A DNA stretch of 51,795 bases from a virus. Made by a program: the position numbers and the translations under genes. The stretch lies in the IMG/VR virus record IMGVR_UViG_3300047201_000017, positions 1 through 51,795 of that record; one strand, given 5' to 3'. Shown in pieces: positions 1 through 51,795 of this stretch; within the stretch, counting starts at the first letter, position 1, and each line of letters starts with the position of its first letter. Under the pieces are notes generated by a model. That model saw only the letters and a program-made list of their open reading frames with translations. It was not told the DNA's origin and did no database searches.

Positions 1-101
1 TGACTGAGTTACGTACGCATTTGAAGGAGTACGGTAGCAAAGCCAAGAAGGGCAAGAAGTTTCCTAAGAAAGTCAATAAGACTAAAAAGTCTAAAAAGTA
101 A
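1..101 (+). CDS. C-terminal part of small Lys-rich basic protein (continues from 51654)
   Basis: The frame is open from base 3 to a TAA at 99-101 and has no start inside the window. The product is a strongly basic tail rich in Lys, with KAKKGKK and KKSKK clusters. If the window is circular, base 51795 plus bases 1-2 make a Leu codon that joins this frame exactly to the gene starting at 51654. The whole protein would have 80 residues. Such a short basic protein next to virion genes could bind nucleic acid, but the function is unknown. Confidence 0.7.
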   Translation, partial: TELRTHLKEYGSKAKKGKKFPKKVNKTKKSKK

Positions 102-126
102 TCATATATAGTATTGGAGGTACACA

Positions 127-741
127 ATGTTAGTTCTTGAATATTGGGGTGAGCATCTTACCAGTCAGAAGATAGTCCCTGGGAATGTCGCCATTGGAAC
201 TTTGCCGAATTGCTACTATTACACCGAATGGACGGTAGCATTCACGAGTGGGGGGAACACCACGGAGACTAAGGTGGGAGACTGGATCGTCGGAGCAACG
301 AGTGGAGTGGTATCCCAAGTGGTTTCCATCACCGCAACTGGAACTTCGTGGGCGGCCGGGGACATGGTGGGTACGATGAGGTTGAGAAGCAAGTTTCATC
401 CTGTCGCCGGTACGACTAACTGGACGAGTGGTGAGAACTGGAAAGTGGGGGCTGGTACTAACGATGGAACATTTACTTTGCTTCCGACAATCGCTCCAGC
501 TTCGGACTTGTATGCATTCCCAAAAGGGTCTCCCGCAAAATGCGCTTTGGTTTCGGTTCTGACGAACACTGTGTTGGTGGATTACGGGGGAGGCACTCCA
601 GACCAGACCTCTTTGGTCGGACTTCCTATGAAAGACGGCAGTTCCATTCTTTTACTGAACATTGGAGACATTTCTAGGTTTAAGGTAATTGACTATGTTG
701 CCAGTTCGGCTGGAGTGGTCAATATTCAATACTTCTTCTAA
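127..741 (+). CDS. Virion-associated protein carrying a shuffled beta-rich module
   Basis: 204 residues, with a GGAGG ribosome site six bases before the ATG. Residues about 37-108 form a Gly/Thr/Trp-rich module (pattern FTSGG...KVGD..VGATSG...TWAAGD..GT...WKVG). The same module occurs twice in the 1234-residue protein at 19076. The remainder looks beta-rich and has no signal peptide or membrane span. Position among virion genes and sharing of a module with a large structural protein suggest a minor virion or decoration protein. The specific role is unknown. Confidence 0.75.
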   Translation: MLVLEYWGEHLTSQKIVPGNVAIGTLPNCYYYTEWTVAFTSGGNTTETKVGDWIVGATSGVVSQVVSITATGTSWAAGDMVGTMRLRSKFHPVAGTTNWTSGENWKVGAGTNDGTFTLLPTIAPASDLYAFPKGSPAKCALVSVLTNTVLVDYGGGTPDQTSLVGLPMKDGSSILLLNIGDISRFKVIDYVASSAGVVNIQYFF

Positions 742-802
742 TTTTGTTTAGTGATATTTTTAAATGAAATCCTAGAGGTCTTTGGTAGAATACTAGATAT
801 AT

Positions 803-1822
803 ATGGCAGATACAAAGGTAATTCCAAATATGCCAAAAATTACTTCTATCCCTGGACTTAATTCGTCATCTGGATTTGTATCTCAGTGGAAGACTAACAA
901 TACTGGTTATTCAAATTCAAATCAGATTATGTTGCCTCTTGTTGCAAGTGGAACGTATGATTTCATAGTGAATTGGGGTGACGAGACATCTAGCCATATC
1001 ACAGCGTGGAATGACCCGGCAGTAACCCACACCTATCCTACTGCTGGAACATATACGGTGCAAATAACAGGTACGATCACTGGATGGATGTTTGACGGTA
1101 CATGGGATTGTTTAAAGATACTAAATATTAGTAATTGGGGACCGCTTAGACTGGGTAATGTAGGGTCTTATTTTTACGGTTGCACAAATCTGACCATTAC
1201 TGCTGCTGATTTATTGGATATTTCTGGAATGACCACTTTTCATGAATTTTTTGGTTATTGCTCTTCTCTTACAACAATTCCTCGTATGAACGAATGGGAT
1301 GTATCAAATATAACAGTCATGTCTATTATGTTCTGTGATGCTACTTTACTTAATCAGGATATTACAGCTTGGGATGTATCGAATGTAACGGTTATGTCGC
1401 AGATGTTTTGTAATGCCACTGCATTTAATCCAAATATTGGTTTGTGGGATACATCAAGTCTACAACTTATGGATAGAATGTTTGAGGGCGATACTGCATT
1501 TAACCAAAATATAGGAAGTTGGAACACATCAAATGTAATAGACATGTCACAATCTTTCTATAACGCTTCCATATTTAATCAAGATCTCAGTTTATGGAAT
1601 GTATCAAAGGTACGTACTATGGATTGGATACTTGTTGGTGCTGCGCTTTCCACAATTAACTATGATGCTATGTTGATTGCGTGGAGTGCTCAGGCAGTAC
1701 AAAGTAGTGTTTGGTTTCGTGCCGGAAACAGTAAATACACTGCTGGTGGTGCAGCCGAAGCAGGAAGGACTCATCTTATTAGCACACATAGTTGGTCAAT
1801 AACAGATGGAGGATCTGTTTAA
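803..1822 (+). CDS. PKD-like plus DUF285 (BspA-type) repeat surface protein
   Basis: 339 residues. Residues about 45-95 resemble a PKD/Ig-like fold, with the F.VNWGD and HTYPTAGTYTVQI signatures. Residues about 130-290 hold about five copies of a 25-26 residue repeat with the pattern WDVSNVTVMS.MF..A..FN, diagnostic of DUF285/BspA-type repeats found in bacterial and mycoplasmal surface proteins. In a phage this architecture suits receptor or polysaccharide binding on the virion surface, which is inferred. There is no signal peptide. The ribosome binding site is weak, so the start is the least certain part. Confidence 0.8.
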   Translation: MADTKVIPNMPKITSIPGLNSSSGFVSQWKTNNTGYSNSNQIMLPLVASGTYDFIVNWGDETSSHITAWNDPAVTHTYPTAGTYTVQITGTITGWMFDGTWDCLKILNISNWGPLRLGNVGSYFYGCTNLTITAADLLDISGMTTFHEFFGYCSSLTTIPRMNEWDVSNITVMSIMFCDATLLNQDITAWDVSNVTVMSQMFCNATAFNPNIGLWDTSSLQLMDRMFEGDTAFNQNIGSWNTSNVIDMSQSFYNASIFNQDLSLWNVSKVRTMDWILVGAALSTINYDAMLIAWSAQAVQSSVWFRAGNSKYTAGGAAEAGRTHLISTHSWSITDGGSV

Positions 1823-1830
1823 GAAGAAGG

Positions 1831-2037
1831 ATGGAACCAAAGTTGTTAAATTTAATTCTCGGAACACTCTTCCTAGTCTCCTATATAGCTGGAAGTCCAA
1901 CTGTCCCAAGTATTCCCACAATACGAGGAGTGACTCCAAGTGAAGGAGGAGATCTACACCCTGGGAATAATCTTTTACTAAATACTGGGGACAATCTATT
2001 ACTAAATACAGGGGATGCACTGCTTTTGAATGGGTAA
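1831..2037 (+). CDS. Small protein with C-terminal LLLNTGDN repeats
   Basis: 68 residues. A longer start at 1792 would overlap the previous gene by 31 bases; the ATG at 1831 lies 8 bases after its stop. The N-terminus is hydrophobic (LLNLILGTLFLVSYIAG), like a signal anchor. The C-terminus contains tandem 8-residue repeats of the type NLLLNTGD (three copies, the last degenerate). It lies inside a run of fibre-like genes. The function is unknown. Confidence 0.6.
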   Translation: MEPKLLNLILGTLFLVSYIAGSPTVPSIPTIRGVTPSEGGDLHPGNNLLLNTGDNLLLNTGDALLLNG

Positions 2038-2040
2038 AAT

Positions 2041-2778
2041 ATGCCAGATACCAAACTTATAGACTTAACAGAAGACACTGCTCCAGCATCAGATAGTTTA
2101 GTTTATACTACAGATGCTCCTGCTACGGCTCCGGTTGATCGAAAAGTGAGTCTTGCCAACTTTGGCAAAGGTCTTACTACTGTAAGTAACATTACTGGAC
2201 TTTACAAAGGTACGAGTGGAACAATAAGTGCAGCGGTGGCAGGGACGGATTATGTTCCAGTTTCAATTAAAGAAACCGAGAATATCGAAGTTGAATTCAT
2301 GTTAGAAGGGGCAGCACCTCCCCAGGCTACAACCATTTTAACTAGTACCAATAAGGTACCAGTTAGGAATTTTGATAGTACAACTGATGAGGATTTGCTT
2401 ATTAATTGGGAAGTCCCAGTTGATTTGAGTGGAACTACAATTTCATTCAGAGTAATTGGTTTCATAATAAATGCAACTGGACCGTCGAATGAAGGATGGG
2501 CATTTTTCCTTCAGGGTGCTTCTATTGGTGATGGAGACGGATTGGGTGCGAGTCTTGGAACAGCGGTTAAATCCAGCATTACAGCGAGAACCGATGCCCA
2601 GTACGATAGAGTAGCAACGGCTTGGTCTGCCGATGTTACCATAACCAGCCTTCTAGCTGGTGAGACAGCATTGCTGAAGTTGTATCGAGATGTTAGTGAT
2701 GCTGACGATACCTATGCTCAGGATGTAGGAGTAGCAAGGGTTGAAATTAAATATACGAGAGCAATTTCAACAACATGA
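2041..2778 (+). CDS. Tail-fibre-like virion protein
   Basis: 245 residues, starting three bases after the preceding stop. The N-terminus (DLTEDTAPASDSLVYTTD) and the segment GLYKGTSGTISAAVAGTDY are typical of collar or fibre proteins of metagenomic phages. The C-terminal half (residues about 80-240) looks like an all-beta binding domain. No catalytic motif is visible. The stop overlaps the next gene's start in an ATGA. Probably a receptor-binding fibre or its attachment segment. Confidence 0.65.
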   Translation: MPDTKLIDLTEDTAPASDSLVYTTDAPATAPVDRKVSLANFGKGLTTVSNITGLYKGTSGTISAAVAGTDYVPVSIKETENIEVEFMLEGAAPPQATTILTSTNKVPVRNFDSTTDEDLLINWEVPVDLSGTTISFRVIGFIINATGPSNEGWAFFLQGASIGDGDGLGASLGTAVKSSITARTDAQYDRVATAWSADVTITSLLAGETALLKLYRDVSDADDTYAQDVGVARVEIKYTRAISTT

Positions 2779-3470
2779 AAAGACTTTGGAAACCTAGATT
2801 CTTGAGAGTTGGGTCTGATTGTGTATTATATCATGATTACACATTAGACCCATTAGCATTTGATCATTCAGGCAATGGAAACAATGGCACTATCTATGGT
2901 GCTACTCCACAGACCATTGGAATGTTTTTCCAGACAGATGACTACATAGATGTCCCATTTGCATCAAATCTTAGTCCAGGTACGAACGATTATGCAGCTA
3001 TGGCGTGGATAAATCCAACTTATGTTTCGCAAACTCTATATATGATCCTTTCAATGGGTGGAGCTATTCTTATTTTTAGTGCCTACCAACTTGCTGAGGA
3101 TGCATACGGTACTTGGTCTGACTATGTTCAAACTGCTCCTGGGGGATCAAATTATTACTACGATATTTTTAGTCTCCCCCATGTGGATTGTGACGGATCT
3201 TGGCACTTTTTATCCTATGAAATAGATCGGAATGTAGGAGCTTATATTCGTTTAGATGGTAATGCTCTTATTGGACCTTTTGGCGATACTTATGAAACTG
3301 CTATAACCTTTTCAACTTACTGCAATATTGGAGTGTATAATAATCATACATCAGCCTTCTTTAGTGGACTTATTGACTTTTTACAGGTTTACAATGGAAC
3401 ATTCAACAATTATTCGGGCAAAACAAGTCTTGAAATCTATAATGCCACAAAAGCGAGGTATGGATTATGA
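2775..3470 (+). CDS. LamG/concanavalin-like jelly-roll protein
   Basis: 231 residues. The segment DHSGNGNNGTIYGAT (about residues 30-44) is the hallmark of LamG-like jelly-roll domains. A later stretch (DGSWHFLSYEIDR, LDGN, NIGVYN, FFSGLIDFLQVYN) follows the usual strand order to the end of the domain. It most likely binds glycans as part of a fibre or decoration. Both ends overlap neighbours by four bases (ATGA), so it is translationally coupled to the genes before and after. Confidence 0.8.
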   Translation: MKRLWKPRFLRVGSDCVLYHDYTLDPLAFDHSGNGNNGTIYGATPQTIGMFFQTDDYIDVPFASNLSPGTNDYAAMAWINPTYVSQTLYMILSMGGAILIFSAYQLAEDAYGTWSDYVQTAPGGSNYYYDIFSLPHVDCDGSWHFLSYEIDRNVGAYIRLDGNALIGPFGDTYETAITFSTYCNIGVYNNHTSAFFSGLIDFLQVYNGTFNNYSGKTSLEIYNATKARYGL

Positions 3471-3811
3471 GTATGCTTCGGATTTTCGACAATCCATTGA
3501 CTGTCCCGATAGATGCCAAGACCGGACAAGTTCCAAAAGAGTTGCACGACGCAATAATCACTGTTCGAGATTCGGCAATTTTAATTCAAAAATATGCCCA
3601 AAAAATAAAACCTGGGAAGAAAGAGGAAGAGCCAACCGACAAAGCCACATGGCACATATGTTACCATGATGAAGATCCATTGAAACCATGTGGTGCAAAG
3701 CAACCTATTGAAACCTTGTTAGATTATACTAAGGCTAAAATTAGCAAGGTTGAAGGGGATAAGAAGAAGAACTTACTTTCAAAAATATGGGAAACTATTA
3801 CTGGTAGATAA
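3467..3811 (+). CDS. Hypothetical virion-region protein
   Basis: 114 residues, start overlapping the LamG gene by four bases. It is mostly charged and helical, with Lys-rich stretches and two His/Cys near the middle (WHICYHDE...CG) that do not make a full zinc site. No known family was recognised. Its position suggests a chaperone or small virion component. Confidence 0.6.
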   Translation: MSMLRIFDNPLTVPIDAKTGQVPKELHDAIITVRDSAILIQKYAQKIKPGKKEEEPTDKATWHICYHDEDPLKPCGAKQPIETLLDYTKAKISKVEGDKKKNLLSKIWETITGR

Positions 3812-3828
3812 TTTAAGGAAATAGGTAT

Positions 3829-3972
3829 ATGGTACATCCAATTAAAAAGATTAAAACTTGGCTAAAGATTAGAAAACTCAAGGGTAAAGAAATAGAATAC
3901 GACCACATCCCAATTTGGGATGGCGCTAAATTCAAAATTAGGAGAGTTCCCAAGAACGAGGAGAAGAAATGA
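3829..3972 (+). CDS. Small basic hypothetical protein
   Basis: 47 residues, basic (many Lys and Arg), with the motif YDHIPIWDGAKFKIRR. The start is preceded by AAGGAA, and the stop overlaps the next ATG in an ATGA, which supports a real coupled gene. Function unknown. Confidence 0.6.
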   Translation: MVHPIKKIKTWLKIRKLKGKEIEYDHIPIWDGAKFKIRRVPKNEEKK

Positions 3973-4295
3973 AAAAGTTAATTGTCATTGGATTGATTTT
4001 ACTATTTCCAACTTCATGTTTTGCAGCAGATGTAGTTTTAAGATGGGATGCATCAATTGGTGCTACTGGATACAAGATTTACAAATCTGAAGATAATGGA
4101 GTCACTTGGGGAACGGGATTAGATGTAGGAAACGTCACAACCCATACCTATACCAATGTGATTGAAACAAAGTTAGTTCTATTTCGCATTAGTGCTTATA
4201 ACGCATCCGTAGAGTCAATTAGGTTATGGTCTGGTGCCTGGTATGATCACAGACTTAAACCAGTTATGGCTCCAACTGGGGCAGGTATTCAATAA
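3969..4295 (+). CDS. Exported fibronectin type III-like protein
   Basis: 108 residues. Residues 1-20 form a clear signal peptide (Lys-Lys, hydrophobic core, SCFAAD cleavage region). The mature part has the FN3-like signatures VVLRWDAS, GYKIYKSEDNG and LVLFRISAYNA. It should be exported to the periplasm or envelope of the infected cell, rather than built into the virion in the cytoplasm. The Cys in PTSC lacks the usual Leu of a lipobox. Overlaps the next gene by one base. Confidence 0.75.
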   Translation: MKKLIVIGLILLFPTSCFAADVVLRWDASIGATGYKIYKSEDNGVTWGTGLDVGNVTTHTYTNVIETKLVLFRISAYNASVESIRLWSGAWYDHRLKPVMAPTGAGIQ

Positions 4296-4753
4296 TGAAA
4301 AAGTTATTTTGTATTTTATTTCTATCTTGTTTGATTTTGATTCCATCTTCAATAATGGCTCAATCAAAACCATTCGTTGAAGCCAAGAACTTCGCTTTGA
4401 AATTTGGTACAGTAAACTCCAACGGTGATCATGAGTTTATCCATACCAACCAGTTTCCTTTGCAACTTACAGAGTTTGGTATCTACTATGGATTTCTTTA
4501 CCGATATGACCAAGGAGACTACATAGTCATAGGCAAAACTCTGGATTTGGAGAATATCTTTTACGTTTACTATGATGGTGTTCAAAAGATTTACTATTCT
4601 TATATACACGACTACGGTTATGCGACAATGCCAATACGTGATTATAAGGAGTACACTGAAGAAGAGGCGACTAAACTGGCAGAAGGGATTTGGGTTGAAT
4701 TTAGTAACCTCCTTGTAAAGGAGGATCTTATCTGGAAAGGAGCAATTAAATGA
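4295..4753 (+). CDS. Exported hypothetical protein
   Basis: 152 residues with a typical signal peptide (residues 1-22, ending SSIMAQS). The mature part is rich in Tyr and aromatic residues. Coupled by TAATG to the FN3 gene and by ATGA to the next gene. No family was recognised. Two consecutive exported proteins suggest a function in the host envelope, such as superinfection exclusion or lysis support; this is only inferred from location. Confidence 0.65.
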   Translation: MKKLFCILFLSCLILIPSSIMAQSKPFVEAKNFALKFGTVNSNGDHEFIHTNQFPLQLTEFGIYYGFLYRYDQGDYIVIGKTLDLENIFYVYYDGVQKIYYSYIHDYGYATMPIRDYKEYTEEEATKLAEGIWVEFSNLLVKEDLIWKGAIK

Positions 4754-5013
4754 TTCGTTTTTGTACAAAGAATCTTAACTCCTCCTATAAATGTGGTGTT
4801 GGATGGGGACAAATAAGTTGTCTTTCAAACGGTGAGAATGAATTTAAAGGTTGTTTCGATGAACCAAAAGAAGTAAATTGTAAAAATTTAGTAGATGAAA
4901 ACCCACAAGTAAGTTATTGTCATTTTTGTGGAACTGCTTTAGGTATAGAAAAAGATGAACCTCTATTCGGAGTACATATAAAAGAACTTATTAATGTGTT
5001 AAAAAACAAATGA
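4750..5013 (+). CDS. Small Cys-rich, possibly zinc-binding protein
   Basis: 87 residues with seven Cys, including CHFCG near residues 57-61 and an earlier C...C...C series, compatible with one zinc ribbon. No signal peptide is seen, although its neighbours are exported. Starts in an ATGA overlap with the previous gene. Function unknown. Confidence 0.6.
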   Translation: MIRFCTKNLNSSYKCGVGWGQISCLSNGENEFKGCFDEPKEVNCKNLVDENPQVSYCHFCGTALGIEKDEPLFGVHIKELINVLKNK

Positions 5014-5024
5014 AAGGAGACAAT

Positions 5025-5435
5025 ATGTACAGAAGGTTAATTAATCCACTGTCATTCATGTTGGGATTCTGTGCGGTTTTCGCACTACTGACATCTTGTG
5101 CAACCCTAGGACTTCCCGATGTGGGATTTACTAGTGCAAGTTATCAGACATTAGGGACGATGGCATCTACCTACAATATGGCATGGCTGTCATTTAAGCA
5201 GGCATACAACGACAAAGTTGTTAATGAGGCTGATTTCCAAAAAGGCAAAGGCTATGCAAATACCTTCTATACTAACTATCAAAAGGCAGTAGATGTTCTC
5301 GCCAAGTACAAAAAAGGTGAAGGGACCAAGATAGAAGTTGAAAGATCTTTGGAATTAGCCCAGGGTGTAGCTAATATTCTGCGAGATTTCATACTATCAA
5401 AGGGAATCAAGATTCCCGAAACGGTTAAACCTTAA
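5025..5435 (+). CDS. Outer-membrane-type lipoprotein of the lysis region
   Basis: 136 residues when started at 5025, which has AAAGGAG six bases upstream; an ATG at 5010 is possible but would place that site inside the gene. The N-terminus has a hydrophobic segment ending in the lipobox LLTSC, so it is probably lipidated. The mature part is helical. Directly followed by small membrane proteins, it could be a spanin-like partner or another envelope lipoprotein; the sequence alone does not decide. Confidence 0.75.
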   Translation: MYRRLINPLSFMLGFCAVFALLTSCATLGLPDVGFTSASYQTLGTMASTYNMAWLSFKQAYNDKVVNEADFQKGKGYANTFYTNYQKAVDVLAKYKKGEGTKIEVERSLELAQGVANILRDFILSKGIKIPETVKP

Positions 5436-5447
5436 GGGAGGTGAAAC

Positions 5448-5606
5448 ATGGATAAGAATTGGAAACTGGTAATTTACATTATCACCATAATAGTCAATTA
5501 CGGCGTACCAGAACTGATTCGCCTTCTGAATCAGTGGGCGACTAAAGATCCGACATTGGAAGACATCGAAGCGTTGAAGTCAATTCCAATTGATCCTAAT
5601 TTGTAA
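5448..5606 (+). CDS. Small single-span membrane protein
   Basis: 52 residues with an excellent ribosome site (GGGAGGTG) before the ATG. Residues 6-20 form a short hydrophobic segment (KLVIYIITIIVNYG), followed by a charged tail. It lies between the lipoprotein and the holin-like genes and may be part of the lysis cassette. Confidence 0.65.
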   Translation: MDKNWKLVIYIITIIVNYGVPELIRLLNQWATKDPTLEDIEALKSIPIDPNL

Positions 5607-5617
5607 AGGAGAATTAC

Positions 5618-5824
5618 ATGATTGCTGGAAGTTCATTGTTAAGCGTTTTAATCACCCTTGTTATTGTTGGCCTGATATTCTGGCTATTGTGGTGGTTTAT
5701 CGGGTACGTGGGTCTTCCCGAACCATTTAACAAGGTTGCAAAGGTTATAATCGGTCTTATCGCATTAATCTTTCTGATAAACCTGCTATTGGGTTTTTCA
5801 GGTCATCCACTCATACGGTGGTAA
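5618..5824 (+). CDS. Two-span membrane protein, holin-like
   Basis: 68 residues with two hydrophobic segments, about residues 7-30 and 41-60, joined by a short loop (GLPEPFNK). AAAGGAG precedes the ATG. Small two-span proteins like this occur in phage lysis regions and may act as holins. No specific holin family was identified, so the role is inferred from topology and context. Confidence 0.65.
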   Translation: MIAGSSLLSVLITLVIVGLIFWLLWWFIGYVGLPEPFNKVAKVIIGLIALIFLINLLLGFSGHPLIRW

Positions 5825-5834
5825 GGAGTATAAT

Positions 5835-6056
5835 ATGTTTACAAAACTTGGAACCTTGAAGTTAAGTGACTTCTGGAGAGGTCTAATTATTGCAATTCTT
5901 ACAGCTCCCCTAACGATTATCTATCAATCAATTCAGGCAGGAAGTCTTGATTTTGATTGGAAGACTATCTTATTGGTGGGTGTTGCTGGAGCTATTTCAT
6001 ACTTACTGAAGAATCTTGGTACGGGCAGTAATGGTAATATTCTGTCTAATAAGTGA
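5835..6056 (+). CDS. Holin-like membrane protein
   Basis: 73 residues. A charged start (KLSDFWRG) leads into a first span (LIIAILTAPLTIIYQSI). A second span (ILLVGVAGAISYLLKN) is followed by a polar tail. This layout resembles small holin-like proteins seen beside terminase genes in Gram-negative phages. AAGGAG lies upstream, and it sits eight bases before the terminase start. Confidence 0.65.
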   Translation: MFTKLGTLKLSDFWRGLIIAILTAPLTIIYQSIQAGSLDFDWKTILLVGVAGAISYLLKNLGTGSNGNILSNK

Positions 6057-6063
6057 GGAATAA

Positions 6064-8718
6064 GTGGATCTTAGCAACATACCATTAAGTGAGACAGACA
6101 AGAAGTTTTTCAACGACTGGGCTGGTTTCTTCAACCACCAGATGACGTGGTTCTACAAGCAGTTCCTCGCTCGCCAGGAGAAGATAATCTGTCTGTTCAC
6201 CGGCAACCAAAAAGGAAAGTGTTTTTCAATAAATTCAGTAGTCTATACCCCATCTGGAATTAAGTTTGCAGAAGATATTAAAACTGGAGACTTAATTCTG
6301 GGTGGGGAAGCATTAGTTGGCGAACCATTTGAGGATGATGTCTATGAAGTAAAATTTTCAAATGGAGTAAGCATTAAATGTAATAAAGAACATCCATTTT
6401 GGTGTAAAGATTACGGAAATGTCAATGATAAAACAGCAAGGTTTATCCCATTAGAAAATCTTACTGTTGGTAAGTATGTTTTATTTTCTCCTTCTAGTAG
6501 TTTTGATTTGGAAAGTATTTCTATCCAAGGGGCAAAGTTACTTGGTTATTTATGTTCCGATGGTTATTTAGGAAATGACAAACAGTCTCCTAAGTTTACT
6601 AATGGTAATTTAGTGTTTCTAAAGGAAGTATGGAAAGAAGCAAGAGAACTTTTTCCAGAATTAAAAGTATCTTGGAGAAAAAAAGGTAATGGATATGATT
6701 TATACTTAACAGATAGAAATCACCATACAAATAATAGACTAAAAGAATATATATTGTCGTTAGGAGTATCGAAAGAAAGTTTTGGTTCTATTGTTAATGG
6801 TGATACTCATTCTTTAGAAGAGTTTATAAAGGGATACTTTAATGGTGATGGATACTTACTTCTAAGAAAAAGAAAGAACGGTTGGTCGTCTTTACCATCT
6901 GTGGAAATTGGATTTTGTATTGGTAAAAGTAAAATAAAGGCATACGAGTTACAGTATATACTTTGGAAACTTGGTATTCAATCGTGGATTATTTCTGAAC
7001 GAATGAAGTTAAGTAAGTATGATTTTTGGAGAGTAAAAGTAACAGGAATTGGATTGGAAAAACTAATATCCATTTTGGATTGGACTAAGTATCCAAGTAA
7101 ATTTAAGGATGCTATTGATACACTTAGTCATAATAGGTTTAGGAAAAACTTTGCTGGTAATTGGGTTAGGATTAAATCAATAGAAAAAGGCGGGCAAGAT
7201 TTATTTGTTCCAATAACCACAACTAATGGTGAAATATATTCATCATGTGGTTTAAAAACACATAATACTGAGGATGTGGCACATCACTATTGGATGCGAC
7301 TATGGGGCAGACACCCTATTGCAAGCAAGAATATGCGTCCCGACAATCCATATAGGATCATAAGATGCGCATCTGCGGTTTTGCCTGCTGAACCTGAAGG
7401 TGGTGAAGTTAAGAACACTCAGTATCCTGCACTTAAACGAGTAATACCTCTTGGATATATTAAGAAAGACATTACTATTCGTAAACCCGTATTAACTGTC
7501 CGTGATCCTCAAGGTGGACCCGATGTGTATTTCGAGTTTGTTTCTTACAAGCAAGAAACGGGAGACATGGCAGGTGTACAGCGGTTTTCAGTATGGCTTG
7601 ATGAGAAGAGTGACAGATCGTTCTTTGAGGAACAGATACCAAGGTTGTTCTCTGCAAGTGGAGATTTGATCTACACACTTACGCCAGCAGATTATGGTAT
7701 CGGTTGGGAACACCATGACTTGTTCAGTAGAGCAAAAACAATCATTCGCAGTGATCCAGTATTACAGCGGTACAAAGACCGGTTCAATAAGATATATCCT
7801 AATACTTATTTGAATCCAGATGGTGACTTGGATTGTTGTATACTGATGGGGGCTACCGATGACAATCCTATTTATACTCCAGAGAAGATTTCTAAGGACA
7901 TGGAGATATATACCGAGGACATTATTGACATTCGCAGGTATGGCATATCTCGCCAGGCTACGGGTCAGATCTTTGAGGACTTCGATGTAGATGTGCATCA
8001 GATAGATGGAAACCAGTACTTCGATAGAGGTATGCACTCTGAATGGGTACATGCAAGGGGTATAGATTTTCACGAACATGTACCTTGGGCATGCGGGTTT
8101 ATTGCATTATCACCGCAGAATGAGGCGTTTATCTACGATGAGTTCAATCCCTCACCAGACAAGATGGTGACGTTGCAAATATGCAGAGAATTGGCTTATA
8201 AGTCTCAGATGTTCAATTACAAGTTATCGTTAATAGATCCGTGGTCATCCAAGAAGCAACCCAATACTGGATTATCGCCATTAGATGACATTAATAGAGC
8301 GTTCTACGAGTTCAGGCGTGAAGGTATATGTTCAGGTGGCTACTGGCAGACGTGGGACACCAAATCTGCTAAGGGTAGGAATGAGATTAAGTTGCGGTTG
8401 AAGAATGCAAGGTTGTGTGGTAAACCATTCAATAATAGAATTGTAAAGAACAATGGCAAGGAGGAGTATTTACCTACATTATGGATATTCCGAAGGTGTC
8501 ATGAGACAATCAATAGTTTTAAGAATTGGCGGTGGGAACAGTGGACTAATCGTGAGATGTTAGTGTCTAAGGACGAGAAAGATAAGCCGGAACAGAAATG
8601 GAGTCATTTCCCAATGGTCTATGAAGCCATATTCAAACATCCCGGGTTTAGCATTGGCAGGTTTAGCGAACCGTTTATTAAAAGACGTGAACCATACTAT
8701 CGAAGCATGAGTGTATAA
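6064..8718 (+). CDS. terL: Terminase large subunit containing an intein
   Basis: 884 residues with a GTG start and GAGG five bases before it. Residues 53-401 are an intein (listed separately). Splicing would give a 535-residue terminase, a normal length. The joined Walker A reads GNQKGK (residues 47-52) plus Thr402. Walker B is VWLDEK (510-515). Nuclease-domain Asp residues are GIDF (D668) and LIDPW (D725). The spliced enzyme would drive ATP-dependent packaging and cut the concatemer. Because the intein splits the P-loop, the ATPase cannot work until splicing occurs. Confidence 0.95.
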   Translation: MDLSNIPLSETDKKFFNDWAGFFNHQMTWFYKQFLARQEKIICLFTGNQKGKCFSINSVVYTPSGIKFAEDIKTGDLILGGEALVGEPFEDDVYEVKFSNGVSIKCNKEHPFWCKDYGNVNDKTARFIPLENLTVGKYVLFSPSSSFDLESISIQGAKLLGYLCSDGYLGNDKQSPKFTNGNLVFLKEVWKEARELFPELKVSWRKKGNGYDLYLTDRNHHTNNRLKEYILSLGVSKESFGSIVNGDTHSLEEFIKGYFNGDGYLLLRKRKNGWSSLPSVEIGFCIGKSKIKAYELQYILWKLGIQSWIISERMKLSKYDFWRVKVTGIGLEKLISILDWTKYPSKFKDAIDTLSHNRFRKNFAGNWVRIKSIEKGGQDLFVPITTTNGEIYSSCGLKTHNTEDVAHHYWMRLWGRHPIASKNMRPDNPYRIIRCASAVLPAEPEGGEVKNTQYPALKRVIPLGYIKKDITIRKPVLTVRDPQGGPDVYFEFVSYKQETGDMAGVQRFSVWLDEKSDRSFFEEQIPRLFSASGDLIYTLTPADYGIGWEHHDLFSRAKTIIRSDPVLQRYKDRFNKIYPNTYLNPDGDLDCCILMGATDDNPIYTPEKISKDMEIYTEDIIDIRRYGISRQATGQIFEDFDVDVHQIDGNQYFDRGMHSEWVHARGIDFHEHVPWACGFIALSPQNEAFIYDEFNPSPDKMVTLQICRELAYKSQMFNYKLSLIDPWSSKKQPNTGLSPLDDINRAFYEFRREGICSGGYWQTWDTKSAKGRNEIKLRLKNARLCGKPFNNRIVKNNGKEEYLPTLWIFRRCHETINSFKNWRWEQWTNREMLVSKDEKDKPEQKWSHFPMVYEAIFKHPGFSIGRFSEPFIKRREPYYRSMSV
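6220..7266 (+). mobile_element. Intein with LAGLIDADG-type homing endonuclease, inserted in terL Walker A
   Basis: 349 residues. The first residue is Cys53, directly after GNQKGK. The last residues are THN (399-401), followed by Thr402 of the terminase as the +1 nucleophile. Splicing blocks are visible: an N-terminal block (CFSINSVVYTPSG), block B around CNKEHPFW, and block G ending LKTHN. Two LAGLIDADG-type helices, LLGYLCSDGYLG (D166) and FIKGYFNGDGYL (D262), mark an intact homing endonuclease. The segment is more AT-rich than the flanking terminase sequence, consistent with separate mobility. All key residues look intact. Confidence 0.93.
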
Positions 8719-8747
8719 CGCCATAAATAACCGGCGGGGTTTATTTC

Positions 8748-8770
8748 ACCGTCTGGTTGATTGACTTGTT
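8748..8770 (+). repeat. Imperfect direct repeat, left copy
   Basis: The sequence around GGTTGATTGACTTGTT recurs at 9151-9172 as GGTTGGATTGACTTGTT. The two copies flank the only minus-strand gene of the late region. They may be traces of its insertion, or promoter-like elements, since both contain TTGACT. Confidence 0.55.
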
Positions 8771-8780
8771 GTGTGGTTTT

Positions 8781-9077
8781 TTATTTTTCAGGAGATTTAT
8801 TATGTGTAGGATTTTTTATTCTTTCAAGATATTCATTAACCATTTTTTCTACCACAGGGTTAAGAACCAGAGGTGTTATCTCTTTGGGTTGTATCAATTT
8901 TTCATTCTCCGTTTGAAGTTTGATTATTTTTTGTTCTTGTTTCAACGTCTTATTCTCAAGTTTGAGTACTTTATTCTTAAGACCATCAATCTGTATTTGA
9001 AGTTTTATAATTTTTTGTTGAAGCGTTATTACCGTCTCTGGTTTGGGATTCGTGCTTTTTATTGGTTTGCTTTTCAT
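8781..9077 (-). CDS. Coiled-coil protein on the opposite strand (moron-like)
   Basis: 98 residues, start chosen at 9077 because AAGGAGG lies five bases upstream; an ATG at 9095 would be upstream of that site. Residues about 20-70 show regular Leu/Ile heptads (LQQKIIKLQIQIDGLKNKV and similar), a strong predicted coiled coil. The ends are Lys- and Pro-rich. The gene faces against terL and the portal gene and is bracketed by imperfect direct repeats. It may be a separately transcribed extra gene. No family was recognised. Confidence 0.65.
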   Translation of the reverse strand: MKSKPIKSTNPKPETVITLQQKIIKLQIQIDGLKNKVLKLENKTLKQEQKIIKLQTENEKLIQPKEITPLVLNPVVEKMVNEYLERIKNPTHNKSPEK

Positions 9078-9150
9078 GGTGTCCTCCTTGATCAAGATTT
9101 GGATTATTTAAATGATGATACACAACGTAGAAATTAACCGTGGCTGTAAG

Positions 9151-9172
9151 CCATCGGTTGGATTGACTTGTT
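9151..9172 (+). repeat. Imperfect direct repeat, right copy
   Basis: Matches 8748-8770 except for an indel and a few substitutions. Ends 48 bases before the portal start. The embedded TTGACT could be a -35 element for the portal operon, but no convincing -10 box follows. Confidence 0.5.
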
Positions 9173-9220
9173 AGCAGTTTTTAATAGAAAATTCTTATTT
9201 AGAATAATTTAGGAATTAAA

Positions 9221-11149
9221 ATGGAAGAACACAAATTCAAAGAAGACATTGAAAATGCAGTCGCAAGTATTGTTACTAACGAGTACAGTACTTCTAAGAC
9301 AAACCAGAACGCATCTAACTTAGAGTTTGAGTCTATTATAGACATCTTGGAATGCAAACGATCTGATAAAGATTATGATTGGATGGCGGATTACAAACTC
9401 AATGAATTGCCGTCTATAATTCTTACAGATGCGAGTGGGTGGGCAAACCAATACTTTCAGACAAGGGAATTTGTCAAGGCCAAATTAGAAGGTAATAACC
9501 CTGAAGATAAAGTAAAATGCCGTTCAGCCGAAAAGTTAATCAATACCATGCTTAACAATAGGGATATTCATCATTATCAAAAGTACATTCGTGGTCGAAC
9601 TATTAATTCTACATTTGGGCAGGTATATGCCGTATGTGAATGGAATCAGAAAACCAAACAGGTTATTGCAGGATATAAGGACGAATACGAAGCATTGAAT
9701 GTCGATACTGAAGGAAGGCCATTGGTTGATATGCAGAATCAGATTCCTGCGTATCGTACTAATAAGATTCCTGTTTACGAAACCGAACCAATCTATGATT
9801 TTTTCAATTATGATATTGTCGATCCAAGGAATGTGTTCACTGATGACAGGTATGTCTATTCCCTGCAAGATAAACGATACATAATAATTCGTAGTGAACG
9901 AACTTATGATGATTTAGTTGAGAACCAGGAGAAGTGTGGGTACATTAATCTCGATCTAGTAAAAGAAGCTATTAAGAACATTGGCGGGACGGAAACGTCT
10001 AAGGAAACGGTAAAAAAGAACGAGGATACTAGCGATGCGAACAAGACTCCTATTAAACCATTTGACACTATTGAACGGTGGGGAAAGTTTCCTTGTATAT
10101 CGAACAAGAACGAAATATCTCCTGGATATGACGCTTTTGGAGATAGGTTAGACAAATCGGAATTGAAAGAGTGCATTATTACTTTTGTTATTACTGGAAA
10201 CACTAAAATACTTATTAGGTTTCAGTTGAATCCGTACATAGACAGTAAGGGAAGAACATATAGACCAATAGTAAGAGGTCTTTGCTACATCCATCCAACC
10301 AAAGATACTGGTATTGGCGATGGCAAGTACCTTCGTGAGTCTGAGAAAGCCATTAACGATATGTTCAATATGGCTATGGATAGAACTAAACTAGCTACTT
10401 TGCCTACTCTTAAAGCCAGAAAGTTTTCCTTAGAAGGTAATACTTCTATTTTCTTTGCACCAGAAAACGTCATGGAAGTTGAGAATCCTGACGATATACA
10501 GGAGTTCAAGATAAGCGACGATATCCAAGGCGCATTGGAAATGATCAATATGCTCATGGGTAAGGGACATCAAGTAACGAGTGTTTATCCCGCATCTATG
10601 GGAGACATACCCGAAAAGGCATCTACGACAGCTACGGCATTCGCCGGTGCTCAAAGCAGTAGCAATATTCGTAGTAATTACAAGTCGCTTACGTACGAGT
10701 ACACATTCCATTCCGAGTTCTATTGGATGATGTTGCAGATGACGTACCAGTTCTGCCATCCCAAGACGGCATACGAACTGATGGGCGATGATGCACCTGA
10801 CTTCGATCCAAATCAGGACTACAATTATACTCCTGTATCGTCCAATATTGAGACTGAGTACAATAAGTACAACAAACTCAAGATGATAGACCAGTTTGTT
10901 GGCAGAGTAGTCAATGTTCCTAATCCTAATACTCCAAAGCTATTGAACTATCTGTTGAAGATGGCATTTGAGTTGTTTGACAAGGAATTTCCCGACTATA
11001 AAGAACATCTATTAGACGAGACTGTTCCGCCACCGATGGAAGGTCAGCAGGCAACGAGTAATCAGCCTAAGAATATAGGACAACCTCCGGTCAGCAACCA
11101 GAATATGCAACCAATGGGGTTACTTGAACAGTCTGTTAGGGGTATGTAG
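9221..11149 (+). CDS. Portal protein
   Basis: 642 residues, within the range of podovirus portals. It follows terL and precedes a scaffold-like gene, as expected. Typical segments include YFQTREFVKAKLEG near the N-terminus and DFFNYDIVDPRNVFTDDRY (about residues 190-210), which resembles the conserved wing region of P22-like portals. A Gln/Pro-rich tail (after about residue 600) ends the protein. It should form the dodecameric ring at the packaging vertex. The ribosome site is weak (AGGA), and the stop overlaps the next start by one base. Confidence 0.85.
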   Translation: MEEHKFKEDIENAVASIVTNEYSTSKTNQNASNLEFESIIDILECKRSDKDYDWMADYKLNELPSIILTDASGWANQYFQTREFVKAKLEGNNPEDKVKCRSAEKLINTMLNNRDIHHYQKYIRGRTINSTFGQVYAVCEWNQKTKQVIAGYKDEYEALNVDTEGRPLVDMQNQIPAYRTNKIPVYETEPIYDFFNYDIVDPRNVFTDDRYVYSLQDKRYIIIRSERTYDDLVENQEKCGYINLDLVKEAIKNIGGTETSKETVKKNEDTSDANKTPIKPFDTIERWGKFPCISNKNEISPGYDAFGDRLDKSELKECIITFVITGNTKILIRFQLNPYIDSKGRTYRPIVRGLCYIHPTKDTGIGDGKYLRESEKAINDMFNMAMDRTKLATLPTLKARKFSLEGNTSIFFAPENVMEVENPDDIQEFKISDDIQGALEMINMLMGKGHQVTSVYPASMGDIPEKASTTATAFAGAQSSSNIRSNYKSLTYEYTFHSEFYWMMLQMTYQFCHPKTAYELMGDDAPDFDPNQDYNYTPVSSNIETEYNKYNKLKMIDQFVGRVVNVPNPNTPKLLNYLLKMAFELFDKEFPDYKEHLLDETVPPPMEGQQATSNQPKNIGQPPVSNQNMQPMGLLEQSVRGM

Positions 11150-11478
11150 TGGATACATTTAATTTTAATATAACCTTATCTGAAGTAGAAAGGTATAAAG
11201 ACATTGCAGGTAAACGTGGTGCAATGATTTTATCTACACTTGGCAAACTCCATCCTCAAATTAATGTTATTCTTAACCATGATATCGGTAAGCAATTGTT
11301 AAGTGATGACATTGACAGAATGGACGACTTATTAACTAAAATCTACAAACAGAAAGCAAACGATATGGAGATGGCAGAGTTTCGATATCTTAAAGACAAG
11401 CGTATACCAGATGTGTTAAAGAAGTTGAAGACATATTTGGAAAAGATCAAGGAAATCAAGGATACCCTTAGCAAGTGA
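11149..11478 (+). CDS. Hypothetical helical protein between portal and scaffold
   Basis: 109 residues with a GTG start that shares a base with the portal stop (TAGTG). The protein is highly charged and helical, ending in a Lys-rich coiled-coil-like segment (LKTYLEKIKEIKDTL). Coupling to the portal gene suggests a role in head assembly. No family was recognised. Confidence 0.7.
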   Translation: MDTFNFNITLSEVERYKDIAGKRGAMILSTLGKLHPQINVILNHDIGKQLLSDDIDRMDDLLTKIYKQKANDMEMAEFRYLKDKRIPDVLKKLKTYLEKIKEIKDTLSK

Positions 11479-11600
11479 TTAATAAGTTATTTGACTTAAT
11501 AAAGAAACTGTGTGAAAGTAAATTTTATGGCAGTCTTGAAATCAAGTTCGAGGCAGGCAATATTGTAATATGCAAGAAGACAGAGACTATTAAGTTTTAG
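11475..11600 (+). CDS. DUF2292-like small protein
   Basis: 41 residues with a GTG start in a GTGA overlap with the previous stop. The core KFYGSLEIKFEAGNIVICKK matches the short DUF2292-type pattern (YG.v.I.fe.G.iv.i...e). These tiny proteins are common in phages and bacteria, and their function is unknown. Confidence 0.7.
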   Translation: MINKLFDLIKKLCESKFYGSLEIKFEAGNIVICKKTETIKF

Positions 11601-11626
11601 TTTAATATAAGGCTATTAGAACAACT

Positions 11627-11667
11627 AAGGTCGTAGGTACTACAAGTTAGTATCACGGCCTTTTTTA
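11627..11667 (+). terminator. Rho-independent terminator before the scaffold gene
   Basis: AAGGTCGT pairs with ACGGCCTT (one G-U pair), with an inner TACT/AGTA helix, followed directly by a T-rich tract (TTTTTTATT). It separates the portal group from the scaffold/capsid group. Confidence 0.85.
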
Positions 11668-11694
11668 TTATCAAAACGAAAGGAGTATTACACA

Positions 11695-12513
11695 ATGGCA
11701 GATCCTGTGGACAGCAAAGCATCTGAACAGCCGGATAAGAAGCAATCCGTTTCCGATTCTGAGATTGATGCCGCTTATCAGGACTTAATCAAAGGTGAAG
11801 GTTCCCCTGCGGAATCTGAAAAGGTCGAAACTAAAGTTGAAGGAGAAGTGAAACTAGATGTTCAACCTACTATACCTGAGGATCAAGCTGAACGGACACG
11901 CCTTGGTCGTAGAGTTAAGAAGGTTGAAGAATCTCTTGACACTATTCTTCATAAGTTAGATCAAATTGGTCAAGTACGAATGCCGAGTCAACAGCAAGTC
12001 GATACTACGGATAGTGGTGAACTTCCTGAATTTGTATCTACTCCTGCTGATGTAGAACGTGTCTTGGATGTGAGGGATCGCAAAAGACAATCGGCAATAG
12101 AATTGTATCAGACCAACTACGCTAAGGCAATTGGCAAGATGGAGAACGAGATAGAAGATCCTAAACTTGCCGAAGAGGTTATTACTGAGATATTTAGTAA
12201 CCCTCAAGCATTTAATAAGATTCTGTCTGAGAATCCATCTTTCGATGCGGAAGTCAACTTTAACAAGGCTATGGCATCGGTACTTAGGAAAAAACTGGCT
12301 GTGCCACTTAAACCTAAACCGAACGTCAAAGGCGAGACTCCAATTGCACCTACTGGTACTACAGTAGGATCTACTTCTAAGGGTGCCGTTGAGGCACCAA
12401 TAGAACTGGATGAATTTGCAAAAGAGTTTGTTAAAGCAACAGGGATGTCTCCTGAAAGTGTCAAAACTGCATTATCCGGCGAAATTCCATTAGGACTTGT
12501 TCGAGGTAAATAA
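11695..12513 (+). CDS. Scaffold-like protein
   Basis: 272 residues with a strong AAAGGAG ribosome site. The N-terminal third is acidic and low in complexity. A short coiled coil follows (RLGRRVKKVEESLDTILHK, about residues 67-86). The C-terminal part is helical and mixed in charge. Position between portal and capsid genes and this composition are typical of assembly scaffolds, although no family-specific motif is present. Confidence 0.7.
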   Translation: MADPVDSKASEQPDKKQSVSDSEIDAAYQDLIKGEGSPAESEKVETKVEGEVKLDVQPTIPEDQAERTRLGRRVKKVEESLDTILHKLDQIGQVRMPSQQQVDTTDSGELPEFVSTPADVERVLDVRDRKRQSAIELYQTNYAKAIGKMENEIEDPKLAEEVITEIFSNPQAFNKILSENPSFDAEVNFNKAMASVLRKKLAVPLKPKPNVKGETPIAPTGTTVGSTSKGAVEAPIELDEFAKEFVKATGMSPESVKTALSGEIPLGLVRGK

Positions 12514-12794
12514 TGCCTTCTGACTGGTCAAGACATTCCGTTTATTCCGAACGCAAATTGCCAAGGCAAAAACGTTCTCTCCCTATTTATGGCGAGAGAG
12601 AGGATGCCAACAAGTATTGGCATTGTTGGAATTGCGGGTTCGTATGCAACATCCAGCGTGACACACTAGACACTGGTGCTCATGCGACTGCAGGTGTGTC
12701 GGTAGGAACGTTTACCGATACGGATGGTTCAACACATTACGTTACCACAATTACGGGTGGTTGCCCGTTTTGTGGAACACGAAACTGGAAATAA
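12513..12794 (+). CDS. Zinc-ribbon virion-region protein
   Basis: 93 residues. Two Cys pairs, CWNC (about residues 38-41) and CPFC (about 84-87), separated by a beta-rich loop, form a probable zinc ribbon. The start shares a base with the preceding stop (TAATG). Placed between scaffold and capsid genes, it may aid head assembly, but the role is unknown. Confidence 0.7.
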   Translation: MPSDWSRHSVYSERKLPRQKRSLPIYGEREDANKYWHCWNCGFVCNIQRDTLDTGAHATAGVSVGTFTDTDGSTHYVTTITGGCPFCGTRNWK

Positions 12795-12807
12795 ACGGAG
12801 GTTTAAC

Positions 12808-13632
12808 ATGTTTCAAGTAATTCGAGGGTCTCCGGCTAGAATGTGGTATCACGTTGACTGTGCCGACCGCTCTACCTATGAGACTCTTTATATCGGCCAG
12901 CTTGTCACTCCTGGTTATGACGGTGCGTTTTGCGATGCTGTCATGAACCTTGGACAGGCTACGGGTATCAATGCTACAACTTACAAGAAACAACCATTTG
13001 GAGTTGTCATTGGTACTAATTTAAGAACACCGGGATTTTCTACAACTTCTAATAGCGACTATATTACTGCGGTTGATCCTCACTCTTCTACTACCGAGTT
13101 TGCTGGTGGTGAAGGTCCGTATGCCGTAAGGGGAGATCATTCCGCAATGGTAGAAGTCGCTTTGATTGATCCATGCACCGTTCTCAAAGGCGATTTGAGA
13201 AATGCAGCCATCGGGACTGGTCCTACTGTTAGAACCGTATCGACTGCTTCTACTACTGGTGCAGGGTTTACGGTATCGGCAGCATTTGACTTTACTACTC
13301 CAGTAGCCAATTTAACTACAGTATATTGTCGTAGTGGAGCCAATATGGGTATCTACAGAGATACAACCGATACCAGTTCTACGGTTGTAACGACAGATCA
13401 GTATTTCCCCTATGATATTGCAGTTGGTGACACTTTTGTTCGTGTTCCTCTACGTATGGTAGGAAATTCCTATGTCCAGACGGATGCAGAAGCGTTGTAT
13501 TTCAACACAGCGGCGAATCCTGCAACTAACTACTGGACAATCCAGGTGATTCATCTGGATCTATCTACTGCCAATCAGGAGTATGTCGTATTCAGATTTG
13601 ACGGCGACCACTTCTGTGCGGTCAGAGCTTAG
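12808..13632 (+). CDS. Head-associated structural protein
   Basis: 274 residues when started at 12808, where GGAGG lies six bases upstream; the frame is also open back to 12724, but that would overlap the zinc-ribbon gene. The product is rich in Thr, Gly, Ala and Val and looks all-beta. It directly precedes the major capsid gene and has a comparably strong ribosome site, so it may be a decoration or cement protein. No family was recognised. Confidence 0.7.
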   Translation: MFQVIRGSPARMWYHVDCADRSTYETLYIGQLVTPGYDGAFCDAVMNLGQATGINATTYKKQPFGVVIGTNLRTPGFSTTSNSDYITAVDPHSSTTEFAGGEGPYAVRGDHSAMVEVALIDPCTVLKGDLRNAAIGTGPTVRTVSTASTTGAGFTVSAAFDFTTPVANLTTVYCRSGANMGIYRDTTDTSSTVVTTDQYFPYDIAVGDTFVRVPLRMVGNSYVQTDAEALYFNTAANPATNYWTIQVIHLDLSTANQEYVVFRFDGDHFCAVRA

Positions 13633-13647
13633 GGGAGGTGATATAAC

Positions 13648-14574
13648 ATGAACCCAATGACATCAACTCAATTCATGCGTTTGCTGGACAAACGCCTGCG
13701 TGAAGTCACCGAAGGTCGATATGCTGACCTTCATAAGAAGTATTCTATGATAGACACTCTTTACCGCAAAGTTCAGTCAGACAGTGCGTTTGAAGAGTTC
13801 TATGATATTGGATCACTGCCTGACATTCCTGAGTTCACTGGCAAACTGGAGTACCTCTCGGTTGCTCCTGGATACCATATCAAGGTAGAACCCAAGGAAT
13901 ATGCTGGTGCGACCCAGTATGAACGTAAACTTCTGGACGACAAGAAGTATCCGGCGTTAGATTCTAGGGCAGAAGCACTTGCCGAGTCGTACCATCGTGT
14001 CGAAGAGAAGTTTGCCGCTAGACCGTTTGCGTATGCTTTTAGTAACTCGTTTGACTTTATGACGAGTGAGGAGAACCTTAGTCTATGCAATACGGCACAT
14101 ACAACCAAGTCTGGAACGTCTACTGCAAACGGGTTTTCTAATGCTGGTACTTCGGCATTGAGCAAGACTTCAGTAGCCGCAACTAGAATCCTGATGCGTA
14201 AGTTCAGGAACGACGTTTCCGAACGCATTATCATCAATCCTGACACTTTGATTGTGCCAGACAATCTTGTTTATACTGCAACGGAAATTGTAGGGACTGA
14301 AAAGGGACTGAACTCCGCTGAAGGTACGATTAACGTACATTACAAACAGTTCAAGGTTATTCCTTATCTTCGTTTGGATGACTATGACACTAACAACTGG
14401 TTCATGGTTGATATGGAACTGATGAAGAAACTCTTGATCTGGATTAATCGAATTTCTCCTGAGACAAATAACACTATAGATTGGGAAACCTTTATGATTA
14501 AGGAATCCATCTATGGTAGGTTCGGTAATGGGTTTTTAGATTGGCGTTTCGTCTATGGCCACAATGTTTCATAA
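13648..14574 (+). CDS. Major capsid protein
   Basis: 308 residues, GGGAGGTGAT upstream. The order is typical of HK97-fold coats. An N-terminal helical segment (RLREVTEGRYADLHKKY) leads into a strand/loop region (FYDIGSLPDIPEFTGKLEY), with a long spine-like stretch around residues 95-140. A C-terminal P-domain has the segments IIINPDTLIVPDNL and YGRFGNGFLDWRFVYGH. It resembles Mu gpT-like major head proteins. Position after portal and scaffold genes agrees. Confidence 0.85.
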   Translation: MNPMTSTQFMRLLDKRLREVTEGRYADLHKKYSMIDTLYRKVQSDSAFEEFYDIGSLPDIPEFTGKLEYLSVAPGYHIKVEPKEYAGATQYERKLLDDKKYPALDSRAEALAESYHRVEEKFAARPFAYAFSNSFDFMTSEENLSLCNTAHTTKSGTSTANGFSNAGTSALSKTSVAATRILMRKFRNDVSERIIINPDTLIVPDNLVYTATEIVGTEKGLNSAEGTINVHYKQFKVIPYLRLDDYDTNNWFMVDMELMKKLLIWINRISPETNNTIDWETFMIKESIYGRFGNGFLDWRFVYGHNVS

Positions 14575-14598
14575 TATCAAGGACTTACATTAACTAAC

Positions 14599-14689
14599 GG
14601 GAGAGGGTATCCTGACGAGGGAACTCTCTCCAACAATGGGTAAGTGGAGGGTGCGATTCCCCTAACCATATCATAAGACAGGGATATGG
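14599..14689 (+). other. Intergenic region with consecutive hairpins after the capsid gene
   Basis: The 136-base gap holds GGAGAG/CTCTCC (14600-14631), a short AGGG/CCCT stem with a T-loop-like centre (14648-14663), and a perfect CCATATC/GATATGG stem (14666-14689). No U-tract follows, so this is not a clear terminator. It cannot be folded into a full tRNA. It may set mRNA stability or termination efficiency between the capsid and the next gene. Confidence 0.5.
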
Positions 14690-14710
14690 TCCTAATATAA
14701 GGAGTTCAAG

Positions 14711-15670
14711 ATGAGTATTACAAGATTTCCACATGGAGTTTCAAGTTTTGGTGTTCCCTTAGTTGGGAGTAGGTTTTCAAATCCTTGGACAACCCATTAC
14801 TTTGTGGATGGTGATAGTGGAAGTGATGGTAGTGTAGGGACTACTCCAGAAGATGCATTTAAAACCATTCAGAAAGCAATAACTATATCATCTGCTGGAG
14901 ATGTTATCTACATTCGTCCGAAGACATACACTATAGGAACTGGCTTCGCACGTTACAGCGAAGATGTATCAGTTACTCTTGGTGGTGGTGGTGGAAGTGG
15001 GGTTACTGCTACGAATGCAAACAAGTCCCTTATAGGTGTAACACAGCGCACTAGACCATCGGACTTTCTTGGTGTGCGATGGACATTTGCAACCGCAACA
15101 CAACTTACCGTTGATGCTCCCGCTCTTCATATAGAGAACATTGGTTTCTTTTCTGAACTAGGCACCTATACGATTAACCTGCGTAACAATGGAGCTACTT
15201 GGACACAACAAGGATCTGCTGGATTTTCAATCTATAACTGTGAAGTAAAAGGCGAAGCAAAACTCTATTCTGATGGTGGAGATGGCATCCAGATTGTGAA
15301 TTGCAGATTCCAGTCGAAGTATGATGGTACTACTGGTGGAATACAGTTAGTCGGTTCATCCAATCAGGTTAAAAGAGCAGTTATTCAGGCTTGTGAATTT
15401 ATTGGTGGCAACTCCTACAATATGGCTACTGCGCCAATAAACACTGCCGCTCCTTGTTGGGACCTGATAATTCGGGATTGCTACTTCAGTGTTGACACCG
15501 ATACCGTTTACATGGTGATTGCAGGAACATCCAATACCGGGATGGTAGCGAACTGCTACTTCGGTTCGGCTGATATTAATGCCCTATGTACTGGTCTTGT
15601 TGCTGGCACATCTGGTGTATTTGGTACTGCTTTGTATGACGAAGCTGGAATTGATAGTTTTGCTTCGTAA
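14711..15670 (+). CDS. Right-handed beta-helix virion protein
   Basis: 319 residues, ATAAGGAG upstream. The N-terminal part has YFVDGDSGSDGS..GTTPEDAFKTIQKAI, the signature of pectate-lyase-like/DUF1565 beta-helix proteins. Repeated short strands follow (IYNCEVKG, IQIVNCRFQS, VIQACEFIGG, IIRDCYFSV, MVANCYFGS), each about 25-30 residues apart, forming the helix rungs. Probably a decoration or tailspike-like protein. No clear catalytic acids could be assigned. Confidence 0.8.
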   Translation: MSITRFPHGVSSFGVPLVGSRFSNPWTTHYFVDGDSGSDGSVGTTPEDAFKTIQKAITISSAGDVIYIRPKTYTIGTGFARYSEDVSVTLGGGGGSGVTATNANKSLIGVTQRTRPSDFLGVRWTFATATQLTVDAPALHIENIGFFSELGTYTINLRNNGATWTQQGSAGFSIYNCEVKGEAKLYSDGGDGIQIVNCRFQSKYDGTTGGIQLVGSSNQVKRAVIQACEFIGGNSYNMATAPINTAAPCWDLIIRDCYFSVDTDTVYMVIAGTSNTGMVANCYFGSADINALCTGLVAGTSGVFGTALYDEAGIDSFAS

Positions 15671-15685
15671 CAATTTAGCAAAAAC

Positions 15686-15709
15686 AAGGGACGGGGAAAC
15701 TCGTCCCTT
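15686..15709 (+). terminator. Hairpin after the beta-helix gene
   Basis: A perfect 8-base stem AAGGGACG/CGTCCCTT around an 8-base loop, 16 bases after the stop. The following ATTTG is only weakly T-rich, so termination may be partial. Confidence 0.7.
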
Positions 15710-15729
15710 ATTTGAAAGGGAGAAGAAAA

Positions 15730-15867
15730 ATGTTAAAGAAAGAAATAAAAAAAGTAAAAACCCGTGAGGAAATTTTGGAATCTCTAAAGACTGCCGAAAT
15801 GGAAGAGGGTAGAGTTGGTCTTGTTGAAAAGTTTTTAGAAGAGGAAAAGAATGCAAAGAAAAGGTGA
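15730..15867 (+). CDS. Small Lys/Glu-rich protein
   Basis: 45 residues, very charged and helical (REEILESLKTAEMEEG). A purine-rich GGGAGAAG lies seven bases upstream. Overlaps the next small gene by 17 bases. Function unknown. Confidence 0.6.
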   Translation: MLKKEIKKVKTREEILESLKTAEMEEGRVGLVEKFLEEEKNAKKR

Positions 15868-15991
15868 AGAAAAGAAGGTTCAGCCGAAAAAAGATAAATC
15901 CTTAGAGAAATTTAAAGAAGTTAGAAAGTACATAAATAGGATTGACTTCTTGCGATTCAGGAATGGCAATCTAATTATCAAGGGGGGATAA
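15851..15991 (+). CDS. Small basic protein ending in a G-run
   Basis: 46 residues, Lys-rich at the N-terminus and ending FRNGNLIIKGG. The ATG overlaps the preceding gene, with GAGG ten bases upstream. The last sense codons lie in a run of six G directly before the TAA, and the next open frame lies in the +1 register. This may be a frameshift site or a ribosome site for the next gene. Confidence 0.5.
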   Translation: MQRKGEEKKVQPKKDKSLEKFKEVRKYINRIDFLRFRNGNLIIKGG

Positions 15992-15995
15992 TCTT

Positions 15996-16196
15996 ATTCA
16001 CATTATAATTAAGGGCAAGCACGATCACTTTGGCAAAACCCGTTCTGAGCAAGAAGAGAATATGCGGAAAGAATGGGGAACGACTATCACTGACGAACAG
16101 TTAGATAAGTTGAAATATCTTGAACGCAAAATAAAGGATTCGAGTGGGCAGACTAAAAACTTTATTCGAGGACAGGATATAGACAAGATTAAATAA
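15996..16196 (+). CDS. Small protein without a standard start codon
   Basis: The frame encodes a protein-like sequence from about 15990 (HIIIKGKHDHFGK...) to a TAA at 16194-16196. It has no ATG, GTG or TTG before 16062. ATT at 15996 lies eight bases after AGGGGGG and gives 66 residues; ATG 16062 would give only 44 and has no good ribosome site. Alternatively a +1 slip on the G-run fuses it to the previous gene. The product is charged, helical and of unknown function. The downstream part of the frame is more certain than the start. Confidence 0.5.
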   Translation: MHIIIKGKHDHFGKTRSEQEENMRKEWGTTITDEQLDKLKYLERKIKDSSGQTKNFIRGQDIDKIK

Positions 16197-16228
16197 TTAC
16201 TAAGAACTAAAAGGATAAAAATAGGTAA

Positions 16229-16627
16229 ATGTCTAACCAAAACACAGTTACTGGCAAAGTAGTAAGTTCCATTTCTGTTGTTAGCAAAAGTGTGCCACCT
16301 GTCAAAAAGGCATCTCGTGTAACTGTGATAGTAAACCCAGCATCGACTGTTGCTTCTTCAACTTCGTTTGGTGCATCCGCAGACGTGGGTACTTCTACTT
16401 CTTATGCAAGAGAAGATCATACACATGGCACTCCAACTGATCCCGTGCCTGAACATGCGTTATTGGATACTGGCATACATGGAGTTGGCGATAGCACAGT
16501 AGACAGCGTTGAAGCGAGAGATGAAGAACTTGAGGAATTGGCCTTAATACAAGAAGAACATAATATCCAGGACATGTTAGCTCATGAGCGACACAGTTCT
16601 GGCATTAGAGGTTATGAAAATCGTTAA
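16229..16627 (+). CDS. Structural protein with REDHTHG motif
   Basis: 132 residues. An N-terminal Val/Ser-rich segment is followed by YAREDHTHGTPTDPVPEHALLD, a His-rich motif frequent in phage fibre and head-fibre-like proteins, where the His residues can bind metal ions in trimers. The C-terminus is acidic and helical. Probably a small trimeric virion component. Confidence 0.65.
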   Translation: MSNQNTVTGKVVSSISVVSKSVPPVKKASRVTVIVNPASTVASSTSFGASADVGTSTSYAREDHTHGTPTDPVPEHALLDTGIHGVGDSTVDSVEARDEELEELALIQEEHNIQDMLAHERHSSGIRGYENR

Positions 16628-16647
16628 TACGAAAGGAGTGATTTAAA

Positions 16648-17274
16648 ATGTTAAGTGAAGGAAGGACTGGATTAATAAGTGCTTCGGATGGAACAGTAAA
16701 TCCACTACGATTGGACAACACTGGAGCGATAACTATCGTTTCTGCTCATCCACTGTATTCAGAAGCAAGTATTCGTGGAAAGATGTTTACAGCATCTATT
16801 GCCGTTGCAGGAGTAGCCCCAGGAACAGCACTAAGCACGACTCCACCAATGGCAGTATTGAATCCATTAAACTCAGGATACAACCTTGCTGTTCTTAAAA
16901 CCTCAATTGGATATGTTTCCGGTACTTTAGGTGCAGGAAGTATTGTGTATGCTTTTGTTACTCCACAGGCAACCGTACCTACTGGTGGAACGGAACTGAC
17001 TCCAGTAAGTGATCTGATAGGCCAAATAAGGGGAGCTGGCAGGGCATTTTCTGGTTCCACACTTTCCGGTACTCCACTCATTATTAGACCAGCATACAAC
17101 ATGGGTGCTGCCCTCGCAACGACTGCACTTGGGGTTTCTGTTTGTCAGGACTTAGTAGAAGGCGAAATAATGATTCCCCCAGCGACCTGTTTCGTTATGC
17201 AGGGAGTGGCGGCAGCAGGAACTACACCATTAGTAATATTATCAGTAGTTTGGGAAGAGATGCTAATAGCATAG
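16648..17274 (+). CDS. Putative virion structural protein
   Basis: 208 residues with a good AAAGGAG site. The protein is Gly/Ala/Thr/Val-rich and looks like a jelly-roll or other beta fold, with no membrane segment or enzyme motif. It follows the REDHTHG protein directly, and the two may form one structure such as a head fibre. Confidence 0.65.
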   Translation: MLSEGRTGLISASDGTVNPLRLDNTGAITIVSAHPLYSEASIRGKMFTASIAVAGVAPGTALSTTPPMAVLNPLNSGYNLAVLKTSIGYVSGTLGAGSIVYAFVTPQATVPTGGTELTPVSDLIGQIRGAGRAFSGSTLSGTPLIIRPAYNMGAALATTALGVSVCQDLVEGEIMIPPATCFVMQGVAAAGTTPLVILSVVWEEMLIA

Positions 17275-17314
17275 AATAAAATAGCATAAACTAAGAAAGG
17301 AAAGGGATAACCTA

Positions 17315-17845
17315 ATGAAAGTATTTGGTGATGTAGACAGGACTGATAAGGGCAAAATCAAGTCAGAGTTTCCAGCATGGTACTATCCACAGCAAATAGA
17401 CGAACTCAAAGAATCTATTCGCCACAAGGAACGACTGATCGAACAGGACATGGTTCCTGCTAGCGAGAAGCAAATTACCAAGTCTAGATTGGCACAAGAG
17501 AAAGAACGATTAACCAAAATAGAAGAACACATGCCTAAATTGACTGCAACTGAGCAGGATTCTGTTCATAAGATGACTAAGGAACTAGGCAATAAGATTG
17601 GCATATCCATGTTTAGTCGATCTGAGATGGAACGTGGTACTGCGGACGCACATGAAGAAGCACGAAGGATGTCTGAGCCGTGTATTGAGATTAAGACTGA
17701 GGCGGAAGTCGAACTTGCCAAAGAGTGTAACATAAGTATCAAGAATGGCAAAGTCAGTCGTGATGAAGCATCTAAGATGTGGAAACTTAGTCGAAGGATG
17801 TTAGGTGAGATGTCCAATGTAGAAATACTAAGACGGGATAAATAA
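17315..17845 (+). CDS. Hypothetical helical protein
   Basis: 176 residues, highly charged, with a coiled-coil-like central segment (LKESIRHKERLIEQD, RLAQEKERLTKIEEH). AGGAAAGGG lies upstream. The position between head and connector genes suggests an assembly function. No family was recognised. Confidence 0.65.
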   Translation: MKVFGDVDRTDKGKIKSEFPAWYYPQQIDELKESIRHKERLIEQDMVPASEKQITKSRLAQEKERLTKIEEHMPKLTATEQDSVHKMTKELGNKIGISMFSRSEMERGTADAHEEARRMSEPCIEIKTEAEVELAKECNISIKNGKVSRDEASKMWKLSRRMLGEMSNVEILRRDK

Positions 17846-17846
17846 C

Positions 17847-18167
17847 ATGAAGATACCTATAAAGGTTAAAATAGCAGGATATGATTATCGTGTTAAATAT
17901 CCATACACGTTTAAGAATTATAAATTAGCAGCTGAGGTTAATCATGATAAACATGAGATTATGATTGCGAGTCATAGTTCTAAAACCGAAAAAAAGGCAC
18001 GTTCTGAAATAGAACAAAGTCTTCTACATGAGATTGTGCATGCAGTAAATACTCGATACTTACCAAGAAAAAATAGGTTATATGAAGGTCAAGTTGAACA
18101 GATTTCTGAAGGTTTGTATCAAGTTTTAAAAGATAATAAATTAACATTCGGTAATAGGAAAAAGTGA
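17847..18167 (+). CDS. HExxH zinc metallopeptidase-like protein
   Basis: 106 residues with the zincin motif LLHEIVHAVN (HEIVH, about residues 61-65) and a downstream Glu-containing helix (YEGQVEQISEGLYQ) that could supply the third ligand. Short zincins of this kind (ImmA/SprT-like size) are common between phage head genes. It might process a virion protein or act on a host target; the substrate is unknown. Confidence 0.75.
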   Translation: MKIPIKVKIAGYDYRVKYPYTFKNYKLAAEVNHDKHEIMIASHSSKTEKKARSEIEQSLLHEIVHAVNTRYLPRKNRLYEGQVEQISEGLYQVLKDNKLTFGNRKK

Positions 18168-18168
18168 A

Positions 18169-19074
18169 ATGGATGGCAAGACTCTTACTAGGGAGTTAAG
18201 ACAAGCACTTGCAGAACAGTCCGATTCTGTATATCTTGATGATAAATCCAGTTATGACTATATTTACGAAGCGGCAGTCGCTACGACTATGCGGACGGAT
18301 TGTTTTACTACTTCATCTACGATTGCAACTTTGGCATCCACTACAACATACAGGTTGCCATACGATTTCCTTAAACTATACTTGAAAGACAGTAATGGCA
18401 GTTTCTTTATTAAGTATTACAATGGAACCAACTATTATTTTATCTATCCTGACACTTACGACAATATGGTGTTGGCAAATAATACTACCACACAGTCAAT
18501 TCCAAACAGTTTTGCGATAATTCCGTATACTCCCGTGTCTACTGTAAGTGGATTGGCAGCCATAAATGGTGCCACTACTGGTTTAGGAGGGAAATGTTTA
18601 CTTACTGGTTCAGGATCGCTTGCAAATGTATATCCTGGAGATACAGTTCAAAACCCAACGGACGGAAGTAATGGGTATGTTGTTTTAACTGATACTGCAA
18701 GCACTGTTTACACGGCATTGTTTGATGGAACAAATAACGATTGGAGTACTAGCGATATTTATACTATTGCTCCCCAAGGACGGTTTGCTTTAGTATTAGA
18801 TCCTCCTCCTACAACTGCAGGTCATATAGTTACTGTATACTATATAAGAAAACCCGATCCGGTATATGCTCTATACGAGAGTTACCAGTTTGCACCGCAT
18901 TTCAAACCAATCATAATTGCCTATGCTGCATGGCGGTACAAGTATCGAGATCGTGAACCTAATTACGGTGATGCTTGGTACAAGACGTGGGACATGGGAT
19001 GTAGGATGTATGGTACGGCATTCAATGATGCTATTGACAGGAAAGGATTTAAGGTAAGTTTTATAAAGAAGTAA
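18169..19074 (+). CDS. Head-tail connector/adaptor protein with an inserted module
   Basis: 301 residues. The start (DGKTLTRELRQALAEQSDSVY) and the C-terminal part (FAPHFKPIIIAYAAWRYKYRDRE...YYKTW-like) match the pattern of phage adaptor proteins that bridge portal and nozzle. Residues about 150-200 hold a GDTVQNPTDGSNGYVVL...FDGTNNDWSTSDIYTI segment, a module often found inserted in phage tail proteins. Position directly before the nozzle-like gene supports the call. Confidence 0.7.
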   Translation: MDGKTLTRELRQALAEQSDSVYLDDKSSYDYIYEAAVATTMRTDCFTTSSTIATLASTTTYRLPYDFLKLYLKDSNGSFFIKYYNGTNYYFIYPDTYDNMVLANNTTTQSIPNSFAIIPYTPVSTVSGLAAINGATTGLGGKCLLTGSGSLANVYPGDTVQNPTDGSNGYVVLTDTASTVYTALFDGTNNDWSTSDIYTIAPQGRFALVLDPPPTTAGHIVTVYYIRKPDPVYALYESYQFAPHFKPIIIAYAAWRYKYRDREPNYGDAWYKTWDMGCRMYGTAFNDAIDRKGFKVSFIKK

Positions 19075-19075
19075 T

Positions 19076-22000
19076 ATGCCTAAGGATGCTCCTCTACAGT
19101 ATGTAGCATTACCATTGACAGGCAGATGGCGACCTTGTGTGCCTAGATGCACTCTTGGCGAAGGGGACTTCTCTATTCTTACCAATATGAGATATACCGA
19201 TACGGGAATCAAGAGCGTATCGGGTATGACTAAAATCAACTCTAACGTAATAAATGCCACTTATCTTAAAACAAGAAGTGCGATTCATTACAAGAAAGAC
19301 AAGCCAGTGGAAACCCATGTTCTTGTGCAGGCATACAATTCTGCTGAAACCGCATCACAAGTTCTGGAGAACACAACTGCAATAGGCAATACAGGACAGT
19401 TTAGTGCAACTGCATTATGGACAGATTCTTCTGGTGCAGGTATTGGAAAGTTTAGTCAAGCACCGGATGGTTGTGTTGCTTATACTAACGGAGTGGATTC
19501 CTGTATTTGGGGCGGTGTGGAATACCGATGTGCTGGTTTTATTAACTTCAACCCTGATGATGCAAACATCAAGTATGACTATACTGACAGGATCACAAAC
19601 GATTTACAGGACACTAACAATGTTGCCATATTGAAACGGTTTGGTGGAATAGATTCACATTCAATTGCATTACTGCATTTTGAGAATGCTTCTGATATAG
19701 GATTAGACTCTACAACTTATTCACATAGTTTTACCAATACCAATGTAGCAACTAATACTACTTACTATGTGTTTGGGTCAAGATCGGCATCGTTCAACGG
19801 TACGACTGCATACTTATCATTGGCAGATGATGAGCATTTCAATTTTACTGGCGGCACTTTCACTATTGAGACTAGAGTAAGGGCAGATGATGTTGCTGCG
19901 GTTAGACCTTTATACTTTCAATATACATCTGTTATTTCATTTACTAATGGTGGAAAAGGTGGATATGAAACTCATCAGGGTGATTCTATTAATGGTATAA
20001 CAAGCAGTGCGACTGCCAACATAGTAAGAATAACAGTGGATACTGGTACATGGGGTGGCGGCAATGCTGCTGGTCATTTCTATATTACCAGTCAGAGTGG
20101 AACGTTTGTAGCAGAAGAATGGCGAGAAGGTATATCCGCAGCCAATGGCAACTTTGCCGGCAATTCTGTTGTTGGCGACTATGCGATATTCTATATCAAC
20201 GCTACTGGCGGGCTTACATTTAGAATATACGATTACGATACGAGTTCTAATTTAGTGAATTTCAGTACCGCAGATAACAGTATCGCAATTAATACCTGGT
20301 ATCATATTGAATTGGACGAAAGTGGGGATGCTTTTTATATCTATATTGACGGAATTCAAAGAGCGGTTACGAGTAGCACATCGAGAATGAGAAATTATTC
20401 AAATTCAATTTATATCGGATATGATGGGACGAACTATTTTGATGGTCTGCTGGACGAGTATAGAATTTGCGATAACTCACAGCATTCTAGTGGAAGTGCA
20501 TTTACTATCCCAGTCGTTGCGTATAGTTTATCTACTGGCATTAATGTGTATTTAGGTACAACTAGACCTATTACGGGTGTAAAGTTCTATGTTTTAGAAG
20601 CTAGTAAGAATACCCAGGCTAGCACTTCTGCAGTTAATTATTGGAACGGTTCTGTATGGACGGCAGTAACCAGTTCGACTGATGGTACGGTTACGTCTGG
20701 CGTTACACTTGCCAAAACAGGGACTATTTCGTTCTTAATAGGAGCCACTACTTCTACTACCGTGGCGGCAGCCAAGACTAAAGTATTGTTTAAGAAAATG
20801 GCATATTGGTATTATTTCACATTTACTGGCACGGATAACAACATTGGTGTTTATTATGTAACTGTAGATGCACCATTTCAACAAATCGTTGATTTGTGGG
20901 ATGGTGTTCCAAGAACTACTTATAAGTTCCTTATTTACAATGCTACTCTAGCTGAATATACCGATCTTACTACCAATATTCTAGCGGAAGAGTACAATCC
21001 AGATGACTATACGAGTTATGCAGACGTAGGACCGTGGAATATTTTGTCGTTCACTAGCGGTGGGACTTACGAGATGAAGGTTGGTGATACGGTTACTGGA
21101 GCAGTAAGTGGCGCAAGTGCGTATGTTGAAAAGGTTATTATAACTTCAGGCACGTGGGCAGCGGGGACTGCGGTTGGTACTTTATTAATATCAAGTCAGC
21201 ACGGTACATTTCAAGCTGAAAGTCTCAAGATTGGGTTGCTTACGGACATTGCCACAATTTCAGGAGATTCTTCTAAGTCTGACAATTACGTACTTATGGG
21301 ATTCTATGATAGGTTGACTGCTATTGAAGTAATACTTGGGAGTACCAATGTCAATACTAATAATGCCTATTGCACTATATACTATTGGTCTGGTGCGGCA
21401 TGGGTTAATGTAGGAACGTTAGATGATGGAACGTTTCAAAGCAATAAGACATTCAATCATAGTGGAGTCATATCGTGGAATGCTCCTAGCGAATCTTCTG
21501 AATTGCAGACTTCATTTTCCAACTCGGATCAGTTGTACTTTTATAAATTGGTATTCAGCAGTTCTCTTAGTCCAACCGTTCATGTGGATTCGATTACAGG
21601 CATACCAGCACAAATAAGTGTAAGTGGATACAAGTTCCCTGTAATGTGGCAGAACAGGTTGTTTCTATGTTCTGAAGGTTCGGATAAAGTAAATAAAGTA
21701 ATATATTCTGCAAGGAATACAGTATGTGTGTGGAATGGTCAGGACTCAGGCGAAATCCAGATTGGGGATGCACCTTCGCTTACTGCCGGAACTACTCTAT
21801 TCACTAGATACGGTGGAACGATATTCGATAACTTGATTTTAACTAAGAATAACGAAACATGGTTAATAGACGGTAACGCCCCACCCAATTATTTTGCTTA
21901 CAAAATATCCGATACGTTAGGATGCGTGGCTCCGCATACATTAATATCGTGCAGTTTGGGATATGAAATAGCCCAAGGTTTAAGTAAGCATGTCGCTATT

Positions 22001-22780
22001 TGGCAAGCTGGCGCTGGTATAGTTATGTTTGATGGCAATACTATCACTCCCATTGATGTGGATATTAACGAAATATTTACTGACGGGTTTAAGTTATGGT
22101 CTAACCTATCTGCTGAGTTCTCAACTACTCAAATATATTCTCTCTCCATAAACAAGTCTACAGCATTTTATGATGAGAATCGTAAAGAGTACCATTTCCT
22201 GTATTGTAAAAGTTATGCTACAGGAGAATACTTAAATGACGAGTTCGTCTATGATCTTATTAGAAGGAAATGGTTTAGAATGGAGAGATCAAGTCTGTCT
22301 AGTCGCAATCCATTAACGTATGGAATAACCGTCACTAAAACGACTGGTGAAAAATTAAACTATGGATTTCTGGAAACAGGATACATGGAATACCTTGAGG
22401 CCGTTTCTACTGCATTTGATGGTTTAAGTATAATCGCAGTATGTCAGACTGGTGATGCTCCTCTTGCAGGTTGGATGAATAAAACGTCTATACGATTCAT
22501 TAAACCTATATCATATTCCGGAAGCGGAACGGTTACACTTACCCACTATGGCGAGGGTGAATATACTGGTGATACGGCATTGACATATAGTTTGACTTTA
22601 TCTACACACAGTTACGTTTCTCCAATAAAACCAGTCGGGTATGGACCACATATATTTCATGGATTTAGAATGGTAGTTACTGGAGTGTCTCTATTTAGAC
22701 CTGTAGGACTAGGATTATTATATAAAGTAATTGGGCCAGAGGTTTATAAAGTACTTCCCTCAGCCGTAACGCCACGATAG
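19076..22780 (+). CDS. Large tail nozzle-like protein with split LamG domain and repeated modules
   Basis: 1234 residues, two bases after the adaptor gene. The N-terminus (PLTGRWRPCVPRCTLGEGDFSILTNMRY-type) and the C-terminal third (WQNRLFLCSEGSDKVNKVIYS, GTIFDNLILTKNNETWLIDG, GLSKHVAIWQAGAGIVMFDG) resemble beta-propeller nozzle proteins of podoviruses. Residues about 196-470 are a LamG domain (ALLHFENASD, ASFNGTTAYLSLADD, YIYIDGIQRAV, YFDGLLDEYRI). It is interrupted at about 286-353 by a shuffled module that recurs at about 656-720 and in the protein at 127. It probably forms the tail tip and carries glycan-binding domains. Confidence 0.75.
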   Translation: MPKDAPLQYVALPLTGRWRPCVPRCTLGEGDFSILTNMRYTDTGIKSVSGMTKINSNVINATYLKTRSAIHYKKDKPVETHVLVQAYNSAETASQVLENTTAIGNTGQFSATALWTDSSGAGIGKFSQAPDGCVAYTNGVDSCIWGGVEYRCAGFINFNPDDANIKYDYTDRITNDLQDTNNVAILKRFGGIDSHSIALLHFENASDIGLDSTTYSHSFTNTNVATNTTYYVFGSRSASFNGTTAYLSLADDEHFNFTGGTFTIETRVRADDVAAVRPLYFQYTSVISFTNGGKGGYETHQGDSINGITSSATANIVRITVDTGTWGGGNAAGHFYITSQSGTFVAEEWREGISAANGNFAGNSVVGDYAIFYINATGGLTFRIYDYDTSSNLVNFSTADNSIAINTWYHIELDESGDAFYIYIDGIQRAVTSSTSRMRNYSNSIYIGYDGTNYFDGLLDEYRICDNSQHSSGSAFTIPVVAYSLSTGINVYLGTTRPITGVKFYVLEASKNTQASTSAVNYWNGSVWTAVTSSTDGTVTSGVTLAKTGTISFLIGATTSTTVAAAKTKVLFKKMAYWYYFTFTGTDNNIGVYYVTVDAPFQQIVDLWDGVPRTTYKFLIYNATLAEYTDLTTNILAEEYNPDDYTSYADVGPWNILSFTSGGTYEMKVGDTVTGAVSGASAYVEKVIITSGTWAAGTAVGTLLISSQHGTFQAESLKIGLLTDIATISGDSSKSDNYVLMGFYDRLTAIEVILGSTNVNTNNAYCTIYYWSGAAWVNVGTLDDGTFQSNKTFNHSGVISWNAPSESSELQTSFSNSDQLYFYKLVFSSSLSPTVHVDSITGIPAQISVSGYKFPVMWQNRLFLCSEGSDKVNKVIYSARNTVCVWNGQDSGEIQIGDAPSLTAGTTLFTRYGGTIFDNLILTKNNETWLIDGNAPPNYFAYKISDTLGCVAPHTLISCSLGYEIAQGLSKHVAIWQAGAGIVMFDGNTITPIDVDINEIFTDGFKLWSNLSAEFSTTQIYSLSINKSTAFYDENRKEYHFLYCKSYATGEYLNDEFVYDLIRRKWFRMERSSLSSRNPLTYGITVTKTTGEKLNYGFLETGYMEYLEAVSTAFDGLSIIAVCQTGDAPLAGWMNKTSIRFIKPISYSGSGTVTLTHYGEGEYTGDTALTYSLTLSTHSYVSPIKPVGYGPHIFHGFRMVVTGVSLFRPVGLGLLYKVIGPEVYKVLPSAVTPR

Positions 22781-22790
22781 GAGAACTGAT

Positions 22791-23483
22791 ATGAACGGGT
22801 ACGCTTTAGATCCATTTTGGGCAGGTCGCACTAGGACTTTTGCTGGTCAGACTGGCGTAACTACTGGTCAGCCAGCTGATTGGGAAGGTATTGCATCCGC
22901 AGAGTTGCGAGAGCGATATTCAGGCGCACAACAGGCTAGAAACTATGCTTTGCAACGATCGCAGTTTGAACAGCAAACAGCATTGCAACAACAACAACTT
23001 GGATTGCAACGAGAAGAACTTGGAATGAAACGAGAGGGAATACAGGCAGAAACTGAAGCGGCTAGAATGGCTGGATATGGGCAAATCGCTACTACTGCTG
23101 GCCAACTTTATTTAGCAAAATCTATGTATGGTGCTGGTCAAACCGGAGGGGGATTGCTAACCAAAAGTGCTGCTACTGGAGTCACAGGTCAAGTTGGTGG
23201 CACAGGTTTTATGTCAAGTCAAATTGGGAACACTGGTCTAACCGGTGGAACTGCCATGAGTGCAGCGGGATGGGGTGCTGCTGGTGGAACCACAGGTGCA
23301 TGGTTAGGTCGTGAGTATGGTCAAAACCTTCCTTATACTGGTGGCAAAAAAGAACGAAGTGTAATGGGTGGAGTGTTGGGAGGAGCATTGGCTGGTGCGG
23401 CAGCTACTTCATGGTCTGGTCCAGGTGCAATCGTTGGCGCAATTGTAGGTGGAGTCATAGGTGCAATAGGTGGTGGAAAATAA
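22791..23483 (+). CDS. Ejection-type internal virion protein with Gly-rich C-terminus
   Basis: 230 residues with GGAGAACTGAT upstream. Residues about 45-95 are a Gln/Glu-rich coiled coil (LQQQQLGLQREELGMKREG). The C-terminal half is Gly/Ala-rich, with a Gly-zipper-like end (GGALAGAAATS, IVGAIVGGVIGAIGGGK) that could insert into membranes. Together with the two following genes it probably forms the ejected internal proteins that carry DNA across the envelope. Confidence 0.75.
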   Translation: MNGYALDPFWAGRTRTFAGQTGVTTGQPADWEGIASAELRERYSGAQQARNYALQRSQFEQQTALQQQQLGLQREELGMKREGIQAETEAARMAGYGQIATTAGQLYLAKSMYGAGQTGGGLLTKSAATGVTGQVGGTGFMSSQIGNTGLTGGTAMSAAGWGAAGGTTGAWLGREYGQNLPYTGGKKERSVMGGVLGGALAGAAATSWSGPGAIVGAIVGGVIGAIGGGK

Positions 23484-23898
23484 CTTTAGATTAGAACTAC
23501 GAACAATATTTGAATTGTGTAATGATTATCCAGAGATATACAAGTCAGTATTTAATGATTTTGCAACCGAAGGCAATTGCCCTTCGGAAGTGTACCTTGG
23601 CTATAAGGATGATAAACTAATTGGCTTTATGGCTGGATATATTCAAAGCAATAACACATGGTACTTGCAACGTGGCGGATTTAAAGTAGAAAATCAAAGG
23701 AAAGTAGATAATTTGCACTTATTTAATAAGGCACTAGACATAATACATGATAAGTGGTTACATATTATAGCAATGATACAAAACAATGATACTACGGCAC
23801 TTAAAATGGCTTTAATGGGCAAGTTTAAGATAATAGGTACACGAATGGATACTGCGAACAATTTATGGGTTGAGATGATCCATACTAGGGAGGTTTGA
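23470..23898 (+). CDS. GNAT acetyltransferase-like protein
   Basis: 142 residues, overlapping the previous gene by 14 bases. The order of segments fits a GNAT fold: a strand pair EVYLGYKDDKLIGFMAGYI, then a helix, then IIAMIQNNDTTALKMALMGKFKIIGTR, which resembles the acetyl-CoA-binding and C-terminal part. The usual Q/RxxGxG/A loop is not clear. Such proteins often sit between ejection-protein genes and could be structural rather than enzymatic. Confidence 0.6.
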   Translation: MVENNFRLELRTIFELCNDYPEIYKSVFNDFATEGNCPSEVYLGYKDDKLIGFMAGYIQSNNTWYLQRGGFKVENQRKVDNLHLFNKALDIIHDKWLHIIAMIQNNDTTALKMALMGKFKIIGTRMDTANNLWVEMIHTREV

Positions 23899-23899
23899 T

Positions 23900-25129
23900 A
23901 TGCCGGACTATATGGCAGCGTTAGGACGATCAGGGGCGTTGACTAATACTTGGAAGGACTTGCTTGGGACTTACAAGGACATCCAAACTATGAAGTTGCA
24001 ACAGCAACAGTTTGGTTTGCAGCAAGAACAACTTGGTATGGAGAAACAGGAGTCCGCTCAAAGACAAGCACTTACTGCACAAACACTAAAAATGGGTGAG
24101 TTACAATATAACCAAGCCAAACAAGCAGAAGCTGATGCACAACGTAAAAAGGAGTTGGGTCAAAGGCATTGGTCGTTGGACATGTTCAAAAACCAACCTT
24201 TCTTTAACCAGTTGTATCCGGTCGCAAAAGAAATGGGGTTGATATATTCCAATACCGAAACGGGGCAGGAATCCATAAGTGGTGAGAATTGGGACTATCT
24301 CCAGGAAACTCTTGGCAAGAATCCAACCTTAACTAAAGATGTAGTTAATGGTAGACTTGCAGAATTGGCTATGCAACGCAAAGGACTAGAACAGCAAACA
24401 GCAGATCCAAAGATTAAAGAAAAAGATGCACAACAGGTAAACGAACAATTGAAGAATATTGATTCGGAAGTAGGAAGATGGATGGAAGCGGCAAAGCAAC
24501 TTGATACACAAATTGTTACTCAAAAAGAATATGAACCACAGAAGTTTGTTGACCAAAGTGGAAATATTTTTTGGGTTCAGCCAGGTCAAGAAATACCTCA
24601 AGGAGCGAGACCTTATGAAAAAGAAACTCAAGCAACATCTGCCTATAAAGTAGGTCAGTTCATAGAAAGAGATGAAGGTGCAAATAAGGTTACATATCAA
24701 GTTACTGGATTTGACGCTAACGGAATACCAACAACTAAAAAAGTAGCTACTTCTCCTAGGTATAAGGAAACCAAACCTGGTCCAGCATATGAATCTTGGG
24801 AAAAGACTGTTGATAGAAGAATCAAACAAAAGATTCAAGAGTATGGTTTAACAGATGTTGAAGCAAATGCAATTGCTACTGGTGATATTGCTTCTGCACT
24901 TGCTAGTTTAACATCTGGAAAGAGATTAACTCCTGCTGGTGCAGCAAAGTTAAAAACAGAAATACAGAAATTAGAACAAATTCGAGAGAAGGGTTTGTCT
25001 CTAATAGAACAAGGCAAAGATCCATATTCTGTATGGACGACATTGAAACCTGAAGTTATTCCTAAAAAAGAAACTAAAGCAGAAGATTATATTAAAAAAG
25101 CTATTACAGGTGCACCTAAAACAAAATGA
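23900..25129 (+). CDS. Ejection-type internal virion protein
   Basis: 409 residues. A coiled coil near residues 30-80 (LQQQQFGLQQEQLGMEKQE) is strikingly similar to the coiled coil of the protein at 22791. The rest is helical, Lys/Gln/Glu-rich, with an all-helical C-terminus. Overlaps the next large gene by four bases (ATGA). It is probably the second member of the ejection protein set. Confidence 0.7.
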   Translation: MPDYMAALGRSGALTNTWKDLLGTYKDIQTMKLQQQQFGLQQEQLGMEKQESAQRQALTAQTLKMGELQYNQAKQAEADAQRKKELGQRHWSLDMFKNQPFFNQLYPVAKEMGLIYSNTETGQESISGENWDYLQETLGKNPTLTKDVVNGRLAELAMQRKGLEQQTADPKIKEKDAQQVNEQLKNIDSEVGRWMEAAKQLDTQIVTQKEYEPQKFVDQSGNIFWVQPGQEIPQGARPYEKETQATSAYKVGQFIERDEGANKVTYQVTGFDANGIPTTKKVATSPRYKETKPGPAYESWEKTVDRRIKQKIQEYGLTDVEANAIATGDIASALASLTSGKRLTPAGAAKLKTEIQKLEQIREKGLSLIEQGKDPYSVWTTLKPEVIPKKETKAEDYIKKAITGAPKTK

Positions 25130-28100
25130 ATGAATTACCAGCCTGGGATGAGATAACTATTAGTCCATCTTTTACTAAGTTAGATCAAAAACAGAAAAGG
25201 TCTGTGTACCAGAACTATCTTAAAGATCTTGGGCAATTAAATGTTTGGAAGGGTTTGGCTCCAAATCAGAAGGTTCAAGTTGCTAGACAGATGGAAATTG
25301 ATTCTGGTTTATATAAAGAAGAACCTAGACCATCTATTATAGAGCCGATAAAAGAAACTGCAAAGGAAGTTTGGCAACGTACTAAGGCTGCACCAGAAGT
25401 AGCCTTGACATTAGCAACTGGGCTGTTAGCATATCCTATAAGTGCTGTTGGAGAACTTGGTGCGCTTGCTGTTACTACTCCTGAGACAGCAAAACAGTAT
25501 GGGGAGTATTTAACTGAGCATTATACTTGGCAACCAAGAGGTAAAGAAGCACAAGAAGCAGTACAGACAGCAGGTCCGATTATTAGTGCTCCATTTATTC
25601 CTGCTGAGAAAGTAGGAGAAACTGTTGAGAAGAAGTATGGAACCTATTGGGGAATTATAGCTAAAAGAGGAACGGAAGCATTAACAATGGCATTAATGTC
25701 TTATGTTGGTACTGCTATTAAAACATTAAAGTCAGTAACGGAAGCAAACAAGTTTAAATCTGAATTGAAAAGTGTTATTGACCAAAAACCTACACCAGAA
25801 GCAAAGATTGAGACCGTAAGAACGATTGTAGAGAAAGTAAATAAGGAGAAAGTTAAATCTCCGATGAAAGTTATTGCAGAAGAAAAAGTAGTTAAACCAA
25901 CGCCAAAGGTTGAGTCTATTGCAAAAGAAATCCCCAAACCTCCCATGGAACCTGGGAAGTTAGAAGGAACTATAGTATATCGTGGTGGGGAAACTACATT
26001 AGATTATTTAAAAGGAACTAAAGAAGGAATTTCCGTATCAACAAAAAAGGAAATTGCAGAAATCTTTATGTCTCCCGAAGGTGGTATTGTTAGTGAGGCA
26101 CTTTTACCAAAAGGTGCAAAAATATTAAAAGAATCAGAGATACCAAAGAATATGCAGAATGCCTACATAAATGAAGCTCAAAAATTGGCTAGTATGGGCA
26201 TGGATTTATCTATAAGTGATGTTGCCTTTGAAAATTTAAGAAAATCAGTTTTATCTAAACAGCGAACAATTGTAAATTATGCTCGTAGCAAAGGATACGA
26301 TGCGGTAGATTTTCCTTTTGAAAATGAAATCAGAATTATTAAACCTGGGGTGTTGAAAGAAGTCCCCAAACCCCCCGTGCAACCTGGCAAGGTAGTCCCC
26401 AAAGAACCCTGGGAGATGACAAGGGAAGAATTTAATAAAAGTTTACCTGTAGAAAAAGAAAATTTATATGTTTATTTTTCAAATCACCTTCCTTCTCGCA
26501 ATTTACGTTCTGATAAACCTGTAACAGGTGGAAAAGAACCTGGATTAAGTGTTTTTGATGTGAGTGAAAATGTTGAGGGAGAATTTCGTATTGGAGGAGG
26601 ATATGCAGAGGAATATTTACCTGCTTTTATAAAGAATAGAAAAGCATGGTTAGTAAAAGGGGATTTCGCTGGCATAGGAAGCGATGGAGAAACAACATTA
26701 AAAAATACAAAGATTATTGCTCAAATACATCCCATTGAAGGAGAAAGAGATTGGTTTCGATTAGGAGAACACAAAGATGTTATAGAACAAGCCATCTCCG
26801 AAGGCAAATCTGTTCCTCCTGAAGTGTTAAAGGATTATCCTGATTTAATTCCCAACTCTCCCCTAGAACCTGGCAAGATTGGGGAACTTGGAAAAATTGA
26901 TGAAGTAATTGCCAAGAATAAGGATGAAGTTGTTCAGTCAAGAATCCAAGAATCACAAAAAGGACAATTAACAATTGGTCGTAAACCAAAAGAACCTTCT
27001 ATTAAAACTGGTGTATTGGAAGTAGATGCAGTTTTGAATACTACTAAAGGTTCTTTTATAGCGAATCAAAAAGACAAAATACTTAATTCGGTTAATAAGT
27101 TTAATAAGACTACACAGTTTGAATATGTAATAAAAGATTTTCCTGGATTGGTGGATGACTTCAGGTTATTCCAAACAGAAAGAAGGGCATCTATTGGCAA
27201 GGCATTTGATGCCCTAGATGGTGTGTTGGGTAAACTAAAAACAAGGAATGAGTACAAAGTATTTAATCAAGCGGTAGTATTGGAAGATTTTGCAGAACGA
27301 TCATCAAAAGGCCTTACTGTTCCTGGTAATCTTACATTAGATCAAATTAATATTGCTAAATCTGGAATAGCTAAACAGATAACACCAGAAATCCAAAATG
27401 CAGTAAATAAACATTTAGAACTTGTAGGTGCTATGAGAGATGATCTTGTATCGCATGGCAAGATTGGTGAAGATCAAGGATTCACAAATTATTATCCTCA
27501 TGTTGTACTTGATTATTTATGGAATAAAGAAGCCCAAATAGTAACTCCCAAAAAAGGTAAAGTTCCCTATCGTGGATATACAAAAGAAGCGTATGGTAGT
27601 GCTAGAGAAATACAGACAGACTATCTTGATGCTATGACTAAAAGACTATCACAGTATTTCTATGATAATGCTAAAGAGGACTTTATACGAAATACTGTTG
27701 CTAAATATGACCAGACTGAGAAGTTATTTAGTCAAATAAAGACTAAGTATAAATTTTCTGAAGACAGAAAACTAATGCCAGGAGAAGTTTTTGAAATAAA
27801 TAATAAACGATACAAGACCTTTCAGCCAGAAACCGGAAACTATGTATATCCAGCAACTACGATTACTGAAAAAGCAATTGGAAAAGTAGTTAGTGGACAA
27901 GTAGATATTGAAGATATTAAACTTGGTGAAGCACTAGCAATTGGTAGAAAAAAACCTATTTACCTTCTTGATGAAGCAATAGCCAATCGTTTAGAAAAGT
28001 TCAGTTCTTCTCCAAGTGAATTAGAGATTCTAAGAACTTTAAATAAACTTACTAGCAAATGGAAAGGACTAACAATTGATTTTGGAGGTACAGCATGGAA

Positions 28101-29466
28101 TCTTATTAACCTTAGTGGTGACTTTATCAACTTGTATCGAGTTGATCCTGCAGCCTTTTCCAAACTTCCAAAAGCACTTATTGAGTTGTCTAAACAGAAA
28201 TGGTTTGGTGGATCTGATCTTATAAGGTTAGCTGATAAGTTAGATGTTACTACTTCTGGATATATTAAGTCTGATGCTCCACTAAGCCAACAGGAGTTTT
28301 TAAGATTTTCTAGCGATCTTCAACAGTTGTATGGTGGTACGATAGGTAAAACAAGAGAGTTCTGGCGTGACGTCCTTGATCTTCGTGAATCTACTCCTAG
28401 AGTAGCGGCGTTCTTCCAAAATTTAGAAAGAATTCAAAAGGGTGAAACATTAAAGACAATAGACTTTCCTCCAGAAGTAATAAAGGCATTATCCAAAGAA
28501 AGACTTTCTGCTAAGTCAGCTAGAGAGTTTACTGTTGACTATGGTAAATTTACACCAGAAGAAAACTCTATGATGCGTGGATTATTATTTCCATTTTATT
28601 CATGGACTCGTCAGAATGTACCAAACTGGGCAAAATATGCTATTAAACATCCACTTGGTCTCGCCATAAAGTTTGGTATTTTTTACGAAGCAATTGAGGT
28701 TTGGAATAACTCAATGTATTCAGATATAGAGAAAAATCTTACCAAGTATCAAAGAAATACTACTCATATTATTACTGGATACAAGGATAAAGATGGTAAA
28801 GATATTATATTAAGTATTAAGGGAGATCCACTTAAAGATGCTATGGAAGTAGTTGGATTGGGAGGAACGATTTCTAGACTATCCGACTTGATAACACAAA
28901 GAATTAATTTATCAACTGCTACCAAAGATCAATTAACAGATATTGTTATGTCATTGCCTACTAGAACTGGTCAACTATTAACTCCGTTTATTAAAGCACC
29001 CATTGAAGCAGTGGGTGATGTAAGTATGCTTACAGGTACTCCGCTTTATCCAGAAGAGTTTAGAGGTACAACCGAGGCAACTAAAGAAGGTATAAAAAAC
29101 ATTATTGAATCTCTAATACGTCCACTTAGAGAATATGAAACAATTACCGATACATTAAAAAGGGGAGAATTTGATCCATTAACATTTAGGTATCTTGGTG
29201 GTTTGCCATTAACTAAAGTTGATTTAGAGGGAAACAAATTTAAAAAACTTGAATCTGATTATTATAGTCTATTGAATAAATTAATTAATCAAGGAATGAT
29301 CGAACTAGAAGAATTAGACTTTTATAAAAAACTTCCAAAAATAGAACAGAATAGGTGGAAAGGGTATACTATTAACAAAATTAAAACTAATTTTATGTCT
29401 AAATATCCACCTCCTGCATCCAGAAAGGAAAAGATGGTTAAAGGATTGATTGAATCGATAAAATAG
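25126..29466 (+). CDS. Large ejection protein with ADP-ribosyltransferase-like domain (polyvalent)
   Basis: 1446 residues. Residues about 280-410 fit the ADP-ribosyltransferase pattern of polyvalent phage proteins: YRGG (R286), an SVST strand (S303-T306), and a late Glu in FENEIRII (E399/E401). A second globular domain spans about 440-570. The three blocks are separated by Pro-rich linkers of the type PP.PGK (270-278, 414-422, 576-584). The C-terminal 850 residues resemble large internal virion proteins (LLFPFYSWTRQNVPNW). It is probably injected with the DNA and may modify host proteins early. Confidence 0.8.
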   Translation: MNELPAWDEITISPSFTKLDQKQKRSVYQNYLKDLGQLNVWKGLAPNQKVQVARQMEIDSGLYKEEPRPSIIEPIKETAKEVWQRTKAAPEVALTLATGLLAYPISAVGELGALAVTTPETAKQYGEYLTEHYTWQPRGKEAQEAVQTAGPIISAPFIPAEKVGETVEKKYGTYWGIIAKRGTEALTMALMSYVGTAIKTLKSVTEANKFKSELKSVIDQKPTPEAKIETVRTIVEKVNKEKVKSPMKVIAEEKVVKPTPKVESIAKEIPKPPMEPGKLEGTIVYRGGETTLDYLKGTKEGISVSTKKEIAEIFMSPEGGIVSEALLPKGAKILKESEIPKNMQNAYINEAQKLASMGMDLSISDVAFENLRKSVLSKQRTIVNYARSKGYDAVDFPFENEIRIIKPGVLKEVPKPPVQPGKVVPKEPWEMTREEFNKSLPVEKENLYVYFSNHLPSRNLRSDKPVTGGKEPGLSVFDVSENVEGEFRIGGGYAEEYLPAFIKNRKAWLVKGDFAGIGSDGETTLKNTKIIAQIHPIEGERDWFRLGEHKDVIEQAISEGKSVPPEVLKDYPDLIPNSPLEPGKIGELGKIDEVIAKNKDEVVQSRIQESQKGQLTIGRKPKEPSIKTGVLEVDAVLNTTKGSFIANQKDKILNSVNKFNKTTQFEYVIKDFPGLVDDFRLFQTERRASIGKAFDALDGVLGKLKTRNEYKVFNQAVVLEDFAERSSKGLTVPGNLTLDQINIAKSGIAKQITPEIQNAVNKHLELVGAMRDDLVSHGKIGEDQGFTNYYPHVVLDYLWNKEAQIVTPKKGKVPYRGYTKEAYGSAREIQTDYLDAMTKRLSQYFYDNAKEDFIRNTVAKYDQTEKLFSQIKTKYKFSEDRKLMPGEVFEINNKRYKTFQPETGNYVYPATTITEKAIGKVVSGQVDIEDIKLGEALAIGRKKPIYLLDEAIANRLEKFSSSPSELEILRTLNKLTSKWKGLTIDFGGTAWNLINLSGDFINLYRVDPAAFSKLPKALIELSKQKWFGGSDLIRLADKLDVTTSGYIKSDAPLSQQEFLRFSSDLQQLYGGTIGKTREFWRDVLDLRESTPRVAAFFQNLERIQKGETLKTIDFPPEVIKALSKERLSAKSAREFTVDYGKFTPEENSMMRGLLFPFYSWTRQNVPNWAKYAIKHPLGLAIKFGIFYEAIEVWNNSMYSDIEKNLTKYQRNTTHIITGYKDKDGKDIILSIKGDPLKDAMEVVGLGGTISRLSDLITQRINLSTATKDQLTDIVMSLPTRTGQLLTPFIKAPIEAVGDVSMLTGTPLYPEEFRGTTEATKEGIKNIIESLIRPLREYETITDTLKRGEFDPLTFRYLGGLPLTKVDLEGNKFKKLESDYYSLLNKLINQGMIELEELDFYKKLPKIEQNRWKGYTINKIKTNFMSKYPPPASRKEKMVKGLIESIK

Positions 29467-29474
29467 GAGTCATT

Positions 29475-29726
29475 ATGGGACCGACATGGAAAGTAATAGC
29501 AATCGCATCATTTGGTGCTTTAGTAGGAATTATTGTATGGGTATTTACTTCATTTAGTGCAGACCTTAGAAGTTTGGATATTAAGAAGGTTGATCGGGTA
29601 GAGTATTATCAAGACATAGAAGACATTAAAAGCAGGTTGGATGTACTGTTAGCATTGCATTTAAAGAATAATACGACACCCACAACACCTAAGAAAACTC
29701 CAGACGATCTTTCATATTATAAATAA
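29475..29726 (+). CDS. Single-span membrane protein with coiled coil
   Basis: 83 residues with AGGAGTC upstream. Residues 5-28 are a membrane span (VIAIASFGALVGIIVWVFTSF), followed by a short coiled coil and a Thr/Pro/Lys-rich tail. Positioned directly before the endolysin, it may be a holin or i-spanin-like lysis protein. Confidence 0.65.
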   Translation: MGPTWKVIAIASFGALVGIIVWVFTSFSADLRSLDIKKVDRVEYYQDIEDIKSRLDVLLALHLKNNTTPTTPKKTPDDLSYYK

Positions 29727-29732
29727 AGTTGG

Positions 29733-30080
29733 GTGAAAGATAGGATTGAATTTCTAATGAGTAAACGAACAGATTTCAGTATAGCATTAGCAAGATTGAT
29801 AATTCATGCCGATGAACTTGGTTACTTATCTATGATTGATTATGTTAAGAGATCAACAGAAGAACAACAGAGATTGTTTAAACTGAAACTGTCTAAATGC
29901 GATGGCATAAAGAATCGGAGTTACCATCAAAATGCCCAAGCGGGAGATGTTTATTTTTCTAAGAAGGATACTCCAGGAGTAATTAACTACAATATTTGTG
30001 CAGAGATGCACGAATACTGGATATCGCTTGGCGGTGAACCAATGATAGACTGGGACAAGTCTCATTTTGAATTAAGATAA
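29733..30080 (+). CDS. M15-type peptidoglycan endolysin
   Basis: 115 residues from a GTG at 29733; an ATG at 29757 is also possible, since neither site has a strong ribosome site. The fold pattern is that of small M15 (VanY/L-alanyl-D-glutamate) peptidases: LARLIIHADELGYLSM, RSTEEQQRLF, then the zinc ligands in SYHQNAQAGDVYF (His, Asp) and the final DKSHFE (His). No signal peptide, so it would need a holin or pinholin for export. It should cut peptidoglycan cross-peptides at the end of infection. Confidence 0.85.
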   Translation: MKDRIEFLMSKRTDFSIALARLIIHADELGYLSMIDYVKRSTEEQQRLFKLKLSKCDGIKNRSYHQNAQAGDVYFSKKDTPGVINYNICAEMHEYWISLGGEPMIDWDKSHFELR

Positions 30081-30112
30081 TACATCGGAATGTCCCATTT
30101 TAAGGTAGATGA

Positions 30113-30141
30113 ATTATATCTCAACATTTGGGATTTGTCAA
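30113..30141 (-). promoter_or_regulatory. Perfect consensus sigma70 promoter, leftward
   Basis: On the minus strand, TTGACA (30136-30141), a 17-base spacer and TATAAT (30113-30118) match the consensus exactly. Transcription would start near 30106 and run antisense through the endolysin gene. No minus-strand gene follows in that direction, so it may make an antisense or regulatory RNA. Confidence 0.75.
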
Positions 30142-30144
30142 ATT

Positions 30145-30729
30145 TTATGATTCTATTCCGTTCCCCCATTGATTCCATCCCTCTCTTTTGTGGCGTGCGA
30201 AAACTTCAAGATAAGGACCTGGGCTACATGCTTCAATAATTGGATAGAGTTCGTCAGGTTTATGCGAATGTTCTCTTTTGCGTGATGATATGATGTTGAC
30301 CTGCCTTCTTCCGGGTTGGAAAGTTCTAAGGTGACCCCTGACTCCAAATAAGACAACCTCTGTTACGTTACGGAAATAAAATCCTACACCTCTTCCGTCA
30401 GGCCCTCCATCCTTACGGATTTTATACCAGATAATATTTGTCTTGTAAGTGAATCCCCATCGCTTCATTACCTCCAAACCTTCCAGGATGAGAGCATTAG
30501 GAATCCAAAGGTAAAGATGGCTTTGGGGTAATACAAGCTGTGCAATAGGAAGTTCATTAATCTCCTGGAAAGTCATGGTAGGGTATCTTGATAGTCTTTT
30601 ATGTTCTGGTGCCATTTTCCCAGTCCGGTTGGCAAAACGCCATGGCGGATCGGCAAGGATAGTTCCGAATTTTCCAAAACCTTGAGACAACAAATCTTCT
30701 GTTGCGGATTTTTCAGGATTCTTCGTCAT
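30145..30729 (-). CDS. MT-A70 family DNA adenine methyltransferase
   Basis: 194 residues from the ATG at 30729; the frame is open to a TTG at 30855, but that stretch overlaps another gene on the same strand. Motifs typical of MT-A70: FGTILADPPWRF (DPPW catalytic motif), LPQSHLYLWIPNA, and the SAM-region element LEVFARHKREGWNQWGN at the end. It probably methylates adenine in the phage DNA. It is the last gene of the early operon; the start overlaps the preceding gene by 17 bases, suggesting translational coupling. Confidence 0.85.
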   Translation of the reverse strand: MTKNPEKSATEDLLSQGFGKFGTILADPPWRFANRTGKMAPEHKRLSRYPTMTFQEINELPIAQLVLPQSHLYLWIPNALILEGLEVMKRWGFTYKTNIIWYKIRKDGGPDGRGVGFYFRNVTEVVLFGVRGHLRTFQPGRRQVNIISSRKREHSHKPDELYPIIEACSPGPYLEVFARHKREGWNQWGNGIES

Positions 30730-30892
30730 ATAATGCTTTTGAGATTCCAAACACAAGGATTGGGCATCCTCCGCCTCCACCGCCTTCAATACGGGGCAAA
30801 AGTTTTCCCATCCATGTTGTTGACATTCCGAATTTGTCCCATATTTCTTTTCCAAGGTTTTTAAACACTGGAATTAAGTCATCGGAATACAT
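30713..30892 (-). CDS. Small hypothetical protein with poly-Gly stretch
   Basis: 59 residues, sequence MYSDDLIPVFKNLGKEI... then RIEGGGGGGCPIL. It lies in a different frame from the methyltransferase and overlaps its start. The protein-like codon pattern and clean ATG support it, but the ribosome site (GGAT) is weak. Function unknown. Confidence 0.55.
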   Translation of the reverse strand: MYSDDLIPVFKNLGKEIWDKFGMSTTWMGKLLPRIEGGGGGGCPILVFGISKALYDEES

Positions 30893-30944
30893 TTATCCAT
30901 GTTGATATTGACGATTCACTTCCCCAAGATGTGTGTTGGTATTA

Positions 30945-31118
30945 TTAACAATATCCAATTGTTTTATAAAATTTATTAACCTCTTCAACTATTTCTCTTC
31001 TTACTTTTTTACATCTTTTGCATAGATATGTATGTATATACCTTTTATTAGATAACTCAAAAGCTGAGTCTTTAACAAACCGATAATCATGTCCTATTAA
31101 CTTACATAATATTTTCAT
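30945..31118 (-). CDS. Small DUF1660-like zinc-binding protein
   Basis: 57 residues from the ATG at 31118, which has GAGGTATAGAG upstream. The start CKLIGHDYRF and a later CKRCKK are the two halves of the DUF1660-type zinc site found in many small phage proteins. The function is unknown, possibly a nucleic-acid or protein adaptor. Confidence 0.7.
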   Translation of the reverse strand: MKILCKLIGHDYRFVKDSAFELSNKRYIHTYLCKRCKKVRREIVEEVNKFYKTIGYC

Positions 31119-31440
31119 AATCTCTATACCTCTTTTCAAAATACTTTTCACGTTCTCTTGTCTTTTGCCTATTGATACTGCATTCCTCTGAGCATGTCAC
31201 CTGGTTGTGACTGTTGCCAAACTCAAAGAATTTACCACATACAACACAGTTTATCCCACGATAATACTGCTTTTGTGGTCTAATACTTATGTCGATATTG
31301 TATGACGGCGTTCCAATAGGCTTGTAGTCCCATAAGGAATATCCACATATAGGACAGTAGTTTCTTCCTACCATAAATCCATAATTGTATACTGGTAAAT
31401 CAGTGAATGTTATTTGACTATTACATTTTGGGCATGGCAT
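31102..31440 (-). CDS. Multi-zinc-ribbon protein
   Basis: 112 residues when started at 31440 (AAGGAGAATAAT upstream), rather than at an upstream ATG. Four Cys pairs are visible: CPKC (near residue 3), CPIC (about 29), CVVC (about 66) and CSEEC (about 85). These form two zinc ribbons separated by a linker. The C-terminus is highly charged. Probably a nucleic-acid-binding or adaptor protein. Confidence 0.7.
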   Translation of the reverse strand: MPCPKCNSQITFTDLPVYNYGFMVGRNYCPICGYSLWDYKPIGTPSYNIDISIRPQKQYYRGINCVVCGKFFEFGNSHNQVTCSEECSINRQKTREREKYFEKRYRDYENIM

Positions 31441-31450
31441 ATTATTCTCC

Positions 31451-31645
31451 TTATTCCCAAGTAAATGTGATTCTATGTTCGTCTTCATTAACTATTACTT
31501 TCTTAGTAATCCATCGTTCTCCATTCCAATATTTGACTTTTTCTTTGGATACAACGTACCAATACAAATTATCCATTGGCCTGTCGCCCATGACTTTTTT
31601 CCATCTTTTGTTAATTAGGAATTGTTTTATCCAATTACTTAACAT
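31451..31645 (-). CDS. Small hypothetical protein
   Basis: 64 residues, Trp/Tyr/Lys-rich (KVKYWNGERWITKKV). The ATG is preceded by GGAGAAG at 11 bases and overlaps the end of the preceding gene. No family recognised. Confidence 0.6.
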   Translation of the reverse strand: MLSNWIKQFLINKRWKKVMGDRPMDNLYWYVVSKEKVKYWNGERWITKKVIVNEDEHRITFTWE

Positions 31646-32024
31646 TTAGGTTATCTTCTCCTTGTTTAAGAAATTCATAAACAGCATTGGCAAAACGGTC
31701 TGGATTAATAAATTCTGTTTCAATATTGCATTCATATCCAGTATAAAAATGCCCAACAACATCTAAAAAATCATTCAACCACTTCTGTCTAATTACAAAT
31801 TCCCAAAGTTCCCCAAACCTTTGCCAAGTGGAGAAATCAATAAATTCTTTGTTTGATATTTGGAATTCAGCCGTATTCTTTGGTGTAACTACCCAATATC
31901 CATCTAGAAATTTATTACATTTAAAACACCTTATTGAAGTATGTTTATCTTCCTTATCTACTCCATGCCAACACTTTTCCATTGCTTCGGTTAGAAATTT
32001 GTCTCTTACATTTTTATCTACCAT
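31635..32024 (-). CDS. Hypothetical early protein with Cys pair
   Basis: 129 residues with AAGGAGTGAT upstream. The N-terminus contains CWHG...IRCFKCNKFL, a partial zinc site (one CxxC). The C-terminal half is mixed with aromatic residues and a KQGEDN end. Similar small proteins occur in early regions of other phages. Function unknown. Confidence 0.6.
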   Translation of the reverse strand: MVDKNVRDKFLTEAMEKCWHGVDKEDKHTSIRCFKCNKFLDGYWVVTPKNTAEFQISNKEFIDFSTWQRFGELWEFVIRQKWLNDFLDVVGHFYTGYECNIETEFINPDRFANAVYEFLKQGEDNLNVK

Positions 32025-32036
32025 TTATATCACTCC

Positions 32037-32399
32037 TTAATTGTAGTAAAATCCATCGTAGGCATCACCATTACATTCGTCAATTATTTCATGGGGTATA
32101 TTTTTTAATGCTTCCAATAGATCTTTTCCTGTATCTGTAATCCAAGGACAGCGAATAGATGTTCCATGTTCACAAAGATTAGCATTCTCTAACAATTGAA
32201 TTAATAGATAATATACACCAACATTACCATTAAATAATGTATCGTATCTATTTCGTATTTCCATATTATTTAACCATTCTAGTAATTCACGAATAACTCC
32301 AATTTCTAAATCATGTTCTGAACAACCACAAGAATGAAATTCATTGAAAAGAAATGCCTTTATATTAATTGGTTTTTTAAAATCAATATTATCTACCAT
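32037..32399 (-). CDS. Hypothetical early protein
   Basis: 120 residues. Start at 32399 is preferred to 32405 because AAGGAG then lies at normal spacing. Contains CGCSEHDLEIG and CEHGTSIRCPW segments that might bind metal. The C-terminus is acidic (DECNGDAYDGF). No family recognised. Confidence 0.6.
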   Translation of the reverse strand: MVDNIDFKKPINIKAFLFNEFHSCGCSEHDLEIGVIRELLEWLNNMEIRNRYDTLFNGNVGVYYLLIQLLENANLCEHGTSIRCPWITDTGKDLLEALKNIPHEIIDECNGDAYDGFYYN

Positions 32400-32664
32400 T
32401 TGCATGTCTCCTTTTTTTAAGTTCTTGTTGTAATTTCTTAGGACTATATTTTACCCCCCATAAATTCTTAGTTACCCAAAATACAAATTCTTGAACATCA
32501 TCCAAATCTTTACCAGTTGCTTTGTCAACTAGGAGATTAATAGGAGAAGTAGGAATTAAGAATTGTCTTTTGGTTTCTTTATTAAATTGTGTAACTACTT
32601 CCTTATTTCTTGAAGCCCAATTAATAAAATCTCTCCATGCTATTTCCATATTAATATCTACCAT
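32389..32664 (-). CDS. Hypothetical early protein
   Basis: 91 residues, AAGGAGGTAGATGA upstream. Mixed helical protein with a Lys/Arg-rich end (KKLQQELKKRR). Overlaps the next gene by 11 bases. Function unknown. Confidence 0.6.
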   Translation of the reverse strand: MVDINMEIAWRDFINWASRNKEVVTQFNKETKRQFLIPTSPINLLVDKATGKDLDDVQEFVFWVTKNLWGVKYSPKKLQQELKKRRHANGR

Positions 32665-32679
32665 TCATCTACCTCCTTC

Positions 32680-32859
32680 TTATTCCCAAATTCCAGCATC
32701 TTTAAAATTACCATTATCATCAAAATTAAACTTAACACAAAAACCAGAATAACCATCAACTTTAGTAAAACCTACTTCCAAATTTATTTGTTGTTTGTTT
32801 TCGCTAAATCCTAAACCAAATTCCATAAAAAGATTTTCTAATTTCTCTTTATCCGTCAT
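32680..32859 (-). CDS. Small hypothetical early protein
   Basis: 59 residues with purine-rich AAGAAGGAAAA just upstream. Contains FGLGFSENKQQINLEVG and a Phe/Asn/Asp-rich C-terminus. It fills the gap between two other early genes. Function unknown. Confidence 0.6.
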   Translation of the reverse strand: MTDKEKLENLFMEFGLGFSENKQQINLEVGFTKVDGYSGFCVKFNFDDNGNFKDAGIWE

Positions 32860-32868
32860 TTTTCCTTC

Positions 32869-34074
32869 TTACCACTCATCAGTTTCTTTCTCATGCTTCT
32901 TCTCTTTGAGTTTGTACGCTTCCGACTTTACGATCATGTCAACGAGGTTTTCCTCCATTCGCCATTCCAATCCACCGTTCTCCATTCTGCGTTCCATCAT
33001 GGATAATGCTTCCATCTCTTCTAAGTAATACGTGGCTGTACTATGTGGCAGACATAACCGTTGACATATATTGGTGTGCTTTGACCACTGGTTATCAAAA
33101 TAGTCACCATCCCACATCATTTGTATAATGGTTCCTCGAATAGGATGGATACTATCATGGGCAATCTTGGCAAGTATTCTATATATATCCGTATCAATTG
33201 TCTTCTTGTCTTGCACAAGAGCAATTCCACATGCAAGGTTCTTTAGTTGTTGTGCTAACCTCGCAGGTGACTCTATCTCTGGCATATAGTCCATGACCCT
33301 TGTGAACCTGTTTCTCGACACGTTGGATCGGCACATGGAAACGTAATCGCATAGGTTAATGAACTTGTCTTTGATGACATTGGAAACGGTAACTACATTG
33401 TTGGCGGGTTGGTCTTCAAATGGGTCTATGAATTGTGACAGGAACTCAGTTACGCAATCCTCTAATTCTTTGCGTATAGTTTCAATCGTTGATGCATTCT
33501 CTTCAGACTTGGCAGCAACCTTCTTCCTGTCCTTGCAGAATATTCTAAAATATACGAACCGTTCACCAATTTCGTGGTTTACAGCGGACTCCTTATAGAT
33601 AGCAGATGTGGTTCCGATAATAAATCCCAAATGTCCTTTCCAGGAGAACCGTACTTTGTTGCCAAACGAACTGTCTACCCGACCATCTGCTATTTCCCGT
33701 ATCTTCTTGATAATCTCCATACGTTTTTCATGTCGTAACCCAAGTATTCCAGAGAACTCCTTGATAGCAATGACTCTAACTCCAGTGTTACTTAGTTCAT
33801 TCAAGAGCGAGTCTTCCCCTTTGGTGTATTTGCCTCCATATCCACTTACAAACGTATTGGGAGTCAGATCTGACAATGGAAATATCTTATTGAATCCAAA
33901 CATGGACTGGATTAACTCGGTCTTGCCACTACCCGAAGGGCCAATGATATATAAGTTGACAGGATTTTGGTCAAGCAAGTTAGATACAACACATCCAAAC
34001 ATTGCATCTAGTACCTCATCATTAGACAGTATGAAATGCTTATTGAATAGTTTCTTTACTTCTTGGAGTTTGAT
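32869..34074 (-). CDS. AAA+ ATPase with C-terminal winged helix, replication initiator/helicase-like
   Basis: Up to 401 residues. Walker A is GPSGSGKT, with IKEFSG later and a C-terminal winged-helix-like segment (NICQRLCLPHSTATYYLEEMEAL). The first in-frame ATG (34002) would start just 19 residues before Walker A. The upstream sequence (ETIKLQEVKKLFNKHF...SNDEVLDA) is protein-like and should belong to the ATPase. The only candidate starts there are ATC (34074) after GGGGG, or a +1 slip from the previous gene. Architecture fits a replication ATPase. No other helicase was found. Confidence 0.75.
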   Translation of the reverse strand: MKLQEVKKLFNKHFILSNDEVLDAMFGCVVSNLLDQNPVNLYIIGPSGSGKTELIQSMFGFNKIFPLSDLTPNTFVSGYGGKYTKGEDSLLNELSNTGVRVIAIKEFSGILGLRHEKRMEIIKKIREIADGRVDSSFGNKVRFSWKGHLGFIIGTTSAIYKESAVNHEIGERFVYFRIFCKDRKKVAAKSEENASTIETIRKELEDCVTEFLSQFIDPFEDQPANNVVTVSNVIKDKFINLCDYVSMCRSNVSRNRFTRVMDYMPEIESPARLAQQLKNLACGIALVQDKKTIDTDIYRILAKIAHDSIHPIRGTIIQMMWDGDYFDNQWSKHTNICQRLCLPHSTATYYLEEMEALSMMERRMENGGLEWRMEENLVDMIVKSEAYKLKEKKHEKETDEW

Positions 34075-34207
34075 TGTTTCCCCCTTTTAAGTTATTAATA
34101 ATTTCAATCAATTCCAATACCACACGTTTGTCATAGTCACACTCTGAATGGTCTTTGACAAACTGCTTGAATTGGTCTATTTTCTCTAGGCTAATTTTTG
34201 GTTTCAT
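34040..34207 (-). CDS. Small charged protein preceding the ATPase
   Basis: 55 residues with a strong GGAGGAGC site directly before its ATG. It is helical (LEKIDQFKQFVKDH) and ends LKGGNNQTPRSKETIQ. Its 3' part overlaps the ATPase frame in the +1 register; the codons TTA AAA GGG GGA contain a G5 run at the frame junction. The protein may exist alone and, by a +1 slip, as an N-terminal extension of the ATPase. Confidence 0.6.
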   Translation of the reverse strand: MKPKISLEKIDQFKQFVKDHSECDYDKRVVLELIEIINNLKGGNNQTPRSKETIQ

Positions 34208-34458
34208 GCTCCTCCAAAATGGTTTCTGCTAATGAAGTTTGCGTATTGGGGGCACAACTTCATTTCGGGCACGGGTAGTTTATTTCCGTTATATTTACGA
34301 CTCGACTCGTTTCCAAATCGCCCTATTGACTCCATAACTCCCGAAGAGCATTTACTCCGGCCTAATTGCTGCTTACCGTTCATGGATAGGGATGCTCCCA
34401 AATTGTTTTCAATTGGGTTTGTGGTTCTAACGGATTTTATCTTATCCTCCCAATGCAT
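34204..34458 (-). CDS. Hypothetical basic early protein
   Basis: 84 residues, basic and low in known motifs (contains SMNGKQQLGRSKCSSGVMES). Its stop overlaps the next start in an ATGA. The ribosome site before ATG 34458 is weak (TAGG), while a GGGAGG lies just inside the gene, so the true start may be slightly downstream. Function unknown. Confidence 0.5.
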   Translation of the reverse strand: MHWEDKIKSVRTTNPIENNLGASLSMNGKQQLGRSKCSSGVMESIGRFGNESSRKYNGNKLPVPEMKLCPQYANFISRNHFGGA

Positions 34459-34518
34459 AGCCTAATCGCCCCAAATTTCCGAGAAGGATGTCCTTCAACA
34501 GAAACCATTTCAAAAAAG

Positions 34519-35658
34519 TTATTTAACCATGCAAATGACATCCTCAAAATCAATTCTTGGAGATCCTTTCTTTTCGGCTAGTCGCCTAAAGAAAGACTTT
34601 CTTTCAGTGATTATCTTCTCATCTTCTCCAAACAGATTCCCTTTTGTGCCGTGATCCTGTATCAATGAGGCTTGATGCCAACAGACAATCTTAAATCCTA
34701 CCGATTCGCATAGGGTTGCCCAACGATCGGAAAATGGAACAATTTGTTTATTATTTATATAATTTTTCGTTACCCATATCGCATGACCTCCTGGTTTCAA
34801 TAGGTCATAGCATCCCTGCACTATTTCTTTGCTTGCCTGCCAGAAGGTATCACCGGAAGTGTTGCCGAGGTTGTTTAAATCATCAGAATAACTTCCAGAT
34901 AGACCGTCAAGGCTAATATTTTTATGTTTAAGACGATCATGCTTACAGTTAGATTTTGAAAGGTCCAATCCGTGACCAGAGGATGATATCGCATTTTCAT
35001 ACGGCGGACTACTCACCACGGCATCAAATTGACCCTCCTTCATGGAACCGAGTTGTCCGGGTGATTGACCATAAGGTCTTTTTATATTTGCATAACCCTC
35101 ATCTAATTTTTTCTTCCAGGAAGGTCTGTAGTTTGGGTTATCGGGATTCCCTCGATCATTACTTGTCATGTGGGTTTGCTCTACTGGAGTTTGAGCATAA
35201 GGCGGACTTGATACAATTAACCCCGCTTCCGAGCGCCTTTTGCCCATATTTTCTGCCTTAAAAGAGTCATTCCTATTTATTTCCAATAACTTAGAAAGAG
35301 CGCCTTTTAGATTTCTTGAATCCCCCTGAATAATCCTTGCCGTCCCCAAATTCGGCCAATCCCTGAACTTGCGATTCCAAAGGTCAATGTTCTGCTGGCC
35401 TAACTTTACGAATTTAGGCTCCAACTCTATCCCGATCCAATTTAGGCCATTGATAAGGCTATGGAGGGCACCAAGGGCAACCCCCCCAAATGGATCAATT
35501 ACTGTATCTCCAGCTTTCACCCACCCCATTTTTAAGACGTGGTCATAGATTTTGCCTATTAAAGCACAAGAAAATTTGGCTGGATGGCAAAACGCCTCTG
35601 GTACTATGTTCCCTTGCCAACCGCTGGTATAACATCCATTCCAAATGTCTTTATTCAT
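34519..35658 (-). CDS. DNA methyltransferase with two SSPPY motifs
   Basis: 379 residues. The order is HPAKFSCALI (motif X region), DPFGGVALG (SAM-binding motif I), then two copies of the catalytic motif IV, SSPPYAQTP and SSPPYENA. The X-I-IV order fits an alpha/gamma arrangement of N4/N6 amino-methyltransferases. Two SPPY motifs are unusual for a single domain. It probably protects phage DNA from restriction. The 85-base structured RNA at 35677-35761 lies just upstream in its leader. Confidence 0.85.
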   Translation of the reverse strand: MNKDIWNGCYTSGWQGNIVPEAFCHPAKFSCALIGKIYDHVLKMGWVKAGDTVIDPFGGVALGALHSLINGLNWIGIELEPKFVKLGQQNIDLWNRKFRDWPNLGTARIIQGDSRNLKGALSKLLEINRNDSFKAENMGKRRSEAGLIVSSPPYAQTPVEQTHMTSNDRGNPDNPNYRPSWKKKLDEGYANIKRPYGQSPGQLGSMKEGQFDAVVSSPPYENAISSSGHGLDLSKSNCKHDRLKHKNISLDGLSGSYSDDLNNLGNTSGDTFWQASKEIVQGCYDLLKPGGHAIWVTKNYINNKQIVPFSDRWATLCESVGFKIVCWHQASLIQDHGTKGNLFGEDEKIITERKSFFRRLAEKKGSPRIDFEDVICMVK

Positions 35659-35676
35659 CTTTAGTCTCTAAATAGG

Positions 35677-35761
35677 TAGCAAGCACAGAGCCTAGTTGGT
35701 AAGGAGGATGAACCAACTTTGGCTAAAGGATAGCCAGGTGGGAATTGCTCTATGCTTGCTA
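35677..35761 (-). ncRNA. Structured three-way-junction RNA in the methyltransferase leader
   Basis: On the minus strand this region folds into an outer 15-base stem (TAGCAAGCATAGAGC with GCTCTGTGCTTGCTA), in which one C-A mismatch on the plus strand becomes a G-U pair. It encloses two perfect hairpins: TGGCTA/TAGCCA with loop TCCTT, and AGTTGGT/ACCAACT with the 11-base loop TCATCCTCCTT. The loops resemble the anti-Shine-Dalgarno sequence CCTCC. The structure ends 18 bases before the methyltransferase ATG, so it may be a cis-regulator or a trans-acting RNA. No known RNA family was recognised. Confidence 0.6.
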
Positions 35762-35764
35762 TAG

Positions 35765-35938
35765 TTAATATTCATTAACTTCTCTACGTTGAACATAATT
35801 ACACTTTAAACAGTATCGTTTTTGCCAATATCTTTCATCTTTAATTGGATTTTCGTATTTGGTAAATAATTCGGTTGTATAAATATATCTTACTAAGGCA
35901 TATTCTTCCCACTTACTCCACTTATGAAATATACACAT
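35765..35938 (-). CDS. Small HKWSKW/zinc-ribbon protein
   Basis: 57 residues from ATG 35938 (AGGAGG at six bases), not the earlier ATG. Starts CIFHKWSKWEEYA and contains a CLKC pair followed by QRREV, much like the DUF1660-type gene at 30945. Probably a paralogue in the early operon. Function unknown. Confidence 0.7.
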   Translation of the reverse strand: MCIFHKWSKWEEYALVRYIYTTELFTKYENPIKDERYWQKRYCLKCNYVQRREVNEY

Positions 35939-36031
35939 TGGTTTCCTCCTATACATGCCTTGATATTATTAACTATTTTATTATGCCTAATACAATTACC
36001 CTACTTTATAATAAAGTCTTGAATTTAAGTC

Positions 36032-36253
36032 CTATGGTACATGAGATTTTGTCATCTTTTTAAGATAGTCATGGTCATTTTTCTTCCATACACCATTTTT
36101 AAGAAACATGTCACAATCATCTGGGTCTTTGCATTTGCCAAAAGCTCTATGCCTGTCAAAATTGCCAACAGTAGAGAAAGTACGATGGCAAATCGTACAA
36201 TGAGCATAGTGTAAACTTCTCCACTTTTCTTTACATTTAATGCAATATCCCAT
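36032..36253 (-). CDS. FDxHR-type zinc finger protein
   Basis: 73 residues from ATG 36253 (AAAAGG upstream). Contains C..C near the start (CIKC), then HCTICHRTFSTVGNFDRHRAFGKCKDP. The NFDRHRAFGKC segment is the FDxHR zinc-binding motif of small phage proteins. The C-terminus is Lys-rich and may bind nucleic acid. Confidence 0.75.
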   Translation of the reverse strand: MGYCIKCKEKWRSLHYAHCTICHRTFSTVGNFDRHRAFGKCKDPDDCDMFLKNGVWKKNDHDYLKKMTKSHVP

Positions 36254-36267
36254 TATTATTAGCCTTT

Positions 36268-36435
36268 TCAAATATGTATTTCGTATATCTCCCCTTCTTC
36301 ATAGGATCTACGATGGTCACAAATTGCCACACATGTTGTACCATCAGATAAATCAAACACATCAAGAATCTCTATTTCATGGTTGTCAATTAACTGTTTT
36401 AACTCTTCAATATTCTTAGGTTTTTCTGGTGTCAC
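36268..36435 (-). CDS. Small hypothetical protein, GTG start
   Basis: 55 residues. GTG 36435 is preceded by AAGGAAATTA and shares a base with the previous stop (TAGTG). Acidic, with IEILDVFDLSDGTTCVAICD in the middle. Function unknown. Confidence 0.6.
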   Translation of the reverse strand: MTPEKPKNIEELKQLIDNHEIEILDVFDLSDGTTCVAICDHRRSYEEGEIYEIHI

Positions 36436-36938
36436 TAATTTCCTTCCCTTTTGATTTGGAAAAACTTAACAAAACGTGAAAGTATCCAATCCTCCAACTC
36501 ACTCCTTTTAGGCTGGTAATAAACAGGTATTCCTAAACGAACTTCAATACTTACAAGTGATGCTCTAACTGCAACGGGGTTCATGTCGCTGAACTCCTGC
36601 CAGCATTGGGACTCGTATTCGGTACCCTCAACCACTAACCACTTCCTTTCGTACCCTTGTAACCTCTCCAGTTCCTTCTTAAATCGCTCTCTTTCTACTC
36701 CTAATGATAAGTACAGGTCAGACAAAGACTTTCTTTCTATGGCTATTTGGTGCTCGAATCCACGTATAGAATAATCACCGCTTTCCAACTTATCTCTTGT
36801 AATAAGTAATCCTTTTGGCGGCTTCTTAAACAACCGATCATTCTCACGAGTGTCTATTACCAAAACAAAGTCCTCTGGATACTTTAGTTTTAAGTCTGGT
36901 CTGGTTCCAATTAACTCGTTCTTGGTTTTAATCCTCAG
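36435..36938 (-). CDS. ERCC4-type nuclease with a CTG start
   Basis: 167 residues from CTG 36938, with AAGGAG six bases upstream, directly after the preceding TAA. The nuclease begins LVIDTRE, with GDYSIRG, IAIERKSLSDLY and ERFKKELERL, the ERCC4 catalytic pattern (D-Tx, ERKSLxD). Starting at TTG 36863 would place the catalytic IDTRE at the very N-terminus with no ribosome site, whereas the extra 25 residues read as protein (PDLKLKYPEDFVLVIDTRE). Probably a structure-specific or recombination nuclease. Confidence 0.75.
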   Translation of the reverse strand: MRIKTKNELIGTRPDLKLKYPEDFVLVIDTRENDRLFKKPPKGLLITRDKLESGDYSIRGFEHQIAIERKSLSDLYLSLGVERERFKKELERLQGYERKWLVVEGTEYESQCWQEFSDMNPVAVRASLVSIEVRLGIPVYYQPKRSELEDWILSRFVKFFQIKREGN

Positions 36939-37142
36939 TTATATCTCCTTTAATTTAACAGTTTCCATTAGATAAATACAACCATCTCTATCTATTTTAA
37001 ATTTAAAGAGATAACCATCATTTACTTGGATATATGTTGTTTTAAACCACAAGAAAGGATACATCCACCACTTAATTTTACGACGGTTAATATCTTCTTT
37101 GCTAAAAAGATAGTTATAGTAAAATGGATTATCATGTTTCAT
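36939..37142 (-). CDS. Hypothetical aromatic-rich protein
   Basis: 67 residues, AAAGGAGATATAAT upstream. Rich in Tyr, Trp, Phe and Lys (WWMYPFLWFKTTYIQV), perhaps membrane-peripheral. Its stop directly abuts the ERCC4 start. Function unknown. Confidence 0.65.
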   Translation of the reverse strand: MKHDNPFYYNYLFSKEDINRRKIKWWMYPFLWFKTTYIQVNDGYLFKFKIDRDGCIYLMETVKLKEI

Positions 37143-37143
37143 A

Positions 37144-37602
37144 TTATATCTCCTTTATCCAATCTTCCCCGTTCCATTTCTTATGGAATTTTTTGTGATA
37201 CACGAAGATAAGCCAGAGTTGTTCCATTGATTTTGGTATGTATTTATTGATTTTAAAAAAGTTATAACAAAATTGACGTAAGACGACTACTTCTTGAAAC
37301 ACATTTATAAATGGACCAAGAATCTCTTGTAACTGGTCCTGACGAGGAAGCCAAATGTCTTTATCGTTTATATATCTACCTGTGACTACTTTGTAATTGT
37401 GCCTACTTGTAGTCTTTGTTCCACAGTCTGAACAATACGCTCCCCTATCATATTCACTAAGGCAATTCTGGCAATAAGGACAAAATACTTCAATCTCAAT
37501 GTAAGCAGCGAAATTCTCACATTGATAATCCATTTTATAATAAAGTTCTTGAATTTCCTTTGCTTTGTGGCACATCTTTATGTAATCATTTCCACAATCC
37601 AT
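37144..37602 (-). CDS. Hypothetical zinc-ribbon early protein
   Basis: 152 residues with AAAGGAGATTTGAT upstream. Begins DCGNDYIKMCHKAKEIQELY, a start common to small phage early proteins. Zinc ribbon CPYCQNC...CSDCGTK at about residues 41-62. The C-terminal half is aromatic. Function unknown. Confidence 0.7.
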   Translation of the reverse strand: MDCGNDYIKMCHKAKEIQELYYKMDYQCENFAAYIEIEVFCPYCQNCLSEYDRGAYCSDCGTKTTSRHNYKVVTGRYINDKDIWLPRQDQLQEILGPFINVFQEVVVLRQFCYNFFKINKYIPKSMEQLWLIFVYHKKFHKKWNGEDWIKEI

Positions 37603-37603
37603 A

Positions 37604-37795
37604 TCAAATCTCCTTTAGTGCCTTTACAACAAACTCCTTGAACTTGTCTTTGGATATGGAGTTATCGTGAATTCTTACATCCTCACATAAATCAATAAGA
37701 CAAGATGTAATGTAATATAGGTATGCATCTTCTTTGTCTTTTTGTTTGTTACAATAATAATCTTCACCTGCAACTTCTAGACCATTGTTTTCCAT
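37604..37795 (-). CDS. Small acidic early protein
   Basis: 63 residues, GGAGGCAAAGTA upstream. Acidic with one Cys pair-like stretch (CLIDLCEDV). Shares a base with the previous stop. Function unknown. Confidence 0.6.
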   Translation of the reverse strand: MENNGLEVAGEDYYCNKQKDKEDAYLYYITSCLIDLCEDVRIHDNSISKDKFKEFVVKALKEI

Positions 37796-38079
37796 TACTT
37801 TGCCTCCTTTCCATAAACCTTTTGGATGTAGTCTTTCAATGCCTCTTTAGTTGGTTCGACCTCGGATTTAGTTATCCCATATTTTAATTCATATTTATCC
37901 CAAACCTCCTTAATTGGATCAACCTCAAGGTCAACTCGACGATAGATGGGGTAATGAGTTAATATACAGTCATGTTCTTTTACTATACAAAAATCATTAA
38001 ACCCCATATACCATTCATTAACATTTGGTTTCCTTACTACTTCCTTCCCATCCTCAATTACTGGCAGAAAAATAATCAC
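37795..38079 (-). CDS. Hypothetical early protein, GTG start
   Basis: 94 residues; GTG 38079 has GGAGG seven bases upstream. Overlaps the neighbouring genes at both ends. The product has a mixed composition and a KEALKDYIQKVYGKEAK end. No family recognised. Confidence 0.65.
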   Translation of the reverse strand: MIIFLPVIEDGKEVVRKPNVNEWYMGFNDFCIVKEHDCILTHYPIYRRVDLEVDPIKEVWDKYELKYGITKSEVEPTKEALKDYIQKVYGKEAK

Positions 38080-38636
38080 GATTGACCTCCTTCAATCTGT
38101 CTTTTAATTTCCATCACTTTAAACTCAATCACCCATACCCAAGGATTCGATTCCCACGCTCCTTTTCCATTTAATTTATCCCAATATTGTGCAAGTCTAT
38201 ACAGTGGATCTTCCTCGCCATCTGAGTGACCTATCCAACCAAACCCTTCCTTTTTAGCATCTTCTTCGCTGATCTCCTGCAATCTCTCTATTCCAATTCT
38301 AATGATTTCCAAGGTAATTCGAGAATATTTTCGAGGCATAAGGATGGAGGGTTTCCATGGTTCCCCGTTCATATCGGGCTCTGTTGCTCGATAGGCCACT
38401 CCTTCGCCCTGGGTTCCATTCCATGTTTCTTTTACCCGAAGTCGATTACCTGGTTGACCGTAAGGACATTTAATCTCAGTACCAACAATTAATTCACCTG
38501 GATCTCTCCATAGTCCTCTATTGAAATATGGATTTCCTTTTGGTTGTGGTTTCAATATCCTCCTGGTCATCGTTTTCTGGCCTTCTAGGATTGCTCTTAC
38601 CATTGGTCCGCTAAAAATGATTGGTCTTTCTTTCAT
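38076..38636 (-). CDS. ASCH-type phage morphogenetic/early protein
   Basis: 186 residues. The pattern KERPIIFSGPMVRAILEG.KTMTRR, CPYGQPGNRLRVKETW, YRATEPD, and KPSILMPRKYSRITLEI...ERLQEISEEDAKKEGF is the conserved core of the widespread phage ASCH-domain protein. ASCH domains have an RNA-binding fold related to PUA. The exact role is unknown. Overlaps both neighbours by four bases. Confidence 0.85.
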   Translation of the reverse strand: MKERPIIFSGPMVRAILEGQKTMTRRILKPQPKGNPYFNRGLWRDPGELIVGTEIKCPYGQPGNRLRVKETWNGTQGEGVAYRATEPDMNGEPWKPSILMPRKYSRITLEIIRIGIERLQEISEEDAKKEGFGWIGHSDGEEDPLYRLAQYWDKLNGKGAWESNPWVWVIEFKVMEIKRQIEGGQS

Positions 38637-38872
38637 GTCTCTAAATCCTTTTTAATTCTTTCCATTCTTTCTACATCAATCCCGCCTAAAAGCCAGCCGG
38701 TCAATGGAGGAGGAACAACATTCAATTCAAATACCCTGCATCCTTTCCAAATATATTCGTCCACGGTTCCTTCACCTTTTCTCATTATATTTAGATTTGG
38801 GTTATGGTGCATTCGATGATAATAAATTGATCGAATCTTTTTTATATGTAATCTCTTTTCTTCTTTGGTCAT
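38633..38872 (-). CDS. Small basic early protein
   Basis: 79 residues with TTGGAGACATAAA upstream. Basic N-terminus with a HRMHH-like cluster, then PPPLTGWLLGGIDVERMERI. Coupled to the ASCH gene by an ATGA overlap. Function unknown. Confidence 0.65.
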   Translation of the reverse strand: MTKEEKRLHIKKIRSIYYHRMHHNPNLNIMRKGEGTVDEYIWKGCRVFELNVVPPPLTGWLLGGIDVERMERIKKDLET

Positions 38873-38898
38873 TTTATGTCTCCAAAATAACTATCTTC

Positions 38899-39210
38899 TT
38901 AATATTTGAAAAAGTTTATTGCTTCGTCTAAACTGGTTAACCAAATATAAATACCTCCAAACATTTGAATGTCCTCTTTGAATTTTATTTGATATGGAGA
39001 TAATTTTCCCCCAGGTCTTTTAATTTCTATCCAAATAACCTTTCCATTTTTGATAGCAGTCAAATCCGATAATCCTTTATGGCTTCCCATGGATTGTTGA
39101 TTTCGAATGATGAACCATCCTGTCATTTTAAGATAATCCCGGACTTGTTTTAAAATGTCCGATTCTTTCAATTTGATAGGTTTTGATCTATATTTAGAAT
39201 ATGGTTTCAT
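38899..39210 (-). CDS. VRR-NUC family nuclease
   Basis: 103 residues with AAAGGAAATGAA upstream. The pattern ILKQVRDYLKMTGWFIIRNQ, GLSDLTAIKNGKVIWIEIKRPGG and LSPYQIKFKEDI is the VRR-NUC core, with catalytic residues D in SDLT and E.K in EIKRP. Such single-domain nucleases act in phage recombination or repair, probably on branched DNA. Confidence 0.85.
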   Translation of the reverse strand: MKPYSKYRSKPIKLKESDILKQVRDYLKMTGWFIIRNQQSMGSHKGLSDLTAIKNGKVIWIEIKRPGGKLSPYQIKFKEDIQMFGGIYIWLTSLDEAINFFKY

Positions 39211-39359
39211 TTCATTTCCTTTAATAAAACACTCGGTATAATAATCACCTTTTTTAAATATTCTTCATAGTGCATTAGACAATACCAATGATGATTTATT
39301 CCCACGATGGCTTGCTTTTTACATTTTTTTCTTTCACATTTGTGATCTTCTGGTTTCAT
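39207..39359 (-). CDS. Small Cys/His-rich protein
   Basis: 50 residues, sequence EDHKCERKKCKK...HHWYCLMHYEEYL, a likely compact zinc knuckle. ATGA overlaps exist at both ends. Function unknown. Confidence 0.65.
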   Translation of the reverse strand: MKPEDHKCERKKCKKQAIVGINHHWYCLMHYEEYLKKVIIIPSVLLKEMK

Positions 39360-39571
39360 TTTTCTTTTTTAATCCTAAATCCTTTCACGCTGAGAAAGGA
39401 ATAAGTTTGAGATTTACACAACACTTTCATATTTGGTATCCAAACGCTAACCATTGGATATTCCCCAGTAGTGTGAAATTTAAAATCCAACACTTCTAAC
39501 CAATGTGGACTTTTCCAAAGATTTGGATCTTCGATAAGTGCTTCCATTTGAAATGTAGATAGTTTTCTCAT
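39356..39571 (-). CDS. Small hypothetical early protein
   Basis: 71 residues, start coupled to the preceding gene. Mixed composition with Trp and Phe (LWKSPHWLEVLDFKFH) and a Lys-rich end. Function unknown. Confidence 0.6.
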   Translation of the reverse strand: MRKLSTFQMEALIEDPNLWKSPHWLEVLDFKFHTTGEYPMVSVWIPNMKVLCKSQTYSFLSVKGFRIKKEK

Positions 39572-39825
39572 TTTTTTATAGGAACTCCATAGCTCTTCTC
39601 AACCCAATTTTGTTTTTGGTTTATTACATTCCTGGCATCTTCGGCTTTTTGAAGTTCATTTACTTGCGCATTAGTTTTCCTTTGTTCCTCTACAATATTC
39701 CCTCTATCCCACCATTGATAGGTGATTAAAGAAGCCGTTAATAAAATACAGCAGGCAATAAGAATGTAATTAAGTAACGTAAATCTCCTTGCCGGGCATT
39801 GAGTTTGAAGGATTTGACATTTCAT
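39568..39825 (-). CDS. Single-span membrane protein
   Basis: 85 residues. Residues about 17-38 form a membrane span (LLNYILIACCILLTASLITY), followed by a helical, charged region (Q/E/K-rich). Overlaps both neighbours by four bases. Possibly acts at the inner membrane during early infection; function unknown. Confidence 0.65.
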   Translation of the reverse strand: MKCQILQTQCPARRFTLLNYILIACCILLTASLITYQWWDRGNIVEEQRKTNAQVNELQKAEDARNVINQKQNWVEKSYGVPIKK

Positions 39826-40028
39826 TTATCTACCTCTTGTATGATCACCTTGACTACTTTATCTTTTATATGATTGGACTTTATAAGTTTTTGTTTTAAA
39901 CTTTCCGCTTCATATCTAGATGAAAATACTACCTCTGCCAGAAAACCATTCTCCTGTTTAAATGCAGCAAACCAGGAAAAATTATCTCCTTTATCAGTTC
40001 TTTTGACGGCCCATCCTTTAGATTTCAT
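39822..40028 (-). CDS. Small basic protein
   Basis: 68 residues with TTGAGGTGAAAA upstream. Lys-rich, beta/alpha-like alternation (GDNFSWFAAFKQENGFLAEVVF). Function unknown. Confidence 0.6.
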   Translation of the reverse strand: MKSKGWAVKRTDKGDNFSWFAAFKQENGFLAEVVFSSRYEAESLKQKLIKSNHIKDKVVKVIIQEVDK

Positions 40029-40036
40029 TTTTCACC

Positions 40037-40210
40037 TCAAATTAAATCCCAAAAGTTTTCATTAATAAGTTTTTGGAACTTTGGTTCTAAATCCTTATTC
40101 ATTGTTTTTTTCAATAGTTCTGAGCCCTTTTTGCATAAATCAAATGGATTATTCATACATTGAGGGCATTCATCAAGATGGTCGTGGAAATTTTTAATTA
40201 GATCTGTCAT
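40037..40210 (-). CDS. Small anti-sigma-like zinc-knuckle protein
   Basis: 57 residues, GAAAGGATAGAAA upstream. The motif FHDHLDECPQC matches the HxxxC..C zinc-binding start of anti-sigma zinc-finger proteins. No further anti-sigma features are seen. Possibly targets a host factor; unproven. Confidence 0.6.
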   Translation of the reverse strand: MTDLIKNFHDHLDECPQCMNNPFDLCKKGSELLKKTMNKDLEPKFQKLINENFWDLI

Positions 40211-40245
40211 TTTCTATCCTTTCTCAATCGCATTGGAAGAAATTA

Positions 40246-40458
40246 TCAATTTTTTAATACCCCACACGGTTTAGACAAATCTATTACTGTTCCCCCGAAT
40301 GTTTCTGCCATTTCTATGGCTACTTTAATAGCCAATATTTTACAGTTCAGGCAGACAACATATTTCCCTTGGCGTTCTAAAGGGAAATTTGAGGGGCTTG
40401 ACCCACACTGTCTTGCTCCACAAATATCACATCCTTCGTGTCCACATTGGTATTTCAT
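40246..40458 (-). CDS. Small Cys-rich zinc-binding protein
   Basis: 70 residues. Cys residues in CGHEGCDICG, then VVCLNCK, are compatible with a two-pair zinc ribbon. ATGA-type overlap with the next gene. Function unknown. Confidence 0.65.
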   Translation of the reverse strand: MKYQCGHEGCDICGARQCGSSPSNFPLERQGKYVVCLNCKILAIKVAIEMAETFGGTVIDLSKPCGVLKN

Positions 40459-40628
40459 TTTCCATCCAAGTATTTATCATGAATTTGTATTTCGAACCAA
40501 AGAAAATTGATTACTATCGCCCAAGTATGCCCATAATATTCTGCTTCTTCTTTGTTAAAACTACCTTTTTCCAATCTCCATATATAAGGAGGAAAAGTAA
40601 ATCTACCTAAATAAAACTCTATTTTCAT
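40455..40628 (-). CDS. Small aromatic hypothetical protein
   Basis: 57 residues from ATG 40628 (GGAAGGAAA upstream). Tyr, Phe and Trp-rich (FTFPPYIWRLEKG). Overlaps the next gene by ATGA. Function unknown. Confidence 0.6.
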   Translation of the reverse strand: MKIEFYLGRFTFPPYIWRLEKGSFNKEEAEYYGHTWAIVINFLWFEIQIHDKYLDGK

Positions 40629-40756
40629 TTTCCTTCCAAGTATTGCCCCCATCCTATCTCACCCCTTGATGCAATCTCCGGTAATTCTTGAATTGGATGG
40701 GGACAAATCATTTATTATTCCTTTATGCGTTTGTTTTATAGCCACACTCGCTCCCG

Positions 40757-40905
40757 GCTTCACCTACCAGGTGGGTTTGGGTGATCGGGTGGACCGATTC
40801 CCTGAGCTGGGAGAACAGGAAGAGTTTCCCTGTCCGCCATGCTTCGGAGAAGCTTCCCTTGCTGGCAACACGCTACAGGATATATCGCTATCCCTATCGT
40901 AAGTA
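40757..40905 (-). other. GC-rich, hairpin-dense region in the early operon
   Basis: In about 150 bases there are at least five short perfect hairpins: CACCT/AGGTG (40761), ATCGG/CCGAT (40784), ACAGG/CCTGT (40815), GCTTC/GAAGC (40841) and GGATA/TATCC (40878). The region is markedly more GC-rich than its neighbours. A TTG-started frame from 40934 to 40764 (56 codons, Ser/Pro/Arg-rich, ribosome site GGAGG) crosses it, so a small protein is not excluded. Confidence 0.5.
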
Positions 40906-40934
40906 GGTAAACCAGGAAGTTCTTTAGCTTCAAA
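40764..40934 (-). CDS. Possible small Ser/Pro-rich protein (weak)
   Basis: 56 residues from a TTG at 40934, with GGAGG ten bases upstream. Sequence starts KLKKLPGLPTYDRDSD and continues Ser, Pro, Gly and Arg-rich without a protein-like fold. It overlaps the hairpin-dense segment. The composition argues for RNA rather than protein. Confidence 0.3.
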   Translation of the reverse strand, partial: FEAKELPGLPTYDRDSDISCSVLPAREASPKHGGQGNSSCSPSSGNRSTRSPKPTW

Positions 40935-41067
40935 GTGGCATCACCTCCTTTATATTGGATTTAATTTTCTCCTTTTGGTTAATGGTTAATATTTGCCTGA
41001 TTGACCAGGGCTTTTGTTCGCTCACCATGAGCGACACATGTACCATGCTTTATTTTTTGCACCTCCT

Positions 41068-41175
41068 TTAAATTATCCAATACCAAAGCTGGATGAGTCC
41101 ATAAAAAGCGATAGTCCCACAAATTACTCCAATGATTAAGAACCAGACATTGTTATCTTTTTTACAATTTGTCAT
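41068..41175 (-). CDS. Small single-span membrane protein
   Basis: 35 residues with AAAGGAGAATTT upstream. One hydrophobic span (VWFLIIGVICGTIAFYGLIQLWYW). One of several tiny membrane proteins in the early operon. Function unknown. Confidence 0.65.
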   Translation of the reverse strand: MTNCKKDNNVWFLIIGVICGTIAFYGLIQLWYWII

Positions 41176-41210
41176 AAATTCTCCTTTAGTCCTTTGGATT
41201 TAATAGAGTT

Positions 41211-41356
41211 GGGTGGGCAGGTGATGTTTCAGCTTATCGCTTCTGCCATCGCTTTCCTACGGGCTGGCTACCGTCTCCCACCCTGGTAGGTTGGGCGGGG
41301 AAAAAGCCTGGAGATTTTTTTTATCAAGGAAGTCTCCAAGGGGAAAATCCCCGCCC
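41211..41356 (-). other. Structured RNA segment at the end of an early gene
   Basis: GGGTGG (41211-41216) pairs with CCACCC (41278-41283), enclosing GCAG/CTGC and ACGG/CCGT helices, and a second long-range stem GGGCGGGGA/TCCCCGCCC (41293-41301 with 41348-41356) closes an inner TGGAGA/TCTCCA helix. The region overlaps the 3' end of the gene at 41257 and may act in mRNA processing or termination. Confidence 0.45.
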
Positions 41357-41610
41357 AGTAAATTTTTCTTTGATTTAGAACTCAAAATTATATCCTTGTC
41401 CCTCACCATATGTTTAAATACCCTCGTAATATAACAATAGGCATTATTTCCATGTAGTTTTCCAGGGAAAAGTAATTTAGTAATAGCAGTAAAACTAACT
41501 TCCTCGTTTGCCCATGCCCAAACTAATTCTTTATCTTCCTGCGACGACTGATGGTATTTCATACTCATTTTAATTTCTTTTGCTTTTTCTAACAGAGTCT
41601 TTTCTGGCAT
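41257..41610 (-). CDS. Hypothetical DNA-binding-like early protein
   Basis: 117 residues with AGGAATAAG upstream. The first 80 residues are helical and compatible with a winged helix (ELVWAWANEEVSFTAITKLLFPG). The last 35 residues are Pro/Gly/Lys-rich and encoded by a GC-rich, structured segment. No family recognised. Confidence 0.6.
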   Translation of the reverse strand: MPEKTLLEKAKEIKMSMKYHQSSQEDKELVWAWANEEVSFTAITKLLFPGKLHGNNAYCYITRVFKHMVRDKDIILSSKSKKNLLGGDFPLGDFLDKKNLQAFSPPNLPGWETVASP

Positions 41611-41611
41611 C

Positions 41612-41809
41612 TTATTCCTCCTTTTTACTGTCCCATGCAGGGCATTTGTTCCAGTCTGGACATCTGTTTTGTTTTAGCCCTTGATTCTGATTAACCCCTG
41701 AAGATCCAAGGCAAAAGCTAATTTTCATTTTTGTATTGATCCTTTTTGGGCAATCAACCATTTGCTCTTTGGTTTCCTTTTCTCGTTTTGGATCTTTTTT
41801 CCGTGTCAT
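41612..41809 (-). CDS. Small Cys/Trp-containing protein
   Basis: 65 residues, GGAGGAAAGA upstream. Lys/Glu-rich N-terminus, then CPDWNKCPAW near the end, a two-Cys motif with Trp. The function is unknown; it is possibly a small adaptor. Confidence 0.6.
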   Translation of the reverse strand: MTRKKDPKREKETKEQMVDCPKRINTKMKISFCLGSSGVNQNQGLKQNRCPDWNKCPAWDSKKEE

Positions 41810-41841
41810 TCTTTCCTCCTAATTTTGAATTGCCCCCGTAC

Positions 41842-41860
41842 TAGATTCAGTTTGAATCTA
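41842..41860 (-). other. Perfect 8-base hairpin after the SSB-like gene
   Basis: TAGATTCA/TGAATCTA with a 3-base loop, in the gap between the SSB-like gene and the next early gene. No U-tract on the minus strand, so it is probably a processing or stability element rather than a terminator. Confidence 0.5.
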
Positions 41861-41923
41861 ATTTTGGATTTCCCTTCCATAAAAGAACGGATTCACCGAC
41901 GGAGGCAAAATCTATATTTCCTT

Positions 41924-42469
41924 TTAATCCCAACCCTCGTCTGCCGATCTTGTTTGCCTCGGTGCAGTCTGTGGTTGTGATTTTGCAGGTTCCTTGGTTG
42001 CACTTGGCACACTTGGACCAACCATTTCTTTTTTGGCTTCCTCTGCTGTACGGTACTTCTTAGTCTTAGTCATTGTGTTGCCTTTGGCTGTTATTTCTCC
42101 CTGTAAATATGCACCATAGGATTTATTAATTGCGTTACTATTAAACCATTTAACAAACTCCGGTGTCTCAAGTTTGCTTGAATCCATACCTTCAATTTGG
42201 TCCTGTTTACGCATACCAGTTTTTATAAGGAAGGCAACCAGGGCTTTAATGCCAACCGGATTCTCATCTCCGGCATTGGTTTTGGTGGAGAAATTCTCAA
42301 AGTGTTTTCTGCCGTCAAACGAACCACCTTCGACAACTGATTCTGCTTTTGCTTTCAACCCCCCATTGGCATCCAACTTTGAATCTGCCGATGTAGTCTT
42401 AAGAATGTACCACCCATCTTCTAAAGGGTCAAACGAATCCATGTCAAACTGTACTCCCAACTTACTCAT
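41924..42469 (-). CDS. SSB-like/DUF669-type single-strand-binding protein
   Basis: 181 residues. ATG 42469 is chosen, with AAAGGAG eight bases upstream; a GTG six bases before it is less likely. N-terminal part: FDPLEDGWYILKTTSADSK...GGLKAKAESVVEGGSFDGRKHFENF, the pattern of DUF669-like phage SSBs. The linker is Lys/Thr/Pro-rich. The tail ends DEGWD, an acidic tip like those SSBs use to recruit partners. It sits beside a Sak4-like ATPase gene, as in other phages. Confidence 0.75.
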   Translation of the reverse strand: MSKLGVQFDMDSFDPLEDGWYILKTTSADSKLDANGGLKAKAESVVEGGSFDGRKHFENFSTKTNAGDENPVGIKALVAFLIKTGMRKQDQIEGMDSSKLETPEFVKWFNSNAINKSYGAYLQGEITAKGNTMTKTKKYRTAEEAKKEMVGPSVPSATKEPAKSQPQTAPRQTRSADEGWD

Positions 42470-42642
42470 TTGCACTCTCCTTTCTTCTTGTTTTTGACTT
42501 CATATTGTATTGTGCATTTTGTTACAATATCCATTTCATTGGTCGCCATCTTTTTACTTACATAAGTGAAATAGTAATTACTATCTTTAACGGCACCTCC
42601 TTTTTCATTAATACCAATCCATGCTTTAATTGTTTTGATCAT
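42466..42642 (-). CDS. Small hypothetical early protein
   Basis: 58 residues with AAAAGGAGATGTT upstream. Mixed and Lys-rich (YFTYVSKKMATNEMDIV). Its last four bases overlap the SSB-like gene start (ATGA). Function unknown. Confidence 0.6.
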   Translation of the reverse strand: MIKTIKAWIGINEKGGAVKDSNYYFTYVSKKMATNEMDIVTKCTIQYEVKNKKKGECK

Positions 42643-42657
42643 AACATCTCCTTTTTG

Positions 42658-43494
42658 TTATTTCCGGAACCCTTCTAAAATGTAGTTCCAGTCTAGTTTA
42701 ATACTTCCATGTTTCTTGATGTATCTTGTTATGGTATCCGAGGAACACCGTGCCAGGAACGAAGTGCTAGTCAAAGGATCGTCTTTGTCATCTTGGCTAA
42801 TAAAACTAATCTGCGGTAGTATAGGATTCATTCCCTCATCATACTTGAACGGCTCCTTAATATATCCAATAAAATCAAATAAGCCATGAAGATGCTGAGG
42901 ATAGATTTTGCCCTGAAGGAATGGACCGATGGTGATCCCCCCACCATACCGCTTGCCGGCATTGCTATCCTCAATACTCGTACAAATAACCAACACTTCA
43001 TATTTAGAAAACTGAGTCAGTAGTTGAGTTATCCGAACCATTAGTTCTCCTAATGATCCGTAATCCGTCTGCTCTGTTCTTGTGAAATCAATCAATCCAC
43101 GATATTTACTTATACCATCTTTGTCTTTGGTTTCCTTTAACACCTCCCTTCTGGAGTCCTGTAACTCCTTCATGACGTCCGTCTGACCAAATGTTAGATC
43201 ATCAAAGAATACCGTCTTGTACTTAAACTCTCCTTTCTTGCAGTTTTCTAATTCATCATTCAAAGTTCCTTGCAAATCCTCAAAGTCATTGGCAGATGAA
43301 TACCTAAAGTCCTCTGGTTTCCATAACGGACTTTGAGAATGGATAATACGAGGATCTTTCTGTTGGGTGTTGATAAACCATACTGGCTTTGGGCAATAGA
43401 GGCCAGACATGGTTTTGCCACATCCCGTCTTGCCATATTCTAATGCACTAAAAACCAATTCACTTCTGTCAATATTGCTTTCGTACTCGTTCAT
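42658..43494 (-). CDS. Sak4-like AAA ATPase (recombination)
   Basis: 278 residues with GGAGGATAGAATAA upstream. Walker A is GKTGCGKTM (about residues 20-28), and Walker B is KTVFFDDLT (about residues 93-101). The pattern of a RecA-like P-loop ATPase without the usual RecA DNA loops, beside an SSB-like gene, matches the Sak4 group of single-strand-annealing ATPases. It probably promotes strand annealing together with the SSB-like protein. Confidence 0.75.
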   Translation of the reverse strand: MNEYESNIDRSELVFSALEYGKTGCGKTMSGLYCPKPVWFINTQQKDPRIIHSQSPLWKPEDFRYSSANDFEDLQGTLNDELENCKKGEFKYKTVFFDDLTFGQTDVMKELQDSRREVLKETKDKDGISKYRGLIDFTRTEQTDYGSLGELMVRITQLLTQFSKYEVLVICTSIEDSNAGKRYGGGITIGPFLQGKIYPQHLHGLFDFIGYIKEPFKYDEGMNPILPQISFISQDDKDDPLTSTSFLARCSSDTITRYIKKHGSIKLDWNYILEGFRK

Positions 43495-43710
43495 TTATTC
43501 TATCCTCCATATTCTAATTCCACCTTTTATTTTTCTGCTTGTTAATTTTTTACCAAAATGTCTTCTGTTCCATTGATAAAGGGCACAGTGTACTCTATTA
43601 AAGTAATTTTTTATTCCTTCGCTTTCCATTACTTCAAAGTGTTCATTAATTTTTAATTTATCAAATGGATAATGTATTCTTTCTGTGGTTTCTCTTTCTA
43701 TTTTTAACAT
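43495..43710 (-). CDS. Small basic, nucleic-acid-binding-like protein
   Basis: 71 residues with AAAGGAGGTAAT upstream. Basic and aromatic (YFNRVHCALYQWNRRHFGKKLTSRKIKGG) and likely to bind nucleic acid. Function unknown. Confidence 0.6.
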   Translation of the reverse strand: MLKIERETTERIHYPFDKLKINEHFEVMESEGIKNYFNRVHCALYQWNRRHFGKKLTSRKIKGGIRIWRIE

Positions 43711-43711
43711 A

Positions 43712-43801
43712 TTACCTCCTTTTTATTATAAATGTAATAATCTCTATTGTTAATGCTCCTACTAAACCACCAATGGCTCCCCAAATAATTAATTCATTCA
43801 T
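43712..43801 (-). CDS. Tiny single-span membrane protein
   Basis: 29 residues, one hydrophobic span (LIIWGAIGGLVGALTIEIITFII) with a short charged end. AAGGAAG lies upstream. Its neighbour at 43802 has the same layout. Confidence 0.6.
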   Translation of the reverse strand: MNELIIWGAIGGLVGALTIEIITFIIKRR

Positions 43802-43891
43802 TTAGTTCTTCCTTCTTACTATAAGAATATATGTTAATATACCTAAACCCCATCCAACTATAACTAGTATAATATTTGTTAAATCGTTCAT
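43802..43891 (-). CDS. Tiny single-span membrane protein
   Basis: 29 residues with AGGAGGGTTAA upstream. One span (ILVIVGWGLGILTYILIV), with a basic end (RRKN). Directly abuts the next gene. Both small proteins may act at the inner membrane. Confidence 0.6.
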   Translation of the reverse strand: MNDLTNIILVIVGWGLGILTYILIVRRKN

Positions 43892-43907
43892 TTAACCCTC
43901 CTTTTAG

Positions 43908-44111
43908 TTAGAAATCACCACATATTTCAACTGCACGTTTGCATATTCCCAGTTTACACCCAGGTCGAATTTGTTCACAGTTAACGCCTGGGCAATCTAC
44001 TGGTAGTGGATACCCATTTTCTCTTAAATAGTAAGTTAGGTCTTCCCAACAAGTCTCATCGGCATTTACTTTTTCAAATCTTGCGTCTTCAAGTTTCCAT
44101 TGGGTAAGCAT
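43908..44111 (-). CDS. Small Cys-rich protein
   Basis: 67 residues, TAGGAGGATTAAC upstream. Cys pattern DCPGVNCEQIRPGCKLGIC, then a final Cys, compatible with a small metal- or disulfide-rich fold. Function unknown. Confidence 0.6.
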   Translation of the reverse strand: MLTQWKLEDARFEKVNADETCWEDLTYYLRENGYPLPVDCPGVNCEQIRPGCKLGICKRAVEICGDF

Positions 44112-44121
44112 GTTAATCCTC

Positions 44122-44274
44122 CTATTTTGTAATTAAATAGTTTAATGCCCACATAAAAGCACAAAACCAAGCCAAAAACGTAGTGTTTTGCAAAAATGTT
44201 TTAGATTTGTCATAGCTTGTAATCATAGAAACAAAAATTATTATTATACAGAATATAGTTAAGAATTTAAGCAT
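44122..44274 (-). CDS. Small two-span membrane protein
   Basis: 50 residues, AAGGAGGGTTAAC upstream. Two spans (FLTIFCIIIIFVSMI and TFLAWFCAFMWALNYLI) around a short polar loop. It is one of several membrane microproteins in the operon. Function unknown. Confidence 0.65.
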   Translation of the reverse strand: MLKFLTIFCIIIIFVSMITSYDKSKTFLQNTTFLAWFCAFMWALNYLITK

Positions 44275-44275
44275 G

Positions 44276-44482
44276 TTAACCCTCCTTTTCTATTATTGTA
44301 CATCCTGCATGTCCACCACTCCAAGAATCTAAAAACTTTTGTGCTTCATCTTTAGTATTAAACGCAACTGGTTTTTCATAAGGTGAACAGTCAACACCTT
44401 TGCTACATTCAAAGAATCCAAGTCCAAGACATTCTCCTATAAATAATCCTTCTTCGTCATAACCCTTAATATACCATTTCAT
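44276..44482 (-). CDS. Small hypothetical early protein
   Basis: 68 residues, AAGGAGGGTTAAC upstream. Mixed alpha/beta composition with a Cys pair separated by Ser, Lys, Gly and Val. Function unknown. Confidence 0.55.
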   Translation of the reverse strand: MKWYIKGYDEEGLFIGECLGLGFFECSKGVDCSPYEKPVAFNTKDEAQKFLDSWSGGHAGCTIIEKEG

Positions 44483-44483
44483 G

Positions 44484-44702
44484 TTAACCCTCCTTTTTGC
44501 GAGTCATTACTTCATCAATTTTACTTCCCCAATAATTCTGTTCTGCCCTACAAATCGTTTCCCAAGATTTAGGATTGTCTCTAATAAAAATCCTAACTAC
44601 CTCTCCAAAATCTTCACAATCTTCATTTGCCAATCCTTCTGCAACCATTTGTTTGAAAATGATCTCATCGTACAATTCGGGATTATGACTCCAATATGAC
44701 AT
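44484..44702 (-). CDS. Small acidic early protein
   Basis: 72 residues, GAAGGATTGAATT upstream. Acidic (LANEDCEDFGEVVRIFIRD) with a basic end. Function unknown. Confidence 0.6.
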   Translation of the reverse strand: MSYWSHNPELYDEIIFKQMVAEGLANEDCEDFGEVVRIFIRDNPKSWETICRAEQNYWGSKIDEVMTRKKEG

Positions 44703-44728
44703 AATTCAATCCTTCTTTTTGTTATTGA

Positions 44729-45172
44729 CTATTCCAAAGGTGGTAATAGTTTACTTGCTATTTCTTCTGCTCTATGTCCTTCCGTTCCTAACATTTTTCT
44801 AAACTCTTCTATGTTTATATCAGTAGTACTTCTCACCGTTAAAAAATCACTCCACCAAAATCCTGATTTGATTACTATTATTCCAACCTTATCAAAAGCA
44901 CAGCAAATTAAACATTCTTGGAAGCTCAAAACTCCTTTTGGAACCCTCATTCCAAGACTTATTTTGGGAACTTTCTTTTCTTCTTCAACAAGTCCTTTTT
45001 CTAAAAGCCATTTATACCAGATAGGATAAATACTTTTAATCTCTTTAATACAATCACTGGTAACTGGTTGACTCCAATTATACCTACGACCTGAAAGAAA
45101 TTTATTAAACTTACTCCACTCTTCTTCACATGGATCACAAGCATAAACATCCTTCAAACTAAATGTCTTCAT
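44729..45172 (-). CDS. Hypothetical early protein
   Basis: 147 residues from ATG 45172 (AAGGAGGAACGAAAA upstream), not from 45256. Mixed alpha/beta, with several Cys (YACDPCEEEW near the start and ECLICC later) that could form a metal site. Function unknown. Confidence 0.65.
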   Translation of the reverse strand: MKTFSLKDVYACDPCEEEWSKFNKFLSGRRYNWSQPVTSDCIKEIKSIYPIWYKWLLEKGLVEEEKKVPKISLGMRVPKGVLSFQECLICCAFDKVGIIVIKSGFWWSDFLTVRSTTDINIEEFRKMLGTEGHRAEEIASKLLPPLE

Positions 45173-45230
45173 TTTTCGTTCCTCCTTTTTATAGCTATAC
45201 TTTTGACAATCTATTAATCTGAGATAATCT

Positions 45231-46196
45231 TTACTTAAAATCTTGCGTGGAAACATTCTTGAATTCCCTTTTCTTGTAAATCGTTTTGCTTACTACACCC
45301 GAAGAACAAACGTCAATGAATTGGCACTTGAAACAGTTATCTCTATTGGAAGTCTGATAGTATTTCTCTTTGTCTGAGCCAAGAGAATACATCTCTTGTG
45401 CTGTCAATCGCAACTTCTCTTTTAATAGTTCCAAGTCAAATTCATTCCTCCAGAATGACATTTCCATAATATAATGATTGGGTTGCCTAAGAACATCCTT
45501 TTTCACCCTTGATACAAAATCTTCCTTCGTTTCCTCTTTTCCCTTTTTGAAGTTGGGAACTCTCAATGCTCTGACCGTTATCCGTTGCAGTTCAGGGTTA
45601 CCGAGGAAATAAATTCCTAACTGTGGTTCCATAATGAACTTCTTCATATAGAATTCCGGTGATGCAGAATACTTGAACTCATAACCCGCAGTGCCATCTA
45701 AACAAACCAAGTCCGTGAATCCGTGTACTCTTGGGTATTCTGGTTCTTGGAAAATAAACTCCTTCTCCGTTTCACCCTTGAGTTCAGCATACACCAAAGT
45801 GCAGTAAGCCAAGAAGAAACCCTCCATGAGCAATAATTCACGAGGGATCTCACTTTTATCAAACGATAAGTCTTTGAATTTGTCTTGATATGCTTTGATG
45901 ATGTCGAACGCTTCATTGATACTGCCCTCCTTTTTATGCACTTCCCCCAAAACTTGAGAGGCGATCTTGCCCATAATCAATCGTACAGTAGGATCAATCA
46001 ACTTCAATCCTTCGATCCAACTCATCCAATATTTGTATCGGCAAACGTAATAATCCTTTAGAGCGGAATGCGAAAGAGAAGGTTCGTGACAAGCAATGTA
46101 TTCCAAACATCGGAATTGGGATTTTAAAGTGCAAAATCCACTTTTCAGATAGTAGGAACAAGGTAGTTTAGATCGGTTAATGTTTGGGCAAGTCAA
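45231..46196 (-). CDS. PD-(D/E)XK nuclease, RecB/Cas4-like with Fe-S cysteines
   Basis: 321 residues from TTG 46196 (AAAGGAGG nine bases upstream). The N-terminal Cys cluster (CPNINRSKLPCSYYLKSGFC and a further Cys) precedes SHSALKDYYVCRYKYW, with a Cys for the Fe-S cluster. Conserved GFTDLVC and YEFKYS segments hold the D...ExK nuclease site, and CFKCQFIDVC near the end supplies three more cluster Cys. It is probably a DNA end-processing or recombination nuclease. Confidence 0.8.
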   Translation of the reverse strand: MTCPNINRSKLPCSYYLKSGFCTLKSQFRCLEYIACHEPSLSHSALKDYYVCRYKYWMSWIEGLKLIDPTVRLIMGKIASQVLGEVHKKEGSINEAFDIIKAYQDKFKDLSFDKSEIPRELLLMEGFFLAYCTLVYAELKGETEKEFIFQEPEYPRVHGFTDLVCLDGTAGYEFKYSASPEFYMKKFIMEPQLGIYFLGNPELQRITVRALRVPNFKKGKEETKEDFVSRVKKDVLRQPNHYIMEMSFWRNEFDLELLKEKLRLTAQEMYSLGSDKEKYYQTSNRDNCFKCQFIDVCSSGVVSKTIYKKREFKNVSTQDFK

Positions 46197-46223
46197 ATGA
46201 TACAATCCTCCTTTTGACTATTT

Positions 46224-46427
46224 CTACTTCCAAATCCTTTTAATGTCTATACCAAGCATTTTGGCAATGGCAAACCGGAGTAAATACGATTCACTCTTTC
46301 CGGTGATGACTGCCCAAATTGCCTGCCGGGACACTCCGCACTCCAGGGCAATCTTCGCCATATTTAAGTCCTTGTCGATCATTAGTTTGCGGATTATCTT
46401 TGCCGTTTGTATTTCTTCCTTGCCCAT
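46224..46427 (-). CDS. HTH transcriptional regulator (XRE/Cro-like)
   Basis: 67 residues from ATG 46427 (GAAGGAG upstream). The helix-turn-helix is clear (MAKIALECGVSRQAIWAVITGKSES). Small Cro/Ner-like repressors of this size regulate early phage transcription. It sits just downstream of a good promoter on the same strand and may control its own operon. Confidence 0.8.
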   Translation of the reverse strand: MGKEEIQTAKIIRKLMIDKDLNMAKIALECGVSRQAIWAVITGKSESYLLRFAIAKMLGIDIKRIWK

Positions 46428-46502
46428 ACTCAAGCTCCTTCACAACCAAATATCCATAGAATTTTATTGAATCCAAATTGAATCTTCCTTTTAATGTACT
46501 CT

Positions 46503-46531
46503 ATCCTAACAAAGTCAAATAACAATGTCAA
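46503..46531 (-). promoter_or_regulatory. Sigma70 promoter before the HTH regulator
   Basis: Minus strand: TTGACA (46526-46531), a 17-base spacer, TAGGAT (46503-46508). A start near 46496 gives a leader of about 70 bases before the regulator gene, with a direct repeat ATTCAAT..GGATTCAAT in it that could be an operator. Confidence 0.75.
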
Positions 46532-46556
46532 TAGTTAGAGCAAGAAATTTTAGAGT

Positions 46557-46718
46557 TTATTTTCCTTTTTCTACATCCTCATAAAGTTTAATCAATTCAA
46601 TTACATAGTTTAAAGCTAAGAGATATCCTATTAAAAACGGAGAATCACCTTTGGTTTTTTCCTCATTCCAGTAATTATAATCCTTTTTTAACTTTTCCTT
46701 GAGCTGCTCAATGGTCAT
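46557..46718 (-). CDS. Small helical early protein
   Basis: 53 residues, AAGGAGGTTTGGA upstream. Charged and helical (EQLKEKLKKDYNYWNEEK). Lies directly upstream of the regulator promoter. Function unknown. Confidence 0.6.
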   Translation of the reverse strand: MTIEQLKEKLKKDYNYWNEEKTKGDSPFLIGYLLALNYVIELIKLYEDVEKGK

Positions 46719-46731
46719 TCCAAACCTCCTT

Positions 46732-46812
46732 TTACTGTACTAGGATAAGTGCAACAACAATCGAAATGGCCAAAATGCCTACACAAATGATGAATACATT
46801 TAACAAGTCCAT
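46732..46812 (-). CDS. Tiny single-span membrane protein
   Basis: 26 residues, GGAGGAATAATTTT upstream. Nearly all one hydrophobic span (LLNVFIICVGILAISIVVAL). Function unknown. Confidence 0.55.
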   Translation of the reverse strand: MDLLNVFIICVGILAISIVVALILVQ

Positions 46813-46816
46813 AAAA

Positions 46817-47065
46817 TTATTCCTCCTTTGTCTCCTTAAATATTCTAACTACTTCTGGACTCCAATAAGCATGACCACTAGGTTTATGGTCTGGCAAGGG
46901 ATATGCCTCTTTTACTTCAAAATGTAGCAAAATAGTTCTTCCTGTCTTCTTTCCCCAATTTATAGCACTCTTTTTGTAAATCCAAAATCTTATTGGCGGA
47001 AGAATTGCTTTTGTAGCGATGTATCTTTTTAACTTTTTAGGAGTGGTACAATGATAACCAATCAT
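46817..47065 (-). CDS. Conserved phage early protein, YHCT motif
   Basis: 82 residues, GAAAGGTAACTT upstream. Begins IGYHCTTPKKLKRYIATKAI, a pattern resembling ADP-ribosyltransferase- or phosphotransferase-like small proteins that start with a conserved YHxT. No active site can be assigned. Function unknown. Confidence 0.55.
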   Translation of the reverse strand: MIGYHCTTPKKLKRYIATKAILPPIRFWIYKKSAINWGKKTGRTILLHFEVKEAYPLPDHKPSGHAYWSPEVVRIFKETKEE

Positions 47066-47086
47066 AAGTTACCTTTCCTTACCTTA

Positions 47087-47269
47087 CTATTTGACCGAGG
47101 ACAAGACTTTGGCGTCCTGTCCTTGTCTTTGTACTACCTCAAATGTTACCTTGCATTTTGGGCAGTAGAAACCAGACTTTACTAGCCTACATTTAAGCCA
47201 TAGTTCAGTGAAACATTGTGATAATGTTTCACATTTAATGCATAAGGTATATTTGTTTGATATCCCCAT
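47087..47269 (-). CDS. Small zinc-ribbon protein
   Basis: 60 residues from ATG 47269 (AAGAAGGATT upstream). Two Cys pairs, CIKC and CPKC, about 30 residues apart form a zinc ribbon (KYTLCIKCETL...YCPKCKVTFEV). Function unknown. Confidence 0.65.
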   Translation of the reverse strand: MGISNKYTLCIKCETLSQCFTELWLKCRLVKSGFYCPKCKVTFEVVQRQGQDAKVLSSVK

Positions 47270-47295
47270 TTTATTTAATCCTTCTTTTAATTTGG

Positions 47296-47442
47296 TTGCA
47301 CCCGCCACCACGGGTACCCTCGGATGTCGGTCTCCCTCCGACCTTGTCTCTTATTCACTCCCCGTTTAGCCGATAGGTCAGCTTTTAATTAGATAGGCGG
47401 AGGGGACGCTGGCCTTTGGTTGGCCCCGTCCCTCCGCTCCTG
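47296..47442 (-). other. GC-rich, multi-hairpin leader region
   Basis: The 176-base gap folds into a long hairpin of about 11 pairs (CGGAGGGGACG/CGTCCCTCCG with one bulge, 47398-47436) around a GGCC/GGCC helix, plus GTCGG/CCGAC (47326-47342) and ACCCG/CGGGT (47300-47315). Located directly after the stop of the gene at 47446. It may be a terminator or attenuator with a weak U-tract, followed by a structured leader for the next gene. Confidence 0.55.
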
Positions 47443-47445
47443 GGT

Positions 47446-48009
47446 TTATAAAGTCTTTAATAAGTCAAATACCTTTATGGCATTTTCAATTGAAAGATCC
47501 AGTTCAAATTTGGCGTTTTCATTAGTGACTTCGATTGAATAAGGCATAAAACTATTTTCTTTGTAATGGGGGTAAATCTTTTCATTCTTATTTGCTTGCA
47601 TTCCGAAATATTCAGTTAATATGTCCAAATTTCCTGTTTTCTTGGTATCGTATTCGTCGTTATTATTTTTAATCTTTATAGCTTCTTGGTATTTAGGCAA
47701 ATATGCTAGCATAAATCGCTTTTTAATGGCTGATACAATCTTGTCGATAGTAGAGTTTTGATCTACCGTAATCGCTAACTTCTCCCTGTCATAAGGCATA
47801 CACGTATGTCCACTATTATCTATAGGCCACGCCGGAGAAATAAAAATCCTATTTTCTTGTTTCCAACCTCCATTTGAAACCCAAAAGTTAGCTGGCTCAC
47901 CTTTTATCTCTCCTAAGTTATTTTTAAACTCCGTATCAAAAGGTTCAAACACCATTCCCAACTTCTGAGCAACTTCATTCATTTTGTTAATAAACTCTTG
48001 ATGTTCCAT
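47446..48009 (-). CDS. Hypothetical early protein
   Basis: 187 residues with AAGGAGGAATGCTAAA upstream. Mixed alpha/beta with a charged C-terminus. Contains a CMPYDREKLAITVDQN segment and no recognised motif. It precedes a hairpin-rich intergenic region. Function unknown. Confidence 0.65.
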   Translation of the reverse strand: MEHQEFINKMNEVAQKLGMVFEPFDTEFKNNLGEIKGEPANFWVSNGGWKQENRIFISPAWPIDNSGHTCMPYDREKLAITVDQNSTIDKIVSAIKKRFMLAYLPKYQEAIKIKNNNDEYDTKKTGNLDILTEYFGMQANKNEKIYPHYKENSFMPYSIEVTNENAKFELDLSIENAIKVFDLLKTL

Positions 48010-48039
48010 TTTAGCATTCCTCCTTGTTTGGTTGAATTG

Positions 48040-48120
48040 TTAGAATATCCACCTTATTAAAAGCAATATCCCGATCCACATTAAAATTGAAATTGGTATG
48101 GCAATTATTATTCCTTTCAT
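48040..48120 (-). CDS. Tiny single-span membrane protein
   Basis: 26 residues, AGGAGGATAACAA upstream. One hydrophobic span (GIIIAIPISILMWIGILLL). Overlaps the previous gene by ATGA. Function unknown. Confidence 0.55.
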   Translation of the reverse strand: MKGIIIAIPISILMWIGILLLIRWIF

Positions 48121-48269
48121 TTGTTATCCTCCTTGTTTAAACATAGTCCCATCCTCTTTTTGTCTTTTACTTTATAGTCGCGATAGACACATATGACAGA
48201 CACTTTGGGAATAAAACCCTTAAACATTTTACAGGTTCCTGATTTTGGGCAAATCATTATGCCCTTCAT
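48117..48269 (-). CDS. Small Cys/Lys-rich protein
   Basis: 50 residues, AAAGGAGGTACCAAA upstream. Four Cys and many Lys (ICPKSGTCKMFKGF...VICVYRDYKVKDKK). May be a small metal-binding protein. Function unknown. Confidence 0.6.
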   Translation of the reverse strand: MKGIMICPKSGTCKMFKGFIPKVSVICVYRDYKVKDKKRMGLCLNKEDNK

Positions 48270-48403
48270 TTTGGTACCTCCTTTAATATTCTAAATATCT
48301 GTTCCGAGCACTCAACCCACATACTACCCTGTAGCCTTTGACAATACGTCGGCCAAAGGCGATAGGTGGTCTTTCCATAAGTGATGATTATAGGCTTTGT
48401 CAT
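48266..48403 (-). CDS. Small hypothetical early protein
   Basis: 45 residues, AAAGGAAA upstream. Begins TKPIIITYGKTTYRLWP. Its end carries the ribosome site of the next gene. Function unknown. Confidence 0.6.
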   Translation of the reverse strand: MTKPIIITYGKTTYRLWPTYCQRLQGSMWVECSEQIFRILKEVPK

Positions 48404-48426
48404 TTTCCTTTTCCTCCCTTTTGATT

Positions 48427-48594
48427 TTATTCTGGTGTTTCCTCTGGTGTTTCCTCTGGGTAATCCTCACCGGTATATGCGTTTTTTAGCCCTCCGCCAC
48501 AGTTGGGGCAGATATTTGGATTGGTTTCGCTTGTCTCTTCGATGTCAGTGATCCAGCCACAGGATTTTTTTCTTCTGCATTCTATTGTGATCAT
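48427..48594 (-). CDS. Small zinc-ribbon protein with PEET repeats
   Basis: 55 residues, GGGAGGAAAAAA upstream. A zinc ribbon is formed by EC (near residue 6), SCGW and CPNCGGG. The C-terminus is acidic with tandem PEETPEET repeats. Function unknown. Confidence 0.65.
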   Translation of the reverse strand: MITIECRRKKSCGWITDIEETSETNPNICPNCGGGLKNAYTGEDYPEETPEETPE

Positions 48595-48605
48595 TTTTTT
48601 CCTCC

Positions 48606-48821
48606 CTAATTTTTATTAAGTTCATAAAAATAGGTATTATATCCAAAATTACCCAAATAATTAATAATCCCCTGTAGTTTTAGATTCTGAAGTTCTAATA
48701 GGGTAACATAAAACATATCCCATTTATCTTTACCCCAAACATATTGATGAATGTTACCATCATCATTTTTCCCTTTAGTCAAACATTCTTTTATTTTAGT
48801 TCTAATTTCTATACCAGTCAT
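48606..48821 (-). CDS. Small hypothetical early protein
   Basis: 71 residues from ATG 48821 (AAGGAGGAAGGGAAA upstream) rather than from 48854. Mixed alpha/beta with Tyr-rich end (YLGNFGYNTYFYELNK). Function unknown. Confidence 0.6.
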   Translation of the reverse strand: MTGIEIRTKIKECLTKGKNDDGNIHQYVWGKDKWDMFYVTLLELQNLKLQGIINYLGNFGYNTYFYELNKN

Positions 48822-48850
48822 TTTCCCTTCCTCCTTGATTTTGGTTTTGG

Positions 48851-49120
48851 TCAATAATTATTATAAATAATCAAATATGATTCCAATTTTGATAATAATT
48901 TTTGGGTATCTATTTTCCTTCCCCAATTTTCTGAAATAGAAGCGTGGTATGACATGTGATCTTCAAAGCACATTAATCTTAAATTGTCTGTATTATTATT
49001 AAAGGGATCTAAGTCTCGATGGTGAACAACAATGTTCCTCGGTAAATCAGGAATAAGTTTTTTAATTATCTTCCTTGCTTTCATTCTTGAATAGGTTTTC
49101 TTATTATTTTCTGTTGGCAT
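48851..49120 (-). CDS. HNH endonuclease
   Basis: 89 residues. HNH motif: NIVVHHRDLDPFNNNTDNLRLM...DHMSYH, with the HH, N and H catalytic/zinc residues, is the HNH-3 type of homing-like endonucleases. It is the first gene of the leftward early operon, has no visible ribosome site, and its ATG lies about nine bases after a TATACT box, so it may be translated from a leaderless mRNA. Could be a homing endonuclease or a packaging-related nicking enzyme. Confidence 0.75.
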   Translation of the reverse strand: MPTENNKKTYSRMKARKIIKKLIPDLPRNIVVHHRDLDPFNNNTDNLRLMCFEDHMSYHASISENWGRKIDTQKLLSKLESYLIIYNNY

Positions 49121-49153
49121 GGTAAAAAAGTATACTGCATGTGGTATGCCAAC
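49113..49153 (-). promoter_or_regulatory. Early leftward promoter flanked by an inverted repeat
   Basis: The perfect 8-base inverted repeat GTTGGCAT (49113-49120)/ATGCCAAC (49146-49153) surrounds a minus-strand TATACT -10 box (49129-49134). The -35 is weak, so this may be an operator-controlled promoter, for instance for the HTH regulator at 46224. Confidence 0.6.
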
Positions 49154-49312
49154 AATGCCATATTGATTTTATTGGTGTTTTTACTCCAAAGTTTACATAA
49201 TAAATGCAAGTATTTTTATACCGAGGTTGATAACTTTGGATTATATAATAATATCGTAAAGATATGTCCTAATTAAAAATAATAGGGGGGTATTAACCAA
49301 TTTAATAGGGAG

Positions 49313-49367
49313 TTATCCACAGTTTTGAGGTAAATTAGTGAAATTATTCAATTCGGGTTGTGAATAA
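49313..49367. other. DnaA box pair, left cluster
   Basis: TTATCCACA at 49313-49321 and TGTGAATAA (the reverse of TTATTCACA) at 49359-49367. Both match the DnaA consensus TTATNCACA exactly and face each other. Confidence 0.75.
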
Positions 49368-49437
49368 CTTTTTAGTATGCAAGTAATCACTTTTTGGAGT
49401 ATAAAAATAATTTGAAAAAATATTAAATCGAAGGAAA

Positions 49438-49479
49438 GGGGAAAATCGGGACGCTACCGCAAGTCAGCGATTTTTCCCC
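49438..49479. other. GC-capped hairpin in the origin region
   Basis: GGGGAAAAT pairs with ATTTTTCCCC (one extra T), with an inner CGCT/AGCG helix and a 5-base bulge. It is the only GC-rich structure in the left part of the origin and could be a terminator or a single-strand initiation site. Confidence 0.5.
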
Positions 49480-49525
49480 CCAGCAAATCAAAGGGAAAAC
49501 CATGGACAGAGAGAAACCAATAATA

Positions 49526-49711
49526 TCAATATGTTAACTGTTGTTTTTGACTTAACTATATAATATTATTAACTATCTCAGTATAACATAATACTATAGG
49601 GATTAAGGCAATTTGAGACTGTAATGATTTCAATATGTTAAGTGCCATTTTTAACCTAAGTATATGATATTATTAGATAACGCAGTATAGCATAATCGTA
49701 CAGGTGTATTA
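49526..49711. repeat. Imperfect 80-base direct repeat
   Basis: Copy one is at 49526-49605, copy two at 49630-49711. Both begin TCAATATGTTAA and share the blocks GATATTATTA or AATATTATTA, CAGTATA and CATAAT, with roughly three-quarters identity. The shared motif AATACTATAGG (49590) recurs at 50110. They could be iterons or binding sites for a phage initiator such as the AAA+ ATPase. Confidence 0.65.
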
Positions 49712-49804
49712 ACTAGCTATTGCTAATATACTATAACTATATAATATTATTATATAAAAAAAAAAAAATACAATACTAAATTCGTAGAGTAAGTTAGTAT
49801 TATT

Positions 49805-50155
49805 GTTAGTGTTTATTTGTATATATATACCTGTACTATTTTGTTATACTGGCTTATTGAATAGTTTCGTATACTTAACTCAAAAACGACCTCGAAATTA
49901 TAGGTCTATGATAGGTAGTTATAAGATATTATGCGATATTATGAGATATTATATGTTTTGCTATTTTGCACTCAATAATATCAAGGGGTTATATGGTGCT
50001 TTTGTAAGTGTTTGTTATTATTATGTATTGTATTATTGATATTATATAACGATATCATAGTGTTATACTATTTCATATTATAAAATATTGTAATTATTCA
50101 CTTTAACAAAATACTATAGGCAATAAAACTATTATATATATAAATAAACACTAAC
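49805..50155. repeat. Inverted 14-base repeat flanking an AT-rich core
   Basis: GTTAGTGTTTATTT at 49805-49818 is repeated in inverted form at 50142-50155 (AAATAAACACTAAC). Both copies are next to TATATATA tracts. The 324 bases between are extremely AT-rich. The pattern could mark a duplex-unwinding element or form a cruciform. Confidence 0.65.
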
Positions 50156-50252
50156 AATTGTCTTGCTCAAAAATAGGCTTAGCCAAACGCCTTAGGTTGA
50201 GACTTTATGACTTAGGCAATATGATTGTATCTCTAACCAATTACGATTTTAC

Positions 50253-50281
50253 TTGACATTTTAATATGCATGTAAATAATG
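50253..50281 (+). promoter_or_regulatory. Rightward promoter before the HTH/TerS-like gene
   Basis: TTGACA (50253-50258), a 17-base spacer, ATAATG (50276-50281). The start would fall at about 50287-50288, exactly at the ATG of the next gene, which has no ribosome site, suggesting a leaderless transcript. Confidence 0.6.
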
Positions 50282-50286
50282 GTATT

Positions 50287-50799
50287 ATGCCTGGACGAAG
50301 ACTTAAGAAAAATCCTGACATTATAAATAAGGTTTTATCATTGCAAGCTTCGGGACTCCCATATAAAGACATTGCAAAAGAAACTAATATTTCACTAAAA
50401 ACAGCCTGGCGAATCGCTACCGATGAAGACAATAAGAAAAAGGTCGATGAGTATAGAAAAGGATTTTATTATTCATTCTTAGACCAGGCAATTAAAAACT
50501 GGGAATCGTTTCTTCTCCTGCCTCATACCACCGCAAACCTTCCAATAGTCTTAAAAGCTACCGAGCGGACCTTAGAAGGCGCTACTATTCTCTCCAATCG
50601 CGATGGAACTAGCTATATAACCAATATTTATAATCAGCAAAACAATCTAACGCTAACTCCACTTGCCACTAGCGTGATCGAAAAATATATGCCGGAGTAT
50701 ATATCAACCTCTTCCACTCATTCGCTTGCAGATCCAGGTCCAGATGCACCAAACAATAATGCCCCAGTTGATAATGAGCATTCAGACAGTGATCCATAA
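50287..50799 (+). CDS. HTH protein, small-terminase-like or regulator
   Basis: 170 residues from ATG 50287 (an upstream ATG at 50266 exists). The N-terminus is basic (MPGRRLKKNPDIINKVL), then an HTH (YKDIAKETNISLKTAWRIA). The C-terminus is Asn/Pro/Asp-rich and likely disordered. HTH plus a central helical domain resembles small terminase subunits, which bind the packaging site, and the first position of the late operon would fit. Alternatively it regulates late transcription or the origin. The assignment to TerS is inferred. Confidence 0.6.
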   Translation: MPGRRLKKNPDIINKVLSLQASGLPYKDIAKETNISLKTAWRIATDEDNKKKVDEYRKGFYYSFLDQAIKNWESFLLLPHTTANLPIVLKATERTLEGATILSNRDGTSYITNIYNQQNNLTLTPLATSVIEKYMPEYISTSSTHSLADPGPDAPNNNAPVDNEHSDSDP

Positions 50800-50860
50800 T
50801 ACATTATTTGCTATGTATAATTCTTGTGTATATCTCAAATTGCATAATAGTATTGCAAGG

Positions 50861-50888
50861 TTGACAAGATTGTCGAAGTTAACATAAT
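50861..50888 (+). promoter_or_regulatory. Rightward promoter upstream of the late operon
   Basis: TTGACA (50861-50866), a 16-base spacer, CATAAT (50883-50888). The -35 overlaps a near-palindrome (TTGACAA..TTGTCGAA), a possible operator. It would transcribe the genes from 51110 onward into the virion region. Confidence 0.65.
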
Positions 50889-50944
50889 AGTCTTTATCGG
50901 ACTAGTATATAACAATAGTTAATAGTATTATGGAGATAGTAGGT

Positions 50945-50982
50945 TGTGAATAAAGATGTGGATAAGTGCCAAGTTATCAACA
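50945..50982. other. DnaA box cluster, right
   Basis: TGTGAATAA (50945-50953) and TGTGGATAA (50957-50965) are perfect DnaA boxes on the minus strand. TTATCAACA (50974-50982) is a near match. These lie about 1.6 kb from the left pair, on the other side of the AT-rich core and the HTH gene. The rest of the gap 50800-51109 holds a promoter and a hairpin, and no gene is seen in it. Confidence 0.75.
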
Positions 50983-51002
50983 ATATGGTAAATTGCAATG
51001 AG

Positions 51003-51063
51003 GTGGGGGGAGACCGGGACGGATTCCGAATTGCCAACGCTATTGCGTTAATAACCTCCCCAC
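51003..51063. other. GC-rich hairpin in the right origin cluster
   Basis: GTGGGG (51003-51008) pairs with CCCCAC (51058-51063), enclosing an AACGC/GCGTT hairpin (51036-51049). It shares the motif CGGGACG with the left hairpin near 49447, so the two could be equivalent initiation or termination elements at both borders of the origin. Confidence 0.5.
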
Positions 51064-51109
51064 ACACATTCGCATTCGCAAACACACACACATTCACGCA
51101 TGGAGAACA

Positions 51110-51169
51110 ATGCCTAACATAACCCAACTGCCGAAGATATACATGGATGGTATAATGGCCAATGAGTAA
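51110..51169 (+). CDS. 19-residue leader peptide paralogous to the next gene's N-terminus
   Basis: GGAG precedes the ATG by five bases. The peptide MPNITQLPKIYMDGIMANE closely matches the start of the following protein (MSNIAQLPKIYMDNIMTKR). Its stop overlaps that gene's start, so it may be a coupled leader peptide produced by a tandem duplication. Confidence 0.6.
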   Translation: MPNITQLPKIYMDGIMANE

Positions 51170-51389
51170 TATTGCACAATTACCTAAGATATACATGGAT
51201 AACATAATGACTAAGCGGCTACAGAGTGGCTATAGGGAGCGACCGTGGGACGTGTTGGACGAGGATGATTGTTATTCGTGCAAGTACATGCAGGGGGTTA
51301 ATGTGGGGTGGGTATGTGGGGTATGGAAGATGTTGGTAACGGCGCATGGGTATTGCAAGTCGTATCGGAGGAGGATGGGGATAAAGTAA
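51162..51389 (+). CDS. Small Cys-rich zinc-binding-like protein
   Basis: 75 residues. The N-terminus repeats the preceding leader peptide. The second half holds DDCYSCKYM...GWVCGVWKML...GYCKSYRRR, four Cys in a probable zinc site followed by a basic tail. Possibly a nucleic-acid-binding regulator. Function unknown. Confidence 0.65.
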   Translation: MSNIAQLPKIYMDNIMTKRLQSGYRERPWDVLDEDDCYSCKYMQGVNVGWVCGVWKMLVTAHGYCKSYRRRMGIK

Positions 51390-51411
51390 AGTATTAGGTA
51401 TGGAGGAAAAC

Positions 51412-51642
51412 ATGCCAAAGGGTGAGGCTCCTGTTTGTGATAAGTGTAAACAGAAAATGACTTGGGGTGGTGCTCGTGGGTGGCAGTTCTTAACTACTGG
51501 ATGTGAAAAAGAGTTGCAGTATATAAAGCCAAAGGCTGAGGAAAAGGCTAAGAAGAACAGCAAAAGCACTATAGATAAGTTAAACGAAGCAATAAGAAAC
51601 GTATGGAAGAGCGATATGAGTATACCTTATAGTAGGAAGTAG
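51412..51642 (+). CDS. Small protein with N-terminal zinc-ribbon half-site
   Basis: 76 residues from ATG 51412 (GGAGGAAAAC upstream). Starts KGEAPVCDKCKQKMTWGGARG, then a Lys-rich helical region with a KSTIDKLNEAIRNVWKS end. One further Cys (GCEKE) may complete a zinc site. Function unknown. Confidence 0.65.
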   Translation: MPKGEAPVCDKCKQKMTWGGARGWQFLTTGCEKELQYIKPKAEEKAKKNSKSTIDKLNEAIRNVWKSDMSIPYSRK

Positions 51643-51653
51643 GGAGGTTTATT

Positions 51654-51795
51654 ATGCCTTGTGGTAAAACTAAGAAGGGTAAGGGTAGAAAACATACGCC
51701 AATAACCTCAAAGTCACAGATGGGAGCGTTTGGCTCGTCTTACGGTGCTAAGAAAGCAGGCAAAGGCAAACCTTCTAAGACTCCTGCATCGGTAT
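51654..51795 (+). CDS. N-terminal part of small Lys/Gly-rich basic protein (continues at 1)
   Basis: Starts at ATG 51654 with a GGGAGG site. 47 codons plus one base lie in the window; the product is basic and Lys/Gly/Thr-rich (KKGKGRKHTPITSKSQMG). The frame continues without a break into bases 1-101 if the ends are joined, making an 80-residue protein. Function unknown, possibly nucleic-acid-binding. Confidence 0.7.
   Translation, partial: MPCGKTKKGKGRKHTPITSKSQMGAFGSSYGAKKAGKGKPSKTPASV

Follow-up and report, generated by a model that had tools for sequence, protein, structure and literature searches.

An 85-nt stretch of an uncultured tailed phage, lying between two early genes at positions 35677-35761, forms a genuine, very stable and sense-strand-biased RNA fold that matches no Rfam family. 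The element is very likely a true portion of messenger RNA, and its role is probably local control of the message. The reading preferred here, tentatively and at a little under an even chance, is that of a cis-acting intercistronic element of the polycistronic early mRNA.

Setting and fold of the element

The source is an IMG/VR virus record of 51,795 bases, analysed over its full length (the window). The plus strand carries the late genes, which extend to about 30 kb; the minus strand carries about fifty small early genes between 48.8 and 30.1 kb. The labels "early" and "late" derive from the genes present and their order. The element occupies an intercistronic gap, beginning 3 nt past the stop of a small upstream ORF and ending 18 nt ahead of the ATG of a DNA methyltransferase gene, a start codon backed by homologues. 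It had been described from the sequence as lying in the leader of the methyltransferase gene; the location just 5′ of the gene holds, but the element is intercistronic, following an ORF of 57 or 63 aa, and not a stand-alone leader. The features are as follows.

35765..35938, minus strand: upstream small ORF, 57 aa (63 aa if from 35956), with Shine-Dalgarno (SD) sequence AGGAGG at 35945-35950
35677..35761, minus strand: whole three-way-junction RNA element, 85 nt (folding, z, 500-nt context, shuffles)
35747..35761, minus strand: closing stem (15 bp), 5′ arm UAGCAAGCAUAGAGC (folding and pair probabilities)
35737..35746, minus strand: junction strand AAUUCCCACC, 10 nt, unpaired, C-rich (folding, pair probabilities)
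35720..35736, minus strand: hairpin 1, 6 bp, with the 5-nt loop UCCUU at 35726-35730 (folding)
35694..35718, minus strand: hairpin 2, 7 bp, with the 11-nt loop UCAUCCUCCUU at 35701-35711, containing the anti-SD-like CCUCCUU
35677..35691, minus strand: closing stem, 3′ arm GCUCUGUGCUUGCUA, the sole U-G pair being 35752/35686
34519..35658, minus strand: downstream N6_N4 DNA methyltransferase, 379 aa (Pfam E 1e-11)
41830..41908, minus strand: second intercistronic element, three-way-junction-like, with a 10-bp closing stem containing U-G pairs and two inner arms

From 5′ to 3′ on the minus strand, the element reads UAGCAAGCAUAGAGC-AAUUCCCACC-UGGCUA(UCCUU)UAGCCA-A-AGUUGGU(UCAUCCUCCUU)ACCAACU-AG-GCUCUGUGCUUGCUA. 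A single A separates the two hairpins, and AG lies between hairpin 2 and the 3′ half of the closing stem. No G occurs in the three main unpaired stretches, which are C-rich. Refolding reproduced to the base the 15-base outer stem of the preliminary description, fully paired with one G-U on the minus strand only, as well as its two perfect inner hairpins, of 6 and 7 bp in the minus-strand fold.

The minimum free energy of the minus strand is -39.9 kcal/mol (z -8.23), and none of 200 shuffles was equally stable. The plus strand folds less well (-33.8 kcal/mol, z -3.97), because the U-G pair turns into a C-A mismatch there. The z values and this asymmetry of the G-U pair between strands bear out the idea, also put forward previously, of a sense-strand structure at the RNA level. 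When the element was folded within 500 nt of mRNA, all three helices had pair probabilities of about 0.97-1.0, the closing pairs 0.81-0.93, and the loops remained unpaired. The record was screened in 90-nt windows on both strands, which were ranked by GC-adjusted folding energy; among the 30 best, for which z was computed, the element was the most extreme of the 51.8-kb record (z -8.3), the runner-up reaching -6.7. Of 200 dinucleotide shuffles of the entire record, 10 contained paired arms of 15 bp or longer, separated by 35-90 nt and with one G-U at the most; none did once an energy of -39 kcal/mol or lower was also required. Given its strength, its rarity among shuffles and its persistence in context, the fold is therefore considered real and, for the record as a whole, not due to chance.

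A scan for sigma-70-type sites found no promoter-like or terminator-like site flanking the element, as expected if it is part of a longer mRNA. The ARAGORN model of tRNA and tmRNA was not matched. The possibility of a leader peptide was dismissed, as the only frame, of 22 codons, starts with TTG, has no SD sequence and is not credible.

Several other features of the record were noted in passing. An 884-aa terminase-like ORF (6064-8718, plus strand) contains an apparent in-frame intein that starts with CFSINSVVYTPSG, ends near ...GLKTHN/T and has two LAGLIDADG-like motifs; relatives align on both sides of it, as judged by eye and from tblastn coordinates. Strong folds (z about -6, both strands) occur at 12337-12426 and 15625-15714, inside structural genes or where they end. 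A palindrome of 66-70 nt at 41290-41359 (TTGGGCGGGGA...TCCCCGCCCA), within the 3′ end of ORF 41257-41610, has the look of a palindromic insertion in a gene. Where the early operon begins, a long AT-rich stretch without clear genes (48822-50265) contains many TATAAT- or TAATATTATATA-like repeats and may be an origin or promoter region.

Searches for related RNAs and methyltransferases

The element matched none of the 4227 families of Rfam 15 at the gathering threshold, a comparison that the preliminary description had called for; the best match at E ≤ 10 (9.9) was a chance match to a snoRNA, on the plus strand. Only chance matches were returned by blastn against phages and plasmids. A single-sequence covariance model (R1), run on 417 kb comprising the window and related loci and on 21 virus records, recovered only the element and its own plus strand. 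Exact-pattern scans of viral contigs gave 17 stretches for loop 2, none with a similar fold, and no stretch for the stem arms. All three C-rich motifs were present in 21 stretches of viral contigs and four of genome contigs, again without a similar fold. Scans with the protein encoded at 42658-43494 and with the ERCC4 nuclease found nothing, and the relatives found with the portal protein (44-45%) have neither the methyltransferase nor the element. No homologue having been found, neither covariation nor conservation speaks for any function of the element, and the lack of close relatives carries little weight, as the searched sets may omit records very near the window.

Relatives of the methyltransferase are present in viral contigs, with 30-53% identity across most of the protein, along with fragments. 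Counting the near-identical L046 and L047 once, 14 homologues in viral contigs had readable upstream DNA, and no comparable structure precedes any of them. The best relative (G008/L058) has a partly syntenic early operon, with 53% identity for the methyltransferase and 63% for the ERCC4 nuclease, and also shares proteins 32869, 41924, 42658 and 45231 with the record; the element is absent from it despite this partial synteny. No relative was found in GTDB genomes. The element thus shows no tie to the methyltransferase family, contrary to the link first proposed, and a conserved leader or autoregulatory element of the methyltransferase was rejected on the same count.

Two other structures were encountered in sequences that carry such homologues. 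In L051, a plain, perfect hairpin of some 16 bp (GGGAGGGAGGGGAACG...CGTTCCCCTCCCTCCC), unlike the element of the window, lies just 5′ of the methyltransferase homologue. Phage G001, the methyltransferase of which is 47% identical to that of the record, has a 109-nt intergenic element (L037, 5445-5553) bounded by perfect inverted repeats of 16 bp (TTATGACGGCCAATGG).

Pairing of the RNA with the SD sequence of the methyltransferase, its suggested target in cis, is not supported either, since this gene, in contrast to most early genes, has no strong SD sequence and its computed duplex amounts to -5.5 kcal/mol, against a mean of -10.1 kcal/mol for early genes. The predicted accessibility of the methyltransferase start site is 0.48 with the element and 0.55 without it; control of access to the start site was discarded in view of this small effect.

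Possible roles of the element

As a cis-acting intercistronic element, the folded block would insulate the two cistrons and serve as a site of mRNA processing or a block to decay. The 15-bp stem could stack on the 7-bp hairpin to give about 22 bp, and might be a substrate for RNase III or another RNase specific for double strands, or halt exonucleases. The methyltransferase cistron would then have its stability and output set separately from those of the upstream cistron. The unpaired stretches, C-rich and free of G, would hold the fold open instead of being aimed at a target, and about 18 nt before the methyltransferase ATG would be left free for the ribosome. Stabilising intercistronic structures and RNase III sites are familiar features of the mRNAs of phages T7, T3 and lambda. 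The computed fold does place a sense-strand helix between cistrons, as in an RNase III processing site, whereas cleavage at this helix, processing and stabilisation are presumed.

A role in cis is preferred over one of the loops in trans mainly because sense-strand structures recur about 20 nt before the next start. The second element (41830-41908) sits 20 nt ahead of the ATG of gene 41612-41809, and folds with -32.8 kcal/mol (z -5.4) on the minus strand and -24.2 kcal/mol (z -4.1) on the plus strand, its U-G pairs working on the mRNA strand only. Its loops do not resemble the anti-SD sequence, and in sequence it bears no relation to the element at 35677-35761. This argument draws on two cases, and the second element could be a coincidence. 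A third structured gap is found at 47270-47445 on the minus strand (176 nt, -62.6 kcal/mol, z -3.2); it is GC-rich in an AT-rich genome, contains several hairpins and has no Rfam match.

The loops suggest another use. Cut from the early mRNA or within it, the element might pair its C/U-rich loops with the SD sequences of early or host genes and lower their translation, after the model of NfeR1 and sX13 in bacteria; this is judged unlikely. The resemblance to the 16S anti-SD sequence that had been pointed out is upheld, CCUCCUU being wholly unpaired in loop 2 and available at no folding cost, and the record is indeed rich in AAGGAGG (29 occurrences for 6.6 expected, about 4-fold enriched). The 26 unpaired nucleotides comprise 12 C and no G, against 14.6% C and 21.9% G for the surrounding region, although the binomial P values of about 1e-4 and 2e-3 are flattering, as the loops were spotted first and tested afterwards. 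Duplexes of loop 2 with 51 early start regions have a mean energy of -10.1 kcal/mol, compared with -10.3 kcal/mol for the 16S tail, and the two sets of energies are correlated (r = 0.75). The loops could thus compete for nearly any strong early start, and no particular target is indicated: pairing is unspecific, with 26 of the 51 starts at or below -10 kcal/mol, but poor at the neighbouring methyltransferase start (-5.5 kcal/mol), which has no strong SD. Loop 1 (UCCUU) is short, the sigma-70-type scan gave the element no promoter or terminator of its own, and the pattern scans of viral and genome contigs revealed no conservation of the loops. The specific proposal of a phage-encoded anti-SD RNA, closed by a three-way junction within the early operon, which would titrate or repress the strongly SD-driven early genes or host mRNAs as the phage counterpart of bacterial C-rich-loop sRNAs, is accordingly given a rather low probability.

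There is also a rather small chance that the fold is stable without having a selected function, for instance as a decayed palindromic insertion tolerated between genes and clear of the ribosome. The element is single-copy, missing from the syntenic relative and unrelated in sequence to the second element, and the record contains further palindromes (41290-41359, 40751-40813). Yet the combination of two perfect inner hairpins, a near-perfect outer stem and G-U pairing confined to one strand is hard to account for without selection on RNA, and neither a target-site duplication nor a further copy was seen. Action at the DNA level, as a cruciform or folded single strand used by a recombinase or in replication or packaging, is very unlikely: single-stranded DNA of the element folds well (-21.3 kcal/mol, z -6.5), and T-shaped folded DNA is in use elsewhere, in attC sites and viral terminal repeats, but the G-U pair favours RNA, the element is single-copy and internal to an operon, and no recombinase gene was recognised beside it among the families scanned.

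Two hairpins one nucleotide apart on the sense strand of an early operon also evoke an antiterminator RNA of the put type, which would modify the polymerase and carry transcription through the early operon of about 20 kb. The put RNAs of phage HK022, of about 70 nt, consist of two stem-loops and act without proteins (PMC9378689). They are located near early promoters, however, and have no 15-bp closing stem, whereas the element is far down the operon; a relation in sequence, checked in Rfam only, gave no match, and this reading is highly unlikely. Finally, an antisense RNA from the plus strand, the hairpins of which display AAGGA and AAGGAGGAUG, could act through its GGA loops (AAGGA, AAGGAGGAUGA) as a sponge for CsrA/RsmA, GGA-type hairpin sites being of the kind bound by CsrA. 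This is extremely unlikely, considering the weaker plus-strand fold with its mismatch in the outer stem and the lack of a good plus-strand promoter close upstream.

Comparison with known systems

The structured RNAs of uncultured phage operons are largely uncharted, and the element is a clean case, being the strongest fold of its record and without a family. Should it work as a site of processing or insulation, such phages would part early cistrons by RNA structure, for which the second element in the same operon provides a test. If the loops are the working part, it would be a phage RNA aimed at the most general signal of translation initiation.

RNase III targets RNAs of phages T7, T3 and lambda and, in E. 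coli, commonly has sites between genes (PMC5371410). The element resembles the RNase III or stabilising intercistronic sites of these phages in that a strong structure on the sense strand separates cistrons of an early operon; it differs in being a predicted fold, with a 15-bp stem that is shorter than typical full substrates. With the put RNAs of HK022, it has in common a compact two-hairpin structured RNA in phage early transcripts (PMC9378689).

The previous statement that no RNA of this form has been described is too strong, since multi-hairpin RNAs with anti-SD or C-rich loops are known; the three-way junction closed by 15 bp in a phage operon does lie outside all Rfam families. NfeR1/alpha-r14 (SmelA075) are sRNAs of Rhizobiales that carry CCUCCUCCC, an anti-SD motif, in three hairpins (PMC10746234, PMC3927594), and sX13 of Xanthomonas has three C-rich loops (PMC3771888). 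Like the element in its computed duplexes, C-rich-loop sRNAs offer accessible C-rich loops complementary to G-rich start regions. As in alpha-r14/NfeR1, several hairpins of the element show an anti-SD motif unpaired, on stems free to vary. The latter act in trans as independent, conserved sRNAs and contain three copies of an identical motif, whereas the element has one full and one short motif, a 15-bp closing stem, a place inside a phage operon and no homologues found. It was not assigned to this group, as CCUCCUCCC is not in every hairpin, the loops being UCCUU and UCAUCCUCCUU. Since NfeR1/alpha-r14 and sX13 use such chemistry, a possible working mode is nevertheless known. The element also shares with sX13 and S. 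aureus RNAIII stable stems with apical C-rich loops able to pair with G-rich starts (PMC3771888), but those RNAs are separate transcripts with demonstrated targets, other loop sequences and no closing three-way junction.
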